Of a stretch of 64,000 nucleotides of DNA, positions 1 to 64,000 are shown in pieces. Position 1 is the first letter of the stretch. Each line of letters opens with the position of its first letter. The DNA is from Mycobacterium sp. Root265 (GTDB lineage: Bacteria; Actinomycetota; Actinomycetes; Mycobacteriales; Mycobacteriaceae): contig NZ_LMJA01000012.1 in NCBI RefSeq assembly GCF_001428895.1, forward strand, positions 63,313-127,312, given 5' to 3'. A model generated the notes under the pieces. That model ran no database searches. It was not told where the DNA came from and saw only the letters and a list, made by a program, of their open reading frames with translations. Both the position numbers and the translations under genes were made by a program.

Positions 1-498
1 CGGGTTGGTGAAGATGCGCTCGAAGATGCCGACCACCGATTTGGTGTGCTGGTGGTCGGGTGCGACGCCGGCGCGGATCAGCCCGAACGGGGTGGGCAGC
101 CGTTCGAACAGATTCACCTCCACCCCGTCGATGGCGATCAGTTCCGCTGCGGCGTAGCAGGCCGCCGGCCCCGCGCCCACCACGGCGACCCACAGGTCGC
201 CTGGCGCGACACCGTGGCGGGACGCGGGAGGTGCGGTGGTGTCCGGCTCCAGCGGATGCCGCTCGAAGTAGGCGGCGTTGATGTCCTTGAATCGTTCCTG
301 CCCGGCCGGGAGGTCCTCCTCATAGTGGATCGCGCCGACGGGACACTCGTCGAAGCAGGCTCCGCAGTCGATGCAGGATTCCGGATCGATGTAGAGCATG
401 TCCGCGGCGGAAGCGCCCACCGGCCGGATGCAGTCGACCGGGCAGACGGGCACGCAGCTGGCGTCCTTGCAGCAGTTCTGCGTGATCACGTAGGCCAT
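1..498 (-). CDS. fprB: Ferredoxin--NADP reductase with N-terminal ferredoxin domain, partial (runs off the window start)
   Basis: The reading frame starts at the ATG at 498 and is open to base 1, so only about the first 166 residues are visible. The N-terminus is a seven-iron type ferredoxin domain: Cys residues lie in the pattern CCKDASCVPVCPVDC and again in CIDCGACFDECP. After a short linker comes the FAD-binding Rossmann start (VAVVGAGPAACYAAAEL), then FERLPTPFGLIRAGVAPDHQ, typical of adrenodoxin-reductase-like flavoproteins. This domain order matches mycobacterial FprB, which moves electrons between NADPH and ferredoxins and may supply P450s. The C-terminal NADP domain is outside the window. 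An operator-like palindrome overlaps its promoter (see 533-563). Confidence 0.93.
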   Translation of the reverse strand, partial: MAYVITQNCCKDASCVPVCPVDCIRPVGASAADMLYIDPESCIDCGACFDECPVGAIHYEEDLPAGQERFKDINAAYFERHPLEPDTTAPPASRHGVAPGDLWVAVVGAGPAACYAAAELIAIDGVEVNLFERLPTPFGLIRAGVAPDHQHTKSVVGIFERIFTNP

Positions 499-532
499 GA
501 GATCCCCCTCGGCTTGGTCCGGAACGCCTCCG

Positions 533-563
533 AGAATACTGGACACTTGTCTGATTAGTCCAA
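533..563 (-). promoter_or_regulatory. Probable fprB promoter with an embedded TetR-type operator
   Basis: On the minus strand TTGGAC (558-563) and TATTCT (533-538) resemble a -35 and -10 pair with a 19-base spacer, slightly long. Between them, at 540-553, lies TGGACACTTGTCTG. It matches 11 of 14 positions of the perfect palindrome TGGACA-CA-TGTCCA at 682-695, which overlaps the start of the adjacent TetR gene. A repressor bound here would sit between -35 and -10. The operator assignment is inference. Confidence 0.5.
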
Positions 564-653
564 GCGAGCGCGACTGCATCCCACTCCCGCCAGACTGTCG
601 ACTTGGCGTTTTCGGTATATAAGTGCACGTCAAAGGCACTCAAGCCAGAGCTG

Positions 654-695
654 TTGCCAATCGTCCGGCACCGCTATACCTTGGACACATGTCCA
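654..695 (+). promoter_or_regulatory. Leaderless promoter and auto-operator of the TetR gene
   Basis: TTGCCA (654-659), a 17-base spacer, TACCTT (677-682, fits TANNNT) and a 6-base gap lead exactly to the A of the ATG at 689, the geometry of a leaderless mycobacterial transcript. A perfect inverted repeat, TGGACA-CA-TGTCCA (682-695), spans the last base of the -10 box and the start codon, so a repressor bound there would block initiation. A related site lies in the fprB promoter. Confidence 0.6.
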
Positions 696-1270
696 GCCCA
701 GCGGTGGCTGAAGTCACCTACCTGCAGGATCCGGCGTATCGCCGCAAGCACACCCACCGACAGGTGTTCGGGGCGGCGGCGGCGATCCTCGACGCACGAG
801 CCGAACTGTCCATCGCCGAACTGGCAGCCAGGGCCCGGGTCACCCCGTCCACCGTGTCCGCGCACTTTCCGTCCATCGACGCGATGTTCGCCGAGTTGTA
901 CCTCAACCGGGTGTACGAGCTGCCGCTGACCATCGATCCCCGCGCGGGGATGGGCGCCCGGGTCAGCGCCCAGTTGCGGGCCGTGACACTGGTGCTCGCC
1001 GACGAACCCCTGCTGGCCTCGGCCTGCGCACGGGCACTGCTCAGCGATGGTGACGACGCGGTGGCCGGGGTGCGCGCCCGGGTCGCCGCCGAGGTACACC
1101 GCCGGACTGCCGCCGCCCTCGGAATGGGCGCCTGGCCGGAAGTGCTGGACGCGTTGGAGACCATGTTCTGGGGCGCCCTACTGCAGGTGCAGACGAGCGT
1201 GATGAGCTACCACGCGATGGCCGACCGGCTCGACACCATGATCTCGCTCATCCTGCCCGACACCGACTGA
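689..1270 (+). CDS. TetR family transcriptional regulator
   Basis: A 193-residue protein with an N-terminal TetR helix-turn-helix: residues about 15-60 contain AAAILDARAELSIAELAARA followed by the recognition-helix region VTPSTVSAHFPSIDAMFAELYL. The C-terminal all-helical ligand/dimer domain is not family-diagnostic. An ATG 22 codons upstream (623) is possible, but the leaderless promoter ending exactly at 689 favours this start. It is divergent from fprB, and both promoters hold copies of the same palindrome, so autoregulation and control of fprB are likely. The acyl-CoA ligase 36 bases downstream is on the same strand and may be co-transcribed. Confidence 0.85.
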   Translation: MSSPAVAEVTYLQDPAYRRKHTHRQVFGAAAAILDARAELSIAELAARARVTPSTVSAHFPSIDAMFAELYLNRVYELPLTIDPRAGMGARVSAQLRAVTLVLADEPLLASACARALLSDGDDAVAGVRARVAAEVHRRTAAALGMGAWPEVLDALETMFWGALLQVQTSVMSYHAMADRLDTMISLILPDTD

Positions 1271-1306
1271 ACTCCGCGGGGTGCACGTGCGTAACGTCAC
1301 CGGCAC

Positions 1307-2758
1307 ATGACCATCGACCTCATCCACGAACTGGTGACCGCCGCGGCAGGCATCGCCCCGGATCGCGCCGCGCTCATCGCCGCCGACGGCACCGCGGTTT
1401 CGTTCGCGCAGTTCGACTCTCAGGTGCGCGAGCGCGCCTCCTGGATCATCCAGCGCAGCCGGCCCGGTGACCGGATCGCAGTCCTCGCCGACAACAGCGC
1501 CGACTACGCCCGCCTGTACTACGCGGTGCCGCGCAGCGGGCGCATCCTCACATTGATCAATCAGCGGCTGAGCGTCTCTGAGCACCTCGACCAGCTGCGC
1601 CGGGTTCAGCCCGCGCTCGTGCTGGGTGACGCCCGCTACCTGGAGCCCCTCACCGGAGCGGCCGACGGGTTGTTTTCCTTCGAAAGCACCCAGTGGCAAC
1701 AGCATTCGATGACGGAGCCGGATGTCGCGGTGCACCCCGACGATGCGGTCTGGCTGCTGTTCACCAGTGGATCCACCGGACCTCCCAAAGGTGTGCTGCA
1801 CACCCACCGTTCCCTCACCACTGCGGTGCGTGGCACGGTCGCAGGCCGCTCGGTGCGCGCGGGCGGGGTCTACCTGCTGCCCTTTCCGATGTGCCATATC
1901 GCCGGTTACAACATGCTGGTGCACCACAGCGCGGCGTCCACGGTGTTGCCGGTGCCCGCGTTCCGGCCCGACGCGTTCGTCGCGGCAGTCAATGCCCATG
2001 GGGTCACCTCGTGTTCGCTGGCCCCGACGATGCTGCACAGCCTGCTGGCGCATCTGCAGGATGCCCCTGCCGAACTGCCGACGCTGCGCGATATCTCCTA
2101 CGGTTCGGCGGCGATACCCGCCGATCTGCTACGCCGTGCGGTCGAGCGGCTCGGGGTCGGGTTCCACCAGGGCTACGGGATGACCGAAACCGGCGGCAAC
2201 ATCACCTTTCTCGGCCCGTCCGACCACCTCTCCGACGATCCCGCGGTGCTGCGCAGTGCGGGCCGTCCGCACAGCGAGGTGAACATCCGCATCGCCGACG
2301 ACGGCGAAATCTTGATCCGCGGCGCGCAGGTCGCCGCACATTACTGGCCGGACGGACCTGCGGCCGTCGACGGCTGGCTGCACACCGGCGACGCCGGGTT
2401 CATCGATGACAGCGGACGACTCGTGGTGACCGACCGCCTCAAGGACATCATCATCACCGGCGGCGAGAACGTGTCCTCGCGCGAAGTCGAAGACGTGCTG
2501 TCGCTGCATCCCGGTGTCGAGCAGGCCGCCGTGATCGGTGTGCCCGACGAGTACTGGGGTGAAGCCATCTGTGCGGTCGTGGTGCCCGGACCGGCTCAGC
2601 CGACCGCCGATGAACTGATCGCCCATGTGCGGGCGCATCTGGCCGGATTCAAGCGGCCCCGACAGGTGCGCTTCGTCGACGCGCTTCCCGTCACCAGCAA
2701 CGGCAAGGTCGCCAAAAATGCGGTGCGCCAGTCATTGACTGCGCAATCAAACACCTGA
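1307..2758 (+). CDS. Acyl-CoA synthetase / AMP-dependent ligase (FadD-like)
   Basis: A 483-residue adenylate-forming enzyme that would activate a carboxylic acid through an acyl-AMP to its CoA thioester. The signature motifs appear in order: the P-loop LLFTSGSTGPPKG (residues about 150-162), YGMTETGG, GWLHTGD, KDIIITGGENVSS, and the C-terminal lysine motif PVTSNGKVAK. It is complete but shorter than typical FadD proteins (about 500-550), mainly because the N-terminus is compact. It lies 36 bases after the TetR gene on the same strand. The substrate (fatty or aromatic acid) cannot be read from the sequence. Confidence 0.88.
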   Translation: MTIDLIHELVTAAAGIAPDRAALIAADGTAVSFAQFDSQVRERASWIIQRSRPGDRIAVLADNSADYARLYYAVPRSGRILTLINQRLSVSEHLDQLRRVQPALVLGDARYLEPLTGAADGLFSFESTQWQQHSMTEPDVAVHPDDAVWLLFTSGSTGPPKGVLHTHRSLTTAVRGTVAGRSVRAGGVYLLPFPMCHIAGYNMLVHHSAASTVLPVPAFRPDAFVAAVNAHGVTSCSLAPTMLHSLLAHLQDAPAELPTLRDISYGSAAIPADLLRRAVERLGVGFHQGYGMTETGGNITFLGPSDHLSDDPAVLRSAGRPHSEVNIRIADDGEILIRGAQVAAHYWPDGPAAVDGWLHTGDAGFIDDSGRLVVTDRLKDIIITGGENVSSREVEDVLSLHPGVEQAAVIGVPDEYWGEAICAVVVPGPAQPTADELIAHVRAHLAGFKRPRQVRFVDALPVTSNGKVAKNAVRQSLTAQSNT

Positions 2759-2784
2759 GGGCGGATCCGAGAAAGCGTCGAAAG

Positions 2785-3255
2785 TCACTCCGGCGGCGTG
2801 CGCCGGTGCGAGATCCTCAGCCAGTGCGCTTGCATCACCGCGAAGAGGAACGCGGTGCTGATGCCGAACAGCAATGCACCGTTGACCGCCTCCAACGCGC
2901 TCAGCATGCGGAACCGTGGCGGCAACGCCAATCCCGGTATGTCGAATGTGGTCATACTGCCCAGCGAATACACCGATGCGTCTGTGAACGAGTCGAGGGC
3001 CCCCAGCCACCAGTACGCCAATGCCCACAAGACACCCTCCAACCCGTGCAGAGCGGTCAGTATCAGCGCGACGGCGGCGATACTGCCGATCACCGTGGGG
3101 ATCGCCCGCAGTCGTTCATCCTTGTGCTCGTCGCCATCACCGCGTCCCCGAATCCTGGTCTCCAACTTGAACGCCAACAGCACCACACCCGTGGTGTGGA
3201 TCGCGAGCGTCAGCACGATCAGCGAAAGGCCCAGACTCCAGCTCGCGAAATCCAT
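2785..3255 (-). CDS. Small ion-channel-like membrane protein
   Basis: A 156-residue protein with probable membrane helices near residues 5-27, 52-75 and 122-148. The central part WLGALDSFTDASVYSLGSMT, followed by a pore-like turn and a final helix (LSALEAVNGALLFGISTAF), resembles the P-loop plus inner helix of two-TM potassium-channel-like domains. The canonical TVGYG selectivity filter is absent; the equivalent stretch reads MTTFDIPG. I start at the ATG at 3255 because the upstream 13 codons are Arg/Trp-rich and lack membrane character. It converges with the acyl-CoA ligase (26 bases between stops) with no clear terminator. Confidence 0.6.
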   Translation of the reverse strand: MDFASWSLGLSLIVLTLAIHTTGVVLLAFKLETRIRGRGDGDEHKDERLRAIPTVIGSIAAVALILTALHGLEGVLWALAYWWLGALDSFTDASVYSLGSMTTFDIPGLALPPRFRMLSALEAVNGALLFGISTAFLFAVMQAHWLRISHRRTPPE

Positions 3256-3455
3256 TCGTTGTCCATACCACCAGCCGGATCGACGTCCGACCACAACCGC
3301 AAAATCAGGTGTGGGAAGCAGGTTTCTGACCCGGGGGTCACACCGTGCCAGTCAACAGACCACCGCACAGCTCACATTGACCTAGGCTGGCCGTAGAGCT
3401 ACGCGGGTGATATCCAGCGGCGCTGTGAGGCGCGCCCCCATGTGCGGAGGTAAGG

Positions 3456-4247
3456 GTGGGCGACTTCGGAATAGGCGGCCTCTGGCTGCTCCTCGCTCTG
3501 GCCTTGCTGGTGTCGGTGTTGGTCGGGGTCGGCAGCATCTGGCTGGCCAAGCGCACCCTCTCCAAACCGGTGCCAGAGTCTCACAACGGTGCACTGTCGC
3601 CGTTCATGACCTGCGTCGGACTGGTCTACGGCGCGCTGCTCGGGTTCACCATCGTCGTGGCCTGGGAACAGTTCTCCTCCGCTGAGACCAACGTCTCCAA
3701 CGAAGCCTCAACCCTGATAACGATGTACCGGCAGACCGTTGGCATGCCGACACCGGAGCAGGCCCAGATGCGGGCGCTACTGCGCAAATACGCGAATGCG
3801 GTCGAGGGCCCTGAATGGGAACATGCCATCCGGGTCGGTATCGGAACCGAGGGCGCACGAGACGCGCTCAACGAGATGTACGGGGTGCTCGGCAGCGGGC
3901 AGTCGAACGTCGAGTCGAGCCCGGTGAGCCAAAAGTTCCTCGACCAGCTGAGCACGCTGGCATCGCAGCGGAATCAGAGAATTCTGGACGCCAAGCCGCA
4001 GATACCCGGATTGTTATGGACTGGGCTGCTTTTCGGCGGTGTCGTTCTGTTGGCACTCGGCGGCTTCATGCATCTAGGCAGCATTCGTGCGCATCTGATC
4101 CTGCTGAGCGCGGTCGCTGTGCTGCTCGGCCTGCTGCTGTTCATCGTGTACTGGCTCGACCACCCGTTCGGGAATCAGCTGGGCGTCACGCCAGAGCCGT
4201 TCGAGCAATCGTTGGTCGTTTTCGATTCGATCGACCGAGGCACGTGA
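3456..4247 (+). CDS. DUF4239 (bestrophin-like domain) membrane protein
   Basis: A 263-residue protein. The GTG start at 3456 has GGAGG five bases upstream (3446-3450). An N-terminal membrane helix (about residues 8-32) is followed by the family-typical sequence LLGFTIVVAWEQFSSAETNV and EASTLITMYRQT, then a soluble helical section, and two C-terminal helices near residues 188-208 and 213-233. This arrangement matches DUF4239 proteins, which are distantly compared with bestrophin channels but have no established function. It stands alone and converges with the next gene. Confidence 0.75.
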   Translation: MGDFGIGGLWLLLALALLVSVLVGVGSIWLAKRTLSKPVPESHNGALSPFMTCVGLVYGALLGFTIVVAWEQFSSAETNVSNEASTLITMYRQTVGMPTPEQAQMRALLRKYANAVEGPEWEHAIRVGIGTEGARDALNEMYGVLGSGQSNVESSPVSQKFLDQLSTLASQRNQRILDAKPQIPGLLWTGLLFGGVVLLALGGFMHLGSIRAHLILLSAVAVLLGLLLFIVYWLDHPFGNQLGVTPEPFEQSLVVFDSIDRGT

Positions 4248-4262
4248 TCCTTCATCGGGCGG

Positions 4263-5201
4263 TCAATCCCAGTACTGAAGCACGTCGACGGTTGCAAAGA
4301 TCGCCAATGCCACGCCGTAGACGATGACGGCTACCGCGGCACCGCGCAGACTGATTCGTGGTTCGGAGCCTTCCACCGGGTCGAGCCAACGGCGGCACCA
4401 TCTCGCCACTGTGGGCATCAACAACCACTGCATCAGTGCCACGCTGAACACCTGAATGATCCACACCGACAACCATGGCTCGGCGCCGAGACCGGTGATC
4501 ACCGGCGCTAGGAATTTCGAGTTCAGCATCACCAAGGGATAGAGCACCATCAACAGCAGCATCGCCGACTTCCAGGCCGGCGTCATCTTCGGTTTGCCGT
4601 CCACGGTGCGCACAGTGGTACCGAATGGGGTGGTTTGGGCGAACACCGCAAAATCCCTCGTCAAGCTCGACCGCACCGGCGGCAGGACCTCCGCACGCTG
4701 CGGAGACTGCAGCCACGCCGTCAACTGAGGTTCGGTACGGAATCGAATCAGCGACATCCATGTGCCCAACAACCCCGGTGGGAAGACCGCAGTGCCCTCG
4801 TATCCGGTAAAACGGGAGGCGGCCGTCGTCAGTCTTGTATGGGTCGTCTGGAACTCGCCTTCCATGCCACTGGACACGCTGGAGGCGAGAACCGCGACGC
4901 CGGTTGGCATCACGGCACCATCGACGATCACCAAATCGGAAGCGAGCCGTGGAAAGCCTCGCACGGCCGCGCTGCGCACCAGCTCTTTCCACGTGGCACA
5001 GTCCAGCCACGCGTGCAGCAGGTCCTCGGACTCGAAGGTCACCGCCAGCGCGCAGTCCAGCGGCGCGTCGTCTGAGATCGACGCGGCGCATGCGACGTAT
5101 CCCGGCGCCGCCTCGACGGCCGATCGCACGTCGGTCTCCCAACCCTCGAAAACCGCCGGATCCGCGGCACGCTCGAAAACTGTGACGGCCACGGCGGTCA
5201 T
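4263..5201 (-). CDS. Tandem ABM-domain (antibiotic biosynthesis monooxygenase-like) membrane protein
   Basis: A 312-residue protein. Residues 1-100 form a ferredoxin-like ABM domain (VTVFERAADPAVFEGWETDV; ALAVTFESEDLLHAWLDC), and a second, more divergent copy follows (about 100-190). The C-terminal third is membrane-bound: helices at about 205-228, 236-262 and 285-307 (AAVAVIVYGVALAIFATVDV). ABM domains bind small hydrophobic ligands or haem; with a membrane anchor the function here is unknown. No convincing ribosome site precedes the ATG at 5201. It lies 142 bases downstream of DUF2127 on the same strand and may share its transcript. Confidence 0.7.
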   Translation of the reverse strand: MTAVAVTVFERAADPAVFEGWETDVRSAVEAAPGYVACAASISDDAPLDCALAVTFESEDLLHAWLDCATWKELVRSAAVRGFPRLASDLVIVDGAVMPTGVAVLASSVSSGMEGEFQTTHTRLTTAASRFTGYEGTAVFPPGLLGTWMSLIRFRTEPQLTAWLQSPQRAEVLPPVRSSLTRDFAVFAQTTPFGTTVRTVDGKPKMTPAWKSAMLLLMVLYPLVMLNSKFLAPVITGLGAEPWLSVWIIQVFSVALMQWLLMPTVARWCRRWLDPVEGSEPRISLRGAAVAVIVYGVALAIFATVDVLQYWD

Positions 5202-5343
5202 CGTGGTCTGCCGTATCCGCAGAAGGCCGGCACCGCATCGTTGTTCCGCATGCGCTCTTTCCTCCTCGGCCCGCTACCCAGGGTCCTCGCATGTCCGGTA
5301 ATCGCGTGGAGAAACGAGCAATTGGTCCCGCCGCCTTCACCGA

Positions 5344-6108
5344 TCAACTCTTGTCGAGCCCGGCACGCTCGACGCTGAGCAGGCTCTCGCTGTGATGCTC
5401 GGCGAGGTAGGCCTGCCCGCCGCCGTTGAGACCGAACAGCCGCTTGCTCCACAACAGCCACACCACCGCCACGATGTTGATCAGCACCGCCAGCAGCCGC
5501 AAAGTGGTCACCTTCTCGGTCAGCTCGTAGATCTCCAGCGGCAGAAAGGCGCTCGTGGCGACCACCGCGAAATATTCGCCCCAGCGCTTCATCGACCACA
5601 GCCCGACAGCCTCGATGAGTTCGATGAGGGCGTACGCGATCAGCCCGATGGCGATCCACAGCAGCGTGGTCTCCGACAGGGTGAAGGCCTCGCCGATGTG
5701 CCGGACGATCTTGGAATCGTCGAGGTTCCAGCCGATCTGATCACTCAGCGGTCTGAGCAACGGGAGCTCCGCTTCGAACTTCTGCTGCAGCTCGGTGTGC
5801 GACCTGCGCAACGCGAACACCCCGGCGGCCACCAGCAGGATGACCAGCGCGCGGATCACCCGTTCCACGGCCAGCACCCGCATCAGTGTCCGGTCGCGCA
5901 GCAGCCGTCCGCGCGGCACCTCCGGCGCGGTATCGGCCGGCCCGCGCCCACGGGGTGCCCCCACGACGAACGTCTCACAGCGCAGGCAGCGCCAGGCCTC
6001 CCCGACCGGGGTGTCCACCCGTAGCCGGTCGGCGAGTTCGGTCTCGTCGGGGGCGAAGGTCGCGTGCCCGTGCAGGCCGCAGGATCGCAGTGCGAAATCC
6101 AGTTTCAT
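5344..6108 (-). CDS. DUF2127 membrane protein
   Basis: A 254-residue protein. The ATG at 6108 is preceded by GGAGGG at good spacing. The N-terminal 60 residues contain Cys pairs (SCGLHGH; CLRCETFV) that could bind a metal. The rest has membrane helices near 80-100, 145-170, 180-200 and 208-228 (LLAVLINIVAVVWLLWSKRL). The pattern of a conserved EAxGLWxxKxWGEYFAxxATxxFLPxEIYEL region (here EAVGLWSMKRWGEYFAVVAT) identifies DUF2127, which has no assigned function. A perfect 17-bp hairpin lies 30 bases upstream of the start. Confidence 0.8.
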   Translation of the reverse strand: MKLDFALRSCGLHGHATFAPDETELADRLRVDTPVGEAWRCLRCETFVVGAPRGRGPADTAPEVPRGRLLRDRTLMRVLAVERVIRALVILLVAAGVFALRRSHTELQQKFEAELPLLRPLSDQIGWNLDDSKIVRHIGEAFTLSETTLLWIAIGLIAYALIELIEAVGLWSMKRWGEYFAVVATSAFLPLEIYELTEKVTTLRLLAVLINIVAVVWLLWSKRLFGLNGGGQAYLAEHHSESLLSVERAGLDKS

Positions 6109-6138
6109 CGGGTGCCCTCCTGCGCCGGTACGCGACTC

Positions 6139-6177
6139 CGGCGCGTTCTCGTACGTCGAGCGTACGAGAACGCGCCG
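6139..6177. repeat. Perfect 17-bp inverted repeat with 5-base loop
   Basis: The arms are 6139-6155 (CGGCGCGTTCTCGTACG) and its exact complement 6161-6177, separated by TCGAG. It sits between the stop of the TROVE remnant (6184) and the DUF2127 start (6108), both on the minus strand. It could act as a terminator for the lost upstream gene, but no T-run follows on the minus strand. It could also be a regulator site for DUF2127. The CGTACG core recurs in the palindrome at 6450-6498. Confidence 0.85.
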
Positions 6178-6183
6178 AAGCTG

Positions 6184-6399
6184 CTACAACCCGCGACCGA
6201 AATCGGCGAGCAGCTGAGGCACCGAACCGTCGAAACCCGAGACGTCGAGCTGACCGGGGTCGGCCGGATCGGCGATCGAGTTCCCGGTGGCCGTCATCGC
6301 GACGACCACCAGCCGGGCCGGGATACCGGTCTTGCGCCGGTACTCCGCCAGCGCCTGGTGCGGATGCACGCTGCCGTACCAGGTTTCGTTGTCCGTCGA
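6184..6399 (-). pseudogene. C-terminal remnant of a TROVE-domain (Ro60/Rsr-like) RNA-binding protein
   Basis: The frame reads about 71 codons to a stop at 6184. It matches the end of the vWA part of bacterial TROVE proteins: DNETWYGSVHPHQALAEYRR, then IPARLVVVAMTATGNSIADP and DVSGFDGSVPQLLADF. Intact proteins are about 500-550 residues, so roughly 85% is missing. Immediately upstream in frame is a TAA (6400-6402), and no further TROVE sequence is recognisable towards moeY. TROVE proteins bind Y-like RNAs and assist RNA quality control. The internal GTG at 6369 could allow translation, but the fragment lacks the RNA-binding HEAT-like ring. The identification rests on remembered family sequence. 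Confidence 0.7.
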
Positions 6400-6449
6400 T
6401 TAAGGGTCGATAACCGATTCACTCCGGCGCACACCGAAGTCGCTTCCGT

Positions 6450-6498
6450 GATGTCAGGGCCAGTACGTACGCTGCGCGTACGACGGCTCCCTGACATC
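6450..6498. repeat. 49-bp nested interrupted palindrome
   Basis: The outer arms GATGTCAGGG (6450-6459) and CCCTGACATC (6489-6498) are perfectly complementary. The inner arms CGTACGC (6466-6472) and GCGTACG (6476-6482) are also perfect, with TGC at the centre and six unpaired bases on each side between inner and outer arms. The symmetry is exact about base 6474. It lies in the roughly 200-base gap between the TROVE remnant and moeY. It may be a dimer-of-dimers operator, a folded RNA element or a recombination scar; no coding sequence was recognised here. Confidence 0.8.
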
Positions 6499-6565
6499 GA
6501 GCAAGGGTTTGCGACGGGTGCCCATGAAATCAAGATATCCACCGCCGCAACCGATTATTGCTGCA

Positions 6566-6587
6566 GGTGTTCCCCTTTTGGACACCC
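6566..6587 (-). terminator. Hairpin downstream of moeY
   Basis: GGTGT (6566-6570) pairs with ACACC (6582-6586), and the stem extends inward through a TCC/GGA pairing with one bulge. It begins 10 bases past the moeY stop on the minus strand. There is no T-run, so this is at best a weak, non-canonical terminator. Confidence 0.4.
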
Positions 6588-6596
6588 GCGCCGGTA

Positions 6597-8735
6597 TCAG
6601 AGCGCCAGCGACAGCCGATCCCTGCTGCGCCGGCTGGGCAATGAGGTCGGCGGGGTATGGGCCAGGCGCAGGGTCAGCGCAATCGACTCATCCGCGTCCA
6701 GTCCGATCAGCTCATCGAATTCTCGCTGCAGCGTGCCCAATTCACCGGCATACGACGGGGACAGCTCGTGCAGATCCTCGGGGGTCTGCGCATAGAGGAA
6801 GACCGGGGACACCGGCTGGGCGCCGACACCGCGCTGCTGGGCGGTGATCCACACCGCCTCCACCGCGGAGCCGCCGGTCGCGTAGTCACGAAGTTCGCGC
6901 CCCGGCACGCTGATGACGGCGAGCGCCGAGCTGGCCAGGACGCGATCGCGCATGTCGTCGCCCAGCGCCGACCCGGCCTGCCACCCGGCCAGTTGGGCCA
7001 TCACGTCGGGGCGGCGCAGCACGCCGAGCACCGCCATGTCTCCTTCGTCAAATTCGAGGTTGCGCACATCGATACCGGCGTCCGGATCGGGGTCGCCCGG
7101 CCAGCGCAGCTCGGAGATCATCTCCCCGTGCAGATGCGGTGTCAGGAACCGGATCCGGTCCGCGGCAGCGAAAATCGTCGCCGCCCTCTCCATGTCCGCA
7201 CGCTCGGTGAGCAGCCTGAGCCGGCCACCCTGGTGTTCGGCCGCCGCAGTGAGGGCCGCGACGACCTCCGCGTCGATGGGGCGTGATTCGCCGTGATGAC
7301 GGTTCGTCTCGCGCGCCATCATCGGCCCGAAGAGCCCGGCCAGATCGGCGTCGGCAGCTGTCCCGAGCCGCAATCGAGCCTGCAATGGCACGCCGCCGGC
7401 ATCCTCGGAGACGGTGACCTCGCCGAGCGCGCTGTGCGCGGCCGCAGCGATCCGGGTGTTCAGCAGTGCCGCGCCCACCGCCACCGCGCTGCCGCGGAAT
7501 CCGACGTCCATCGTGGACGTGTAGGTGGGCGCGATCGCGATGTCGACACCGTCCGGCCGGACCCCGATGCGCCACGGCTGAACATTGCCACCCGAGGGTG
7601 CCCGCATGGCCGCCACCGCGAGATCGCCGAGAAGTTCGCCCGGGACTGTCTCCGAAGCTGCTGCGCTGCCGGCTGATTCAATCCATTCGGCCTCATCGCC
7701 ACTGTGGTGGCCCATCTCGGGCTCATGTATCTGGTCGAGCGCCCAGCCGATGTCGAGGCGGGTCCGCCCGGAACGCAGCTCCTCCCCCAGCCCGATCCGG
7801 CGGACGGCCTCGGTCACCGCACACGCACCGATACCGACATCGGCGGCCGTCTGCGGCCAGGTCGACACCGACTTGTCGATCTCGATCAACGATGCCGCGA
7901 TGCGCGCCGAGAGCCGGTCGGCCTCCAGGTGGCGCAGGATGTGCGGGATCTTCTCACGATTGGTCATGCCCGGCAGCAGGTCGATATCGAGCTGTCCGAG
8001 CAGTCCGTGCAGGATCGGCCGGCCCGGTTCGTGATCGAACCGCTCCACGTCGACGATGCCGCGGTCGCTGGTCGCCATCAGCACCGGGATCCGCCGCTGC
8101 TGCGCAGCCAACCGGAGCACGGCTTTCATGTGCAGCGAATCGCACTCCTCGACCGCGATGTCCAGACCGTCGACGAAGGCGTCGAGTGTCTCGGGATTGA
8201 GTCCCGTCTCGAACACCTCGACGGGCAGGTACGGATCGATCTCGGCGATCCGGCGCGCGGCCACGTACGCCTTGTTCACCCCGAGATCGAGGACGGTGGC
8301 CGGGACCCGGTTGAGGTTCGACAGTTCCAGCTCATCGAAATCGGCCAGCCGCAAACTGCCGCACACCCCCTGCATGGCCAGCGTGTGGGCGATGATGTGT
8401 CCGACGCTCAGCCCGGCGACCCCGATCGAGAGCTCGCCGAGCCGATCCTGCTCGGCGGCGGTGATGCTGTTGCGGTTGCGGTCCAGCCGCAGCGCCCGAA
8501 ATGCGCGGGGGCCCAGCACCGACACGGCGGTGCGCCGCCACGGATAGAACGCCCACCTGCCGGGTTCGGCGACCAGATCGGGATCCGGTTCCGGGCGCAG
8601 ACCCTGCAGGCTTGCCAGTTGCTGCCCGTGGTGGTCCAGGAATTCGATGCCCGGGTCCCGGCGCAGCGTGGCGAGGATTTCGCTGTCGGCGGGGTCGGCC
8701 GGGTCCAGAATCTGTGCACGGTAAGCGATCGGCAT
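6597..8735 (-). CDS. moeY: MoeY / Rv1355c-like fusion of a ThiF (E1-like) domain and a nitroreductase-like domain
   Basis: A 712-residue protein, near the 715 I recall for Rv1355c. After about 90 N-terminal residues comes an E1/ThiF adenylating domain (about 100-330): nucleotide loop GVAGLSVGHIIAHTLA, the Asp/Asn/Arg motif ADFDELELSNLNR, Lys in GVNKAYVAARRI, and EECDSLHMK. The catalytic Cys and the CxxC zinc pairs of classic ThiF/MoeB are not evident. Residues about 365-690 form a nitroreductase-like FMN fold (APSGGNVQPWRIGV; SALAVISVPG; AVEAVWITAQQRGVG). The old name implies molybdopterin synthesis, but nothing here demands that. It is divergent from the P450 and close to two c-di-GMP genes, echoing the Rv1354c-Rv1357c order. 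Confidence 0.88.
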   Translation of the reverse strand: MPIAYRAQILDPADPADSEILATLRRDPGIEFLDHHGQQLASLQGLRPEPDPDLVAEPGRWAFYPWRRTAVSVLGPRAFRALRLDRNRNSITAAEQDRLGELSIGVAGLSVGHIIAHTLAMQGVCGSLRLADFDELELSNLNRVPATVLDLGVNKAYVAARRIAEIDPYLPVEVFETGLNPETLDAFVDGLDIAVEECDSLHMKAVLRLAAQQRRIPVLMATSDRGIVDVERFDHEPGRPILHGLLGQLDIDLLPGMTNREKIPHILRHLEADRLSARIAASLIEIDKSVSTWPQTAADVGIGACAVTEAVRRIGLGEELRSGRTRLDIGWALDQIHEPEMGHHSGDEAEWIESAGSAAASETVPGELLGDLAVAAMRAPSGGNVQPWRIGVRPDGVDIAIAPTYTSTMDVGFRGSAVAVGAALLNTRIAAAAHSALGEVTVSEDAGGVPLQARLRLGTAADADLAGLFGPMMARETNRHHGESRPIDAEVVAALTAAAEHQGGRLRLLTERADMERAATIFAAADRIRFLTPHLHGEMISELRWPGDPDPDAGIDVRNLEFDEGDMAVLGVLRRPDVMAQLAGWQAGSALGDDMRDRVLASSALAVISVPGRELRDYATGGSAVEAVWITAQQRGVGAQPVSPVFLYAQTPEDLHELSPSYAGELGTLQREFDELIGLDADESIALTLRLAHTPPTSLPSRRSRDRLSLAL

Positions 8736-8783
8736 GCTGTCCTCGTCATCCTCGGGCGCCGCGGCGCCAACTCATCCGAGTCG

Positions 8784-8790
8784 TACACTA
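8784..8790. promoter_or_regulatory. Overlapping divergent -10 boxes (P450 and moeY)
   Basis: TACACT (8784-8789) on the plus strand and TAGTGT (8785-8790 complement) on the minus strand both fit TANNNT, so the P450 and moeY promoters would compete. A perfect 14-bp palindrome, GGCGCCGCGGCGCC, lies at 8755-8768 between this point and moeY. No -35 boxes are convincing. Confidence 0.4.
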
Positions 8791-8832
8791 GGACCGATTC
8801 AACGGGGGCGTAGCGACCGACTCGACGGAGGT

Positions 8833-10206
8833 ATGTCCTTGCCCGACATTACGCATGATCGAACCGTTGCCGAACTGCCTCTCGCCCCGCTCAATCCGCT
8901 GCCGTACCGGCAAAGACGGGACGCGTTGCGCAATTTCCACACCGGCACCGACATCCTGCGTGATGCGGGCGGTCCGGTGACCCGGTTCAGCCTCGGCCCG
9001 AGTTGGCTCATGCCGCCCATCGTGGTGGCCACGTCACCTCAGGGAATACGCGATATCGTCAGCGTCCGCGACGGTTCCATCGACAAGACCAGTGCCGTCG
9101 CCGCCCAGTTGCGCAGCCTCATCGGGGGCAACCTTTTCGTCTTGCCACACGATGAATGGCTACCTCGCCGGCGCACCCTGCAACCTGTTTTCACCAAGCA
9201 ACGCGTCGACTCTTTTGCCGGACATATGGCAGAGGCTGCCGAAATGATCACGGACTCTTGGGTGGACGGCAGCGAGATCGACCTGGACAGCCAGGCCCGG
9301 CAGTTGTCCATGCGGGCGCTGGGGCGCTCGGTGCTGGGACTGGACCTCGACGAAAGATCCGATGCCGTAGCCGAACCGCTGCGGGTGGCCACCAGTTACG
9401 CCGTGGCCCGCGCGCTGCGCCCGCTGCGGGCACCGTCCTGGTTGCCGACACCGGCGCGGCGACGGGCCCGGGCGGCGACCGAAAGTATCCGCCGGCTGGC
9501 CGGCGAGATCATCACCGCCTGCCGCGCCGACCCCACCCTGGACGCTCCCCTGGTGCACGCACTCATCGCCGCCACCGACCCGGAGACCGGCCAGCCGCTG
9601 TCGGACAACGAGATCCGCGACGAGATGATCATCTTCCTGTTCGCCGGGCAGGACACCACCGCCACCACGCTGACCTACACCCTGTGGTCGCTGGGACGAC
9701 ACCCCGAGATCCAGGACCGGGTCTTCGCCGAGGTTGCCGCGCTCGCAGACCGGAGGCTGACCACCGACGATGTCGGCCGTCTGGGCTACACCGTCCAGGT
9801 GATCAAGGAAGCGCTGCGGCTGTGCCCGCCGGGGCCGACCGGCTCGCGCAGGGCGACACGGGATGTCGAGGTGGCCGGGTACCGGGTCGAGGCCGGCACC
9901 ATGCTGGTGTTCGGCCGCATGTCGGTGCAACGTGATCCGTCGCTGTGGGCAAACCCCTTGGAGTTCGACCCCGAGCGGTTCAGCGCCCAGAACTCAAAGG
10001 ACCGCGACCGCTGGCAGTACGTGCCCTTCGGTGGCGGCCCACGTTCCTGTATCGGCGATCATTTCGCGATGCTGGAGGCGACGCTCGCGATCGCCACCAT
10101 CATCCGCGACGTGCAGATCACCGCGCTGGAAGCCGATTTCCCCCTGGCCGTGCCGTTCACCATGGTGCCGGTCGGCCCGATCCGCGCCCGGGTGGCTGCG
10201 CGTTGA
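8833..10206 (+). CDS. Cytochrome P450
   Basis: A 457-residue haem monooxygenase. The ATG at 8833 with GAGGT immediately before it is preferred to an upstream in-frame ATG at 8734. The I-helix is FLFAGQDTTATTL (about 275), the K-helix ExxR is KEALRLCPPGP, and the haem-binding loop is FGGGPRSCIGDHFAMLEATL, with the thiolate Cys near residue 408. The relatively long N-terminus and FAGxDTT/FGGGPRxCIG style resemble the CYP132/137/138-like mycobacterial group, but I do not assign a CYP number. It has no attached redox domain, so it needs a ferredoxin and reductase; fprB is in the same window. It converges with a TetR gene across a strong stem-loop. Confidence 0.93.
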   Translation: MSLPDITHDRTVAELPLAPLNPLPYRQRRDALRNFHTGTDILRDAGGPVTRFSLGPSWLMPPIVVATSPQGIRDIVSVRDGSIDKTSAVAAQLRSLIGGNLFVLPHDEWLPRRRTLQPVFTKQRVDSFAGHMAEAAEMITDSWVDGSEIDLDSQARQLSMRALGRSVLGLDLDERSDAVAEPLRVATSYAVARALRPLRAPSWLPTPARRRARAATESIRRLAGEIITACRADPTLDAPLVHALIAATDPETGQPLSDNEIRDEMIIFLFAGQDTTATTLTYTLWSLGRHPEIQDRVFAEVAALADRRLTTDDVGRLGYTVQVIKEALRLCPPGPTGSRRATRDVEVAGYRVEAGTMLVFGRMSVQRDPSLWANPLEFDPERFSAQNSKDRDRWQYVPFGGGPRSCIGDHFAMLEATLAIATIIRDVQITALEADFPLAVPFTMVPVGPIRARVAAR

Positions 10207-10253
10207 TCCCTGGTGGGGCATACCCCACGAACACCCGCACCAGGGATCAACGC
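10200..10253. terminator. Bidirectional stem-loop between convergent P450 and TetR genes
   Basis: A perfect 16-bp stem joins 10200-10215 to 10238-10253, and the P450 stop codon (10204-10206) lies inside the left arm. An alternative smaller hairpin, GTGGGG-CATA-CCCCAC (10213-10228), shares three bases with the left arm, so the two folds partly exclude each other. There is no T-run on either side. Confidence 0.7.
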
Positions 10254-10264
10254 TCGCCAGTTGG

Positions 10265-10906
10265 TCAATCGCCGTCCGCGGGGCCGGCGGAAGTGAGGAC
10301 CTGACCCTCGCGGATCAGCCTCGTCGCCGCGGCATCCCAGCGCTGCAGCTGCGTTCGGGTGACGAACGATTCGGGCAGATGGCGCTCGATGTGCGGCCGC
10401 AGGATCATCGCCCCGACCCGCAGGATCAAGGGGTTGAGCGCACCCCACACCGGATCGAGATCGGGTCGGGTCAGGCCGGCCTCGGCGAACTTCTCGCCCT
10501 GCGCGGCGCTGATCTGGAGCAGACCGTCGAAGATCACCGATCCGATCTTGTCGCCCTCGACGAGTGCATGCGCGATGTAGTTCACCAGGTCCGGGTATTC
10601 ATAGAGCAACTGGGAGAAGCGGCTGCCCATCCCCGCCAGGTATTCGCTGGTCATCTCCGATACCGGTGTCGCCTCGATGATCTCGCCGAACACCTGCAGC
10701 ACGTAGTCGTCGACGGCGGCCACCAGTCCGGCCTTGTTGCGGAAATAGTGCTGCACCAGGCCGATCGAGACCCCGGCCTCCTCGGCTACGGCCCGCAGCG
10801 ATGTCGCGGCGACACCGTTCTCGGCCAGGGTCCGCACGGCGGCATCACGAATCCGATCGATACTCGTGGGCTCGGGCGTGACCGATGGCCTGAGGAAGAC
10901 CGTCAT
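10265..10906 (-). CDS. TetR family transcriptional regulator
   Basis: A 213-residue regulator. The helix-turn-helix spans about residues 17-64: IRDAAVRTLAENGVAATSLR, AVAEEAGVSIGLVQHYFRNK, then AGLVAAVDDYVLQVFG. The C-terminal domain is helical and of unknown ligand. A palindrome, AATACA-N7-TGTATT (10916-10934), lies 9 bases upstream of the start and is probably its own operator. It converges with the P450 and is divergent from the dienelactone hydrolase gene; either could be a target. Confidence 0.88.
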   Translation of the reverse strand: MTVFLRPSVTPEPTSIDRIRDAAVRTLAENGVAATSLRAVAEEAGVSIGLVQHYFRNKAGLVAAVDDYVLQVFGEIIEATPVSEMTSEYLAGMGSRFSQLLYEYPDLVNYIAHALVEGDKIGSVIFDGLLQISAAQGEKFAEAGLTRPDLDPVWGALNPLILRVGAMILRPHIERHLPESFVTRTQLQRWDAAATRLIREGQVLTSAGPADGD

Positions 10907-10913
10907 GACCTCG

Positions 10914-10934
10914 ACAATACAGGCAACTTGTATT
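10914..10934 (-). promoter_or_regulatory. Promoter and probable auto-operator of the TetR gene at 10265-10906
   Basis: On the minus strand TATTGT (10914-10919) is a -10 candidate 7 bases before the ATG at 10906, giving an almost leaderless transcript. AATACA (10916-10921) and TGTATT (10929-10934) are perfect 6-bp arms with a 7-base centre and overlap this -10, the usual layout of TetR autorepression. Confidence 0.55.
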
Positions 10935-11053
10935 CCAGTGCGACCCTATGGTTCGGCGGTATGGCAGGCTGGGTCGGCAGTGCGTGCGTACCGTCGCCGA
11001 CCTGCCGAATGCGCTGGCCACCAGATCAGCTGAACAACAACGGGATAACCCAC

Positions 11054-11758
11054 ATGCCGAAGGTCACTTACCCAGCACCCGCCGGCCCTTTGCCCGGCTA
11101 CCTCGCGACACCCACCACGGAGGGCCCCTGGCCGGCCGTCATCGTGGTCCAGGACGTGCGCGGGATGACCGCCGATGTGCGGCGCATCAGTGACCGCCTC
11201 GCCGCGGCGGGATATCTCACGCTGGCGCCCGCGCTCTACGGCCGGGGCCTCAAGATCAGATGCATGATCTCCACCATCCGCACCCACTTCGCGGGCACCG
11301 GTGATGCCTTCGATGACATCGTCGCGGCACGTGATCACCTACTGGCCGACCCGAACTGCACGGGCAAGGTCGGGCTGGTCGGTTTCTGCATGGGCGCCGG
11401 CTTCGTCCTGCAACTCGCGCCCAGCGGTCTGTTCGACGCCTCCGCACCGAACTACGGGCTGAGTCCCAAGAACATCGAGGTGCTCGCCGAATCGTGTCCC
11501 GTGGTGGCGACTTACGGTGCGAAGGACCGGATCGCCCGCAGTGGATCCGCGGCCGCACTGGAAGCCGTGCTCGCCAAGGGCGACGTGCCCCGCGATATCA
11601 AGGAGTACGAGAACGTCGGCCACAGCTTCATGAACAACTCCGGCATCCCGGCACCCTTCAATGTGATCGAGCGGATCGCCGGCATGGAGTACTCCGAACC
11701 GGAGGCCGAGGACGCCTGGCAGCGGATCTTGACCTTCTTCGGCGAACATCTGCGCTGA
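11054..11758 (+). CDS. Dienelactone hydrolase family protein
   Basis: A 234-residue alpha/beta hydrolase. The ATG at 11054 opens with MPKVTYPAPAGPLPGYLATP, the expected family start, so the long upstream open frame (inside the P450 and TetR region) is ignored. The nucleophile Cys lies in GLVGFCMGAGF (about residue 116), the acid in TYGAKDRIA and the His in YENVGHSFMN. DLH enzymes hydrolyse enol lactones in chlorocatechol or other ring-cleavage routes; many paralogues have other ester substrates. It is followed after 21 bases by a methyltransferase on the same strand. Confidence 0.87.
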   Translation: MPKVTYPAPAGPLPGYLATPTTEGPWPAVIVVQDVRGMTADVRRISDRLAAAGYLTLAPALYGRGLKIRCMISTIRTHFAGTGDAFDDIVAARDHLLADPNCTGKVGLVGFCMGAGFVLQLAPSGLFDASAPNYGLSPKNIEVLAESCPVVATYGAKDRIARSGSAAALEAVLAKGDVPRDIKEYENVGHSFMNNSGIPAPFNVIERIAGMEYSEPEAEDAWQRILTFFGEHLR

Positions 11759-11779
11759 CTCCCGCTACGCTTTGGCGCT

Positions 11780-12445
11780 ATGGCTGAAGTGATGGACTGG
11801 GATGCCGCCTACTCCGACCGCGTCTTCGGTGGGCCCCCACCGTGGAACATCGGTGAGGCGCAGTCCGAGATCGTCGCGCTGATCGACGCCGGCAAGATCA
11901 CCAGCCCCGTCCTCGACGCCGGCTGCGGCGTGGGCGACGTGGCACTGGCGCTGGCAGAGGCCGGGTACGACGTCGTCGGCGCGGACATCTCCACCGTCGC
12001 CATCGAGGCGGCGGCCCGGGACGCCGCAGAACGCGGACTGACCAATGTGCGCTTCGTGCAAGGTGACCTGCGCACGCTCGCCGTGGACGGCGAACCGTTC
12101 AACACCATCGTCGACTGCACGTTGTTCCACTCGCTACCGGTGGAGGCACGCCCGGACTACCTGCGCGCGGTGTACGACGTATCCGCGCCCGGTGCCGTAT
12201 TGCACATGCTGGTGTTCACCACCGACGCGCTGCCGCCGGACTCCCCCTTCCCGATACCCAATCTGGTGACCGAGTCCGAATTGCAGGAAGCCGTATCGCA
12301 GGTGTGGACGATCGAGAATCTGCAGCCGTCGTTTGTCGCGGTCAATCTGCCGTACGCTCCGGACGCCCCGAAACTCAGTTTCGAGTTCGACGACAAGGGC
12401 CGGATGAAGCTTCCCGCACTGCTGCTGTCGGCCCGCAAGACCTGA
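11780..12445 (+). CDS. Class I SAM-dependent methyltransferase
   Basis: A 221-residue protein with motif I VLDAGCGVGDVALALAEAGY (about residues 44-63), the acidic residue after beta-2 (VVGADISTVAIEAA), motif II-like FNTIVDCTLFHSLP and a post-motif section AVYDVSAPGAVLHMLVFTTD. The N-terminal pattern WDAAYSDRVFGGPPPWNIGE resembles small-molecule methyltransferases of the thiopurine/UbiE-like group. The substrate is unknown. It abuts the convergent dcpA-like gene with no spacer (stops TGA and TCA complement adjacent). Confidence 0.85.
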   Translation: MAEVMDWDAAYSDRVFGGPPPWNIGEAQSEIVALIDAGKITSPVLDAGCGVGDVALALAEAGYDVVGADISTVAIEAAARDAAERGLTNVRFVQGDLRTLAVDGEPFNTIVDCTLFHSLPVEARPDYLRAVYDVSAPGAVLHMLVFTTDALPPDSPFPIPNLVTESELQEAVSQVWTIENLQPSFVAVNLPYAPDAPKLSFEFDDKGRMKLPALLLSARKT

Positions 12446-14275
12446 TCATCGCCGCCAGGCGATGGTGCCGGTCTCCAGCATCTGGGTCATGGTGTCGGCA
12501 TCGACCGGGGGTGAGAGCAGGAAGCCCTGTGCCTGATGGCAACCCATCTTCACCAGCATCTGCGCGGCCGCCTCGGTCTCCAGTCCCACCGCGACCAGGC
12601 CGAGGCCGAACGCCTCGCCGAGGGACACGATGGCCCGGATGATCGCCAGATCGTCCTTGCTCCCGTCGAGGTGCTGCACGAATGACCGGTCGATCTTCAA
12701 GGTGTCGATGGGCAGCGATTTCAGCCGGCTCAAATCGCTGTAGGCGGCCCCGAACTCGTCGAGCGCCAGCCCCACCCCGAGCGCTCGCAGTGCGGTGAGG
12801 ATCTCGTCGTTCAGGTCGGCGTCATCGGTGACGAAACTCTCCGCGAACTCCAGGCTCAACGAGGCCGGGTCGAGTTCGTACTCCGTCAGCACCCGCGCCA
12901 CGTGGTCGGCGAAACCAGCGGCGACCCGTTGTACCGGTGACACATTGACCCGCAGCTTCACGTCCTGCGCGAGCCCCACCGACTTCCAGTGCCGCAACTG
13001 CGCGCAGGAGTCCTGCAGTACCTTGCGGCCCAACACCGCTGCCAGGTTGGAGGATTCGGCGACGGGCATGAATGCGCTCGGGAGCAGCATGCCCCGGGTG
13101 GGGTGGTTCCACCGCACCAGCGCCTCGACCGCCACCACCTTGCCGGTACGCAGATCCACCTCGGGCTGGTAGTGCACCACGAAGGCTTCGTTCTCGATGC
13201 CATCGCGCAGATGCAACTCGACATCGTTGAGCAACAGGTATTTCAGGGCAATGGCGTCGGTGAAGACGGCGGTGTCGTTGCCCCCCGAACCCTTGGCCGC
13301 CACCAACGCCAGATCGGCGTAACGCAACACATCGGAGGCCGAGTCGCGGCCCGGGAAACCCACCGCCACACCGATACTGGCGGTCCGGCGGACGAATTCG
13401 CGTCCGATGGTGAAGGGCTCTTTGAGCAGCAGCCGGATCCGGTCGGCCAGCAGCGCGGCCTCCTCCAGTTCCATCGGCTGGTGCGGCACGATCACGAACT
13501 CGTCACCACCCTGGCGCGCGAGAAGCGCGGTGTCGCCGATCGATTCACGCAGGCGTCGGGCGAACTGCGCGATCAGTTCATCGCCCGCGGTGTGACCGAA
13601 CTGATCGTTCACCGATTTCAGCCGGTCCAGGTCGGTGAACAGCACGGCCGCCGGGCCGTCCTGACCGACTGCCAGGCGCCCGTTGAGATGATCGGTGAGG
13701 ACGCGGCTGTTGCACAGCCCGGTGAGGTCGTCGTGCTCGGCCAAAAACTGCAACCGGTCGATCGCCACCAGCCTCGCCTGCAGCTGAGCGAACATCGTCG
13801 CGATCGTCTTCAGCGCGTTGAGTTCTTCCTCCAGCCACTCCCGGTCGCCGTACTTCACGAAACCCAACGTGCCGGTGGTGACGTCATGGGACAGCAGCGG
13901 CACGCAAGCCATCGAAATCTGCGGAACCTCGGTGCCCTGCTGGATCGTCTGCTGATACTCGTCGGTCTTGGGCTCCGGACGGATCACCAGCGGCTCCTTG
14001 AGCCACTCAGCCATCGCGAAGACCGGGTCGGCGTCGGCGAAGTACACCACGCCGATCGGGTCCGGGTCGGGCACGAAGGTGCGTATAGGCCACTGCGCCA
14101 CCAACCGGGTCGCGTGGATCTCGTGATCGTTGTGCCGCAGGAACGCGACATCGAGCCCGAGATATGCCGCCAGATCGGTGAGTACCAACTCACTGACCTC
14201 GACCACATTGTCGGTGTGCGCGGTGATCAGCCGTTTGGCAGCCAGATCCACCAAGCCGTTGAGGCTGCCGATCAA
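12446..14275 (-). CDS. dcpA: GAF-GGDEF-EAL cyclic-di-GMP synthase/phosphodiesterase (DcpA / Rv1354c-like)
   Basis: A 609-residue three-domain protein: GAF (about 20-180), GGDEF (about 190-345; DDLTGLCNSRVL, active loop RQGGDEFVIV) and EAL (about 355-600; VEALVRWNHP, LRVNVSP, EFAESFV, KIDRSFV, VGLETEAAAQ, QAQGFLLSPP). The GGDEF loop is intact, so diguanylate cyclase activity is expected. The EAL DDFG motif reads DEFG, a conservative change of a metal ligand that may alter phosphodiesterase rate. The start is TTG at 14275 because an in-frame TGA lies two codons upstream. The domain order matches the M. smegmatis bifunctional enzyme DcpA. Confidence 0.9.
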   Translation of the reverse strand: MIGSLNGLVDLAAKRLITAHTDNVVEVSELVLTDLAAYLGLDVAFLRHNDHEIHATRLVAQWPIRTFVPDPDPIGVVYFADADPVFAMAEWLKEPLVIRPEPKTDEYQQTIQQGTEVPQISMACVPLLSHDVTTGTLGFVKYGDREWLEEELNALKTIATMFAQLQARLVAIDRLQFLAEHDDLTGLCNSRVLTDHLNGRLAVGQDGPAAVLFTDLDRLKSVNDQFGHTAGDELIAQFARRLRESIGDTALLARQGGDEFVIVPHQPMELEEAALLADRIRLLLKEPFTIGREFVRRTASIGVAVGFPGRDSASDVLRYADLALVAAKGSGGNDTAVFTDAIALKYLLLNDVELHLRDGIENEAFVVHYQPEVDLRTGKVVAVEALVRWNHPTRGMLLPSAFMPVAESSNLAAVLGRKVLQDSCAQLRHWKSVGLAQDVKLRVNVSPVQRVAAGFADHVARVLTEYELDPASLSLEFAESFVTDDADLNDEILTALRALGVGLALDEFGAAYSDLSRLKSLPIDTLKIDRSFVQHLDGSKDDLAIIRAIVSLGEAFGLGLVAVGLETEAAAQMLVKMGCHQAQGFLLSPPVDADTMTQMLETGTIAWRR

Positions 14276-14402
14276 CTGGCGTCACCGACCTTGCAAGCCC
14301 CCCGGCATCCGGTAGCACGGCGAGAGGTGCACATCGCCCATACTTTAGCGGTCTGCGTCAATTTTGCCCCGGTGCCCAGCCGGTACGCACATACCGCACG
14401 GC

Positions 14403-15659
14403 TCAGGGGATTCGGTCCAGCAGGCTGCGGGCGATCACGGTGACCAGCTCCCGGTCGTAGGTGATCGCGAGATCGAAGCGACGCTCCGGTTCGGGCACCG
14501 AGCCGGTGGTGTCCTGCTCGCGGGCGATCAGCGCCGCGCAGTGGTGCGGCCCGAGGATGAGCACGATCCACTGCGCGCACAACGGATCGTCGGCTTTCAG
14601 GTCCACTCCCCGGATGCCGGATCCCAGATCCTCGGGCAGGCCCCGACCGAAGATGGCGACCAACGCCGAGGACGACGCCAGCTCGCTGTAGCGCGCGCTG
14701 GTCGACGCCGTGAAGTGTTGTGCCAGCTGCAGTGAGGCCATCACCATCGGCGGATCGGTCGCATGCCGCGCCTGGGCCTCGATGTGCCGGGAGAACGGAA
14801 TCAGGGTGGCCTTGCGCGCCGTCCGCACCAGCAGCCTTCCCGCCACCACGTCGAACGGCGAGTCGCCGGCCGGCTGCACCGGGTGCTTCATCGGCGGAGG
14901 CGACCACGACACCGGCGCCGGCTCGGTCAACGGCCCGGGCCTGCCGAACTTGTAGCCCTGGCCGAGGCTGGCGCCGAGCGCCAGCGCCTGCTCGAGGTGC
15001 TCGTCGGATTCGATGCCCTCGGCGAGCAGCACCGCCCCGGTGCGTTCGGTATGGGCCAGCACGGCGGCCAGGATGTGCGCCTGGGCGTCGGTGGGGTGTG
15101 ACTGCACCAGGTGGACATCGAGTTTGACGATGTCCGGGCAGATCACGTCGAGCAACGCCAGCGAATCAGGATGGGCACCAATGTCGTCGAGGGCGATGCC
15201 GAACCCGTCCGCGCGCAGGCCGGCCACCTTCTGCAGCAATGCCCGGGGGTGTTTCAGCAGGCTGCGTTCGGTCAGCTCGAAAATCACCCGCAGCTCGTCG
15301 TGTGCGCGGTCCAGAAGGGGGCTCTCGGCGCGGTTGAGGTGCGTTCCGAGCGGTTCGCAGTTGAGCGCGAGCACGGTGCCCTGCGGTAGCTCCCGGCGCA
15401 GCGCGTTGTCGATCGCGGCTTCGATGCACATCTTTTCCAGTCCGCCGAGGCTGCCGGTGGCCGCGGCACGTGCGAACACCGCCTCCGGGTCGGGATCGCC
15501 GAGCGCAGGCCAGCGCGTCAGGGCCTCGAAACCGACCACCGAGCCGTCCGCGAGTGCGGTGATGGGCTGGAAGGCGGGGTCCAGGCCGACACCGGACACG
15601 GCGGCGTCCAGAGTGGCGACCTCGTCGCCGTGCGGACCGCTCGGCGCAGTGGGCGACAC
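14403..15659 (-). CDS. EAL-DICT protein, probable cyclic-di-GMP phosphodiesterase
   Basis: A 418-residue protein. The GTG at 15659 has AAGGGG six bases upstream; the open frame continues further but runs through the tRNA region and is not credible there. The EAL domain (about 15-250) carries all catalytic signatures: GFEALTRWP, LALNCEP, FELTERSL, IALDDIGA, IVKLDVHLV, LLAEGIESDEH and GQGYKFGRP. A C-terminal section (about 270-415: VAGRLLVRTARKATLIPFSR; YSELASSSALVAIFG) resembles a DICT sensory domain. It degrades c-di-GMP if active, opposite to the neighbouring cyclase. Its nearest Mtb counterpart by position is Rv1357c. Confidence 0.85.
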   Translation of the reverse strand: MSPTAPSGPHGDEVATLDAAVSGVGLDPAFQPITALADGSVVGFEALTRWPALGDPDPEAVFARAAATGSLGGLEKMCIEAAIDNALRRELPQGTVLALNCEPLGTHLNRAESPLLDRAHDELRVIFELTERSLLKHPRALLQKVAGLRADGFGIALDDIGAHPDSLALLDVICPDIVKLDVHLVQSHPTDAQAHILAAVLAHTERTGAVLLAEGIESDEHLEQALALGASLGQGYKFGRPGPLTEPAPVSWSPPPMKHPVQPAGDSPFDVVAGRLLVRTARKATLIPFSRHIEAQARHATDPPMVMASLQLAQHFTASTSARYSELASSSALVAIFGRGLPEDLGSGIRGVDLKADDPLCAQWIVLILGPHHCAALIAREQDTTGSVPEPERRFDLAITYDRELVTVIARSLLDRIP

Positions 15660-15797
15660 ATCATCCCCTTGCGCTAGTACGCGTGACGCCGACCGGAGTC
15701 CACTCGCCCCGCATGCGCCTCGATGGCAAACATAGTCCGACCCGCTGGGCACCACGCCGCGTTCGACGAAGGTGGGCGGATCACCTGCCGGAAACGA

Positions 15798-15831
15798 AAA
15801 ATCCGCCCCGGCCGGAGCCGGAACGGATTTT
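15798..15831 (-). terminator. Intrinsic terminator after tRNA-Ala
   Basis: An 8-bp stem AAAATCCG/CGGATTTT, a 2x2 internal loop, and a 5-bp GC stem with a tetraloop. On the minus strand the stem ends in five T residues, giving a classic intrinsic terminator 9 bases beyond the tRNA 3' end. A similar A/T context on the other side makes it potentially bidirectional. Confidence 0.8.
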
Positions 15832-15839
15832 CGAGAACG

Positions 15840-15912
15840 TGGAGCTAAGGGGATTCGAACCCCTGACCCCCACACTGCCAGTGTGGTGCGCTACCAACTG
15901 CGCCATAGCCCC
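15840..15912 (-). tRNA. tRNA-Ala (anticodon GGC)
   Basis: A 73-nt cloverleaf on the minus strand. The acceptor stem GGGGCTA pairs with TAGCTCC (one G-U), with discriminator A. The D arm is GCGC-AGTTGGTA-GCGC, the anticodon stem CCACA/TGTGG with loop CTGGCAG (anticodon GGC, reading GCC), and the T arm AGGGG-TTCGAAT-CCCCT. CCA is not encoded. A promoter (15930-15959) and an intrinsic terminator (15798-15831) flank it. Confidence 0.97.
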
Positions 15913-15929
15913 GTTTGTTGTGCTGTTGA

Positions 15930-15959
15930 AAGGTACACCACTGCCCCGCACAGGTTCAA
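15930..15959 (-). promoter_or_regulatory. tRNA-Ala promoter
   Basis: On the minus strand TTGAAC (15954-15959) and TACCTT (15930-15935) form a good -35/-10 pair with an 18-base spacer, placing the start about 10 bases before the mature 5' end at 15912. Confidence 0.65.
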
Positions 15960-15968
15960 AACAGCTGG

Positions 15969-17237
15969 TCAGGGCACCTCGCCACCGGCCTCTGGGCCGA
16001 GCGGGCGGGCCGGGGTGTGCTCGGCCGGCGGCCGGCCCCTGGTCTCGGGGGCGAACGCCCAGCCCACCGCGGCGAACAGCAGGATCGCGCCGCTGATCAC
16101 GAACGCCCAGGAGAACGAGAAGTACTGCGCGATCAACCCCACCAGCAGCGAACCACCGATCGAGCCGACGTCGGCCATCATCTGGAACGTCGCCACCGCG
16201 GTGCCACCGCGCGCCTTGCTGCCGATGATGTCGGCGACCGCGGCCTGCTGCGGCGAGACGAAGATCCCGGTGGCCGCGCCGGCGACGTAGGCCGCGACCA
16301 GGAACACCGGCATCGACGTGGTGAAGCCCACCAGCGCGGTGGACACCGCGGCCAGCGTCAGCCCGAAGATCAGCAGCTTGCGCCGCCCCAGCCTGTCCGA
16401 CAGATAGCCGCTGGGGATGACGACGGAGATGTTGCCCACCGCGAACGCCGTCAGCGCCAGACCCGCCGCGCCCGGCCCGCGACCGAGCACCTCCACGATG
16501 AACAGCGGCACCAGCGCGATCCGCAGGCCGAACGACGCCCACCCGGTGGCGAAGTTGGAGAGCAGGGCCGCCTTGTAGGCGCGGTGGGCGAACACGGTAC
16601 GGAACGGCACCGGCGGCGCCTCGTCCTCGTCCGACCGGCCGCCGATGGTGGATCGCCGCAGGCTGATGAACACCACGGCCGCGGCGACCAGCAGCGCGGC
16701 CCCGTAGATCAGGAACGGCGCGGACAGACCGAACCCCACGGTCAGGCTGCCCAGGATGGGCCCGCCGACCGATCCGATCATGAACCCCGAGGAGAACAAT
16801 CCGGCCACCCGCCCGCGCGCGTCGGGCGGCGAGATGCGGATCATCAGGCCCAGTGAGGACACCGTGAACATCGCCGACCCTAGGCCACCAAGGGAGCGGA
16901 ACAGCAGCAGCTGCCAGTAGCTGTCGGCCAGCGCGCAGGCGCCCGTCGACACGGCCACGATGATCAGGCCGCTGATGTACACCCGGCGTTCCCCGAGCCG
17001 CTGGACCAGGAAACCGGCCGGCGGCGCACCGACCAGGCGCATCACCGCGAAGGCGGTGATGACGAACGTGGCCGCGGCGATGCTGACACCGAAATGGCGG
17101 GCGTATTGCGGCAGCACCGGGGCCACCACGCCGTAACCGAGCGCGACCACGACATTCGCGGCGACCAGCACCCAGACTTCGCGCGGCAGGCGGCGCTTGG
17201 ATTCAGTCGGACAGTCGCCCTCCGCAACAGAGCTCAC
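15969..17237 (-). CDS. MFS transporter
   Basis: A 422-residue major facilitator with about 12 membrane helices. The GTG at 17237 overlaps the phosphoglucomutase stop (GTGA), whereas the upstream extension of the frame is Arg-rich shadow sequence. Motif A-like segments are visible after helix 2 (GAPPAGFLVQRLGERRVYIS) and in the second half (IPSGYLSDRLGRRKLLIFGL). Proline and Gly-rich helix 5 (GSVGGPILGSLTVGFGLSAP) suggests a drug-efflux type, but the substrate is unknown. Translational coupling to pgm is likely. Confidence 0.88.
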   Translation of the reverse strand: MSSVAEGDCPTESKRRLPREVWVLVAANVVVALGYGVVAPVLPQYARHFGVSIAAATFVITAFAVMRLVGAPPAGFLVQRLGERRVYISGLIIVAVSTGACALADSYWQLLLFRSLGGLGSAMFTVSSLGLMIRISPPDARGRVAGLFSSGFMIGSVGGPILGSLTVGFGLSAPFLIYGAALLVAAAVVFISLRRSTIGGRSDEDEAPPVPFRTVFAHRAYKAALLSNFATGWASFGLRIALVPLFIVEVLGRGPGAAGLALTAFAVGNISVVIPSGYLSDRLGRRKLLIFGLTLAAVSTALVGFTTSMPVFLVAAYVAGAATGIFVSPQQAAVADIIGSKARGGTAVATFQMMADVGSIGGSLLVGLIAQYFSFSWAFVISGAILLFAAVGWAFAPETRGRPPAEHTPARPLGPEAGGEVP

Positions 17238-18868
17238 CCGATGACTGTATTCACCACTTCCCTGGCGGCTTCCTGCACCTCGGCCAAGTGCTCGGCTCCC
17301 AGATAAGATTCGGCGTAGATCTTGTAGACGTCCTCGGTACCCGAGGGCCGCGCGGCGAACCAGGCGTTCTCGGTGGTGACCTTCAGCCCGCCCAGGCCCG
17401 CGCCGTTGCCGGGTGCGGTGGTGAGTTTGGCGGTGATGGGCTCGCCGGCCAGCTCGGTGGCGCTCACCTGTTCGGGTGACAGCTTGGCCAGCCGGGCCTT
17501 CTGTTCGCGATCGGCCGGGGCGTCGATGCGCGCGTAGGTGGGTGCGCCGTACGTGTCGGCCAGTTCGGCGTAGCGCTGCGACGGGGTGGACCCGGTGACC
17601 GCGAGGATCTCCGAGGCCAGCAACGCCAGGATGATGCCGTCCTTGTCGGTGGTCCAGGTCGAGCCGTCGGTGCGCAGGAAGGATGCGCCCGCGCTCTCCT
17701 CGCCGCCGAAACCGATTGTCCCGCCGATCAACCCGTCGACGAACCATTTGAAGCCGACGGGCACCTCGACCAGTTCGCGGCCCAGCCCGCCGACCACCCG
17801 GTCGATGATCGAACTGCTCACCGCGGTTTTGCCGACCGCGGTGCTGCCGGGCCAGTTCGGGCGATGGGTGAACAGGTAGTCGATGGCGACCGCCAGGTAG
17901 TGGTTCGGGTTCATCAACCCGCCGTCGGGGGTGACGATGCCGTGCCGGTCGGAGTCCGCGTCATTGCCGGTGGCGATCTGGTAGTCGCCGATCTTGCCGA
18001 TGAGCGAGGCCATCGCGTTCGGGGAGCTGCAGTCCATCCGGATCTTGCCGTCGGTGTCCAGCGTCATGAACCGCCACGTCGCGTCGACCAGCGGGTTCAC
18101 CACCGTGAGATCCAGTTTGTGCGTCTCGGCGATCGCGGCCCAGTAGTCGACGCTGGCGCCGCCGAGCGGGTCTGCCCCGATGCGCACCCCCTGGGCGCGG
18201 ATGACATGGAGATCGACGACGTTCGGCAGGTCCGCGACGTAGGCGTTGAGGTAGTCGTGGCGCTGCGCGACCTGCAGGGCGCGCGAGAGCGGGACCCGCT
18301 TCACCGCCCGGATACCTTCGCGCAGAATCTCATTGGCGCGTTTGGCGATGACGCTGGTGGCGTCGGTGTCTGCGGGTCCGCCGTTGGGCGGGTTGTACTT
18401 GAAGCCGCCGTCGCGCGGCGGGTTGTGCGACGGGGTGACGACGATGCCGTCGGCCAGGTCGGTGTCGCGGCCCCGGTTGAAGGTGAGGATGGCGTGGCTG
18501 ACCGCCGGGGTCGGGGTGTAGCGGTCGGCGGCGTCGATCATCGCCACCACGTCGTTGGCGGCGAGCACCTCCAGCGCGGAGGCCCAGGCCGGCTCGCTCA
18601 GGGCATGGGTGTCCCGGCCGATGAACAACGGACCCGTGGTGCCCTGGGCGGCGCGGTATTCCACGATGGCCTGGGTGGTGGCCAGGATGTGCGCCTCGTT
18701 GAAGGCGCCGTCCAGTGCGGAGCCGCGGTGCCCGGACGTCCCGAACACCACCTGCTGGGCGACGTCGTCGGGATCGGGCTGCACCGTGTAATAGGCGGTG
18801 ACCAGATGTGCGAGGTCGACGAGATCTTCGGGCTGTGCCGGCTGCCCGGCTCGCGGATTGGCCACCAT
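17234..18868 (-). CDS. pgm: Phosphoglucomutase (alpha-D-glucose-phosphate specific)
   Basis: A 544-residue enzyme interconverting glucose-1-phosphate and glucose-6-phosphate, linking glycolysis to glycogen, trehalose and cell-wall sugar nucleotides. The phosphoserine loop is VVTPSHNPPRDGGFKYNPPN (about residue 146), the Mg loop GNDADSDRHGIV, the sugar loop GGEESAGASFL and the phosphate loop ARPSGTEDVYKIY. The ATG at 18868 has GGAG six bases upstream. Length and motifs match Rv3068c (PgmA). Its neighbourhood with crcB genes and a DUF190 gene follows the Mtb Rv3068c-Rv3071 order, with the hemerythrin and SARP genes lying between. Confidence 0.95.
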   Translation of the reverse strand: MVANPRAGQPAQPEDLVDLAHLVTAYYTVQPDPDDVAQQVVFGTSGHRGSALDGAFNEAHILATTQAIVEYRAAQGTTGPLFIGRDTHALSEPAWASALEVLAANDVVAMIDAADRYTPTPAVSHAILTFNRGRDTDLADGIVVTPSHNPPRDGGFKYNPPNGGPADTDATSVIAKRANEILREGIRAVKRVPLSRALQVAQRHDYLNAYVADLPNVVDLHVIRAQGVRIGADPLGGASVDYWAAIAETHKLDLTVVNPLVDATWRFMTLDTDGKIRMDCSSPNAMASLIGKIGDYQIATGNDADSDRHGIVTPDGGLMNPNHYLAVAIDYLFTHRPNWPGSTAVGKTAVSSSIIDRVVGGLGRELVEVPVGFKWFVDGLIGGTIGFGGEESAGASFLRTDGSTWTTDKDGIILALLASEILAVTGSTPSQRYAELADTYGAPTYARIDAPADREQKARLAKLSPEQVSATELAGEPITAKLTTAPGNGAGLGGLKVTTENAWFAARPSGTEDVYKIYAESYLGAEHLAEVQEAAREVVNTVIG

Positions 18869-18912
18869 GACTCCATCCTTGCCTACCCGCGGCGCCGGTG
18901 TCTCGTCCTAGG

Positions 18913-18954
18913 TGCAAGCCCGTTGCAAGTTCGTCGCAAGTGGGCCGTTACAAG
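18913..18954 (+). promoter_or_regulatory. Three 11-bp-spaced heptamer repeats next to a -10 box (SARP-type iterons)
   Basis: TGCAAGC (18913-18919), TGCAAGT (18924-18930) and CGCAAGT (18935-18941) recur with an exact 11-bp period and 4-bp spacers. Seven bases later is TACAAG (18949-18954), a -10-like hexamer, and the hemerythrin ATG is at 18964. Heptamers at 11-bp spacing close to the -10 are the known binding layout of SARP/BTAD regulators, and a SARP-type gene follows the hemerythrin. Whether that protein binds here is inference. Confidence 0.6.
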
Positions 18955-18963
18955 GTTGCCGGC

Positions 18964-19656
18964 ATGAACAACTCCGCACGATCAGCCCAACCCGCCGGTA
19001 ACGTCCGCCGTCCCGCCGATCCGGATCCCGACCTGAGCGGGATCACCCTCACCCACCGCGCGATGGTCACCGACACCCGCCGGCTGGCCGAACTGACCGC
19101 CGCCGTCGCGCAGCGTCGACTGCCGTGCGGGCCCAAGCGGGCCAAGGCGGTCGCCCGCTACGTCGAGCTGATGTGTGAGTCGATCCACCATCACCACACC
19201 ATGGAAGACGATGTGCTGTGGCCGGTCATCGAGGCCTCGGCCGGCGATTTCATCGACCTGACCGAACTGACCGAGGACCACGCCGCGCTGGATCCGCGGC
19301 TGGACCGGCTGCGGGTGCACGCCGCGGCCTTCGGGCGGTCCGCCGATCCGGAGATGGCCCGGCCGCTGGCCGCCGGCCTGGCCGATCTGCACCGGCTGCT
19401 GGAAGCCCACATCGCCGACGAGGAACGTGACCTGTTCCCGGTGATCCGCCGGTACGTCTCGCTCAAGGACTGGCAATCCATCGAGAAGGCGGCCCGGCGC
19501 ACGGGACGGTTGTCCTTCGAGGGGCCGCGCATCCTGGGGGTGGCCACCGACGTCGAGCGCGCGACGCTGGCCGCCGGTGTGCCGGGACCGCTGATGTTGC
19601 TGCTGCGCTACCTCGCGGCCCGGCACCGCCGCTTCGAGCGCGCGGTCTTCGGCTGA
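18964..19656 (+). CDS. Hemerythrin (HHE cation-binding) domain protein
   Basis: A 230-residue protein. The start is the ATG at 18964, directly after the iteron promoter; an ATG at 18898 would put the iterons inside the gene. Candidate di-iron ligands are in order: H in LTHRAMVTDTRRL, H and E in SIHHHHTMEDDVLWP, H in LTEDHAALDPRLD, and H/E in LEAHIADEERDLFPVI. Such proteins bind oxygen or NO or sense redox stress; mycobacterial hemerythrin-like proteins affect peroxide and NO responses. The C-terminal 60 residues are a helical extension. It converges with the SARP gene across a 19-bp stem-loop. Confidence 0.87.
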   Translation: MNNSARSAQPAGNVRRPADPDPDLSGITLTHRAMVTDTRRLAELTAAVAQRRLPCGPKRAKAVARYVELMCESIHHHHTMEDDVLWPVIEASAGDFIDLTELTEDHAALDPRLDRLRVHAAAFGRSADPEMARPLAAGLADLHRLLEAHIADEERDLFPVIRRYVSLKDWQSIEKAARRTGRLSFEGPRILGVATDVERATLAAGVPGPLMLLLRYLAARHRRFERAVFG

Positions 19657-19673
19657 GACACCCGCTGTAGCCC

Positions 19674-19735
19674 GGCGAAACTCGCGTACCCGGGGTAAAT
19701 CCGCCCGCGGGAACCACGGGTACGCGGGTTTCGCC
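19674..19735. terminator. Long stem-loop between convergent hemerythrin and SARP genes
   Basis: The arms 19674-19692 (GGCGAAACTCGCGTACCCG) and 19717-19735 pair over 19 positions with one G-U, around a 24-base loop. It starts 18 bases after the hemerythrin stop and ends 11 bases before the opposing stop, so it probably terminates both. No T-run is present. Confidence 0.7.
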
Positions 19736-19745
19736 GCGCCAAAGC

Positions 19746-22700
19746 TCAGTCGATCAACGCCTGGGCCGCCGTGCGCAGCCGCTCGGTCAGCTCGGCGGCG
19801 GCCCGCCGGTAGCGCGCCGCAGCCGCGGTGTCGCCGGTGGCCTCCGCGACAGCGGCCAGCGCGGCGTCCACCGGCCCGGTCAGCAGCGTCCCGTTGTCCA
19901 GGCCCGCGAAGCGCCCGGAGTACGGCAGCAACTCCGCGGCGGTGGCGGTCGCGACCGCGAGATCGCCCATCGCGACGGCCGCATGAGCCCGTAAGGTGGC
20001 CATCGCGACGAAGTAGAAGGACCGCTCTATGGGGATGCGCTCCGCCCAGATCTGCTGGGCCTCTTCGACTCTGCCCGCCTGATGCAGTGCGATGGCGGCG
20101 CCGTCGGCGATGATCTTGGACACGAAGCGGTGCACGGCGACCAGGTCGTCGGCCATCGGGGCGAGGCTGCCGCGCACCAGGTTGGCGCTCACCCGGCCCA
20201 CGATGCCGATGTGCGCCCCGTTGGCGACGCCGTATTCGGCCAGCTTCGCCGAGACCGCGATATAGCCCCGCTCCCCCTCGTCGGTCCGGCCGGCCAATAC
20301 GGCCAACTGCGCGCCGAAGACGTCGAGCACTCCCAGCAGGAATCCGAGCTGGCCGGTGCCCGCCCGCGCCACCGCCTGATCGGCGTGCGCGGCCGCACCC
20401 GCCAGATCCGAACGCGCGGAGGCGTCCAGGAACGCGAACCAGTGCGCCACCGCCTGGTAGTCGATGGCGTCATAGGCCTCGGCCACCGAGAGCAGTTCGG
20501 CGACAATGCTTTCACGCTCATGGGCCAGGTCGGGCCCCAGGGAGGCGAAGGCCCGCACGTTGAGCGCGGCACACAGCAGCCGCTGGTTGCCGGCCGGGTG
20601 CTGCGCGTGCACGGCCCGGGCCAGCCGCAGCGCCTCTTCGGCGGCGGCCAGTGCCGAATCGTGGTCCACCCCCTCCAATTCGGTGAACAGGGTCAGCAGC
20701 AGCCGGGCGCGCACCTGCGGGGGCTGTTCGCGGCCCAGCACCCGGCGTAGCGGGTCGACGATGGCGTGATCGATGAGGTCGCCGTCGCGCACCCGCCACA
20801 CCAGCGGGCTGTCGGACGCGGTGAGCGCCTGCACCGCCAACACGTCGTGATCGCCGACGGCAACCATGGTGTGGTGCAGCTCTTCGCGCGATCCGATCGC
20901 ATCACCGGCCTGAGCCAGCGCGGCGATCAGACCGCACCGCGCGGGCACCGCCGACGCGTGGTCCGCGCCGGAGAGTTCGAACATGCCCACCGCGGCCCGC
21001 CACTGCCTGGCGGCCTCCACCGGCGCACCGACCCCGTCGGCCTCCCTCGCGGCCTTCATCGCGAAACCCGCCGCCTCGGCGGCGGTCTCGGTAGTGGCGG
21101 CGGCCACGGCGTGGTAGGCCAGCGATGCCGCGTCGCCATGGCCGGATGCACGTAACAGGTCCAGCGCCGCGGCATGCAGCCGGGACCGGCGCAGCACGGA
21201 CGTATCTTCGTAGAGGGTGTCCCGGATCAGGTTGTGCGCGAACCTGATCCGCCCGGGAGCCGGCTCGTCGAGCAGCCCGGTGAGCACCGCGGGTTCCAGC
21301 GCGTCGAGTAGTTCGTCGTCATCGCTGCGGGCCAGTTCGCCCAGCAGGGTGATATCGACCTCGCGGCCCAGCACCGCCGCCTGGCGCAGCGCGGTCGCGG
21401 TCTGCGGTGGCAGCCGGGCCAGCCTGCGCCGGACCACATCCCCGACCCCGGCGGGAATCCCGCCGTGCGCGGCGTCCACACCTTCGGCGACCATCAGCCG
21501 GGCCAGCTCACGGACGAACAACGGGTTGCCGCCGGTGCGTTCCCGCAACAGCCGCAACGTTTCCCGGGTCACCGCGGGCAGCCCGCAATCGGTGGCCAAC
21601 GCGGTCAGCGCCGCATCGTCCAGACCGGACAGGGTCAGATGTGCGGCGGTGTGGTTGGCCAGCGCGGCGCGGGCCTGACCCAGTTCGGCCCCGGATTCCG
21701 AGGGCCGGTAGGTGCCGATGACGAGCACCCGGCCAGCCCCGAGCCGATCCGCGGTCAGCCGCAACAGCTCCAGCGTCAGCCCGTCGGTGCGGTGCAGGTC
21801 GTCGAGCACGATGAGCAGAGGTGCCCGCTCGGCGGCCTGGCCGAGCACCTCGGCCAGCGCGTGCGCGATCCAGAACACCGTGCCCTCGGCGGTCTGCTCG
21901 GAGACGGCCCGGCCGTCGTGCAGCAGCGGCGCCAGCGCCGCAGACTGCCGCGGTGGCAATGTGGCGGTGAAGGTTTCGAGGACCTCGGTCCACGCCCAGC
22001 CCGGTGGCGCGCCGTCGACCTCGGGACTGCGCCCGGCGACCACCGTCCAGCCGGCCTTGCGCAGCCGGGTCGCTGCCGCCTCGACCACGGTGGTCTTGCC
22101 GGCACCGGCCTCACCGCCGATCCACACCACCCGCAGCCCGCCGCGCACCGCGGCGGCGGCCGCCGCGTCGATGGCGGCCAGTTCGTCGGCGCGCCCGCGG
22201 GTGGCACTGGCATCGGGCACGTCAGGTGGCGCCGACACCGGTGCCGGCGCCACCGCGATGGGGTCCAGGTGATCGGCGTGGCGCAGGATGTCGCGTTCCA
22301 GATCCCGCAGCGCCCGTCCGGGTTCCAGTCCGAGCTCGTCGGTGAGGTAGCTGGTGGTGCGGCGCAAGACGTCCAGGGCCGCCGTCTGGTGACCGGAGCG
22401 GTACCGCGCGACCGCCAGCAGGCAGGCGGCGGCCTCGCGGTCCGGGTGATCACGCACGTGCGGTTCCAGCACCCGGGCCACCACACCGTGCTGTCCCAGG
22501 GCGGACTGCGCCGCGGCGTGCGCCTCGGTGACGGACAGCCGCAGTTCGGCCAGGCGCGCCACTTCGGGGGCCGCCCACAGCGCGTCGCGGACCTCGACGT
22601 AGGGATCACCGGTCCACGCGGCGACCAGATCCTCCAGCAGCGCCGCCCGCTGCTGCGGGTCGCTGCATTGCTCGGCCGCGGCGATCCCGGACTCCAACGA

Positions 22701-23039
22701 CCACACATCGACGGCCTCGTCGGGCAGCCGCAGGCAGTACCCGGGCGCGGCACTGACGATCACCCGGGCCGCAGCCCGACGTTCGCGGCCGGGTTCCAGC
22801 ACCCGGCGCAGATGAGAGATGTAGGCCTGCAGCGCCGCCAGTGCCTTCGGCGGTGGCTCACCGGCCCAGAGGTCCTCGATCAGCCGGTCCACCGACACCA
22901 CGTCGCCGTGCGCGAGGACCAGGCGCACCAGCACCGACCGCTGTTTGGGCCCGGCCAGATCGACCGGCTGCCCGTCCACCCACGCCCGGACCGGACCGAG
23001 TACGGAGATCCGCACCTGAAGGAGATCCTGCGCCGTCAT
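19746..23039 (-). CDS. SARP/AfsR-type regulator: OmpR-like HTH + BTAD + AAA ATPase + TPR-like repeats
   Basis: A 1,097-residue regulator. The N-terminal winged helix (about 8-95: [40 protein letters not shown]) is followed by a BTAD (about 100-250: [35 protein letters not shown]). The ATPase domain (about 280-560) has Walker [17 protein letters not shown] and Walker [16 protein letters not shown]. The C-terminal half is helical, Ala-rich and TPR-like. Such large SARPs control secondary metabolism or stress genes in actinobacteria. Its -10 (TAGGGT, 23049-23054 complement) leaves a three-base leader. SARP-type repeats at the hemerythrin promoter suggest one target. Confidence 0.92.
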
Positions 23040-23087
23040 GGTGTGCCGACCCTATCGGTCCCGCCGCCGGGCTACATACTTTGCGGT

Positions 23088-23483
23088 GTGGCGATCACCG
23101 ACCGGCGTGAACTGGCCGCGGTGTTCCTCGGCGGCGCGCTGGGAACGCTGGCGCGGGCCGCGCTCAGCCACGTCCTCGCGGTGCCGCCGGGGCACTGGCC
23201 GTGGGCGACGTTCCTCGTCAACATCGCCGGGGCCGCGCTGCTCGGATACTTCACCACCCGGCTGCTGGAACGGCTGCCCGCCTCGGGGTATCGCCGCCCG
23301 CTGCTGGGCACCGGGTTGTGCGGCGGCCTGACCACCTTCTCCACCATGCAGGTCGAGGTGCTGGTGATGCTGGAGCACGGGCACCACGCACTGGCCGCCG
23401 CCTACACCGTGGTGAGTATCGGGCTCGGCCTGCTGGCGGTGCAGGCGACCACGGCGCTGGTCAGGCGGGTCCGGGTCCGGTGA
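23088..23483 (+). CDS. crcB: CrcB/Fluc fluoride channel subunit 1
   Basis: A 131-residue, four-helix membrane protein. Family signatures are [16 protein letters not shown] in helix 1, [20 protein letters not shown] in helix 2 and [19 protein letters not shown] in helix 3. CrcB/Fluc proteins export fluoride as dual-topology or heterodimeric channels; paired genes as here form the heterodimer type. The GTG at 23088 follows TACTTT (23077-23082), a -10 with almost no leader. Its stop overlaps the next start (GTGA). I saw no fluoride riboswitch upstream. Confidence 0.92.
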
Positions 23484-23854
23484 ACACAGCGGTGGTGTGG
23501 GCGGGTGTGATGCTGCTCGGCGGGGTCGGCGCGGTGTGCCGGCTGCTGGTGGACCGGGCGGTGTCGGCCCGGTTCAGGGTCGCGGGCGGTTTCCCGGTGG
23601 GCACGCTCGCGGTGAACGTCAGCGGCGCGTGGCTGCTCGGCTTCCTCGGCGCACTGACCCTGCCACCGCACGCCGCGCTGCTGGCCGGCACCGCGTTCGT
23701 CGGCGCCTATACGACGTTCTCCACCTGGATGCTGGAAACCCAGCGGCTCGGCGAGGAACGCCAAGGACGGACGGCTGCGGCCAATATCGTGCTGTCCGTC
23801 GCGCTGGGACTGGCGGGGGCCTGGCTCGGCCAGCTGATCGGGCGGGCACTGTGA
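23480..23854 (+). CDS. crcB2: CrcB/Fluc fluoride channel subunit 2
   Basis: A 124-residue, four-helix partner of the preceding CrcB. It shows [39 protein letters not shown] and [20 protein letters not shown], including the Asn and Thr/Phe/Ser positions expected for the fluoride pore. The GTG at 23480 overlaps the stop of crcB and its own stop overlaps the DUF190 start, so all three are translationally coupled. Confidence 0.92.
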
Positions 23855-24930
23855 GTGCCGAACTGCTGAAGCTGACCGCCTACTTCGGTGAGCGGCTGCG
23901 CGGTGCGCACGGGTTCGTGGCCGACGAAATGCTGGACCTGTTCGGCACCGAGCAGGTGGCCGACAGCGTGGTGCTGCGCGGGATCGGCGGGTTTCGGGGC
24001 GAGCGGAGCGACGGGGAAAGTCATCGTCCCAGTCATCGGTTGCGCACCGACCGGTCGCTATCGGCGTCCGAGGATCTACCGGTGGCGCTGGTCGCGGTGG
24101 ACACCGCCGACCGCATCGCCGCCCTGGCGCCCCCGGTGGTGGCCGCCATTTCCCGCGGCATCGTCACCCTGGAACGGGCCGGGACCGGGGTTCACGGTTC
24201 CGGCTCGGCCAAGCTCACCGTCTACACCGGTCGTCAGACCCGGATCGGCGGCCGCCCGGCGTACCGGGAGATCTGCGCGATGCTGCACCGGCTCGGATTT
24301 GCCGGCGCGGCAGTGTTTCTCGGGGTGGACGGCACCGAACGCGGCGCGCGCCGACGGGCTCGGTTCTTCAGCACCAACACCGAGGTGCCGGTGATGATCA
24401 TCGCGTCCGGTACCGACGAGCAGGTGACGGCGGCGTTGCCGGGTCTCCGTGACCTGTTGCCCGCCGCGACGATGACGGTGGAACGCATTCAGGTGTGTAA
24501 GCGCGACGGGCAGCTGCTGGCCCGGCCCGCCGCGCTCGCCGCCACCGACGCCGACGGCCTGCCGCTGTGGCAGAAACTCACCGTCCACACCTCCGAGGGC
24601 ACCCGGCGCGACGGCGTCCCGATCCACCGCGCGATCCTCGACGTGCTGCGCGCCGAGCGGGCCGCCGGCGGCGCCACCGTGCTGCGCGGGATCTGGGGCT
24701 TTCACGGAGCACATGCGCCGCACGGCGACCGACTTTTTCAACTCGGACGTGAGGTCCCCGTCACAACCGTCGTCGTCGACACCCCGGAGCGGATCGCTGC
24801 GTGCTTCGACCTGATCGACCCGCTGACCGGCGTGCATGGCCTGATCACCAGTGAAGTTGTGCCCGCTCTCGTCTCGATTGACGGCGGCGTAAGGAGGGGC
24901 GGCACCGCCCTCGCCCACCCGGCGGACTGA
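23851..24930 (+). CDS. Triple-DUF190 protein (PII-like fold)
   Basis: A 359-residue protein starting at GTG 23851 (GTGA overlap with crcB2). It contains three successive DUF190 units, at about 5-108 (LLKLTAYFGERLRGAHGF), 114-220 (AKLTVYTGRQTRIGGRPAYR) and 240-340 (WQKLTVHTSEGTRRDGVPIH), each ending in a short EVPVxxxxVDTxERI-like strand. DUF190 resembles the PII signalling fold and often sits beside crcB, so a regulatory or sensory role in fluoride export is plausible but unproven. Most DUF190 proteins have one domain; three in one chain would make a covalent trimer-like unit. Rv3071 is the positional counterpart. Confidence 0.85.
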   Translation: MSAELLKLTAYFGERLRGAHGFVADEMLDLFGTEQVADSVVLRGIGGFRGERSDGESHRPSHRLRTDRSLSASEDLPVALVAVDTADRIAALAPPVVAAISRGIVTLERAGTGVHGSGSAKLTVYTGRQTRIGGRPAYREICAMLHRLGFAGAAVFLGVDGTERGARRRARFFSTNTEVPVMIIASGTDEQVTAALPGLRDLLPAATMTVERIQVCKRDGQLLARPAALAATDADGLPLWQKLTVHTSEGTRRDGVPIHRAILDVLRAERAAGGATVLRGIWGFHGAHAPHGDRLFQLGREVPVTTVVVDTPERIAACFDLIDPLTGVHGLITSEVVPALVSIDGGVRRGGTALAHPAD

Positions 24931-24937
24931 GGCCACG

Positions 24938-24977
24938 TTCGGTAAGCCTACCCTGAGTAAATTCTCAGGTGTAGGGT
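24938..24977 (+). promoter_or_regulatory. IdeR-like iron box over the mbtL promoter
   Basis: TTCGGTAAGCCTACCCTGA (24938-24956) matches 14 of 19 positions of the IdeR consensus palindrome TTAGGTTAGGCTAACCTAA. It overlaps the expected -35 position of a promoter whose -10 is TAGGGT (24972-24977), with the start about two bases before the ATG at 24986. IdeR-Fe would repress mycobactin synthesis when iron is ample. Confidence 0.75.
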
Positions 24978-24985
24978 CGCCGAAC

Positions 24986-25255
24986 ATGGAAATGTCACAG
25001 CCCGAAGCGGTCAATCCGGAGCTCCTGGCCATCCTGCGCGACGATCTCAACATCGACGTCAGCCGGGTCTCGCGCGACTCCCGACTGGTCGACGATGTCG
25101 GCATGGATTCGGTGGCCTTCGCCGTCGGCATGGTCGCCATCGAGGACCGCTTGGGCGCGGCACTTTCCGAGGAAGATCTGCTCAGCTGCGAGACCCTCGG
25201 CGACCTGGAAAAGGTGGTGCTGGCCAAGCTGCCCGCGGATCAGGCCAACGCGTGA
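24986..25255 (+). CDS. mbtL: Mycobactin acyl carrier protein MbtL
   Basis: An 89-residue acyl carrier protein. The phosphopantetheine serine lies in [20 protein letters not shown] (Ser about residue 41). In mbt-2 it carries the lipid acyl chain that MbtM loads, MbtN desaturates and MbtK transfers to the lysine N6 of the mycobactin precursor. It starts almost leaderless behind an IdeR-like box and overlaps mbtM by GTGA. Gene order mbtL-M-N followed by opposing mbtK matches Rv1344-Rv1347c. Confidence 0.94.
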
Positions 25256-26847
25256 CCGCGGCGCCATGGGTTCTGGCGCAGGCGCTTTCGGAGGCGATGA
25301 CGTCCTCGGACCGCTCGCTGTCGGTGCTCGACACCGACGCCGGCACCTGGAACCGTCACCCGTGGGGCGAAATTCACGCGCGCGCCGAGAACGTCGCTGC
25401 GCGCATCTGTGATGACGGCGCGTCCGCGATCGGCCTGGTCGGCGATCCCACCGCGGAGTTCATCTCCGCCATCCCCGGGGCCTTCCTGGCCGGTGCCGCC
25501 GTCTCGATCCTGCCCGGGCCGGTGCGCGGCGCCGACCCGAAGCGCTGGGCGCGCGCCACCCTGGAGCGCTTCGACCGCGTCGGGGTGCGCACCGTGTTCA
25601 GCCACGGCTCTCATCTGCGTGAGCTGGCCGGCGCCGAGAGCGCCGTCGCGGTGCACGATGTCGGTGCGGTCGCGCACGCGCAGCGCTCCACCACCCACGC
25701 CGGAATGGTGACCGGCACCGGTGCGGCCGTGCTGCAGGGCACCGCGGGCTCCACCGGAACCCCACGCACAGCGCAACTCTCGCCCGAGGCCGTGCTGGCC
25801 AACATCGGTGCGCTGGTGCAGCGCGTCGGGGTCACCGACGCCGACTGCGGCCATTCCTGGCTGCCGCTCTACCACGACATGGGCCTGTCCTTCGTGCTCA
25901 CGATGGCGCTGGCGGGCGGGGACCTGTGGCAGGCACCGACATCGGCGTTCTCCTCCTCCCCGTTCGGCTGGATCAAATGGCTCACCGAGAGCCGCGCCTC
26001 GCTGACCGCCGCGCCGAACATGGCCTACAACATCGTCGGCAAGTACGCCGGGCTGGTCAGCGAGGCCGACTTCTCCCATCTGCGTTTCGCACTCAACGGT
26101 GGTGAACCCGTCGACTGCGACGGCAGCCGGCTGTTCGCCGAGAAGATGGCCACGTTCGGACTCGACCCCGGCGCGCTGGCCCCGTCCTACGGCCTGGCCG
26201 AATCGAACTGTGCGGTGGCGGTTCCCGGGCCCGGCCACGGACTGCAGGTCGACGAGATCCACATCGTCACCGATGCCGGCGGCTACATCCGCAAGCATGC
26301 CGTGCTGGGAGAGGCCATCCCCGGCATGGAGATCCGCATCGCACCCAACGAGCGGTTCGCCGGCGATGTGTCCGACCGCGAGGTCGGCGAGGTGGAGATC
26401 CGTGGCACCTCGATGATGAGCGGTTATCTCGGCGAGGACGCGGTCGACCGCGAAAGCTGGTTCCCCACCGGGGATATCGGCTACTTCCTGGACGGCAGCT
26501 TGGTGATCTGCGGGCGGGCCAAGGAAATCATCACCGTCGCCGGGCGCAACATCTTCCCGACCGAGATCGAGACGGTGGCCGCCCAGGTCGAGGGCGTCCG
26601 GGCCGGTGCCGTCGTTGCCGTCGGCACCGATGGGCCTGCCACCCGTCCCGGCCTGGTGATCGCCGCCGAATTCAAGGGTGCCGACGAACCGGCCGCTCGC
26701 ACCGCACTGGTCGAGCTGATCGCCTCCGAATGCGGCGTCGTGCCTGCCGAAGTCGTCTTCATGCGGCCCGGATCGCTGCCGCGGACATCCTCGGGCAAGC
26801 TGCGCCGGCTCGAAGTCAAACGCAACCTGGAGGGCGCGGGACAGTGA
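25252..26847 (+). CDS. mbtM: Mycobactin fatty acyl-AMP ligase MbtM
   Basis: A 531-residue adenylate-forming enzyme that activates long-chain fatty acid and loads it on MbtL. It starts at GTG 25252, overlapping mbtL. Motifs: the P-loop [31 protein letters not shown] (typical of fatty acyl-AMP ligases rather than CoA ligases), [33 protein letters not shown] and the C-terminal [13 protein letters not shown]. Length and context equal Rv1345 (FadD33). Confidence 0.95.
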
Positions 26848-28025
26848 CCGCCACCATCGACACCGCCGAACCGACCTCGCTGGCGGACTTCCAGGAACTG
26901 CTGAGCCGGGTCTTCGACGACCGGGTTCGGGCCTGGACCGCCGAAGCCGAGCGCACCGGGAAGTTCCCCCGCGAGCTCATCGAATACCTGGGCGCCGAAG
27001 GGGTTTTCACCGCCAAGTGGGGCGACTCACAGCATCCCGACGTGGCCAAGGTGATCGCGCTGGCGCTGGAGTTGGGCAAGCTGGGGTCGGCCGGTATCGC
27101 CGTCGGGGTCAGCCTGCACGACTCGGCCATCGCGCTGCTGCGCCGGTTCGGCCGCTCCGAGCATCTGAAGGACATCACCGAGAAGGCCATCCGCGGCGAG
27201 GTCGTGCTGTGCGTCGGCGCCTCGGAGGAGTCCGGCGGATCGGACCTGCAGATCGTCGAGACCAAGGTGCGTTCGGTGCGCGACGGATTCGAGGTCAAGG
27301 GCATCAAGAAGTTCGTCTCGCTGTCCCCCATCGCCGATTACGTGATGGCGGTGGCCCGCAACGTGGACAACGACCCGCACAGCAGGCACGGCAATGTCGT
27401 CGTCATCGCCGTCCCCCTGCATGATCCGGGTGTGCAGGTGCAGCAGCCGTACAACAAGGTCGGAGCCGGACCGCTGGACACCGCCGCGGTGCACATCGAC
27501 ACCTGGGTGCCCGCCGACGCACTGGTGGCCAGGGCGGGTATCGGCCTGGCCGCCATCTCCTGGGGGTTGGCCCACGAGCGCATGTCGGTGGCGGGCCAGA
27601 TCGCCGGCAGCTGTCAGCGGGTGCTGGGAATCACGTTGGCCCGCATGATGACACGCAGTCAGTTCGGCCGCACGCTGTACGAACATCAGGCGCTGCGGAT
27701 GCGGATGGCCGACCTGCAGGCGCGAGTGGACATGCTGCGCCACGCGCTCACCGGGATCGCCGTCGGCGGGAAACTCGACCTGCGCACCGCCGCCGCCATG
27801 AAGGTGTGTGCGGCCCGCCTGGGCGAGGAAGTGGTCTCCGAATGCATGCACATCTTCGGTGGCACAGGCTATTTGGTCGACGAGACGCCACTGGGCCAGT
27901 GGTGGCGGGATATGAAGCTGGCACGCATCGGCGGCGGCACCGATGAGGTGCTGTGGGAACTCGTCGCGGCCGCGATGAAGCCGGATTACGACGGCTACGA
28001 AGAGATGATGGGCGCCGCTACCTAG
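26844..28025 (+). CDS. mbtN: Mycobactin acyl-ACP dehydrogenase MbtN
   Basis: A 393-residue acyl-CoA-dehydrogenase-fold flavoprotein thought to introduce the alpha,beta double bond in the mycobactin acyl chain on MbtL. The GTG at 26844 overlaps the mbtM stop. Flavin and substrate regions include [60 protein letters not shown] and the C-terminal [20 protein letters not shown]. Its stop lies three bases from the stop of opposing mbtK, with no visible terminator. Counterpart Rv1346 (FadE14). Confidence 0.94.
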
Positions 28026-28028
28026 CGC

Positions 28029-28658
28029 CTACTTGTGCGCCGGGATGTCCTCGGGCGTACGTGGAAAGACATACAGCGCCATCTTCCGATTGGCCATCTG
28101 GTGCTCACCGAGGAACGTGCAGCCCACGTATTCGACGAGCCGGCGCGCACCGATGTTGCGGTGGTCGGGATCGAACATGATGCGCCGGCATTCGGGTTCG
28201 AGGTCGAACATGTCCTTCATCAGCCGGGGCAGCATCAGCGGCGCGATCCCCCGGTTCACCAGTTTGGTGTCCGCGATGGCGGCGTGCATGCCGAGGTCGT
28301 AGGGGTCGGCGTCATACCGGGTGGCGATGGAATCCTTTGCCGCGCGGTACAGCTCGACATAGCCGATGTCCTCGCCCTTGCGGCTGGTGAGGAACGGACG
28401 GGAAAACGCACCCGCGAGTTGGGCCTTGAGGTAGAGCCGCCAACGCTCCGGCGGCCAGGCGTACTCCCAGGCCTCCGCGAGGTGCGGGAGGTTCATCCAC
28501 TCCGAGATCAGCTCGGCATCGGTGTCCGGGTCGACAAGTCGCGCGGCGTACGGCGCGGCGATGTCGGGGATCTGCGGCGGGCCGACCAGACGCACCGCAT
28601 CCGGGATGTCGGTGAGCTCGCGCGGAAGAATCGGCAGTGCCTCGTCAATGTCGATCAT
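28029..28658 (-). CDS. mbtK: Lysine N-acyltransferase MbtK
   Basis: A 209-residue GNAT/IucB-type acyltransferase that moves the lipid from MbtL to N6 of lysine in mycobactin. Visible family parts are HLAEAWEYAWPPERWRLYLK, DIGYVELYRAAKDSIATRY, DLGMHAAIADTKLVNRGIAP, FDPDHRNIGARRLVEYVGC and FLGEHQMANRKMALYVF. It matches Rv1347c in length (about 210). Its promoter carries TAGGGTCGC like that of mbtL; only a GGTTAGG half-site of an IdeR box is visible upstream, so iron control of this gene is less clear. Confidence 0.94.
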   Translation of the reverse strand: MIDIDEALPILPRELTDIPDAVRLVGPPQIPDIAAPYAARLVDPDTDAELISEWMNLPHLAEAWEYAWPPERWRLYLKAQLAGAFSRPFLTSRKGEDIGYVELYRAAKDSIATRYDADPYDLGMHAAIADTKLVNRGIAPLMLPRLMKDMFDLEPECRRIMFDPDHRNIGARRLVEYVGCTFLGEHQMANRKMALYVFPRTPEDIPAHK

Positions 28659-28790
28659 TTGATATGCGACCCTACCTAACCGCCCGAAGTTGGAGTGTCC
28701 TACGCCAGCTCGGCGGCGTGCGCCCTGAGATGGCTCTCAGGTGTACCCCACCGCGAAGGTTTCCAATCTCCGCGGGAGCATCATAGGTAC

Positions 28791-28985
28791 ATGACGCGCG
28801 ACCACGTCGAGGAACTACGCCGCTGGGAAGACTCCGGCGCGCACTGGCAGGTGGTGGCCCGGTCAGCTGATCGGCTGACCATTGCGCTGCTGCGGTGCGA
28901 CGGCGGCGAGGAGGTCGAACGGCTCGTCTCCGATGACCCCGCGCTGCTGGCCTTCGTCGGTGTGCGGGATCGCTCCGACGACTGA
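28791..28985 (+). CDS. Small conserved hypothetical protein
   Basis: A 64-residue soluble protein, start ATG 28791. The sequence ELRRWEDSGAHWQVVARSAD followed by LTIALLRCDGGEEVERLVSD looks like a single beta-rich domain that I recognise as a recurring short actinobacterial hypothetical; no function is known to me. It lies between mbtK (divergent) and the patatin gene, 25 bases ahead of the latter on the same strand. Confidence 0.6.
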   Translation: MTRDHVEELRRWEDSGAHWQVVARSADRLTIALLRCDGGEEVERLVSDDPALLAFVGVRDRSDD

Positions 28986-28990
28986 GCCCT

Positions 28991-29005
28991 GACACTTAGA
29001 GTGTC
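28991..29005 (+). promoter_or_regulatory. Perfect 15-bp palindrome in the patatin gene promoter
   Basis: GACACT-TAG-AGTGTC is a perfect inverted repeat ending five bases before the GTG at 29011. TAGAGT (28997-29002) inside it fits a -10 box whose transcript would start at or one to two bases before the GTG. A dimeric repressor could block this promoter. Confidence 0.5.
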
Positions 29006-29010
29006 TTACT

Positions 29011-30654
29011 GTGCAGACCCCGTTCGCCGACGCCGAGCCGGCCGACTCCGCCGAGGAGCAGGAGAACGCCGCGGCGCTCGGGGCGGACCTGCCCTCCGGC
29101 GAACCGGCGCTGGCCCTGCAGAAGATGGAGAACCGGCTGGTCCGGCTGAACCTGGCGCACCCGGACGTGCTCAGCGCCGAGCAGGTACGCAAGCTGCGCT
29201 ACCTGCTCAATTTCGCCAAGCTGGCCGACTTCGAGCCGGGTGCGGCCGGCCCCGCCGGATCCCGCGGCCGCGGCGACGTCTCGGTCGGCGCAGAGCAGAG
29301 TGCCTGGCAGGCCCGGGTGGCCGACGCCCTGCACGGACCGCTACGCAAGGAGAAGCACGGCGTCACCGCGCTGAAAGCGGCGCGGGATCTGCTGGCCACG
29401 CTGGCCGCCGACCAGGAGACTCAACGGCGCGTCCTTGCGCAGCGCCACGCCAGTGACTTCTCCCTGGCAGAACTGGACGCGGAGGTCGGGCACAAGAAGC
29501 TGGTCACCGTGCTCGGCGGCGGTGGCGGCGCGGGCTTCGTCTACATCGGCGGAATGCAGCGCCTGCTGGAAGCCGGTCAGGTGCCCGACTACATGATCGG
29601 CTCGTCCATCGGGTCGGTGATCGGTTCGGTGCTGGCCCGGACCCTGCCCGTGCCGATCGAGGAATACGTGGCGTGGGCGAAATCGGTGTCCTACCGGTCG
29701 ATCCTCGGTCCCGAACAGCTGCGCCGCAGGCACGGGCTCACCGGGGTGTTCTCGCTGCGCTTCGACCAGTTCGCGCACGCCCTGTTCACCCGCCCCGACG
29801 GCGAGCAGATGCGGATGTCGGATCTGGGGATCCCGTTCGACGCGGTGATCGCCGGGGTGCGCAGGCAACCGTTCGCTGCGCTGCCGGCCAAGTTCCGTCA
29901 CCAGGAGCTGGCCGTGCTGAAGCTGCGCACCCTGCCGTTCCTGCCGATCGGGCTCGGGCCGGAGGTGGCGGCCCGGCTGTGGCAGGCCGCCGCGTTCATC
30001 GATTCGCGGGTGGTCAAGGCGGTCGTGGTCGGCGGCGACGAGCTGACCCGCGACTTCAATGTCGTTGACGCCGCCTCGTTCTCGTCGGCCATTCCCGGCG
30101 TGCTGCACCATGAGACGCGGGATCCGCGGATGATCCCCATCCTGGATGCGGTGCTGGCGGCCAACGATGTCGCGGCCATCGTCGACGGCGGGACGGCCAG
30201 CAATGTGCCGGTGGAGCTGGCGTGGAAACGGATCCGGGACGGCCGGCTGGGTACCCGCAACGCCTGCTATCTGGCCTTCGACTGCTTCCACCCGCAGTGG
30301 GATCCGCGGCATCTGTGGCTGGCCCCGATCGCGCAGGCCATCCAGCTGCAGATGGTGCGCAACCTGCCGTACTCCGATCACATCGTCCGGTTCTCGCCCA
30401 CCCTGTCGCCGGTCAATCTGGCGCCGTCGCGGGGTTCCATCGACCGGGCCTGCGCCTGGGGACACAGGCGGGCCGACAAGGCCATCCCGATCACCTCGGC
30501 TCTGCTGCAACCGATCTGGTGGGAGGAAGCCGCCCCGGCGGGCACACCCGGGCATGCCACGGCATCGGTGGCATCGCCGATGAGCGAGGTGCTCTCCGGG
30601 GTTACCCGGCCGCGCAACCGATTCGGGCGCTGGCGCAACCGCTACATCACCTAG
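29011..30654 (+). CDS. Patatin-like phospholipase family protein
   Basis: A 547-residue protein. About 165 N-terminal residues are Glu/Ala-rich and helical (ALQKMENRLVRLNLAHPDVL). The patatin core (about 165-400) has the oxyanion glycine run TVLGGGGGAGFVYIGGMQRL, nucleophile elbow MIGSSIGSVIGSVLA (Ser of GSSIG) and catalytic Asp in AAIVDGGTASNVPVELAW. It would be a serine/aspartate lipid acyl hydrolase. The C-terminal part is basic near the end (RPRNRFGRWRNRYIT). Its stop overlaps the stop of the convergent DUF2237 gene. Confidence 0.87.
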   Translation: MQTPFADAEPADSAEEQENAAALGADLPSGEPALALQKMENRLVRLNLAHPDVLSAEQVRKLRYLLNFAKLADFEPGAAGPAGSRGRGDVSVGAEQSAWQARVADALHGPLRKEKHGVTALKAARDLLATLAADQETQRRVLAQRHASDFSLAELDAEVGHKKLVTVLGGGGGAGFVYIGGMQRLLEAGQVPDYMIGSSIGSVIGSVLARTLPVPIEEYVAWAKSVSYRSILGPEQLRRRHGLTGVFSLRFDQFAHALFTRPDGEQMRMSDLGIPFDAVIAGVRRQPFAALPAKFRHQELAVLKLRTLPFLPIGLGPEVAARLWQAAAFIDSRVVKAVVVGGDELTRDFNVVDAASFSSAIPGVLHHETRDPRMIPILDAVLAANDVAAIVDGGTASNVPVELAWKRIRDGRLGTRNACYLAFDCFHPQWDPRHLWLAPIAQAIQLQMVRNLPYSDHIVRFSPTLSPVNLAPSRGSIDRACAWGHRRADKAIPITSALLQPIWWEEAAPAGTPGHATASVASPMSEVLSGVTRPRNRFGRWRNRYIT

Positions 30655-31046
30655 AGGTCGCTCGCGTCGTCGGGTACGTCGACGGCGTGCTCGGCGAGGG
30701 CCTCCAGCGGGACGACCTGCAGGGTGCTCTCGTGGGTGGACGCCATCACCACCGGTGCCGCGCAGCCGTCGTGGTAGGCGCGCAGCCAGTTGACCGCGGT
30801 GACGCACCAGCGGTCCCCCGGTGCCAGGCCGGGGAACCGGTACTGCGGCATCGGTGTGCTCAGATCGTTGCCGATGGAGCGCTGGTGTTCCAGGAAATCG
30901 GCGGTGACCACCGCGCAGATGGTGTGCAGGCCCGCGTCTTCGGGGCCCGTCGAGCAGCAGCCGTCGCGGTAGAAGCCGGTCACCGGATCGGTGCCGCACG
31001 GTTCCAGTGGTCCGCCGAGCACATTCAGTTCGGGTTCGTCGGGCAT
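30651..31046 (-). CDS. DUF2237 family protein
   Basis: A 131-residue protein. The start is ATG 31046 (PDEPELNVLGGPLEPC is the family opening); six upstream codons are dispensable. Typical sections: TGFYRDGCCSTGPEDAGLHT, ICAVVTADFLEHQRSIGNDL, PQYRFPGLAPGDRWCVTAVN and WLRAYHDGCAAPVVMASTHE. Several conserved Cys and His residues suggest metal or redox chemistry, but no function is established. It is complete at the expected length. Confidence 0.85.
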   Translation of the reverse strand: MPDEPELNVLGGPLEPCGTDPVTGFYRDGCCSTGPEDAGLHTICAVVTADFLEHQRSIGNDLSTPMPQYRFPGLAPGDRWCVTAVNWLRAYHDGCAAPVVMASTHESTLQVVPLEALAEHAVDVPDDASDL

Positions 31047-31068
31047 GGACCCATCATGCTCCAAGCGG

Positions 31069-34000
31069 TCACAGGCCGTTGACCGGTGCCCCGTTCAGCA
31101 GGATCGAGATCAATCGATAGGAGGATGCCGGCACGTTCGCATACCACGCGGCCAGCGGGCCGGCTTGCTGCAGCGTCAGGTTGCTGAACACGATGTTGCT
31201 GAACGTGCCCCCGTTCTCGGTGATCATCCCGAAGATCCGGCCCGCGCTCACCGGGGTGTTGCGCACGGTCAGATTGGTGATCGTCACATCGTCGAGGCGG
31301 GTGCCGGCGTTGCCGGCGTAGAGCAGGATCGCGCCGTGCACGGTCGCCGGGTTGGTGTTGGCGTTCGTGACGGTGCCGCCGTTGATCCGCACGCCGTTGA
31401 CACCGTGGGTGTTGTAACTCCATTCGGAGGCGACGTAGATGCCCGCCGAGTCGGTGTTGGACACGGTGATGTTGTTGTAGGTGATGTTCTGCCCACCGAC
31501 CACGGAAATGCCTCGGCCCCAGACGGTTCCGTTGACGGTGGGGTTGTTGATGGTGATGTTCCGGCTGATCGCGGCGTCGGGGAGGTAGGACACCACCGCG
31601 ACACCGTCGTCGCCGGTCCATTCGGTGTACGGGTTGTTGACCACGCCGTCGTGGGAGCCGTTGGTCATGTGGATGCCGTCGGCGCGGGACCGGATGACGC
31701 GGACGTCGTTGAGCTCGAAATAGCCTGAGCCGTCGACGTATATCCCGGCTCCGGCCGAGCCGTTGATGACCACGTTGGTCACCGTGACGTGGTCGGCCAT
31801 GATGACCAGCTTGTGGTGCTGAGGGGCGTAGTAGCGCGGGCCGGTCAAGGCGGCCCCGAGGGTGATGTCTTTCAGGGTGACGTTGTCGGCGAGGATCTGC
31901 ACCGAGGAGGTGTTGTCGTTGGTGGCGTAGAGGGTGGCGCCGTTGCCGATGATGGTGACGCCGGGAACCCGGATGGTCAGCACCCCGGAATGCTGGTAGG
32001 TCTGCGGTGCCAGGGTCAGGGTGTCGCCGGGGCGCAGCGCGTCGAACATGGACTGCAGCAGCGAGGTGCTGTCGCCGGGCACCGTGGTCTGGCCCGGCGT
32101 GATCGGCACGGTGACCGTCACGGTGCCGGTGGCCGTCCCGTCACCGGCGCGCACGCTGAATGTCACGGTGCTCGCGGCCCGCGCGGCGGCGTTCCGGGCC
32201 GCCTGGGTGGGGGTAAAGGTATATGTGCCTGCGGAGTTGATGCTCAGGGTGCCGTTGGCCGGCGGGGTGAGGACGGTGTAGGTCAGCGGGTCACCATCGG
32301 CGTCGGTGAAGTTGAGGTTGCCGCTGACGGCGCCGGTCTGCGCGTTCGGTGTCCCCACGGTCGGGGTGCCCGCGGTGGGTGCGGTGTTGCCGCGCACGAT
32401 GGTCAGGGTGCGCAGCGCGTTGTCGGCCATATCGGTGAGGTAGATCTGGCGGCCGTCGGGGCTCAGCGCGAGGCGGTGTGATCCGGACTCCGGTGCCGGA
32501 TCGCCGGCGACGGTGCTGATGACGGTACGGGTGGCGGTGTCGATCACCGAGATCGTGTCGCGGCCGTTGGCCACGTACAGCACGCTGCCGTCGGGGCCGA
32601 GCGCCACACCCATCGGCTGGGCGCCGACGGTGATGGTGCCGACGAGCGGGGCGGCCGTGGCCGGGTTGAGCACCGAGACGGTGCCGCTGCCGTAGTTGGT
32701 GACGTACACCCGGCTGCCGTCCGCAGAGACCGTGAGATCGGAGGGGTTGGCGCCCACCGCAATCGGGGCGCGGACGGCCGTGTTGGTGGTGGTGTCGATC
32801 ACCGAGACGCTGCCGCTGCCCCAGTTGGCCACGTAGAGCCGGTTGCCCGCGACGACGATGCCGCGCGGCTGGGAGCCGACGGCCACGGTGGCGATCACCT
32901 TGGGGGTGGCGCTCGTGTCGATGACCGACACGGTGTTCTTCCCGCTGTTGGTGACGTAGGCGCGCTGTCCGTTGGCCGAGATCTCGATGCCGTAGATCTG
33001 GCCGCCGTTGGTGGCGACCTTGTGCAGCACGGTGTTGGTGGCGGTGTTGATCACCGAGACTGCGTTGCTGCCGCCGACGTAGAGGCGGGTGCCGTCGGGG
33101 CTGAGCGCCAACGCTTTCGGCTCGCTGACCACCTTGATGGTGCTCGACGCGCCGGTGGCCCGGTCGATCACCGAGACCGTGTTGCTGCCGGCATTGCTGA
33201 CATAGATCTTGGTGGACGAGACCACGACGCTGGTCGGATACGCGCCCACACCCTTGGTGGTGGGTGCCGAGAGCGCCGATGGCAGCACCGGAACCGTGAC
33301 GGTCACGGTGGTGACGTTCACGCCGTCGCTGACCGCGACCGAGAAGCTGTCGACATCCGGGCCCGCCGTGACGCCGGCGGCCAGTCGGGCCGCCGCCGTC
33401 GGGGTGTAGGTGTAGGCGCCGGTGGCCCTGTTCACCACCACGGTGCCCTTGGCCGGGGTCACGCCGGACACGGTGTAGATCAACGGGATCGACTCGGGGT
33501 CCGTCCCGTTGATGGCGCCGGTGACCGCCCCGGTGGTCTGGTCCGGGCTCTGCTGGGTCGGTGACGCGGAGGGCGCGCCATCGGGGAGCGCCGCCGCGAG
33601 CGCGAAGGTCTCCTCGGACTGCTTGCGGGTCCAGGCCAGCAGCGCCCAGGCCGCCGGGATCTCGTCGGGCAGATCGGGGATGCCATCGGCCGATGGCGCG
33701 ATGGCCACTTCCTCCGTGGTGGTCGGTGCCGCAATCTCGGGCGGCTGCGCGACCTCCGGAACGGGTTGCGGTTCAGCGCTGCTGACCGCCGCGGGGGCGG
33801 CGACCGGCGGGGCCGCGGGTTCGGGGTCTTTCGGTGTCGGCTCGACGCTGCGGATGCCGGGTTCGGCGTCGGCCGGGGCCTCGATCGTGGCCCGCGGGGT
33901 CAGCGCCGTCGGTTCGTCGCGGCCGCGGCAGGTCGCGCAGCCGGTGCCGCGGACGGTGCGGGGGCGGACCGTCGCGGTCTTGGGAGCCTGCTTGGCGCCG

Positions 34001-34191
34001 GGCCGCGTAGCCGGTTTCGGTTCGGGCGCCTGGTTCTCCGGTGCCGGGGCGGACTCGGCGGGACTCGATGACTCGGTGCCGGTGGAATCCGGGTCCGCCG
34101 AAGCCGTGGCCGGGCTGATGCCATATCCGATACCGAGCGCCACTGCCAGCACTCCGATACGACCGATGTACTTTGCGTAATCCATTGCCAT
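31069..34191 (-). CDS. Secreted beta-propeller / parallel beta-helix protein
   Basis: A 1,040-residue exported protein. A signal sequence ([20 protein letters not shown], cleaved near ATASA-DP) precedes a Pro/Ala/Glu-rich linker (about 35-235). Then come a VCBS/Ig-like repeat (about 240-320: [16 protein letters not shown]), at least six YVTN-type propeller blades (about 325-620: [40 protein letters not shown]), a second VCBS-like repeat (about 625-720: [16 protein letters not shown]) and a right-handed beta-helix (about 735-1020: [40 protein letters not shown]). The helix resembles polysaccharide lyase/hydrolase folds, but no catalytic set is clear. Adhesion or glycan binding is plausible. 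Start ATG 34191 or 34185. Confidence 0.85.
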
Positions 34192-34457
34192 GGCTCGGCC
34201 CGTCCGCTTCTCGAGAACGTGTGCTATTCGATTATCGACTTCGCGATCATGTCGTCTTTATTGCCGGATTGTGTGCCATTTCAATGAATTCGATGCAAAC
34301 TCGCTGGCTGAAACCCCTGACTTCGCTTGAGGACTCGCCGCCCGCCCAATACAAGAGTTTGCTGAAATTGAAGAATGGTACGGAGTGTGCCGCATAACTA
34401 TGCCGCCTAGGCGATTAGCCAGAATTGCCGATCACTGTGCCATTCATCAATGGCGGC
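34192..34457. other. AT-rich non-coding island upstream of the secreted propeller/helix gene
   Basis: This stretch has roughly balanced base composition by eye, clearly lower GC than the flanking genes. It includes runs such as TTCAATGAATTCGATGC and [16 protein letters not shown] see no convincing gene: a 74-codon frame (34173-34397) has no family features and starts inside the neighbouring gene. Such islands are typical targets of the mycobacterial H-NS-like protein Lsr2, here upstream of a surface protein gene. No strong inverted repeat was found. Confidence 0.55.
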
Positions 34458-34491
34458 TTGCTTTCACCGTGCCCGGTAATACAGTGACCCC
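34458..34491 (+). promoter_or_regulatory. Leaderless promoter of the small membrane protein
   Basis: TTGCTT (34458-34463), a 16-base spacer, TACAGT (34480-34485) and exactly six bases lead to the A of ATG 34492. This is a textbook leaderless arrangement and supports the next short gene being real. Confidence 0.55.
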
Positions 34492-34728
34492 ATGGTGTTG
34501 ATGTTCATGGTGCGGATCATCGACGTGGTGGTGCGCGCGGTGCGGCTGATGGCGAGCGGCTCGGCCGCCGGCATCGCGCTGCTGGTGTTGGTCGTCGTGC
34601 TGTTCGCCGCGGGCGCCGTCTCGGTCGTCGCGCTCGGAGCCTGGCTGCTCGCCACGATGCAGAACAACCACGGCTGGATGGACGCGGTGCTGCCCTGCGC
34701 ACTCGGTGGCACCTGCCCCGCGTGGTGA
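34492..34728 (+). CDS. Small membrane protein, unknown function
   Basis: A 78-residue protein. One amphipathic basic segment (FMVRIIDVVVRAVRLMASGS) is followed by a strong membrane helix (about 24-52: AAGIALLVLVVVLFAAGAVS) and a short polar tail containing two Cys (DAVLPCALGGTCPAW). I do not recognise the family. Support comes from the leaderless promoter and the biased, clean reading frame. It converges with nagA, seven bases between stops. Confidence 0.5.
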   Translation: MVLMFMVRIIDVVVRAVRLMASGSAAGIALLVLVVVLFAAGAVSVVALGAWLLATMQNNHGWMDAVLPCALGGTCPAW

Positions 34729-34735
34729 GTGAGCG

Positions 34736-35860
34736 CTAGACCCACGACCCCCGGTGCAGCACACCGGTGACGGCGAGGTCCTCATCGAGGGCCACCAGGT
34801 CTGCGGTGGCCCCGGCCGTCAGCTCGTTCGCCGGGAGCCCGAGGGACCGGGCCGGGTTGATCGAGGATTGGGCGACCGCCTGCAGCAGTGCCGCATCGCG
34901 GTCCAGCCCGCTGTGCTGCACGGCGAACCGGAACACCCGGTCCATGGTGGCGGTGCTGCCGGCGATGGTGTCGGTGCCTGCTACCCGCGCCACCCCGTCG
35001 ACGACGTCCACCCCGAGCGGGCCCAGTTCGTAGCGTCCGTCCGACATACCGGTGGCGGCCATGGCGTCGGTGATCAGCGAGACACGCTGCGTGCCAACGC
35101 TTTGGGTGACGAACCGGTAGATTGCCGGGTCGATGTGCACGCCGTCGGTGATCAGCTCGACGGTCACCCGGGGGTCCTCCAGCAGCGCGATGACCGGGCC
35201 CGGTTCGCGACGGTCGATCGGGCGCATCGCATTGAACAGGTGGGTGCCGACGGTGGCACCCGCGTCGATGGCCGACCGCGCCTGCGCATAGCTGGCTTCG
35301 GTGTGCCCGACCGCGGCCACCACCCCGGCGGCGGTGAGTTGGGCGATGGCCGCGAGCGCGCCGTCGCGTTCAGGGGCCAGCGTCACCATCGTCACGGCGC
35401 CGTCGGCGGCGGCGAGTACCCGGTCGATCTCGGCGGGATCCGGGTCACGCATGAGGGCGGGCTGGTGTGCCCCGCACCGGTGCACCGACAGCCACGGGCC
35501 TTCCAGATGGATACCGGCCAGCACCCCAGACCGGACGTCGGCGGCCAAACTGCGCACCTGCTGCAGCAATTCGTCGGGGGCGGCGGTCACCAGCGAGGCG
35601 ATCAGCGTGGTGGTGCCGTGCCTGCGGTGCAACGCGGCCGCGGTCGCGGTCTCCTGCACCGAGGCGGCGGAGAAGTTCGCGCCACCGCCGCCGTGCAGGT
35701 GGGTGTCGACGAACCCGGGCACCACGATGCCCAGCTCATGATCCGGGCGGCCCGGGGGCGCCCCGGCACCGACGGCGCGGATCGTGCCGTCGGCGACGTC
35801 AATCCAGCCGGGCCGCAACAGATCCGCGCCCGTCAGCAGGGTGTCGGCGGCCAGCAGCAC
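34736..35860 (-). CDS. nagA: N-acetylglucosamine-6-phosphate deacetylase
   Basis: A 374-residue amidohydrolase that removes acetate from GlcNAc-6-P. Motifs: [16 protein letters not shown], the catalytic-site HLEGPWLSVHRCGAH (metal Glu), AVGHTEASYAQARSAIDAGA, THLFNAMRPIDRREPG, ELITDGVHIDPAI and the catalytic Asp in SLITDAMAATGMSDGRYEL. The GTG at 35860 directly abuts the nagB stop, so nagB-nagA are coupled. It is the last gene of an EIIA-nagB-nagA operon. Confidence 0.94.
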   Translation of the reverse strand: MLLAADTLLTGADLLRPGWIDVADGTIRAVGAGAPPGRPDHELGIVVPGFVDTHLHGGGGANFSAASVQETATAAALHRRHGTTTLIASLVTAAPDELLQQVRSLAADVRSGVLAGIHLEGPWLSVHRCGAHQPALMRDPDPAEIDRVLAAADGAVTMVTLAPERDGALAAIAQLTAAGVVAAVGHTEASYAQARSAIDAGATVGTHLFNAMRPIDRREPGPVIALLEDPRVTVELITDGVHIDPAIYRFVTQSVGTQRVSLITDAMAATGMSDGRYELGPLGVDVVDGVARVAGTDTIAGSTATMDRVFRFAVQHSGLDRDAALLQAVAQSSINPARSLGLPANELTAGATADLVALDEDLAVTGVLHRGSWV

Positions 35861-36646
35861 TCAGATGCCCTGCCAGTCGGGTTTGGAGCGGTGCGTCTCG
35901 CGGTAGTAGTCGGCCAGCTGCAGCCGCCGGGCCGCGGCGTCGTCGAGCAGCACCGTCACGTGCGGGTGATGTTGCAGCACCGATCCCGGCCACATCGCAC
36001 TCACCGCACCCTCGACGAGGTGGTGCACCGCTTCGGCCTTCTGCCGGCCGGTGGCCACCAGCACGACATGGCGGGCATCGAGGATGGTGGCCAGCCCCTG
36101 GGTCAGGCAGTGGGTGGGCACCGCGTCGATATCGTCGTCGAAGAAGCGGGCGTTGTCCGAACGGGTCTGCGCGGTCAGGGTTTTGATGCGGGTGCGCGAG
36201 GCCAGCGACGAGCCGGGTTCGTTGAAACCGATATGCCCGTCGGTGCCGATCCCGAGGATCTGCAGGTCGATGCCGCCGGCCGCCCGGATGGACCCCTCGT
36301 AGGCGATGCAGGCGGCCGGGATGTCGGCGGCCAGGCCGTCGGGGCCCTGCACCGCGCCGGGCGCGAAATCCACCCGGGACACGAACACGTTGTCGATGAC
36401 GTTGCGGTAGCGCTCGGGATGCTCGGCCGGCAGGCCCACGTATTCGTCGAGGGTGAAGCCGCGGACCTGGCTGAACGAGATCTGCCCTGCCGCACAACGG
36501 GTCACGAGTTCGTCGTAGATCGCCAGCGGGGATGACCCGGTGGCCAGGCCGAGCACCGCGTCGGGCTTGCGGTGCAGTAGCGCAGTGATCGCGTCGGCGG
36601 CCACGGTGCCGATCTCGGGCGGGCCCGCAAGGATGATGACCTCCAT
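35861..36646 (-). CDS. nagB: Glucosamine-6-phosphate deaminase
   Basis: A 261-residue isomerase/deaminase making fructose-6-phosphate and ammonia from GlcN-6-P. Signatures: VLGLATGSSPLAIYDELV (phosphate loop), RGFTLDEYVGLPAEHPERYR, LQILGIGTDGHIGFNEPGSS and ASRTRIKTLTAQTRSDNARF. The catalytic Asp (LDEY) and the GxDGHIxFNEP loop are intact. Its ATG overlaps the EIIA stop (TGATG). Confidence 0.95.
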   Translation of the reverse strand: MEVIILAGPPEIGTVAADAITALLHRKPDAVLGLATGSSPLAIYDELVTRCAAGQISFSQVRGFTLDEYVGLPAEHPERYRNVIDNVFVSRVDFAPGAVQGPDGLAADIPAACIAYEGSIRAAGGIDLQILGIGTDGHIGFNEPGSSLASRTRIKTLTAQTRSDNARFFDDDIDAVPTHCLTQGLATILDARHVVLVATGRQKAEAVHHLVEGAVSAMWPGSVLQHHPHVTVLLDDAAARRLQLADYYRETHRSKPDWQGI

Positions 36647-37107
36647 CAGCGACTCGCCACGAACAGCTCGTCGCCGGACGCGATGGGCGCGTCGAGCGCC
36701 GCGGTCACCGAGATGTTGGCCGGTTCACGTTCGTCCATCACCACCACCGGCACGATCGGATCGAGTCCCTTGGCGACGATGGCCGGGACGTCGAAGGTGA
36801 TCACCGGCTGTCCGGCGCTGACCTGCTCCCCCTGCTGCAGGTGCGTGGTGAAGCCCTCGCCGTCGAGCGCGACGGTGTCCAGTCCGAGGTGCACCAGCAC
36901 GCCGACATTGTCGGGGGTCAGCACGACGAAGGCGTGCGGCATCAGCTTGAGCAGTCGGCCGCTGACCGGCGCGACGGCGGTGATGACTTCGCGCGGCGGG
37001 TCGATCGCGGCACCGTAACCCACCATGCCCTGGGCGAACACCGGGTCGGGGACATCGCCGAGGGCCACCGCGCGCCCGGTTACCGGGGCGATCACTGTCG
37101 TCGTCAT
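36646..37107 (-). CDS. crr: PTS glucose-type EIIA component (Crr-like)
   Basis: A 153-residue phosphocarrier, start ATG 37107 (TTTVIAPVTGRAVALGDVPD). Both histidines of the EIIA-Glc fold are present: LMPHAFVVLTPDN and the phospho-accepting VLVHLGLDTVALDGEGF. It receives phosphate from HPr and passes it to the EIIB domain of the divergent EIICB permease at 37175. In E. coli NagE the EIIA is fused; here it is a separate gene in the nag operon. Confidence 0.93.
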   Translation of the reverse strand: MTTTVIAPVTGRAVALGDVPDPVFAQGMVGYGAAIDPPREVITAVAPVSGRLLKLMPHAFVVLTPDNVGVLVHLGLDTVALDGEGFTTHLQQGEQVSAGQPVITFDVPAIVAKGLDPIVPVVVMDEREPANISVTAALDAPIASGDELFVASR

Positions 37108-37162
37108 GGTCCCAACACTACGAGCGTCGCCGAACATGGTCTTGGCTTCGCCGCTTCTCGTT

Positions 37163-37174
37163 TAAGCTCCCCGC
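37163..37174 (+). promoter_or_regulatory. Leaderless promoter of the EIICB gene
   Basis: TAAGCT (37163-37168) followed by exactly six bases leads to the A of ATG 37175. A weak -35, CTTGGC (37141-37146), is 16 bases upstream. GGTCTTGGC at 37138-37146 shows only a vague half-site resemblance to DasR-type operators (TGGTCTAGACCA), so the regulator is unknown. Confidence 0.5.
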
Positions 37175-38713
37175 ATGGGTGGGTCGACGAAATCTCAAAG
37201 CAGTCGCCGAATTCCGGGATTCGCGCAGTTACAGCGGCTCGGCAAGAGCCTCATGCTGCCGATCGCGGTGCTACCGGCGGCCGGCATCCTGCTGAGACTG
37301 GGCCAACCGGACCTGCTGGGCCGCATCGAGGCGCCCGTCATCGGGCCGTTCTTCCAGGCGATGAGCGCCGCGGGCGGCGCGCTGTTCGACAACCTCGCAC
37401 TGCTGTTCGCCGTCGGTGTGGCGATCGGTTTCGCGAAGAAGGCCGACGGCTCCACCGCGCTGGCCGCCGTCGTCGGCTACCTGGTGATGGACAAGGTCTT
37501 CGAGACCATGTCGCCGTTCGTGCTCGACGGAGTGCTCGACAAGGCCGGCGAGCAGGCGCAGATCAACTACAGCGTCTTCGGTGGCATCGTCATCGGCCTG
37601 CTGACCGCGTGGCTGTTCGACAAGTACCACACCATCGAACTGCCTTCCTATCTCGGCTTTTTCGGCGGCCGCCGGTTCGTCCCCATCGTGGTCTCGCTGA
37701 CCAGCCTGTTCGTCTCGTTCGCGATGAGCTACTTCTATCCGATCTTCGACGCCGGGCTGACCAGCCTGGGCCAGTTCATCGGCGGCGCCGGCGCGCTGGG
37801 TGCGTTCGTCTACGGGTTCGCCAACCGCATGCTGATTCCGGTGGGCCTGCATCACATCCCGAACTCCTACATCTGGTTCCTCTACGGCGACTACGACACC
37901 CCCGAGGGCGTCGTGACCGGTGAGCTGACCCGGTTCGCCGCGGGCGATCCCACCGGCGGGCATCTCACCGCCGGGTTCTATCCGATCCTGATGTTCGGTC
38001 TGCCGGCCGCGGCGCTGGCGATGATCCACGTGGCCAACAAGAAGCAGCGTAAGGTCGCCGTCGGCATTCTGTCCGCGGCGGCGCTGACGGCGTTCCTCAC
38101 CGGCGTGACCGAGCCGTTGGAGTTCGCGTTCATGTTCGTGGCGTTCCCGCTGTACGTGATCCACGCGGTGCTGACCGGGCTGTCGCTGGCGATCGCCTAC
38201 CTGCTGGACATCCACCTGGGCTTCTCGTTCTCCGCGGGGCTGATCGATCTGCTGCTGTACGGCACCGCGCCGGCGGCCAAGAACATCCCGCTGCTCATCG
38301 GGATGGGCGTGGCGTTCGCCGTCATCTACTACCTGCTGTTCCGGTTCGCGATCACCCGGTGGAACATGCGCACCCCGGGCCGCGAGCCCGAGGAGGAGTT
38401 CGAGGCCGAGGAGGCCGCGAATCTCGGTGAGGTCGGTGTTTCCGCCACGGCGGTGGCCACCGTCGATGCGCCGGTGCGCGCCGACACCAAGGCCGAGCAG
38501 GTCATCGCGGCGTTCGGCGGCCGGGACAACCTGGTCAATGTGGATGCCTGCATCACCCGGCTGCGGATGGAGGTTGCCGATCCGGCCAAGGTCGATCAGG
38601 CCCGGCTGAAGAGCCTCGGTGCGGCCGGGGTGATCGAGGTGGGCAGCAACGTGCAGGCGGTGTTCGGCACCGAGGCCGAGGCGCTCAAGAACGCCATCAA
38701 GGACGTGCTGTAA
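37175..38713 (+). CDS. nagE: PTS EIICB permease, N-acetylglucosamine/glucose type
   Basis: A 512-residue protein. The IIC domain (about 10-395) has roughly ten membrane segments starting LQRLGKSLMLPIAVLPAAGI, with the sugar-binding region TGVTEPLEFAFMFVAFPLYV and PVGLHHIPNSYIWFLYGDYD. The C-terminal EIIB domain (about 440-512) has the phosphorylated cysteine in NVDACITRLRMEVADP. It is divergent from EIIA-nagB-nagA, which points to GlcNAc as substrate rather than glucose. It abuts the stop of the opposing chorismate mutase gene. Confidence 0.92.
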   Translation: MGGSTKSQSSRRIPGFAQLQRLGKSLMLPIAVLPAAGILLRLGQPDLLGRIEAPVIGPFFQAMSAAGGALFDNLALLFAVGVAIGFAKKADGSTALAAVVGYLVMDKVFETMSPFVLDGVLDKAGEQAQINYSVFGGIVIGLLTAWLFDKYHTIELPSYLGFFGGRRFVPIVVSLTSLFVSFAMSYFYPIFDAGLTSLGQFIGGAGALGAFVYGFANRMLIPVGLHHIPNSYIWFLYGDYDTPEGVVTGELTRFAAGDPTGGHLTAGFYPILMFGLPAAALAMIHVANKKQRKVAVGILSAAALTAFLTGVTEPLEFAFMFVAFPLYVIHAVLTGLSLAIAYLLDIHLGFSFSAGLIDLLLYGTAPAAKNIPLLIGMGVAFAVIYYLLFRFAITRWNMRTPGREPEEEFEAEEAANLGEVGVSATAVATVDAPVRADTKAEQVIAAFGGRDNLVNVDACITRLRMEVADPAKVDQARLKSLGAAGVIEVGSNVQAVFGTEAEALKNAIKDVL

Positions 38714-39262
38714 CTAGCCGCAGTAGTCGTGGGTGGCGTATTCCAGCGCCCGCCGGTACAGCGGATCCAGGCCCCGGTTGGCCACCACCTCGTTGATGCT
38801 GGCACCCACCTCGGCGCGGCAACTCGGGGACTGTAGTGCCGGCCACTGGTGCGCGATCTCGCTGACCATGGTCTGGTTGAGGCCGTCGATCGTGGTGCGC
38901 GTCGACGCGAGGTCGGGTGCGGTGTCCGGCGCGGCGGCCGGGTCGACCTTCCAGTCGCCGAACAGGCTGTACTGCAACGACACCGTCGCGTCGATCTGGT
39001 CGCGGAACACCTCGCGGACGTACGCCGGGTCGGCACCCTGCGCCTGCGCCGCGGTTGCCACGGTGTCCAGGACCTGCGCTTCACGCTGCGGGTCCTGGAT
39101 CTGCCCGCCGGTCAGGTACTTGCTGGCCGCCACGGGTTCGGCGGTGAGCAGGCGCTGCGCGGCGGCGTCGACCAGCGGGTGCAGCGGGCTGAGCACATCG
39201 GCGCCCGCCACCGGTGCGGCGGCAACCGCCAAGGCCGCCAACGGGATCGCGAGACCGCGCAT
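38714..39262 (-). CDS. Secreted chorismate mutase (AroQ gamma class)
   Basis: A 182-residue exported protein like Mtb Rv1885c. A signal peptide ([20 protein letters not shown], cut near AGA-DV) precedes the all-helical domain LVDAAAQRLLTAEPVAASKY, REAQVLDTVATAAQAQGADP, YVREVFRDQIDATVSLQYSL. The catalytic Arg/Lys/Glu residues of the gamma subclass fall in these helices. Two C-terminal Cys (SPSCRAEVG, THDYCG) can form a disulfide. It would convert chorismate to prephenate outside the membrane, where the purpose is unknown. Its ATG overlaps the deacylase stop (TGATG). Confidence 0.9.
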   Translation of the reverse strand: MRGLAIPLAALAVAAAPVAGADVLSPLHPLVDAAAQRLLTAEPVAASKYLTGGQIQDPQREAQVLDTVATAAQAQGADPAYVREVFRDQIDATVSLQYSLFGDWKVDPAAAPDTAPDLASTRTTIDGLNQTMVSEIAHQWPALQSPSCRAEVGASINEVVANRGLDPLYRRALEYATHDYCG

Positions 39263-41022
39263 CAGCGGCTCCCGCGGACCAGTCGTCCCGGCCGGGCACC
39301 GGTGTCCACCCCGTCGCGGCGGGTGATGACCCCGTTGACGACGGTGGCGGTGTAGCCGGAGGCGCCCTGCACCAGGCGGTGCCCGCCGGCGGGCAGGTCA
39401 TAGGCCATCCGCGGGGCGTGCAGGGTCAGCGCATCGAGGTCGATCACGTTGACATCAGCCTTCTTTCCGATCGCGATCACCCCGCGGTCGGTCAGCCCGA
39501 ACAGTTGCGCGGTGTCATGGGACTGCTTGCGGATCACGTACTCCAGCGGCAGCTTATCGCCGCGGTGCCGGTCGCGCGCCCAGTGCGTGAGCAGGAACGT
39601 CGGGTAGGAGGCGTCGCAGATCATGCTGCAGTGCGCGCCGCCGTCGGACAGGCCGAGCACCCCGGCGGGGTGGGTCAGCATCTCACGGATGGCGTCGTGA
39701 TTGCCCTCTGCGTAGTTGAACATCGGCAGCATCAGCATGGTGGCGGCGTCGGCCTCCAGCATGAGGTCGTACATCGTGGTCAGCACGTCCTCACCGCGGG
39801 CCTTGGCGATCGCGGACACCGTGCGCTCGGCGGTGGGTTCGTAGTCGGGCGGGTTGCCCAGCGAGTAGAGCCGGTCACCCGAGTACTGCGCCAGCGCGAA
39901 CATGCCGTCGAAGAGCACGTTCGGGTCGACGGGCAGGTCCTCTTCGGACAGGATCGCCGCGCGCACAGCGGGTTCGGCGAGCTTGGCGGCCAGTTCTTCG
40001 CGGCTCAGCGCAGCCTTGAGCTTGCGGTAGGTGGGCCGGTGGGTGAAGGCGTGGTGGCCCGGGAAGCCGAGCAGCATGCCGAACGGTCGCGCGGCGACCT
40101 GCGGGTAGAGCCGGCTGCCCGCCTGGTGGGCGGCCGCGGACAGGTCGAGTTGTTCGCGCCACAGGTTGGGGTCGGCGTCGACCTGGATGAGGGCGAAGCT
40201 CAGCGCGCAGTCGATCTCCTCGCCGAGGCGGCGCATCCACTCCAATTCCTTTCGGGGCGCGACGATGTCCTCACCGGCGGCGCCCTGCGGGGCAAGTTCG
40301 AACACCGCACCGCCGCCGGCCGCAGTGGCCCGGCCGAGCGCGAACAGTTCGTCCTCGGCGGCGAAGGTTCCGGGCACGGGTTCGCCGTCCATGGCGCGGT
40401 GGGCCAATGTGCGCGAGGACGAGAAGCCCAGGGCCCCGGCCTCGATGGCCTCCTGCACGATCCGGCTCATCGCGGCGATGTCGTCGGGGGTGGCCGCTTC
40501 GTTGCGGGCGCCACGCTCCCCCATGGCGTACGCGCGGACGGTGCCGTGCGCGATCTGGCTACCCATGTCGACGGCGAGTTCGCGGCGGCCGATGACATCG
40601 AGGTACTCGGCGTAGGTCTCCCAGCCCCAGGTGATGCCCTCGGTGAGCGCGGTGCCCGGGATGTCCTCGACACCCTCCATCAGTTCGATGAGCCACTGTT
40701 CCTGGCCTGGCCGCACCGGCGCGAAGCCGACTCCGCAGTTGCCTGCGACGATGGTGGTGACACCGTGGTTGCTGGACGGCTCCAGCAGGTCGTCCCAGCT
40801 GACCTGGCCGTCGTAGTGGGTGTGGATGTCCACGAAGCCGGGCGCGACGATCTTGCCGGTGGCGTCGATGGTTTCGGCGGCCTCGGCCTGCAGGGTCGGG
40901 TCGCCGGTCCCGCGCCGGCGGACCTCGACGATCTTGCCGTTCTTGATACCGACGTCGGCGGTGAACCGGTCGGCCCCGGTGCCGTCGACGACGGTACCGC
41001 CGGTGATCAGTAGATCGAACAC
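39262..41022 (-). CDS. N-acyl-D-amino-acid deacylase family amidohydrolase
   Basis: A 586-residue enzyme. The GTG at 41022 has AAGGGAG seven bases upstream; the longer frame has no ribosome site. Metal-site motifs are [31 protein letters not shown] (Cys of the D-aminoacylase type), [13 protein letters not shown] and [20 protein letters not shown] (Asp). The C-terminus has [20 protein letters not shown] typical of amidohydrolase family 3. It would hydrolyse N-acyl-D-amino acids or related amides; Mtb Rv2913c is similar. It is coupled to the chorismate mutase gene, though the pairing has no obvious metabolic logic. Confidence 0.85.
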
Positions 41023-41142
41023 GATGCACTCCCTTGGCCGGCGTCCCTTTCGTCGTGTGTAACACGACGGCACCGGCGGACTAGGCAGATTCGGAAAAGT
41101 GTTCACTGCCGGCGCGGCCCGGCGGCAGAACCCCGCCGAAGT

Positions 41143-41227
41143 CCCTAGGAGCGAGATCGAACGCACGGTTGTGAATCACGGCAGAGTCCGGTTATCCACA
41201 ACCCTCACGTCGATCTCGCTCCTAGGG
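41143..41227. repeat. 85-bp interrupted palindrome with perfect 18-bp outer arms
   Basis: The outer arms 41143-41160 (CCCTAGGAGCGAGATCGA) and 41210-41227 are exactly complementary. Inside, GGTTGTG (41167-41173) pairs with CACAACC (41197-41203) in the same register, each six bases from its outer arm. It lies in the 241-base gap between the divergent deacylase and AbiEi-like genes. The right arm ends three bases before a -10-like TAACCT (41231-41236). It may be a repeat element, a large operator or a structured transcript. Confidence 0.85.
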
Positions 41228-41263
41228 CCATAACCTGTCAGTCCCCCCGAACACCATGACTCC

Positions 41264-42103
41264 ATGACGCCGTTCGTGGGCAGCGAGGCCATCGCACACA
41301 GAGCCGTGACCCCGGGAATCCTGCGCTCGCAATACACCAGGATCCTGCCGAACATCTACGTCCTCAAGGGCACCGAACTCGACCTGGAGGTCCGCGCCCA
41401 CGCCGCCTGGCTGTGGTGCGGGCGGACCGGAGTCGTCGCGGGCCGCGCTGCCGCCGGTTTGTATCTCACACCGGGCGCCGTCACCGCCGATCTCATCGAA
41501 CTGATCGCGCTCAAGAGCAAACACCCACCCGATCTGATCGTCCGAAACGAGCGCATCGCGGTCGATGAGATCAGCGTCCGAGAGAATCTCCCGGTCACCA
41601 GCCCGGCCCGCACCGCACTGGACCTGGCCCGGTATCTGGAACGCGATGCGGCCGTCGCGATCCTGGATCCGTTGACCGCCGCCACGGGCATCACCAAGGA
41701 CGACATCTGGCGGCTGGCTGATCGCTACCGGGGAGCGCGCGGTATCCGGAATGCCGTCCCGGCCATCCTGCAAATCGATTCCGGCGCAGCATCACCGGAG
41801 GAAACCCGCGTCCGCCTCCTGTTGTCCGACGCCGGACTGCGTCCGACGCACTCCCAGATCAGGATCACCGACGGCTTCGAGGAAACGGTCATCGCCATGG
41901 GATGGCCCGATCTGAAGGTCGGGGTCAACTGCGATCGTTTCGCCACCCGAGGCCGTCACGCCGCGGAGATGGCCGAATTCCTGCAAAGCCAAGACTGGCT
42001 CACCGTCCATGCACTGCCCGGCCACAGCGATGGAAGTATCGTCTGGCGGACACGCAACGCGGTGTGGTCACGCCTCAGGAGGCGGCCTGCTGCGCCGCGC
42101 TGA
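41264..42103 (+). CDS. AbiEi-like / DUF559-type protein with degenerate nuclease-like C-terminus
   Basis: A 279-residue protein of a type found in many copies in actinobacteria. The N-terminal part matches the AbiEi-antitoxin-like family: EAIAHRAVTPGILRSQYTRI, NIYVLKGTELDLEVRAHAAW, VVAGRAAAGLYLT, LPVTSPARTALDLARYLERD and DRYRGARGIRNAVPAILQID. The C-terminal domain (about 180-270) is where DUF559/Vsr-like members read VEYDGxxH; here it is VNCDRFATRGRH, so the expected Glu and His of the nuclease core are missing. Function is unknown. The last 29 bases overlap the opposing TetR gene. Confidence 0.65.
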   Translation: MTPFVGSEAIAHRAVTPGILRSQYTRILPNIYVLKGTELDLEVRAHAAWLWCGRTGVVAGRAAAGLYLTPGAVTADLIELIALKSKHPPDLIVRNERIAVDEISVRENLPVTSPARTALDLARYLERDAAVAILDPLTAATGITKDDIWRLADRYRGARGIRNAVPAILQIDSGAASPEETRVRLLLSDAGLRPTHSQIRITDGFEETVIAMGWPDLKVGVNCDRFATRGRHAAEMAEFLQSQDWLTVHALPGHSDGSIVWRTRNAVWSRLRRRPAAPR

Positions 42104-42722
42104 GATCCGGCAGCGGCCGCGCACAGACCTCGCGCGCATCGGCCTCGGACATGCCGAACAATCGCAGCACATCGGCGGTCACCACATCGGCGGCGTGTGC
42201 GTCATCGCGATCCGGTTGCGCGGCAAGAAGATTACCCAGACCGAGCAGTGCCCCGCCGGCCACCGCCAGCGCCAGCTCGGGGTCCTCGACACGGAAGCGG
42301 CCCGACGCCACCCCGGCATTGATATCGCGCAGGGCCCGCGGCGCCAGCCCACGATCGGACTGCAACAGCGTCATACCGTTGGCCAGCAGCACCTTGCTCT
42401 CCTGCGGCCGGGCCCGGAACATCCGGCCGGTCATCCGGAAGCTGGCCGCGAAGATCTCGGCGGGATCGTCGAGGTCGGCGGTGCAGGCGTCCAGGATGTC
42501 GCCGTGCCGGTCGAGCACCTCGGTCACCGCGGCCTCGAACAGCTGCTCGCGGGACTCGAAGTGGTTGTAGAAGGAGCCCATGCCGACATCGGCGGCCTGG
42601 GTGATCTCCAGGATCGGCGCATTGAGCTTGCCCGCGGCGATGAACGACTGCGCGGCGACGAGCAGCGCCGCGCGGGTGCGCTGCTTGCGGCGATCGGTAC
42701 GGCTCGGCGCTTCTTCGGGCAT
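42075..42722 (-). CDS. TetR family regulator of the aromatic operon
   Basis: A 215-residue regulator starting at ATG 42722 (an ATG at 42740 is also possible but overlaps the operator). The helix-turn-helix is in RRKQRTRAALLVAAQSFIAA, ILEITQAADVGMGSFYNHFE, SREQLFEAAVTEVLDRH. The C-terminal domain is ligand-binding type. It is divergent from the dioxygenase operon. Two related palindromes at 42740-42761 and 42788-42801 are the probable operators. Its 3' end overlaps the AbiEi-like gene on the other strand by 29 bases. Confidence 0.88.
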   Translation of the reverse strand: MPEEAPSRTDRRKQRTRAALLVAAQSFIAAGKLNAPILEITQAADVGMGSFYNHFESREQLFEAAVTEVLDRHGDILDACTADLDDPAEIFAASFRMTGRMFRARPQESKVLLANGMTLLQSDRGLAPRALRDINAGVASGRFRVEDPELALAVAGGALLGLGNLLAAQPDRDDAHAADVVTADVLRLFGMSEADAREVCARPLPDLSAAQQAAS

Positions 42723-42739
42723 GGCCACAGTGTGCCTCA

Positions 42740-42801
42740 TTTCTGATGAATTCGTCAGAAACTCTTGACTGAGCGTCCCGTCGCATGTGACGATTTCGTC
42801 A
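42740..42801. promoter_or_regulatory. Twin TetR operators between regulator and aromatic operon
   Basis: O1 (42740-42761): arms TTTCTGATGAA and TTCGTCAGAAA, palindromic at 10 of 11 positions. O2 (42788-42801): TGACGAT-TTCGTCA, 6 of 7. Both share the core TGACGAATTCGTCA. TTGACT (42765-42770) is a good -35 for the operon, and O2 sits about 17 bases downstream at the -10 position. O1 overlaps the regulator's own upstream region. Confidence 0.7.
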
Positions 42802-42815
42802 GGAAAGGCGGTCAC

Positions 42816-43940
42816 ATGGTTGTTGACGTGCACAAAGACCTGCACAGCGAGCACGGCGCACGACACGGCGAACACCCTGGCCGCACACGCAACCCGATCA
42901 TCAAGGTCCAGGACCTGGCCTGGCTGGAGTTCGAAAAACCCGACCTGACCCGGGCCGAGGCCTTCGCCCGGGCCTTCGGGTTCCAGACCGCGCTGCGCAC
43001 CCCCACCGAGTTGTATCTGCGTGGCACCGACGCCGGCGCGCCCTGTGTGCTGTTGCGTCACGGCTCCCGGACCCGGTTCGTCGGACTGGCGCTGCAGGCC
43101 GCCGACGAGGTCGACGTGCTCCGAGTGGCCGACAAGACCGGCACCGTCGCGCGGCCCCTGCCCGAGGCGATCGGCGGGCTGGCCGTCGACCTCGCCGATC
43201 CCAGCGGCACCCCGGTCCGGGTGGTCGCCGGAATGCACACGCTGCCCGAGTCACCGGTGCAGCAGCCGCTGGTGCACAACACCGGCCGCTCGACGGTCCG
43301 CACCAACGCCACCCAGCGCCCGCCCCGGGTGCCGGCCCGCATCCAGCGGTTGGGCCATGTGGTGCTGCAATCCACCACCTACCTGCAGACGTTGAACTGG
43401 TACCTCAACACCTTCGGGATGATCGTCAGCGACTTCCTGTACTTCCCCGGCCAGCGTGACCGCGGACCGACCATGAGCTTCATCCGCTGCGATCGCGGCA
43501 GCATGCCGGCCGATCACCACACCGTGGCACTGGCGCTGGGCCCGGCGAACCGGTACGTGCACTCGGCCTTTCAGGTCAGCGATCTCGACGCGCTGGCCGC
43601 CGGCGGCGAATACCTCAGCGAGCGTGGCTATTCGCGGTCCTGGGGCATCGGCCGTCACATCCAGGGCAGCCAGATCTTCGACTACTGGCGTGATCCCGAC
43701 GGCTTCCTCGTCGAACACTTCGCGGACGGCGACATGTTCGACAACACCCTGGAACCCGGGTGGGCCGAGTTCACCGCAACCGGCCTGTCGCAATGGGGCC
43801 CGCCGGTCACCCGCGACTTCCTGGGCGCCGATCTGAAGTCCGTCCGCCACGAGGCGGCATCCATGCTGAGCGCGCTGCGCGGCGAGAACGAATTCGATAT
43901 CCGGCGGCTGGCCGGCCTACTGAAAGTTGCTTCCTCATGA
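42816..43940 (+). CDS. Two-domain VOC extradiol (catechol 2,3-)dioxygenase-like protein
   Basis: A 374-residue protein; ATG 42816 has AGGAAAGG seven bases upstream. The N-terminal VOC half is degenerate in metal residues (VQDLAWLEFEKPDLTRAEAF). The C-terminal half carries the likely Fe ligands: His in QRLGHVVLQSTT, His in NRYVHSAFQVSDL and Glu in GFLVEHFADGDMFDN. This is the architecture of type I extradiol enzymes that cleave catechols next to the hydroxyls. It is the first gene of a four-gene operon with overlapping starts, under the divergent TetR. Confidence 0.85.
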   Translation: MVVDVHKDLHSEHGARHGEHPGRTRNPIIKVQDLAWLEFEKPDLTRAEAFARAFGFQTALRTPTELYLRGTDAGAPCVLLRHGSRTRFVGLALQAADEVDVLRVADKTGTVARPLPEAIGGLAVDLADPSGTPVRVVAGMHTLPESPVQQPLVHNTGRSTVRTNATQRPPRVPARIQRLGHVVLQSTTYLQTLNWYLNTFGMIVSDFLYFPGQRDRGPTMSFIRCDRGSMPADHHTVALALGPANRYVHSAFQVSDLDALAAGGEYLSERGYSRSWGIGRHIQGSQIFDYWRDPDGFLVEHFADGDMFDNTLEPGWAEFTATGLSQWGPPVTRDFLGADLKSVRHEAASMLSALRGENEFDIRRLAGLLKVASS

Positions 43941-44869
43941 CAGTTTCCGTGTTGCGCACCGATGACGCCTGGTGGGTCAAGACCGCGAACGGCGCCGCCC
44001 GCATCACCACCTCGGCCACCACCACCGCCGAACTGCTCGCCGACCGTACCGCTGTCGACGCCGCGCTCACCGCAGATGTCGTCCCGATCGACACCCTCGA
44101 TCTGGTCTCCCCCGTCACCGCGCCATGCCGGGTGATCGCGCAGATGACCAACTTCGAATCCCACGTCCGCGATTCCGGGATGGACCCGAAGACTGTCCCG
44201 CTGACCTTCTTCCGCAAATCCTCGGCCTCGATCAGCGGACCGTTCGACGATATCGTCAAACCCGGGCATGTCCGGTTCCTGGACTACGAGGTCGAGATCG
44301 GCCTGGTGGTCGGCCGCGACATATCGGTCGGCACCAACCTCTCCGAGAACGACCTCGCCGACGCCATCGCCGGGCTGGTCATCACCAATGACGTGTCCGC
44401 ACGCGACATCCAGCTACCCCAGACCCAGTTCTACGAGGCGAAGTCCTACCCCACCTTCACCCCGGTCGGCCCCGAACTGGTCTTGGTCGACGGCGACGAC
44501 CTCAAACGTTTCGGCGATCTTCGACTCACGCTGTCCGTCAACGGTTCCCAACGCCAGAATGCCGTCGTCGAGGGTGACATGCTGTACCGCCCGCTGCAGG
44601 CCCTGCAGTCGCTGACCCGGTTCCAGGATCTGGCCGCCGGAGATCTCATCCTGACCGGCACCCCGGCCGGCACCGCGCTGCGCGCCCCGGCCAAGCCGAT
44701 CGAGATCATCGGCAACCTGCTACCGCCCGCGGTGAAATGGAAGGCCTTCTTCAAACGTCAGGCCTCCAACACCGACTACCTCAACGACGGCGACATCGTC
44801 GAGGCCACGATCGGCACCGATGACGGCACCATCGACCTCGGCGTGCAACGCATGCGAGTCAGATACTGA
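43937..44869 (+). CDS. Fumarylacetoacetate hydrolase (FAH) family protein
   Basis: A 310-residue protein starting at ATG 43937 (ATGA overlap). The FAH fold shows the metal-binding acidic set DYEVEIGLVVGRDI and ITNDVSARDIQ, with FFRKSSASISGPFDDI and the end motif LILTGTPAGTALRAPAKPIE plus LNDGDIVEATIGTDDGTI. Members hydrolyse or decarboxylate the products of ring cleavage, such as acylpyruvates or oxaloacetate-like compounds. Placement after the dioxygenase suggests the second step of the pathway. Confidence 0.88.
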   Translation: MTVSVLRTDDAWWVKTANGAARITTSATTTAELLADRTAVDAALTADVVPIDTLDLVSPVTAPCRVIAQMTNFESHVRDSGMDPKTVPLTFFRKSSASISGPFDDIVKPGHVRFLDYEVEIGLVVGRDISVGTNLSENDLADAIAGLVITNDVSARDIQLPQTQFYEAKSYPTFTPVGPELVLVDGDDLKRFGDLRLTLSVNGSQRQNAVVEGDMLYRPLQALQSLTRFQDLAAGDLILTGTPAGTALRAPAKPIEIIGNLLPPAVKWKAFFKRQASNTDYLNDGDIVEATIGTDDGTIDLGVQRMRVRY

Positions 44870-46038
44870 TGACGACGCACGTGCCGGTGGCCGTCATCGG
44901 CGCCGGGCCGACAGGGATGACGGTCGCCACCCTGCTCGCGCAGTGCGGCATCGAGACACTCGTCCTCGACCGCTGGCGCGATGTCTACCCGCAGCCGCGC
45001 GCGGTGCACCTCGACGATGAGGTCTACCAGATCCTGGCGCGCGTCGGCATTGCCGACAGGTTCGCCGCGATCTCGCGGCCCGCGCTCGGCCTGCAGCTGG
45101 TCGACGAACACCACCGGGTGCTGGCACGCTTCCGGCGCCGCATCGGCCGTCACGGCTTCCCGCAGGCCAACATGTTCGACCAACCCGAGCTGGAAAGACT
45201 GTTGCGGGACAACCTGACCCATTACCCGCAGATCCGGATGCGCGGCGGCGTCGAGGTGATCGACCTGGCGCCCGGCACGCCGGCCCGACTCACCCTCGCC
45301 GACGGCGAGGTGATCACGTGCGACTACGTGTTGGGCTGCGACGGCGCAAACAGCTTGGTGCGCACGCGGATCGGCGCCGTCATGCAGGACCTCAAGTTTG
45401 ACCAGCGGTGGCTGGTCGTCGATATCGCCACCGGCGCGGACCTGCAGCAGTGGGACGGCGTGCACCAGGTCTGCAGCGCGCACCGGGCCGCCACCTACAT
45501 GCGGATCGGTGAGACCCGGTACCGCTGGGAATTCCAGCTGCTGGCCGAGGAGTCGGCATCCGACTACACCGGCCTGGATGCGTTGCACCCGTTCATCGCG
45601 CCGTGGGTACCCGAGGGCACCGAGCTCGAGCTGGTGCGGGTCACCGAGTACACCTTCCGCGCCCAACTCGCCGACCGCTGGCGCCGCGACAATGTGTTCC
45701 TGCTCGGCGACGCCGCGCACCTGACCCCGCCGTTCATCGGGCAGGGCATGGGCGCGGGCCTGCGCGATGCGATGAACCTGGCCGGGAAGCTGGCCGGGGT
45801 GATCAACGGCGAACTGGACGCGGAAGTACTTAACAGCTATGAGCGGGAACGCAAACCGCACGCCCGGAACATGATCCGCCTCGCGCTGATCGTCGGGCGC
45901 GCCATGACCGCGGGGGGCCGAACCGGCGACCGGGCCCGGCACGCGCTGGCGGCCGTGCTGACCATTCCGCGCGTAACAGCGCGTCGGCTGCGCGGCAAGA
46001 CCGTGGTCGCACAACCCGTCGACCGAAGGATCCCATGA
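44869..46038 (+). CDS. FAD-dependent aromatic monooxygenase
   Basis: A 389-residue flavoprotein starting at ATG 44869 (TGATG overlap). The dinucleotide fold is VPVAVIGAGPTGMTVATLLA, the DG motif LGCDGANSLVRTRIG, and the FAD ribityl motif FLLGDAAHLTPPFIGQGMGA. It resembles MhpA-type 3-(3-hydroxyphenyl)propionate hydroxylases (DQRWLVVDIATGADLQQW) but is shorter than their usual 500-plus residues, lacking the C-terminal thioredoxin-like domain. It would hydroxylate a phenolic ring to give the catechol for the dioxygenase. Confidence 0.87.
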   Translation: MTTHVPVAVIGAGPTGMTVATLLAQCGIETLVLDRWRDVYPQPRAVHLDDEVYQILARVGIADRFAAISRPALGLQLVDEHHRVLARFRRRIGRHGFPQANMFDQPELERLLRDNLTHYPQIRMRGGVEVIDLAPGTPARLTLADGEVITCDYVLGCDGANSLVRTRIGAVMQDLKFDQRWLVVDIATGADLQQWDGVHQVCSAHRAATYMRIGETRYRWEFQLLAEESASDYTGLDALHPFIAPWVPEGTELELVRVTEYTFRAQLADRWRRDNVFLLGDAAHLTPPFIGQGMGAGLRDAMNLAGKLAGVINGELDAEVLNSYERERKPHARNMIRLALIVGRAMTAGGRTGDRARHALAAVLTIPRVTARRLRGKTVVAQPVDRRIP

Positions 46039-47201
46039 CCGCCACCTACCGCGCCGACATCTACCGCACCGGCGCCATCCTGGACCCGTACCCGCACTAC
46101 CGGCGGCTGCGCGATCTCGGTCCGGTGGTGTGGCTGAACCGACATAAGTGTTTCGCACTGCCCCGCTACGCCGAGTGCAAGGCCACCCTGCGCGATGATC
46201 AGCAGTTCCTCTCGGGTGACGGCGTCTCGCTGAACATGTTGGCCAACAGGCTGTCCAAGGGCACGACGCTGGCCAGCGACGGTGATGAGCACGCCGAGCG
46301 CCGCAAACTGGTCGCGCACCGGATGATGCCGCGGGCGTTGCGCAGTCTCGGCGACACCGTGGACGAGCAGGCCGCCGCGGTGGTCGAGGCCGCCGTCGCG
46401 CAGGGCAGTATCGATGGCGTCGACCTGGCAACCGCGCTGCCGCTGGCCATCGTGCCCGATCTGGTGGGCTGGCCCCGTGATCAGCGCGAGCATCTGATCG
46501 AGTGGGGTGGGGCCACCTTCGATGTGCTCGGGCCGCTGAATTGGCAGGCGATCAAGGCGGTTCCGCGGGCATGGGAGATGTTGCGGTTCGCGCGGCGCGT
46601 GGTCCGCCGCCGCGATGTGCTGGCCGGCAGCATCATCGACGAATTGTTGACCGCCGCCGATCAGGGTGCACTCGACCACGCCGAGTGCCCCGCGTTGATG
46701 GTCGACTACATCGCCCCGTCGTTGGACACCACCATCAGCGCGATCTCGAATGCGCTGTACCTGTTCGGGACTCACCCCGAGCAGTGGCAGCTGCTCAAGG
46801 ACGATCCGGACCTCATCCCGGCCGCCGTCAACGAGGTGGTGCGCTACGAGTCGCCGCTGCGGGCGTTCGCCCGGCATGTCCGTCGCGACACCGAGATCGC
46901 GGGCACCGCGATCCCGGCCGGCTCCAAGGTGTTGGTGCTCTACGCCTCGGCCAACCGCGACGAGCATGCCTGGGACGATCCGGAAACCTTCGATATCCGT
47001 CGTAATGCCGGTGCGCACATCGGTTTCGGCAACGGCGCGCACGCCTGCGCCGGGCAGGGTCTGGCGCGGCTGGAGACCGTCGCCATCCTGCGGGCCCTGG
47101 TGGCGCGCGTCGACCGCATCGAGGTGACCGGTGAACCGGTGTGGGCGGTCAACAACATCATCCGCAGGCACCAGAGCCTGCCGCTGAAGCTGATCGCCTA
47201 A
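46035..47201 (+). CDS. Cytochrome P450
   Basis: A 388-residue soluble-type bacterial P450, start ATG 46035 (ATGA overlap). The K-helix is NEVVRYESPLR, the haem loop IGFGNGAHACAGQGLARLE (Cys about residue 339). The I-helix reads DYIAPSLDTTISAI, where the usual A-G-x-D-T-T has Pro and Ser before LDTT. As the last gene of the aromatic operon it may perform demethylation or first hydroxylation of the substrate. No ferredoxin gene is in the operon. Its stop overlaps the opposing lmeA-like stop by two bases. Confidence 0.92.
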   Translation: MTATYRADIYRTGAILDPYPHYRRLRDLGPVVWLNRHKCFALPRYAECKATLRDDQQFLSGDGVSLNMLANRLSKGTTLASDGDEHAERRKLVAHRMMPRALRSLGDTVDEQAAAVVEAAVAQGSIDGVDLATALPLAIVPDLVGWPRDQREHLIEWGGATFDVLGPLNWQAIKAVPRAWEMLRFARRVVRRRDVLAGSIIDELLTAADQGALDHAECPALMVDYIAPSLDTTISAISNALYLFGTHPEQWQLLKDDPDLIPAAVNEVVRYESPLRAFARHVRRDTEIAGTAIPAGSKVLVLYASANRDEHAWDDPETFDIRRNAGAHIGFGNGAHACAGQGLARLETVAILRALVARVDRIEVTGEPVWAVNNIIRRHQSLPLKLIA

Positions 47202-48208
47202 AGGGCCTCGAAGCAGGAGTCGCTCTCACCGGTCGGGATCGCAGCGTCCGTGGACGAGAACTTCCCGGTCACACCGGTACTCGTCACCGCGACGCTGTCG
47301 GCCTTGATGCCGAGCGGGTAGTTGTCATTGAGCGTGGTGGTCAACTCGTTGAGTGCGGTCTGCACGGCGTCCTTGCCGAACGGCCCGGTGACGTCGACGA
47401 CGTTGAGGTCCAGGTTGCCCGCGTTGACCTCGGGTCGCGCGGTGATGGTGGTGCCGCCGGTGGCCTCCAGGATCAGGGTGCCCGCGGCCGCGTCGGTGCG
47501 CACCCCGGTGACCAGGTCGCCGACGACCGGCAGGTTCTCCGCGACGGTCTGTTTGATACCGTCCGCGGTCCAGTCCAGCGTGGCCGTCACCGACCCGATG
47601 GTGCCCTTCGCGTCGGCGGTGGGCTGCAGATCGATATCGCTGAGCGTGACATCGGCGGTCATGCCCTTGGCTTCCTGCACCCGGTCGCCGGTGGTGATCA
47701 CCGAGATGTCGGAGTAGTGGTCGGTGAGGTACTGCCACAGGAACGGCGGCGTCACCGAGTAGGAGACGTCGGCGGTGTCCTCGACCAGACAGTCGGTGAT
47801 ACCGGAGAGCACGGTGCCGGCGCGGTGCCGGGCGTAGAGCTCCGCCGCGGCGAGCCCGCCGACCAGGACCGCCACCACGATGACGGCGATCAACGCGATG
47901 CTCTGCTTGTTGCGCGTGGCAGGGGCCGGCGGGGGCTGCATCCCGGGTGGCCGCAGCGGCGGGGCCGGCGGCGGTGGTGGCGGGGGCTTGCGGATCTGCT
48001 GGGTCACCGGGTCGGGCACCCGGATTTTCTGGGTGGACGGCTCGGGCCGTGGGAGGCGCTGAGTGGGCGGCTCGGGCCGGGGCAGGCGTTGGGTCGGGCT
48101 GGACAGATCCCCCGGTCGCTGCGCTCCTGCCCGCCGGTCGGGCCTGGGTGCTCGCGGTATCCGCCGGGTCGCCGGGTCGCGCGGCGGTTCGGGCGGCTGC
48201 GTCGGCAT
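47198..48208 (-). CDS. LmeA-like (DUF2993) phospholipid-binding protein with proline-rich N-terminus
   Basis: A 336-residue protein. Residues 1-100 are Pro/Arg-rich, with near-repeats PTQRLPRPEPP, PTQRLPRPEPS and STQKIRVPDP, and a PPPPPPPAPPLRPPG run. One membrane helix follows (about 103-125: IALIAVIVVAVLVGGLAAAE). The rest is the DUF2993 lipid-binding fold in the periplasm (LYARHRAGTVLSGITDCLVE; DVTGPFGKDAVQTALNELTT). LmeA assists late mannan/lipomannan elongation in mycobacteria; this paralogue's role is unknown. An intrinsic terminator separates it from the upstream gene. Confidence 0.82.
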   Translation of the reverse strand: MPTQPPEPPRDPATRRIPRAPRPDRRAGAQRPGDLSSPTQRLPRPEPPTQRLPRPEPSTQKIRVPDPVTQQIRKPPPPPPPAPPLRPPGMQPPPAPATRNKQSIALIAVIVVAVLVGGLAAAELYARHRAGTVLSGITDCLVEDTADVSYSVTPPFLWQYLTDHYSDISVITTGDRVQEAKGMTADVTLSDIDLQPTADAKGTIGSVTATLDWTADGIKQTVAENLPVVGDLVTGVRTDAAAGTLILEATGGTTITARPEVNAGNLDLNVVDVTGPFGKDAVQTALNELTTTLNDNYPLGIKADSVAVTSTGVTGKFSSTDAAIPTGESDSCFEAL

Positions 48209-48227
48209 CTGCCCAGTGTGCCAAAAG

Positions 48228-48263
48228 ACCGGCGGCGGGAAACCGAAGTTCCCCGCCGCCGGT
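48228..48263 (-). terminator. Intrinsic terminator downstream of the 92-residue membrane protein gene
   Basis: A perfect 12-bp GC-rich stem joins 48228-48239 (ACCGGCGGCGGG) and 48252-48263 around a 12-base loop. On the minus strand the stem is followed by CTTTT. It separates the membrane protein gene (stop 48276) from the lmeA-like gene. Confidence 0.75.
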
Positions 48264-48275
48264 GCTGACGTGGCC

Positions 48276-48554
48276 TTACTGCTCGGGCTGCTCCTCGGCG
48301 GCGCTGTAGCGGGTCCAGAAGGCGTAGGCGGCCAGGCCGGCGGCCACCGCGACCGCGACCCACACCACGAAGGAGATGATCAGCGAGACCGGGGACAGTC
48401 CGAAGCTGGACAGGGCGAAGCCCGCGTAGACCAGCCACAGCAGCCGGTACACCGACCACAGCGCGGTCAGCCCGCTGAAGAGGGCGATGATCAGGGCCGG
48501 GGTCTTCTCGACGCGCTTGGTCAGGTCCTGCAGCTGGGCGGGGATCACGTTCAT
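48276..48554 (-). CDS. Small two-helix membrane protein
   Basis: A 92-residue protein, ATG 48554 with AAAGGA about eight bases upstream. A charged start (MNVIPAQLQDLTKRVEKTPA) precedes membrane helices at about 21-45 (LIIALFSGLTALWSVYRLLW) and 54-80 (LIISFVVWVAVAVAAGLAAY), and an acidic tail. I recall similar short mycobacterial membrane proteins of unknown function. It is divergent from the sulfatase, with a perfect palindrome CGCCAC-T-GTGGCG at 48577-48589 between them that may be an operator. Confidence 0.65.
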   Translation of the reverse strand: MNVIPAQLQDLTKRVEKTPALIIALFSGLTALWSVYRLLWLVYAGFALSSFGLSPVSLIISFVVWVAVAVAAGLAAYAFWTRYSAAEEQPEQ

Positions 48555-48657
48555 CGGTATTCCTTTCGGGGTGCGCCGCCACTGTGGCGTCGTCATGGCA
48601 CAAGTACAGCGAGGCGCATTCGCTACCGATCCCAACAATTCGGTGTTGGATGACGTC

Positions 48658-50436
48658 ATGACCCAGCCCGACATCGTCATCCTGATGACCGATGAGGAAC
48701 GCGCGGTGCCCCCGTACGAGTCGCCCGAGGTGCTGGACTGGCGGCAGCGGACGCTGAGCGGGCGGCGCTGGTTCGATGAGCACGGCGTCAGCTTCACCCG
48801 GCACTACACCGGATCGCTGGCCTGCGTACCGAGCCGGCCGACGCTGTTCACCGGGCACTACCCGGATCTGCACGGGGTCACCCAGACCGACGGTCTGGGC
48901 AAGCGCTACGACGATTCGCGGTTGCGCTGGCTGCGCCGCGGTGAGGTGCCCACCCTCGGAAACTGGTTCCGCGCAGCCGGATACGACACCCACTACGACG
49001 GCAAATGGCATATCTCGCACGCCGACCTGGAGGATCCGGCGACCGGGAAGATCCTGGCCACCAATGACGACACCGGTGTCGTCGACCCAGCCGCCGTGCA
49101 GGCCTACCTCGACGCCGACCCGCTGAAGCCCTACGGGTTCTCCGGCTGGGTGGGCCCCGAGCCGCACGGAGCGGCCATGGCCAACAGCGGTTTTCGCCGC
49201 GACCCGCTGTTCGCCGACCGCATTGTGGCCTGGCTCGAAGACCGCTACGCCCGCCGCCGCGCCGGCGACGCCGCGGCCCTGAAGCCCTTCCTGCTGGTCG
49301 CCAGCTTCGTCAATCCCCATGACATCGTGCTGTTTCCGGCGTGGTCGCGGCGCAGTCCACTGGCGGCGTCACCCCTCGATCCCCCGCACGTGCCGCCCGC
49401 GCCCACCGCGACCGAGGATCTGCGCAGCAAGCCCGCCGCGCAGACGGCGTTCCGCGACGCCTACTACTCCGGGTACGGGCCGTCGGCGGCAGTCGCCCGG
49501 ACCTACAAGCGCAAGGCACAGCAATACCGCGACCTGTACTACCGGCTGCACGCCGAGGTCGACGGCCCACTGGACCGGGTGCGCCGCGCCGTCACCAACG
49601 GTTCCACCGACGCGGTGCTGGTGCGCACCTCCGATCACGGTGAGCTGCTGGGTGCGCACGGCGGGCTGCACCAGAAGTGGTTCAACCTGTACGACGAGGC
49701 CACCCGGGTGCCGTTCGTCATCGCCCGCATCGGCGCTGCGGCGACGTCACCGCGCACGGTGTCCGCACCCACCTCGCATGTGGATCTGGTGCCGACGCTG
49801 CTCGGCGCCGCCGGGGTCGACGTCCCTGCGGTCGCCGCAGCGCTGGCCGCCGAGTTCAGCGAGGTGCACCCGCTGCCCGGCCACGACTTGATGCCCGTGG
49901 TGCACGGTGGCCCGGCCGATGAGGACCGGGCGGTGTACCTGCTGACCCGCGACAATGTCCTCGAAGGCGATACCGGGGCGTCCGGGCTGGCGCGCCAGCT
50001 GGGCCGTGATGTGAATCCTCCTGCACCGCTGCGGATCCGGGTGCCGGTGCAGGTGGCCGGCAACTTCGAAGCCATGGTGGCACGCGCCGATGACCGGCTG
50101 TGGAAGGTGGTGCGTACTTTCGACGATCCGGGTACCTGGACCGAGCCGGGGGTACGCCAGCTGGCCTATACCGGCCGCGGCGCTCAGCGCTATCGCAGCG
50201 ATGTGCTCGACGACCAGTGGGAGCTCTACGACCTGACCGGCGATCCCGCCGAGGCGGTGAACCGCTGGGACGACCCGTCGCTGCATGAGCTGCGGGCGCT
50301 GCTGCGGATGCAGCTCAAGCAGGTGCGGGCCGCAGCAGTGCCGGAGCGCAACGAGCCGTGGCCCTATGTGCGCCGGCAGCCGCCGGCAGAGTCCGGTGGG
50401 CTGCTCGGCCGGGTGCTGGCCCGGCTCCGACGCTGA
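48658..50436 (+). CDS. Sulfatase (formylglycine-dependent)
   Basis: A 592-residue sulfatase. The maturation motif CxPxR is intact in SLACVPSRPTLFTGHYPD (Cys about residue 57), so formylglycine conversion by an FGE-type enzyme is expected; none is encoded here. Metal and substrate residues: DIVILMTDEERAV, the Lys/His of HYDGKWHISHADL, ASFVNPHDIVLFP, and VRTSDHGELLGAHGGLHQKW. It is complete at family length. The chosen ATG is preceded by TGACGTCA (48651-48658); an ATG 26 codons upstream is less likely. The substrate (sulfate ester of lipid, sterol or sugar) is unknown. Confidence 0.9.
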   Translation: MTQPDIVILMTDEERAVPPYESPEVLDWRQRTLSGRRWFDEHGVSFTRHYTGSLACVPSRPTLFTGHYPDLHGVTQTDGLGKRYDDSRLRWLRRGEVPTLGNWFRAAGYDTHYDGKWHISHADLEDPATGKILATNDDTGVVDPAAVQAYLDADPLKPYGFSGWVGPEPHGAAMANSGFRRDPLFADRIVAWLEDRYARRRAGDAAALKPFLLVASFVNPHDIVLFPAWSRRSPLAASPLDPPHVPPAPTATEDLRSKPAAQTAFRDAYYSGYGPSAAVARTYKRKAQQYRDLYYRLHAEVDGPLDRVRRAVTNGSTDAVLVRTSDHGELLGAHGGLHQKWFNLYDEATRVPFVIARIGAAATSPRTVSAPTSHVDLVPTLLGAAGVDVPAVAAALAAEFSEVHPLPGHDLMPVVHGGPADEDRAVYLLTRDNVLEGDTGASGLARQLGRDVNPPAPLRIRVPVQVAGNFEAMVARADDRLWKVVRTFDDPGTWTEPGVRQLAYTGRGAQRYRSDVLDDQWELYDLTGDPAEAVNRWDDPSLHELRALLRMQLKQVRAAAVPERNEPWPYVRRQPPAESGGLLGRVLARLRR

Positions 50437-50437
50437 G

Positions 50438-51121
50438 TCAGCCCTTGGCCAGCTGCACCAGGAATTCGATGGTCGCGACCGGCTGCACCGCCAGCAGCGA
50501 GGCGGGTGGCCTCGGCGGGTCCACATTGAAGTCGAAGAACCGGATCGGGATGGCCCCGGCGACGTCGACCCGGTCGCCGTTGCGCTGGATGTCGAGCTGC
50601 GCGCGCTCCACCCGCGTCACGTCCTTGAGCGTCAGGTGCACGGACACCTCGAGCCGCGCCGGGCTGCCGTCCGCGGGCACCGGGGCCAGGTCCACAGGCA
50701 TGTTCATGCTGACCGTGGCCGTCGGGAACGCTGCCGTGTCCATCGCGTCGGTGCCGCGGAAACGCTCGTCGCGACCGGGCCGCCCGGAGTCGATGGCGGC
50801 GACGTCGACGGTGAATGTGGCGGACACCAGGTGGGAACCCTTGATCTCGGCGCCGCCGGTGACGGCATCGGTGCGGCCGTTGACGTCCACCATTAACCAG
50901 AGCAGCTGCTGCTGGACGCGGTACCCGGCCAGTGAGCCGGGCTGCACCGTCCAGGCTCCGTCGATGTCGGTGCTCGCGGGACGGGCGTCGGCCGGCAGCA
51001 CCAGAGCCGGTTCGGGAGGCCGTTCGACGTAGGTCTTGTACGCCCACGGGGCCACCGCCACGGCGGCGACGAGGAGCACGGCAAGCAGACCCGCAAAGAT
51101 CAGCCAGCCCTTTTTCCTCAT
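50438..51121 (-). CDS. YceI family lipid-binding protein, membrane-anchored
   Basis: A 227-residue protein. A signal anchor (MRKKGWLIFAGLLAVLLVAA) precedes the YceI lipocalin-like barrel: WTVQPGSLAGYRVQQQLLWL, HLVSATFTVDVAAIDSGRPG, ERFRGTDAMDTAAFPTATVS, FLVQLAKG. YceI proteins bind polyprenoid or amide lipids in an internal cavity. The N-terminal helix shows no lipobox, so it is likely membrane-tethered. The stop lies one base from the sulfatase stop. Confidence 0.87.
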   Translation of the reverse strand: MRKKGWLIFAGLLAVLLVAAVAVAPWAYKTYVERPPEPALVLPADARPASTDIDGAWTVQPGSLAGYRVQQQLLWLMVDVNGRTDAVTGGAEIKGSHLVSATFTVDVAAIDSGRPGRDERFRGTDAMDTAAFPTATVSMNMPVDLAPVPADGSPARLEVSVHLTLKDVTRVERAQLDIQRNGDRVDVAGAIPIRFFDFNVDPPRPPASLLAVQPVATIEFLVQLAKG

Positions 51122-51169
51122 CGGCTCATCGTGACAAATGCCCAGGCCTTTGGGGTGATCTTGTACGAA

Positions 51170-51697
51170 TCAACTTCGCTGGAGGTGGGCGAGCACGTCG
51201 GCGCCGTCATCGGTGACGTAGATCAGCTCGTCCAGCGGGATCGGCAGGAAGCCGTCGCTCTCCATCCGGCGCAGCTGCATCACCAGCCCGTCGTAGAACC
51301 CGGCGGTGTTGAGCAGCACCACCGGCTTGGTGTGGTGGCCGTGTTTACGCAGTTCCAGGATCTCGGTGGCCTCATCCAGGGTGCCGAGTCCCCCGGCGAG
51401 GATCACCAGCGCATCGGCGCGGGCCAGCAGCTGGGCCTTGCGGTCGGCGAGGTCGGCGGCGAACACCATCTCATCGGCGTCCGGGCGGGCCTTGGCCCGC
51501 AAAAACTCCACGGAGATCCCGACCAGGCGGCCACCGGCCTCGTGCACGCCGTCGGCGATGACCTTCATCAGCCCACTGTTCGACCCGCCCCACACCAGGG
51601 TGTGCCCGGCCTCCCCGAGCGCCCGGGCGAACTCGCGGGCCGGGGTGGTGTATCGCGCGTCGAGGTCGGCGGCGGACAGGAAGACGCAGATGTGCAT
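51170..51697 (-). CDS. LOG family protein (nucleoside 5'-monophosphate phosphoribohydrolase-like)
   Basis: A 175-residue Rossmann protein. The family motif PGGxGTxxE appears as LAGGLGTLDEATEIL, with Ala in place of Pro. The nucleotide region is GEAGHTLVWGGSNSGLMKVI, and Arg/Lys of ADRKAQLLARADALVI. LOG enzymes release cytokinin bases from AMP-type nucleotides; Mtb Rv1205 is the known active mycobacterial case. This shorter homologue may have the same or an uncharacterised nucleotide substrate. Confidence 0.85.
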   Translation of the reverse strand: MHICVFLSAADLDARYTTPAREFARALGEAGHTLVWGGSNSGLMKVIADGVHEAGGRLVGISVEFLRAKARPDADEMVFAADLADRKAQLLARADALVILAGGLGTLDEATEILELRKHGHHTKPVVLLNTAGFYDGLVMQLRRMESDGFLPIPLDELIYVTDDGADVLAHLQRS

Positions 51698-51792
51698 TCC
51701 TGCGATGTAATCAGCTTGCGTTCGGAACGGCCAAGAATCGTGGCGAAGCCAGACCTTCAGGACGTTCAGGGTGCACCGGCATACTGGCGCTC

Positions 51793-52617
51793 ATGTCGAC
51801 CTGGCTCATCACCGGAAGCTCCACCGGAATCGGACGTGCCCTCGCCGAGGCAGTCATCGCCGCCGGCCACAACGCGGTGGTCACCGCCCGCGACGTCAGC
51901 AGCGTCGCGGACCTCGCCGACTCGGCACCGGAACGGGTGCTGGCCGTGACGCTGGACGTCACGGTGCCGGACCAGATCACCGAGGCGGTACGCCAGGCCG
52001 AGGAGCGCTTCGGCGGCGTCGACGTGCTGGTGAACAACGCCGGCTACGGATATCGGTCAGCCGTGGAGGAGGGCGACGACGCCGACGTGCGCACCCTGTT
52101 CGACACGCATTTCTTCGGCACGGTGAACACCATCAAGGCGGTGCTACCCGGTCTGCGCAAGCGGAAGTCCGGAGCCATCGTGAACATCTCCTCGATCGGC
52201 GCACAGATCACCCCGGCCGGGTCCGGCTACTACGCAGCAGCCAAGGCCGCCATCGAGGGCCTGAGCGGATCGCTGCGGAGTGAGCTTGCGCCCCTGGGCA
52301 TCTCGGTCACGATCGTGGAGCCCGGCCAGTTTCGCACCGACTTCGCCGGCCGCTCGCTCACCCAGTCGGCCACGCCGATTGCCGACTACGCCGACACCGC
52401 GGGCAAGCGGCGCATCGAGAACGACACCGTGCACGGCACCCAGACCGGCGATCCGGCCAAGGCCGCCACCGCGATCATCGGCGCCGTCGAGTCCCCCGAA
52501 CCGCCCGACTTCCTGCTGCTCGGCAATGATGCGCTGACGCTGTACCGCCAGGTCGCCGACGCCCGGTCCGCCGAGATCGCAAAATGGGAGGGCGTCAGCG
52601 CCGGCACGGACTTCTAG
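51793..52617 (+). CDS. Short-chain dehydrogenase/reductase
   Basis: A 274-residue classical-type SDR. The cofactor loop is LITGSSTGIGRALAEAVIAA, then DVLVNNAGYG, the catalytic Ser in IVNISSIGAQ and Tyr/Lys in GYYAAAKAAIEGL. The PG motif VEPGQFRTDF follows. An Arg after beta-2 (VVTARDVSSV) suggests NADP(H) preference. The substrate is not evident. It converges with and overlaps the LLM monooxygenase stop. Confidence 0.9.
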   Translation: MSTWLITGSSTGIGRALAEAVIAAGHNAVVTARDVSSVADLADSAPERVLAVTLDVTVPDQITEAVRQAEERFGGVDVLVNNAGYGYRSAVEEGDDADVRTLFDTHFFGTVNTIKAVLPGLRKRKSGAIVNISSIGAQITPAGSGYYAAAKAAIEGLSGSLRSELAPLGISVTIVEPGQFRTDFAGRSLTQSATPIADYADTAGKRRIENDTVHGTQTGDPAKAATAIIGAVESPEPPDFLLLGNDALTLYRQVADARSAEIAKWEGVSAGTDF

Positions 52618-53924
52618 AAGGACCGCAGGTTGTCCTTGAACAACGTGTGCTCGTAGTGCGTCCGGGTCAGCCCGCGGCGCTGAAGTTCGGGCACCAGGCC
52701 GTCGATCACCTCGATGACGTATTTGCGGGTGAGCCGCATGCCGGGAGCGGTGATCAGGAAACCGTCTCCGCCGACCTGGTCCATCAGGGCCTCCAGCCGG
52801 TCGGCCACGGTCGCAGGTGTGCCCACCAGTGCGTCCTCGGTGGACAAATAGGCGGCGGTCAGCTCCCGCAGCGTCTTTCCGCTACCACGCTGCAAAAAGG
52901 CTTCCAGGGAACCTTTTTCGCCGTTGGTCTGTAGGTCGTCTGGCAGCGGCTTGTCGAGGTCGAACTTGGTGAAATCGATCTCGACGATGGCGGCCAGATG
53001 CGCGAGTGTCTTCTCCAGGTAGTACTCGTTGTTCACCAGCCGCTGCAGCTTGGCCAACGCCTCCTCGTCGGTGTCGCCGAGGTGCGGGGTGATCAGGAAC
53101 AGCACCTTGATGTCATCGGGATTGCGGCCGTATTCGACTGCCCGGCGCCGGATGTCATCACGGTAGGCGATCATGCCCTCGGGATCGGCGGCCGTGCCCA
53201 CCACCGTGTCCGCGTACTTCGCGGCGAAGTCCTTTCCCTGCGGTGACCCGCCGGCCTGGGCCAGCACCGGGTGGTACTGCGGGGACGGCACGGTGTTCAG
53301 CGGGCCGCGGCTCTTGTAGTACTGGCCCTCGAAGTCCACGGTGTGCACTTTGGTGTGGTCGACGAAGGTGTTCGTCTCCCGATCGCGGACGACGGCGTCG
53401 GGCTCCCATGAATTCCACAGCGCCCTCACCAAGTCCACATACTCGTGGGCGCGGGCGTAGCGCTCATCGTGACGTGGCAGGTGGTCCAGGCCGAAGTTCT
53501 GCGCCGAGCGGTCCTCCGCGGACGTGACCATGTTCCAACCGACCCGACCACCGGTGAGATGGTCCAGCGTGTTGGTCAGCCGGGCCAGCAGGAATGGCGG
53601 GTAGAACGTCGAGGACAGCGTCACCACCAGCCCGAGGTGCTGGGTGACGTTGCCCAGCAACGGGATCAGCGGCGCGGGATCGTGTTTGGGTGAGTGCAGC
53701 GCGTGCTTGAGTTCACGCTCGTAGCTGCCCCCGTAGGCGTCGGACACCATGAGCTTGTCCTCCAACAGGAGGTAGTCGAACTTCGCCCGCTCCAGATGCT
53801 GGACCAGTTCGACGTAGAAGTCACCCGACCAATCCTGTCCGCCGGTGGATCCCCACTGTTCGTTCCAGCCGTCGACACAGAAGTTGGCGAACCACCCGAG
53901 ATGGAACCTTTTGTCGCGCGCCAT
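52614..53924 (-). CDS. LLM-class flavin monooxygenase, NtaA/SnaA/DszA type
   Basis: A 436-residue FMN-dependent monooxygenase. Family features: KRFHLGWFANFCVDGWNEQW, FDYLLLEDKLMVSDAYGG, LARLTNTLDHLTGGRVGWNM, VTSAEDRSAQNFGLDHLPRH, HPVLAQAGGSPQGKDFAAKY. Enzymes of this group cleave nitrilotriacetate, dibenzothiophene sulfone, pristinamycin precursors and flavins, using FMNH2 from a separate reductase. Coupling (TGATG) to an NCS1 permease suggests a nitrogen heterocycle or similar imported substrate. No reductase gene is adjacent. Confidence 0.88.
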   Translation of the reverse strand: MARDKRFHLGWFANFCVDGWNEQWGSTGGQDWSGDFYVELVQHLERAKFDYLLLEDKLMVSDAYGGSYERELKHALHSPKHDPAPLIPLLGNVTQHLGLVVTLSSTFYPPFLLARLTNTLDHLTGGRVGWNMVTSAEDRSAQNFGLDHLPRHDERYARAHEYVDLVRALWNSWEPDAVVRDRETNTFVDHTKVHTVDFEGQYYKSRGPLNTVPSPQYHPVLAQAGGSPQGKDFAAKYADTVVGTAADPEGMIAYRDDIRRRAVEYGRNPDDIKVLFLITPHLGDTDEEALAKLQRLVNNEYYLEKTLAHLAAIVEIDFTKFDLDKPLPDDLQTNGEKGSLEAFLQRGSGKTLRELTAAYLSTEDALVGTPATVADRLEALMDQVGGDGFLITAPGMRLTRKYVIEVIDGLVPELQRRGLTRTHYEHTLFKDNLRSF

Positions 53925-55387
53925 CAGTGATGGTCCAATCGGTCGTCGCTGCGGGCAATGGCCGCTCGTTCATGGCTGAGGTCGAGACTGCGGCTGAAGA
54001 CGTAGTAGGCCACCGCTGAGACGGCAAGCCCGGCGAGCCAGGAGACGTCGATGCCGCCGAGTAGCGCACCGAACGTGCCGGTGAAGAACGGCAGCACGGC
54101 GAACGGGATCATCGCGGCGAACCCCAGGAAGTAGGCGACGATGCCCCGCCAGGACCACCCGCCGTACACGCCGTCCGGGGTGAACAGATCGGTGATTGCG
54201 TACTCGCCGCGGCGGACGAAGAAATAGTCGGTCAGGTTCACCGCAGTCCACGGCACCAGCAGGAAGAGCATCAGCGACAAGGCGTTGCTGGCGGCGTTGA
54301 TCACGTGGTCGCCGAACGGCAAGGCCACGACGAGGTAGATCACGATGGTGGCGGTGGTCACCGCGACGCGTAGAGCACGGGTCGGCTTGATGCGTTTGAC
54401 CAGGTCAACCCCGGTCAGGAACTGCAGGGTGACGCTGTACGCGGCGGTGGCCGTGCACACCACCAGGGTGGCCGCCGATGCCAGGGCCAGGACGGCACCG
54501 AAGCCACCGAAGACGTGGTCGCCGGCGTCGTGCAGGGCCACCAGGGTGTCCTGAGCCTCGTAGTGCGCGGACAGCCAGGCGCCCAGAGCGATCAGCCACA
54601 GCGCGGAGATGCCCGCGCCCACATAGACACTGGCGATGAGCGAGCGCGACGAGGTTTTCTCGGGCAGGTAGCGGGTGTAATCCGAGACGATCGGGGCCAG
54701 CGCGATGTTGTAGGCGGCCGATATGGCAAACACGGTGAAGAAGCCCGAGGCGGCGAAACCGTGCGTGCCGGCGGCCGGGGCGGTGCCACCTGCGTGGCCG
54801 AAGATGACGGCCAGTGAGAACACGATGACCAGCGGCACGGTCACATAGAACACCAGCTGGGAGATGCGATGCAGGTAATCGTGTCCGGCTATGGCGAACA
54901 GTCCGCCGACGACGTTGACCACCAGACCGACGGCGACCGGCGACCAGCCGAAGACCTGCGCCAGTCCTTGCGAGGTGAGGATGGTGTACACAACGCCGAA
55001 CGCCAAATAGCAGGTCAGCGACATCGCGACCACGACGACGACCCCGTAGAAGCCGAATTGTGCGCGGGATTGGATGATCTGCGGCAGGCCCAGGCGCGGG
55101 CCCTGGGTGGCGTGGAAGGCCATGAAAAAAGTACCGATGATCAGGCCCAATGCCGAGGCGAGGATGGCCCAGCCCACGGAGAGGCCGAGAGCAGGGCCGG
55201 TGAAGCCCAGCGCGATGGTGAAGAAGCTCCAGTTGGCGATGAAGAACAGCGGGCTCTGCCGCCACGGCGTGCCGTGCCGTTCGGCCGGGGTGATCCAGTC
55301 GATCGATCGACTCTCGATGGTGGCGGTACGCCGCTCGGTGGGCTCGGCCTCGAAATACTCTGAACCCGTTTCGATCTCAGTAGACAC
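53924..55387 (-). CDS. NCS1 purine/cytosine permease family transporter
   Basis: A 487-residue transporter with about 12 helices, starting at GTG 55387. Signatures: SPLFFIANWSFFTIALGFTG in helix 1, GLPQIIQSRAQFGFYGVVVV, PIVSDYTRYLPEKTSSRSLI (the conserved NCS1 loop) and WTAVNLTDYFFVRRGEYAIT. NCS1 members import nucleobases, hydantoins, thiamine precursors or allantoin. It is translationally coupled to the downstream flavin monooxygenase, indicating one uptake-and-oxidation unit. It is divergent from prfC. Confidence 0.9.
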   Translation of the reverse strand: MSTEIETGSEYFEAEPTERRTATIESRSIDWITPAERHGTPWRQSPLFFIANWSFFTIALGFTGPALGLSVGWAILASALGLIIGTFFMAFHATQGPRLGLPQIIQSRAQFGFYGVVVVVAMSLTCYLAFGVVYTILTSQGLAQVFGWSPVAVGLVVNVVGGLFAIAGHDYLHRISQLVFYVTVPLVIVFSLAVIFGHAGGTAPAAGTHGFAASGFFTVFAISAAYNIALAPIVSDYTRYLPEKTSSRSLIASVYVGAGISALWLIALGAWLSAHYEAQDTLVALHDAGDHVFGGFGAVLALASAATLVVCTATAAYSVTLQFLTGVDLVKRIKPTRALRVAVTTATIVIYLVVALPFGDHVINAASNALSLMLFLLVPWTAVNLTDYFFVRRGEYAITDLFTPDGVYGGWSWRGIVAYFLGFAAMIPFAVLPFFTGTFGALLGGIDVSWLAGLAVSAVAYYVFSRSLDLSHERAAIARSDDRLDHH

Positions 55388-55517
55388 GAGCGGTGATCCT
55401 CGCCCATGCGATGCACAATGGAACAGTCATCTCGTCGGGACGATTTTTAGTCAGGCTCACTACCTGTGTCCGGCGATTATCGGTTTAGCCACCAGGGCAA
55501 ATATCATCGAGGGCGAG

Positions 55518-57137
55518 ATGACCGAGAATGCCCTGACCACCGCCGACACCAAGTCCGCCGCCCGCGTCACCGCCGAGGCGGCCCGGCGCCGCACCTTCGC
55601 CGTGATCAGCCACCCCGACGCCGGTAAGTCGACGCTGACCGAAGCGCTGGCCCTGCACGCGCGGGTCATCACCGAGGCCGGCGCCATCCACGGCAAAGCG
55701 GGCCGGCGCTCCACGGTGTCGGACTGGATGGAGATGGAGAAGGCCCGCGGTATCTCGATCACCTCGACCGCGCTGCAATTCCCCTACCGCGACTGCGTCA
55801 TCAACCTGCTCGATACCCCCGGCCACGCCGACTTCTCCGAGGACACCTACCGGGTGCTCACCGCCGTCGACGCCGCGGTCATGCTCATCGACGCCGCGAA
55901 AGGCCTTGAGCCGCAGACCCTGAAGCTCTTCCAGGTGTGTAAGCACCGCGGCATCCCGATCATCACGGTGATCAACAAATGGGACCGCCCGGGCCGCTAC
56001 GCCCTGGAGCTGATGGACGAGATCCACGAACGCATCGGGCTGCGCACCACTCCCCTGACCTGGCCGGTCGGCATCGCCGGGGACTTCAAGGGCGTGATGG
56101 ACCGCCGCAAGGGCCACTACATCCGGTTCACCCGCACCGCCGGTGGCGCCACCGCCGCCCCCGAGGAGCACATCCCCGCCGACGAGGCTTTGGCGGCCGC
56201 CGGCACCGACTGGGAGACCGCGGTCGAGGAATCCGAGCTGCTGTCGATGGATGGGTCCGACTTCGATCCGGACACCTTCCGCACCGGTGAGTCCTCCCCG
56301 GTGCTGTTCACCTCGGCGGCGCTCAACTTCGGCGTCAACCAGCTGCTCGATGTGCTGGTGGAGCTGGCGCCCTCACCGGGACCCATCGTCGACGTGGACG
56401 GGAACCCGCGGCCGGTCGAGTCGCCGTTCAGCGCGTTCGTGTTCAAGGTGCAGGCCGGCATGGATTCCTCGCACCGCGACCGCATCGCCTACGCCCGGGT
56501 GTGCTCGGGAACGTTCGAGCGCGGCGACGTGCTCACCCACGCCGGCACCGGCAAGCCGTTCGTCACCAAGTACGCCCAGTCGGTGTTCGGCCAGCAGCGC
56601 TCCACGCTGGACGACGCCTGGCCCGGCGACGTGATCGGGCTGGCCAACGCCGCCGTGCTGCGTCCCGGGGACACGCTGTATCGCGATGTGCCCGTGCAGT
56701 ATCCGCCGATCCCCAGCTTCTCCCCCGAGTACTTTTCGGTGGCGCGTGGTACCGATCCCAGCAAGCACAAGCAGTTCCGCAAGGGCATCGAGCAGCTGGA
56801 CCAGGAGGGCGTGGTGCAGGTGCTGCGCTCGGACCGCCGCGGCGAGCAGGCCCCGGTGTTCGCGGCCGTCGGGCCCATGCAGTTCGAGGTGGCCCAGCAC
56901 CGGATGGCCGCCGAGATCGGCTCCCCGATCGCGCTGGAGTCGCTGCCCTATCAGGTGGCCCGCATCGTCGATCCCAAGGACGCCGACTTCATGAACAAGC
57001 AGGTGTCCGCGGAGGTGCTGACCCGCAGCGACGGGGTGATGCTGGTGCTGTTCTCCACGCCGTGGCGGCTGCAGGGCTTCCAGCGGGACAACCCGGAGAT
57101 TCAGCTCCGGTCGCTGGTCGCCGCGGCCGAGGGCTGA
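55518..57137 (+). CDS. prfC: Peptide chain release factor 3
   Basis: A 539-residue translational GTPase that recycles RF1/RF2 from the ribosome after termination. The ATG at 55518 follows GAGGGCGAG; the longer upstream frame runs antisense through the NCS1 gene. G motifs: G1 ISHPDAGKSTLTEAL, G3 INLLDTPGHADFSEDTYR, G4 VINKWDRPGRYALEL; switch region EKARGISITSTALQF. C-terminal RF3 parts include GIEQLDQEGVVQVLRS and FEVAQHRMAAEIG. RF3 is not universal in mycobacteria; Mtb lacks an obvious copy as far as I recall. Confidence 0.95.
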   Translation: MTENALTTADTKSAARVTAEAARRRTFAVISHPDAGKSTLTEALALHARVITEAGAIHGKAGRRSTVSDWMEMEKARGISITSTALQFPYRDCVINLLDTPGHADFSEDTYRVLTAVDAAVMLIDAAKGLEPQTLKLFQVCKHRGIPIITVINKWDRPGRYALELMDEIHERIGLRTTPLTWPVGIAGDFKGVMDRRKGHYIRFTRTAGGATAAPEEHIPADEALAAAGTDWETAVEESELLSMDGSDFDPDTFRTGESSPVLFTSAALNFGVNQLLDVLVELAPSPGPIVDVDGNPRPVESPFSAFVFKVQAGMDSSHRDRIAYARVCSGTFERGDVLTHAGTGKPFVTKYAQSVFGQQRSTLDDAWPGDVIGLANAAVLRPGDTLYRDVPVQYPPIPSFSPEYFSVARGTDPSKHKQFRKGIEQLDQEGVVQVLRSDRRGEQAPVFAAVGPMQFEVAQHRMAAEIGSPIALESLPYQVARIVDPKDADFMNKQVSAEVLTRSDGVMLVLFSTPWRLQGFQRDNPEIQLRSLVAAAEG

Positions 57138-57171
57138 TCCGCACACAGATGTTCTTCGGGCGCAGTCCTTT

Positions 57172-57780
57172 TCAATCAGGATCGACCACCGTGAGGATGC
57201 CCGACGGTACATCCAGCGCTGCCAGGGTACGCGCGGCGGCGGTATCGATCTGCACACGCGGATCGGGGGGAAGCTCGTCCTCGAAGTAGGTGCCGGGCCC
57301 GTAGAGGAAGCCGTAGCGAAGCACCACCCCGTGGGCGGCCAGCACGGCGGATTCGAGTGCGGCGACCGCGTCGGCTTCCGCGCCGGGGCGCATCGTCCAC
57401 GCAACGCTCTGCGCGACGACCTTCGTCTGCTCCAGGTTCTCGACCGCGTCGAGCAGGTTGCGGGTACCGTCGCGGCGGATCCGGGCATTGAGCACTGAGT
57501 CCGCCGGCAGGTCGGCCAGCTCGTCGGGCAGGTCGGTGAGTTCGTGCAGCAGCACCTCGGGCTCGAACCCGCGAACGGCCGCGGTGAGGGCAGGGCGGTC
57601 GAAGACGTCGCAGACGATCGGCTTCGCCCCCAGGGCGGCCAGCCGGTCGGACTTACCCACCGAACGAGTCAGGGCCCCGACGGTGTGACCCGCGTCGATC
57701 AGCAGCGGCAGCAGCCGGCTGCCGATCACGCCGGAGGCGCCAGCGAAGAAGATGCGCCGGGGGTTTGGTGTGGTGGTCAT
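57172..57780 (-). CDS. NAD(P)-binding epimerase/dehydratase-like protein
   Basis: A 202-residue extended-SDR-like protein; ATG 57780 has GAGGAG seven bases upstream, so the longer frame is rejected. The cofactor loop is IFFAGASGVIGSRLLPLLID; then CDVFDRPALTAAVRGFEPEV, HELTDLPD and a TKVVAQSVAWTM stretch. It is shorter than typical NAD-dependent epimerases (about 300) and ends soon after RYGFLYGPGTYFEDELPPDP, so the substrate-binding part is reduced. It lies 23 bases after the secreted small protein gene on the same strand. Confidence 0.78.
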   Translation of the reverse strand: MTTTPNPRRIFFAGASGVIGSRLLPLLIDAGHTVGALTRSVGKSDRLAALGAKPIVCDVFDRPALTAAVRGFEPEVLLHELTDLPDELADLPADSVLNARIRRDGTRNLLDAVENLEQTKVVAQSVAWTMRPGAEADAVAALESAVLAAHGVVLRYGFLYGPGTYFEDELPPDPRVQIDTAAARTLAALDVPSGILTVVDPD

Positions 57781-57803
57781 CAGATTTCTCCTCAAATGGG
57801 TGC

Positions 57804-58013
57804 TCACCGGCAGCCGGCCGGGAGCGTTCGGATTGCGCACGGGTGACCGCCCGCGGGAATGAGCTCGACGGCCGCGTTGCTGCCCGGGGATTGGCAGGAG
57901 CTGGCAGTGACGGTCGCGACGCAGGTATGCGGGGACGAGCGGGGTGCGGCCGCGGCCGGCGATGCGGCGATCAGCGCCACCGGCACGGCTGCGACGAGTG
58001 CGAGAACTCGCAT
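57804..58013 (-). CDS. Small secreted four-cysteine protein
   Basis: A 69-residue preprotein; ATG 58013 with GGAGGAG upstream. A clear signal peptide (MRVLALVAAVPVALIAASPA, cut after AAA) leaves a mature chain of about 45 residues with four Cys: HTCVATVTASSC, GGHPCAIRTLPAGCR. Two disulfides are likely. I do not recognise the family. It is divergent from the MocR regulator (74 bases) and precedes the epimerase-like gene in the same direction. Confidence 0.7.
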   Translation of the reverse strand: MRVLALVAAVPVALIAASPAAAAPRSSPHTCVATVTASSCQSPGSNAAVELIPAGGHPCAIRTLPAGCR

Positions 58014-58087
58014 GATGGACTCCTCCACTGAACTGATTACAGCTGTGACGCTACGCCGTAAGTGGCATAGGTATATGGTCAACTTTC

Positions 58088-59509
58088 ATGGCAGACGGAT
58101 GGGCCACTTCGGTCGCGGTCACCGCCACGGCCATCGGTATTGACCTGCATCTGGACCTGTCCGGGCCGCGACTACGCGCCGGCCTGATGGAGGCGTTGCG
58201 GGAGGCCGTTCGCTCGGGACGACTGGCCCCGGGCACCCGGCTGCCGTCGTCGCGTTCGCTGGCCGCCGACCTCGGAGTCGCCCGTAACACCGTGGCCGAT
58301 TCGTACGCCGAACTGATCGCCGAGGGTTGGCTGACCGCCCAGCGCGGATCGGGTACCCGGGTGGCCCGCCGCGCCCAACCGCGCGCCGCACCGGCATCGC
58401 GCACCGGGGTCCTCCCGGCTGCACCCACCCACGGGTTGATCCCCGGCTCACCGAACCTTGCGGAGTTCCCCCGCGCCCAGTGGCTCGCGGCGTCACGGCG
58501 CGCACTGGCTGCCGCCCCTCATGACGCCTTCGGCTACGGGGATCCGCAGGGCCGCATCGAGTTACGCACCGTGCTGGCCGATTATCTGGCACGGGCCCGC
58601 GGCGTGTACGTCGCACCGGACCGCATCGTCATCTGCGCCGGTTTTCACCACGGACTGACCCTGATCGCGCACGTATTGCGGGCGCGACGGGTGCAGGCGG
58701 TGGGCGTCGAGTCGTACGGGTTCTCGGTCCACCGCGAACTGCTGTCCGGCGCCGGGCTGCGTATCCCGCCGATTCCGCTGGATGAATTCGGCGCGTGCAC
58801 AGACGAATTGGGTCGCTCCGGGGCGGTCCTGCTGACGCCGGCACATCAGTATCCGACCGGGGTAGAGCTGCATCCGGACCGCCGGGCGGCAGTCGTGGAC
58901 TGGGCGCGCACGACCGGTGGGCTCATCCTGGAGGACGACTACGACGGCGAGTTCCGCTACGACCGCCAACCCGTCGGCGCGCTGCAGGGTCTCGATCCGG
59001 ATCGGGTGGTCTACTTCGGGTCGGCGAGCAAGTCGCTGATGCCGGGGTTGCGACTGGGCTGGATGGCGTTGCCGCAAGCGTTGGTGGCCGACGTGGTGGC
59101 GGGCAAGGGCCGGGTCGACTGGTCGAGCGCACTGGACCAGCTGACGCTGGCCGAGTTCATCGACTCGGGCAGCTACGACCGGCACCTGCGGTCGATGCGA
59201 TTGCGCTACCGGCGCCGCCGCGACCAACTGGTCGCCGCGCTGGCCGAGCGGGCTCCCGGTATCCAGGTGACCGGTATCGCCGCGGGTCTGCAAGCTGTCC
59301 TGACACTCCCCCGCGGAACCGAACAGGCCGTGGTCGCGGAAGCGGCCCGGCTGGGGTTGGCGGTCGGCGGGATCGCGGAGTTCCGGCACCCCGAGCAGCG
59401 CGACCACGACCGGGACGCGCTGGTGGTGGGGTTTGCCGCTCCGTCCGACAGTGCGTGGGCCGGTGCACTGGAGGCGCTCTGCCGGACACTTGCCACAACG
59501 GTAGGCTGA
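58088..59509 (+). CDS. MocR/PdxR-type GntR regulator with aminotransferase domain
   Basis: A 473-residue fusion. The N-terminal GntR winged helix (about 20-90: MEALREAVRSGRLAPGTRLP, SRSLAADLGVARNTVADSYA) is followed by a class I aminotransferase-like domain (about 120-470), with the PLP lysine in FGSASKSLMPGLRLGW, FGYGDPQGRIELR and ILEDDYDGEFRYDR. MocR proteins use PLP adducts as effectors to control vitamin B6, GABA or taurine genes. Its targets may be the divergent secreted protein gene or the nitrilase downstream, where tandem AGTACTC/AATACTC repeats occur. Confidence 0.92.
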   Translation: MADGWATSVAVTATAIGIDLHLDLSGPRLRAGLMEALREAVRSGRLAPGTRLPSSRSLAADLGVARNTVADSYAELIAEGWLTAQRGSGTRVARRAQPRAAPASRTGVLPAAPTHGLIPGSPNLAEFPRAQWLAASRRALAAAPHDAFGYGDPQGRIELRTVLADYLARARGVYVAPDRIVICAGFHHGLTLIAHVLRARRVQAVGVESYGFSVHRELLSGAGLRIPPIPLDEFGACTDELGRSGAVLLTPAHQYPTGVELHPDRRAAVVDWARTTGGLILEDDYDGEFRYDRQPVGALQGLDPDRVVYFGSASKSLMPGLRLGWMALPQALVADVVAGKGRVDWSSALDQLTLAEFIDSGSYDRHLRSMRLRYRRRRDQLVAALAERAPGIQVTGIAAGLQAVLTLPRGTEQAVVAEAARLGLAVGGIAEFRHPEQRDHDRDALVVGFAAPSDSAWAGALEALCRTLATTVG

Positions 59510-59513
59510 GTTC

Positions 59514-59527
59514 AGTACTCAATACTC
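59514..59527 (+). promoter_or_regulatory. Tandem heptamer AGTACTC-AATACTC before the nitrilase gene
   Basis: Two adjacent 7-base direct repeats differing at one position lie 64 bases upstream of the nitrilase ATG and directly after the MocR stop. MocR regulators often bind direct repeats, so this is a candidate site; evidence is weak. Confidence 0.3.
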
Positions 59528-59590
59528 AGGAATAAGTGGGGCACGGCGGGCGCTCTGGTGAACACATCACCGAGTGAAGGGTGGCCGCAG

Positions 59591-60520
59591 ATGACCATCG
59601 TGAAAGCTGCTGCCGTACAGATCAGTCCGGTGCTCTACAGCCGAGACGGGACCGTCGAGAAGATCGTCGCCAAGATCGGCGAGCTCGGTCGGCGCGGCGT
59701 GCAATTCGCCACCTTCCCGGAGACCATCGTGCCGTACTACCCCTACTTCTCCTTCGTGCAGCGGCCCTTCGAGATGGCCGCCGAGCAGCTGCGGCTGCTC
59801 GACCAAGCGGTGACCATTCCGTCGGCGGCCACCCACGCCCTCGCCGAGGCCGCCCGGGAGGCCGGTGTGGTGGTGTCGATCGGGGTCAACGAGCGCGACG
59901 GCGGCAGCCTGTTCAACACCCAACTGCTGTTCGACGCCGACGGCACCCTGCTGCAGCGACGCCGCAAGCTCACACCGACCTTTCACGAGCGGATGATCTG
60001 GGGGCAGGGCGACGGCTCCGGGCTGCGCGCCGTGGACAGCGCAGTCGGTCGCATCGGGCAGTTGGCCTGTTGGGAGCATTACCACCCGCTGTTCCGGTAT
60101 GCGCTGATCGCCGACGGCGAGCAGATCCACTCCGCCATGTTCCCCGGCTCGTTCGGCGGCCCGCTGTTCGCCGAGCAGACCGAGATCAGCATCCGCAATC
60201 ACGCGCTGGAGTCGGGCAGTTTCGTCGTCAATGCCACCGGTTGGCTCAACGCCGATCAGCAGGCCCAGATCGTCGCCGACACCGGCGCCCCGCTGGGTCC
60301 GATCTCCGGCGGGTCGTTCACCGCGATCGTGTCGCCACTGGGTGAATTGCTCGGTGAACCAGTGCGATCCGGCGAGGGTGAGGTGATCGCCGACCTCGAC
60401 TTCGCCCTGATCGACCAACGCAAATCGAAGATGGACGCCCGCGGGCACTACAGCCGCCCGGAGCTGCTGAGCCTAGTCATCGACCGTACGCCGAGCGCGC
60501 AGGTGCACGAGCATGTCTGA
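59591..60520 (+). CDS. Nitrilase / carbon-nitrogen hydrolase
   Basis: A 309-residue enzyme (a GTG at 59558 would add 11 residues). The catalytic triad is Glu in [17 protein letters not shown], Lys in [17 protein letters not shown] and Cys in [17 protein letters not shown]. The aromatic, Tyr/Pro-rich segment after FPE and the CWEHYxPL loop indicate true nitrilases, converting nitriles to acids and ammonia. It lies downstream of MocR and overlaps the DUF302 gene by eight bases. A Nit1C-type cluster was considered, but the radical SAM and other partner genes are absent. Confidence 0.9.
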
Positions 60521-61007
60521 GCCTCAGGAGATCCCGTTCACCGGAGTGCGGTTGCGGTACGCGAGCACCGCGAGTGTCGACGTCCTGGCGTCGGCGCTGT
60601 ACGCGGCCGTCGGGTCCCATCCGGTGCCGATCGACGATATCGCCCGGCGGTTCGAGGACTGGGACTCCTATGAGCGTGAGGTGCAGTCTCACGTCGGGCC
60701 GAGCGGCTTCATGTTGTTCGCGACGTTCGACCACGGCGGATGGATCGCGAAGGCCGGGATAGACCGGCAGGTGTTGCGGGTGGTGATCGGCAATCCGCTG
60801 ATCGCCATCACCATGCTGCGTCACGACGTGACCGCCGGGCTGTTCGCGCCGGTGGAATTGCTGCTCACCTCCGAGGACGGCGGCAGCGCCCTGACCTACG
60901 TCCGACCGTCGTCACTGATGGTGGTGCAGAAGAATCCGCCGCTGCTGGCGGCGGCGCAGGCGCTGGACGCCAAGCTGGCCGAACTCGCGGAGTCGGTGAC
61001 CGGCTGA
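60513..61007 (+). CDS. DUF302 domain protein
   Basis: A 164-residue soluble protein starting at ATG 60513 inside the nitrilase end. The DUF302-like core is [20 protein letters not shown], then [20 protein letters not shown] and [18 protein letters not shown]302 has no established function. The overlap indicates co-translation with nitrilase. No metal motif is visible. Confidence 0.75.
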
Positions 61008-61011
61008 CGCG

Positions 61012-62265
61012 TTACTTGAGCGCGCTGCCCTGGCGCCACTGCGCCCACGGCACGCTCCAGTCACCGTTGTTGGCGGGGTCCAACGGCTCACCGCCGGTGT
61101 TGCGGACCTCGACGATGTCACCGGGCGTCGAGAAGTTGTAGAACCACTCCGCGTTCTCGCCGCTGAGGTTCAGGCAACCGTGGCTGACGTTGGTGTTGCC
61201 CTGCGCCCAGACGGTCGCGTTGAGCTGATGCAGATAGATGCCGTCCATGCTGATGCGGGTGGCGAACGGGATGGTGTTGCGGTAGCCGAGGCGTGAACCG
61301 ACCGGCAGACCGTAGGTGGAGGAATCCATCACCACCGGGTTGGCCTTGTCCATCACGGTGTAGACCCCGCGCGGCGTCCAGAAGCTCAGCGTGGTGTTGC
61401 CGACGGTTTCCGAGCCGCCCATGCCCATCGAGGTCGGCATGGTGCGGACCAGCTTTCCGTTCGTATAGACGCTGACCTGTTTGGTGGTGTCATCCGCGAT
61501 CGACACATGCGAGTCGCCGATCGTGAACGACACCTTCTCGTCCTGCGCGCCGTAGAGGTCCTCACCGAGTCGGGTGCCGTAGATGCCGGCGTCAACGGTC
61601 ACCTTGGTGCCGGGTGCGTAGTACTTCTCCGGGCGCCAGTGCGCGGTCTGGTCGTCGATCCAGTTCCAGGCGCCGACGGTCTCGGGTGCGGTGGTCACCC
61701 GCATCCGGCGTTCGGCACTGGCCTTGTCGGTGATGGGCTGGTCGAAGCGCGCGACGACCACCATGCCGACGCCGTAGGTGGCGCCCTCCTTCAGCGGGGC
61801 GTACGCGGTGCTGTTGAGGTAGACCCGGGCCTGATAGCTGGGGTCCACGGTGGTGAACGACGAACTCTCTCTGGTCGGCATGCCGCCGGGACCGCGCCCG
61901 TGCACCGTCAGGGTGTACGTGCGGCCGTAGCCCAGCGGCACCGCCGGCTTCCAGCTGGTGGCGTTGTCGGTGAGCACGCCCGGGATCTCCGTGCCCGCGT
62001 CGTTGACCAGCGTGACGCCCGCGAGCGTGCCGGTCTGCGCGGTGACCGATACCCGGCCCACCGGCTCCACCTCGGCCCGCGGCGCCGGGTTGATCGTGAT
62101 CCGGGGCGGCTCGATCGGTGAGGGCTTCGGCAGGTCCTGCGACGTGGCGGTCAACGTCTGGCAGCCCTGGGTGCAGCCCGGTAGCACCGTCACGACGACC
62201 CCGCCCGCCACGGCCAGCACAGCAAAGACGATCGCCAGGCAGGCACGACGAACAGCGGTCAACAC
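61012..62265 (-). CDS. L,D-transpeptidase lipoprotein (LdtMt5-like)
   Basis: A 417-residue cell-wall enzyme that makes 3->3 peptidoglycan cross-links. The start is uncertain: GTG 62265 or TTG 62262; both give a signal helix and lipobox VVVTVLPGCTQGC. Two Ig-like domains (about 60-250: AEVEPVGRVSVTAQTGTLAG; APLKEGATYGVGMVVVARFD) precede the YkuD domain, with His in GIYLHQLNATVWAQGNT and catalytic Cys in NVSHGCLNLSGENAEWF. The C-terminus GDWSVPWAQWRQGSALK resembles mycobacterial Ldts. Paralogue choice (LdtMt5/LprQ) is from memory. These enzymes are carbapenem targets. Confidence 0.88.
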   Translation of the reverse strand: MLTAVRRACLAIVFAVLAVAGGVVVTVLPGCTQGCQTLTATSQDLPKPSPIEPPRITINPAPRAEVEPVGRVSVTAQTGTLAGVTLVNDAGTEIPGVLTDNATSWKPAVPLGYGRTYTLTVHGRGPGGMPTRESSSFTTVDPSYQARVYLNSTAYAPLKEGATYGVGMVVVARFDQPITDKASAERRMRVTTAPETVGAWNWIDDQTAHWRPEKYYAPGTKVTVDAGIYGTRLGEDLYGAQDEKVSFTIGDSHVSIADDTTKQVSVYTNGKLVRTMPTSMGMGGSETVGNTTLSFWTPRGVYTVMDKANPVVMDSSTYGLPVGSRLGYRNTIPFATRISMDGIYLHQLNATVWAQGNTNVSHGCLNLSGENAEWFYNFSTPGDIVEVRNTGGEPLDPANNGDWSVPWAQWRQGSALK

Positions 62266-62296
62266 AACTCCAATATGGTTCGGCGAGGGCCAGTTT

Positions 62297-62379
62297 GATC
62301 GGGAATCCGATCGATGGCCCAATGGTAGCCCGCCGGCTGCGGCCCTTGGTAACGGCACGCACTCTCATCGGAATCGATT
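62297..62379. promoter_or_regulatory. Two short palindromes between the divergent ldt and aldehyde oxidoreductase genes
   Basis: GATCGG-GAAT-CCGATC (62297-62312) and GAATCGATTC (62370-62379) are perfect inverted repeats in the 165-base divergent spacer. A third, GGGGTAACCCC (62415-62425), lies just before the ATG at 62431. They are candidate regulator sites without an assigned protein; some may be chance in GC-rich DNA. Confidence 0.3.
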
Positions 62380-62430
62380 CGAAGAACGGGGTCCGCGTTT
62401 CGGCGCTGACCACCGGGGTAACCCCAGACC

Positions 62431-62946
62431 ATGGAGTCAGCCCACTTCACCCAGGTCACCGTGCGCGTCGACGGCACCGACCGCACGGTGCGCATCGACA
62501 ACCGCACCACCCTGCTGGATCTGCTGCGTGAGCACCTCGGCGTGACCGCCCCCAAGAAGGGGTGCGACCACGGCCAGTGCGGCTCGTGCACCGTCCTGAT
62601 CGACGGCCGCCGCGCCACCACCTGCCTCGGGCTGGCGGTGGCCCATGATGGCGCGGAGATCGTCACCGCCGCCGGCCTCGGCGAAGACGATGCGCTGCAC
62701 CCCGTCGCCCAGGCCTTCCTGGACCACGACGGGTTCCAGTGCGGGTACTGCACGCCGGGACAGATCTGCTCGGCAGTCGGCATGCTCGACGAGGTCAAGT
62801 CCGGCGCGCCCAGCCACGTCACCGAGGATCTGGAGGCCACCCCCGAACTCACCGACGAGGAGATCCGGGAACGCATGAGCGGCAACCTGTGTCGTTGTGC
62901 CGCCTACCCGAACATCGTCGACGCCATCCAGACGGCGGCACGATGA
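62431..62946 (+). CDS. Aldehyde/xanthine dehydrogenase [2Fe-2S] subunit (PaoA-like)
   Basis: A 171-residue iron-sulfur subunit. The plant-type N-terminal cluster is KKGCDHGQCGSCTVLIDGRR with the fourth Cys in ATTCLGLAV. The helical C-terminal cluster is FQCGYCTPGQICSA and NLCRCAAYPN. It passes electrons from the molybdenum centre to the FAD subunit. No twin-arginine signal is seen at this start, unlike periplasmic E. coli PaoA. It is the first gene of a small-medium-large operon; the next starts overlap by ATGA and TGATG. Confidence 0.93.
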   Translation: MESAHFTQVTVRVDGTDRTVRIDNRTTLLDLLREHLGVTAPKKGCDHGQCGSCTVLIDGRRATTCLGLAVAHDGAEIVTAAGLGEDDALHPVAQAFLDHDGFQCGYCTPGQICSAVGMLDEVKSGAPSHVTEDLEATPELTDEEIRERMSGNLCRCAAYPNIVDAIQTAAR

Positions 62947-63905
62947 TCCCCTTCGACTACCACCGCGCCACCAGCGTCGAGGACGCCGTCACCACCCTGG
63001 CCGAACATCCCGACGCCATGTTCCTGGCCGGCGGCACCAACCTGGTCGACCACATGAAACTCGGTGTGGCACAACCCTCCCTGCTCGTCGACGTCGGCCA
63101 CCTCTTCCCGCTGCAGGACATCGAGGTGCTGCCCGACGGATCACTGCGCATCGGCGCCGATGTCCGAAACGCCGATCTCGCTGCGCACCCGGTGGTCCGC
63201 GGCAGCTACCCGGTGCTGGCCCGCGCCCTGCTTTCCGGCGCGTCCGGTCAACTGCGCAACCTGGCGACCACCGGCGGGAACCTGTTGCAGCGCACACGGT
63301 GTGTGTACTTCCAGGACGTCACCACCCCGTGCAACAAGCGCGAGCCCGGCACCGGTTGCTCCGCCATCGGCGGCTACGTGCGCTACCACGCCATCCTCGG
63401 CGCCTCCGAGCACTGTGTCGCGGCGCACCCCTCGGACATGGCGGTGGCGATGACCGCCCTGGACGCCCAGGTCGTCTACGTCGATGCCGACGGGGACCAC
63501 CGCCTGCCGATCGACGAGTTCTACCGGCTGCCCGGCGACGCACCCGACCGCGACACCAACCTGCCGGCCGGCGCGCTGATCACCTCGGTCGAGATTCCCG
63601 CCCCGCCCGCCGGTGCGCACTCCAGCTACCGCAAGGTCCGCGACCGCGCCTCCTACGCGTTCGCGCTCACCTCGGTGGCCGCCGAACTGGTCATCGACGA
63701 CGGCACCATCCGCGCGGCCCGGGTCGCGCTCGGCGGGGCCGAACAGGCGCTCATCGGGTCATCGGCCGACGCGGAGACGTTCGAACGGGCCGCCGAGGCC
63801 GAACTGGAGCAGGCAGAACCCTTGGACGGCAACGAGTTCAAGGTGGAGCTGACCAAGCGGGCGATCGTGGCCACCCTGACCTCCGTCACGGAAGGACATC
63901 AGTGA
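62943..63905 (+). CDS. Aldehyde oxidoreductase FAD / [4Fe-4S] subunit (PaoB-like)
   Basis: A 320-residue FAD subunit of the vanillyl-alcohol-oxidase fold: FLAGGTNLVDHMKLG and LRNLATTGGNLLQRTRC. Additional Cys residues in TTPCNKREPGTGCSAIGG and GASEHCVAAHPSDMA match the extra [4Fe-4S] cluster of PaoB-type enzymes, unlike plain xanthine dehydrogenases. PaoABC enzymes oxidise a range of aldehydes to acids. Confidence 0.92.
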   Translation: MIPFDYHRATSVEDAVTTLAEHPDAMFLAGGTNLVDHMKLGVAQPSLLVDVGHLFPLQDIEVLPDGSLRIGADVRNADLAAHPVVRGSYPVLARALLSGASGQLRNLATTGGNLLQRTRCVYFQDVTTPCNKREPGTGCSAIGGYVRYHAILGASEHCVAAHPSDMAVAMTALDAQVVYVDADGDHRLPIDEFYRLPGDAPDRDTNLPAGALITSVEIPAPPAGAHSSYRKVRDRASYAFALTSVAAELVIDDGTIRAARVALGGAEQALIGSSADAETFERAAEAELEQAEPLDGNEFKVELTKRAIVATLTSVTEGHQ

Positions 63906-64000
63906 TGACGACGCTGGAACACCGCGTGATGGGCAGCACCGTCACCCGCCTGGACGGCCCGGCCAAGGTCACCGGCACCGCGCCCTACGCGTTCGAATTC
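63905..64000 (+). CDS. Molybdopterin-binding aldehyde oxidoreductase large subunit (PaoC-like), partial
   Basis: Only the first 32 codons are in the window: MTTLEHRVMGSTVTRLDGPA then KVTGTAPYAFEF. The RLDGPAKVTGxAxYAxE pattern is the standard start of xanthine dehydrogenase-family molybdenum subunits. The ATG overlaps the preceding stop (TGATG). The gene runs off the window end; about 700 residues would be expected. Confidence 0.9.
   Translation, partial: MTTLEHRVMGSTVTRLDGPAKVTGTAPYAFEF

Follow-up and report, generated by a model that had tools for sequence, protein, structure and literature searches.

Genes and promoter of the hemerythrin locus

The window analysed here, a stretch of 64 kb, belongs to a 6.67 Mb genome (G000:C12) of a Mycobacterium, the genus being taken broadly and judged from the relatives, and carries a gene for a hemerythrin-like protein that is convergent with a gene for a large SARP regulator. 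Three direct repeats and a -10 element lie between the hemerythrin gene and its divergent neighbour. The features are:

17234-18868, minus strand: phosphoglucomutase (pgm, assigned by Pfam), divergent upstream neighbour of the hemerythrin gene
18913-18923, plus strand: repeat 1, 11-mer TGCAAGCCCGT, with heptamer TGCAAGC at 18913-18919; about -51 to -41 if transcription starts at 18964
18924-18934, plus strand: repeat 2, 11-mer TGCAAGTTCGT, with heptamer TGCAAGT at 18924-18930; -40 to -30
18935-18945, plus strand: repeat 3, 11-mer CGCAAGTGGGC, with heptamer CGCAAGT at 18935-18941; -29 to -19
18951-18956, plus strand: -10 element CAAGGT (consensus CANNNT), assigned from column conservation across 47 loci
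18964-19656, plus strand: hemerythrin-like (HHE) protein, 230 aa, ATG at 18964, PF01814 E 3e-16; probably leaderless
19664-19745, no strand: inverted repeat of 33 nt between the convergent genes, arms 85% complementary and 16 nt apart
19746-23039, minus strand: SARP with ATPase, 1,097 aa, convergent with the hemerythrin gene; OmpR-type DNA-binding domain, BTAD and AAA_16

The first-pass annotation had placed a 1,097-residue SARP-ATPase beside the hemerythrin gene, and it is indeed encoded there (19746-23039, minus strand). Its description as an orphan is inexact, the SARP being a constant partner of the hemerythrin. The inverted repeat at 19664-19745 likely acts as a two-way terminator. Many relatives have no pgm match beside the hemerythrin gene, and pgm is thus not a fixed member of the module. 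Eighteen window ORFs were submitted to Pfam, and neither a PKS nor an NRPS is among them. At 2.2 kb past the SARP start begin genes for an AMP-binding enzyme and then an acyl-CoA dehydrogenase (25252-28025, plus strand), which possibly form a small lipid or other pathway, and an FAD enzyme and a P450 are encoded at 44.9-47.2 kb of the window. PADLOC returned no match for the hemerythrin or the SARP. Plasmid carriage of the module was rejected; 19 plasmid records match, all at less than 60% identity. Two adjoining genes of the cyclic-di-GMP type lie on the minus strand (GAF-GGDEF-EAL, 12446-14275; EAL-DICT, 14403-15875), adjoined by a tRNA-Ala(ggc) at 15839-15912.

The heptamers share GCAAG and recur with a period of exactly 11 bp (18913-18941), at the very coordinates given by the first-pass annotation. 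In order, the promoter consists of three CAAGY repeats, nine bases, a weak -10 of the form CANNNT, and a start codon 7 nt further on, so that the mRNA is probably leaderless, with a start predicted at or near 18964. The -10 element had earlier been read as TACAAG (18949), seven bases beyond the third heptamer. We rejected this assignment because the hexamer that is invariant across relatives is CAAGGT (18951-18956), which starts two bases further on and leaves a gap of nine bases.

Taken by itself, the bare triple repeat is only modestly unusual. Allowing up to three mismatches, it has two overlapping matches in 64 kb against 0.45 expected, and 11 of 100 shuffles reach two. The full array (CAAGY-N6-CAAGY-N6-CAAGY-N9-CANNNT) has a single match in the window and no match in 100 shuffles; this pattern was framed after the relatives had been inspected and describes the match rather than providing an unbiased test. 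A repeat finder with ungapped identity limits grouped only the first two copies as a family. What decides the matter is conservation.

Conservation of the array within the genus

We searched 397 genomes of the genus for the hemerythrin. At E up to 1e-20, 78 of them yielded 90 matches, of which 88, from 77 genomes, form one subfamily (E below 1e-40). The strict pattern CAAGY-N6-CAAGY-N6-YAAGY has 109 hits in 88 of the 397 genomes, 78 of them directly upstream of a hemerythrin gene and 31 elsewhere. Of the 90 hemerythrin matches, 78 have it upstream, including proteins with as little as about 44% identity. With a relaxed score, 83 of 87 loci (L064-L150) reach at least 14 of 15 points; those below are L138, L139, L145 and L147. 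L138 and L139 are hemerythrin copies with imperfect operators. The sequence of a further locus (L151) begins inside the hemerythrin gene, and the distant matches L152 and L153 are without an array.

After a 75% redundancy filter, 47 loci were kept for column counts; L147, whose best-scoring window lay one repeat upstream, was shifted by one repeat by hand beforehand. The 50-mers of these loci align without a single gap. The CAAG of the repeats is nearly invariant, and the CAAG columns together with bases 1, 2 and 6 of the -10 carry about 1.0-2.6 bits, against a flank mean of 0.10. At the -10, the second position is A and the sixth is T in all 47 loci. Among the nine nearest relatives, none of the 18 core bases has changed, compared with 1 to 9 of the 24 spacer bases. 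In the 38 bases upstream of the array, 5 to 9 have changed in six of these relatives and 27-28 in the other three, where the high number probably comes from an indel. In the first six the flank is thus kept at least as well as the spacers, and within this clade the contrast is therefore between core and spacer only.

The start codon lies 6 or 7 nt past the -10 in 44 of the 87 loci, including the window, and transcripts in these loci should therefore begin at the start codon. In the remaining 43, an in-frame start is found 27-59 nt on (six of them also have one nearer), typically preceded by GAGGAG-like ribosome sites resembling Shine-Dalgarno sequences. This split between near and far start codons supports the assignment of the -10. 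The first-pass annotation had made its reading depend on the iterons being conserved where the gene pair is, and this proved to be so: iterons, pair and spacing are kept together across the genus and in other actinobacterial families.

Linkage of the SARP and the hemerythrin

Of the 397 genomes, 74 encode the SARP (E up to 1e-100). None of these 74 is without the hemerythrin subfamily, which is itself present in 77 (Fisher p 2e-77, a value that ignores shared ancestry). A SARP match lies within about 4.3 kb in 84 of the 88 subfamily loci, a few of these matches being fragments, whether or not pgm is upstream. Three extra hemerythrin genes (L081, L084 and L085) have the operator and no adjoining SARP, and each of their genomes has a SARP elsewhere. 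Conversely, extra SARP copies with neither hemerythrin nor array nearby occur at G034:C1:1011243, G121:C21:43622, G200:C1:5823769 and G317:C1:4603289.

The operator is also kept where the SARP is damaged or in doubt. In G119 the SARP has been lost save for an apparent C-terminal remnant (read by eye), in G068 it is reduced to a fragment, and in G231 the locus has runs of unknown residues; all three retain the operator. An operator that outlasts its SARP is mild evidence against strict dependence. G198 has a second SARP, beside its second hemerythrin copy (L139), that is split in two frames; the operator there is imperfect, and this module is perhaps in decay.

Regulon size and a second candidate target

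In the genome to which the window belongs, a model built from mycobacterial sites only (R1) recovers the known site at E 7e-7 and one other below E 0.1, at E 0.007. The second site consists of two CAAG repeats, nine bases, CATAGT, six bases and a GTG start. The gene that it precedes encodes a polytopic membrane protein of 575 aa, which has some 15 hydrophobic segments and matches no family in Pfam or NCBIfam. The best background hits of R1 in the other 20 genomes have E values of 0.015-0.1, not far off, and E 0.007 alone is thus weak evidence for a target. We compared 16 orthologs of this gene (15 from 298 genomes, plus that of G317). A perfect pair of CAAGY repeats with an 11-bp period occurs in seven of the ten genomes with a SARP, compared with none of the six without (one-sided p 0.010, relatedness ignored); the other three SARP-bearing genomes do not have the repeats at this gene. 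Eight of the nine repeat-less orthologs have AATAAT or GATAAT as the -10, nearer to consensus by eye, and a weaker -10 thus tends to go with the repeats. Downstream of the second candidate target is a gene for an Abi_alpha (abortive infection) protein (297 aa, PF14337 E 3e-32; L301, G000:C28, 3304-4197), which is also found beside four of the 15 other orthologs within the flank examined.

A two-repeat match is also present in the same genome at G000:C26:242306. With one further candidate site from R1 in this genome, the regulon looks very small. A wide regulon is not supported. Many of the 31 strict hits away from hemerythrin genes are near-identical tandem runs; a reversed-pattern control also hits many genomes, and the 31 hits are therefore in keeping with background. 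Inspection by eye of the 50 bp before the SARP gene revealed no array through which it could regulate itself.

The module in other actinobacteria

Among the best 80 of 193 hemerythrin matches, from which very near records may have been left out, the closest named relative is Mycolicibacterium frederiksbergense LB 501T, whose hemerythrin is 89% identical. The environmental species M. neoaurum and M. aurum (L164, L163) also have the gene pair. The same 80 include relatives from Nocardia, Williamsia, Micromonospora, Paractinoplanes, Dactylosporangium and Virgisporangium, among others, and from Streptosporangium, Microbispora, Nonomuraea, Sphaerisporangium, Kitasatospora and Blastococcus. From them 28 named non-mycobacterial loci were retained, and a SARP sequence is present in the flank of 26 of these, the exceptions being L211 and L219. 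Repeats and -10 in the mycobacterial register outscore all 300 control windows of the locus in 27 of the 28, L209 being the one that fails; the weights of this score were set after the 28 loci had been inspected, so it was not blind. R1, with its mycobacterial training set, provides an independent test on these loci. At E up to 5, 13 of the 28 have a plus-strand site upstream of the hemerythrin gene, and for 12 of these E is below 0.1; R1 also returned some minus-strand sites. An order-level hemerythrin search matched 33 of 298 genomes, and a SARP sequence is present in 16 of 23 further loci from this search, where flanks are short.

A membrane protein of about 220 aa with an HPxEHSE motif is encoded near the hemerythrin gene in 12 loci, six among the 28 named non-mycobacterial ones and six further ones. 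Examples, which have no Pfam family above cut-off, are:

L224, 9892-10572, minus strand: HPxEHSE membrane protein
L238, 10422-11066, minus strand: HPxEHSE membrane protein

For 11 of the 12 genes, a same-strand array outscores at least 96% of controls (L235 is the exception, and L210 is marginal at 4%). A search of ten mycobacterial genomes, run without a positive control, gave no ortholog of this Nocardia-type protein.

The hemerythrin-like protein

Di-iron proteins of this kind have the ligand pattern H...HxxxE...H...HxxxE. The window protein fits it; its putative ligands H31, H77, E81, H106, H149 and E153 do not vary in two alignments, of 24 and 26 sequences. The HHE domain (PF01814) scores 60.4 bits against a cut-off of 25.3, and the predicted structure is all-helical (mean pLDDT 92.8). 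Neither RIC/YtfE (iron-sulfur repair) nor PA2171, which are di-iron or ribosome-binding proteins, is an acceptable identity, the profile matches being weak (30.6 against an equivalog cut-off of 204.7, and 21.6 against 190, respectively).

Hemerythrin-like proteins of M. smegmatis affect susceptibility to H2O2 and erythromycin (PMC4660385), and the HLP of M. kansasii is reported to be a NO peroxidase (PMC8913304). These proteins are hemerythrin-like, as is the window protein, and the accounts of them available to us mention no SARP control (PMC4660385, PMC8913304). PA2171 is described as an inhibitor of translation (PMC13041383). The M. smegmatis and PA2171 reports serve as leads only for the function of the window protein.

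Proposed mechanism and alternatives

The repeats, the -10, the fixed spacing between them, the co-occurrence of the two genes and the small number of other sites can be read directly from the genomes. From these we infer that the triple repeat is the operator of the adjoining SARP, which would bind it and activate the hemerythrin gene, and we put the probability of this reading at about 0.83. The first-pass annotation had proposed that the SARP acts on the hemerythrin promoter, and the shared conservation and the concentration of strict hits at hemerythrins (78 of 109) support such an action, with binding as a presumed step. On the model of AfsR, the ATPase half of the SARP, which is STAND-like, would be switched on by a signal, and adjacent SARP protomers would then occupy the three CAAG repeats. 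The downstream pair of protomers (-40 to -19) could replace a -35 element and hold sigma region 4, enabling RNA polymerase to use the poor -10 (CANNNT). The outcome would be a dedicated, on-demand mRNA, leaderless in this species, for a hemerythrin-like protein with di-iron ligand residues.

The repeats might instead be bound by a response regulator of the OmpR/PhoB family (PhoP, MtrA or RegX3 type), the SARP being merely a linked gene. OmpR-type response regulators use 11-bp direct repeats as well, and G119 has kept its operator although its SARP is gone. However, regulators of the PhoP, MtrA and RegX3 type are widespread in mycobacteria and have many targets, whereas 78 of the 109 strict hits are at hemerythrins that travel with the SARP. 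The heptamer is moreover the one published for SARP-LALs (PMC5930380, PMC3367932), and we regard a response regulator as an unlikely owner of these repeats. Repression of the hemerythrin gene by the SARP, in place of activation, appears more improbable still. The array adjoins the -10, where a bound protein could block polymerase, but this position is that of AfsR activation (PMC10936776), the -10 is weak, and the repeat-less orthologs of the second target have a -10 nearer to consensus in eight of nine cases (AATAAT or GATAAT, by eye).

An open frame does run through the repeats, from a GTG at 18898, and the bare triple repeat with three mismatches is not rare, so that the repeats could in principle be chance or codons of a longer hemerythrin ORF. 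This explanation is hardly credible: core bases are invariant while spacers drift, flanks are near random in the 47 diverse loci, and the array is kept where the start lies 27-59 nt downstream behind a Shine-Dalgarno-like GAGGAG. It is contradicted also by the non-mycobacterial loci, 27 of 28 of which keep the register of the array.

If the SARP activates the hemerythrin gene as proposed, environmental mycobacteria and many other actinobacteria would have in common a simple and conserved pairing of regulator and target whose operator can be read. Through this pair, the signal sensed by a SARP-ATPase and the role of this hemerythrin subfamily become accessible to experiment, and the fixed operator allows candidate targets to be read off genome sequence.

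Comparison with known SARP systems

SARPs have been studied as switches of antibiotic clusters, and the large ones are mostly without known signals. Because such regulators are known for switching antibiotic production, pairing with a hemerythrin is unexpected. A literature search found no report of a SARP-hemerythrin link, subscription papers being mostly outside its reach. The window regulator has an OmpR-type DNA-binding domain (PF00486) followed by BTAD (PF03704), both above cut-off, then AAA_16 at residues 282-441, with no LuxR-type HTH at E up to 1. By this architecture it is a SARP-LAL, and it works like one. It is not an ortholog of AfsR, for which it scores 135.7 against an NCBIfam equivalog cut-off of 1430. 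The best PDB match, 2fez, is EmbR, a SARP of M. tuberculosis that shares the SARP domain; EmbR, however, has 388 residues, an FHA domain and no ATPase half, whereas the window protein has one.

SARP targets are described as having direct repeats 11 bp apart, with the 3' repeat about 8 bp from the -10 (PMC10936776). The hemerythrin promoters follow a rule of this kind, with a period of 11 and nine bases from CAAGT to CANNNT, fixed in 47 loci. AfsR of Streptomyces coelicolor has the same N-terminal domains as the window SARP (PDB 8k60, 8jke, 8hvr). Its box spans -40 to -19, each protomer contacts the first eight bases of an 11-bp repeat, and the target has a poor -10, CACTGT (PMC10936776). If transcription of the hemerythrin gene starts at 18964, the upstream and downstream direct repeats of this box have the same coordinates as repeats 2 and 3. 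AfsR, as described there, uses two repeats of another sequence, in contrast to the three CAAG repeats of the window.

With a residue numbering offset that we inferred, the AfsR backbone contacts W74, P79, S91, R94 and K95 correspond to W58, P63, S75, R78 and R79 of the window SARP, and these are conserved in 106 SARPs (83 mycobacterial and 23 other; position 79 is K in two). The base contacts T88 and R92 correspond to A or V72 and mostly H or N76, a change that is expected because the heptamer differs from that of AfsR. Further AfsR contacts (Q48, S80, Q81 and R87) fall on different residues (K32, P64, K65 and Q71). Across 82 loci, all 37 SARPs with A72-Y73-H76 are paired with NNCAAG in repeat 3, and all 34 with V72-Y73-H76 are paired with CTTAAG. 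Ten further V72 loci, with other residues at 73 or 76, keep the C in repeat 3, and V72 alone is therefore not decisive. The co-variation of residue 72 and repeat 3 follows the two main mycobacterial clades.

A close likeness is to the Streptomyces SARP-LALs PimR, SanG and PolR, which, as far as the available accounts go, combine an N-terminal SARP domain with a large ATPase half and no LuxR HTH, as does the window protein. The heptamer CGGCAAG is common to all three, and PimR binds three copies of it separated by 4-bp spacers (PMC5930380, PMC3367932). The window heptamers have this core; the CAAG and the 11-bp period are shared, and the bases before CAAG vary among relatives. PimR has one target gene, and the SanG and PolR operators overlap the -35 (PMC5930380, PMC3367932). 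The PimR array, according to the same account, lies upstream of the -35, unlike that of the window. PimR, SanG and PolR are described as serving the pimaricin, nikkomycin and polyoxin clusters, whereas the target in the window is a hemerythrin. The class of regulator and the type of operator are thus known, and what is new is a widely conserved hemerythrin target. We give even odds to a broader reading, in which a hemerythrin-like di-iron protein and its own SARP-ATPase sensor constitute an ancient actinobacterial regulon outside antibiotic synthesis. This regulon would have added the HPxEHSE membrane protein in several non-mycobacterial genera and the polytopic membrane protein in some mycobacteria, each with its own array, and stress switches of this kind may be the source from which the antibiotic SARP-LALs, whose operator is likewise CGGCAAG, were recruited.
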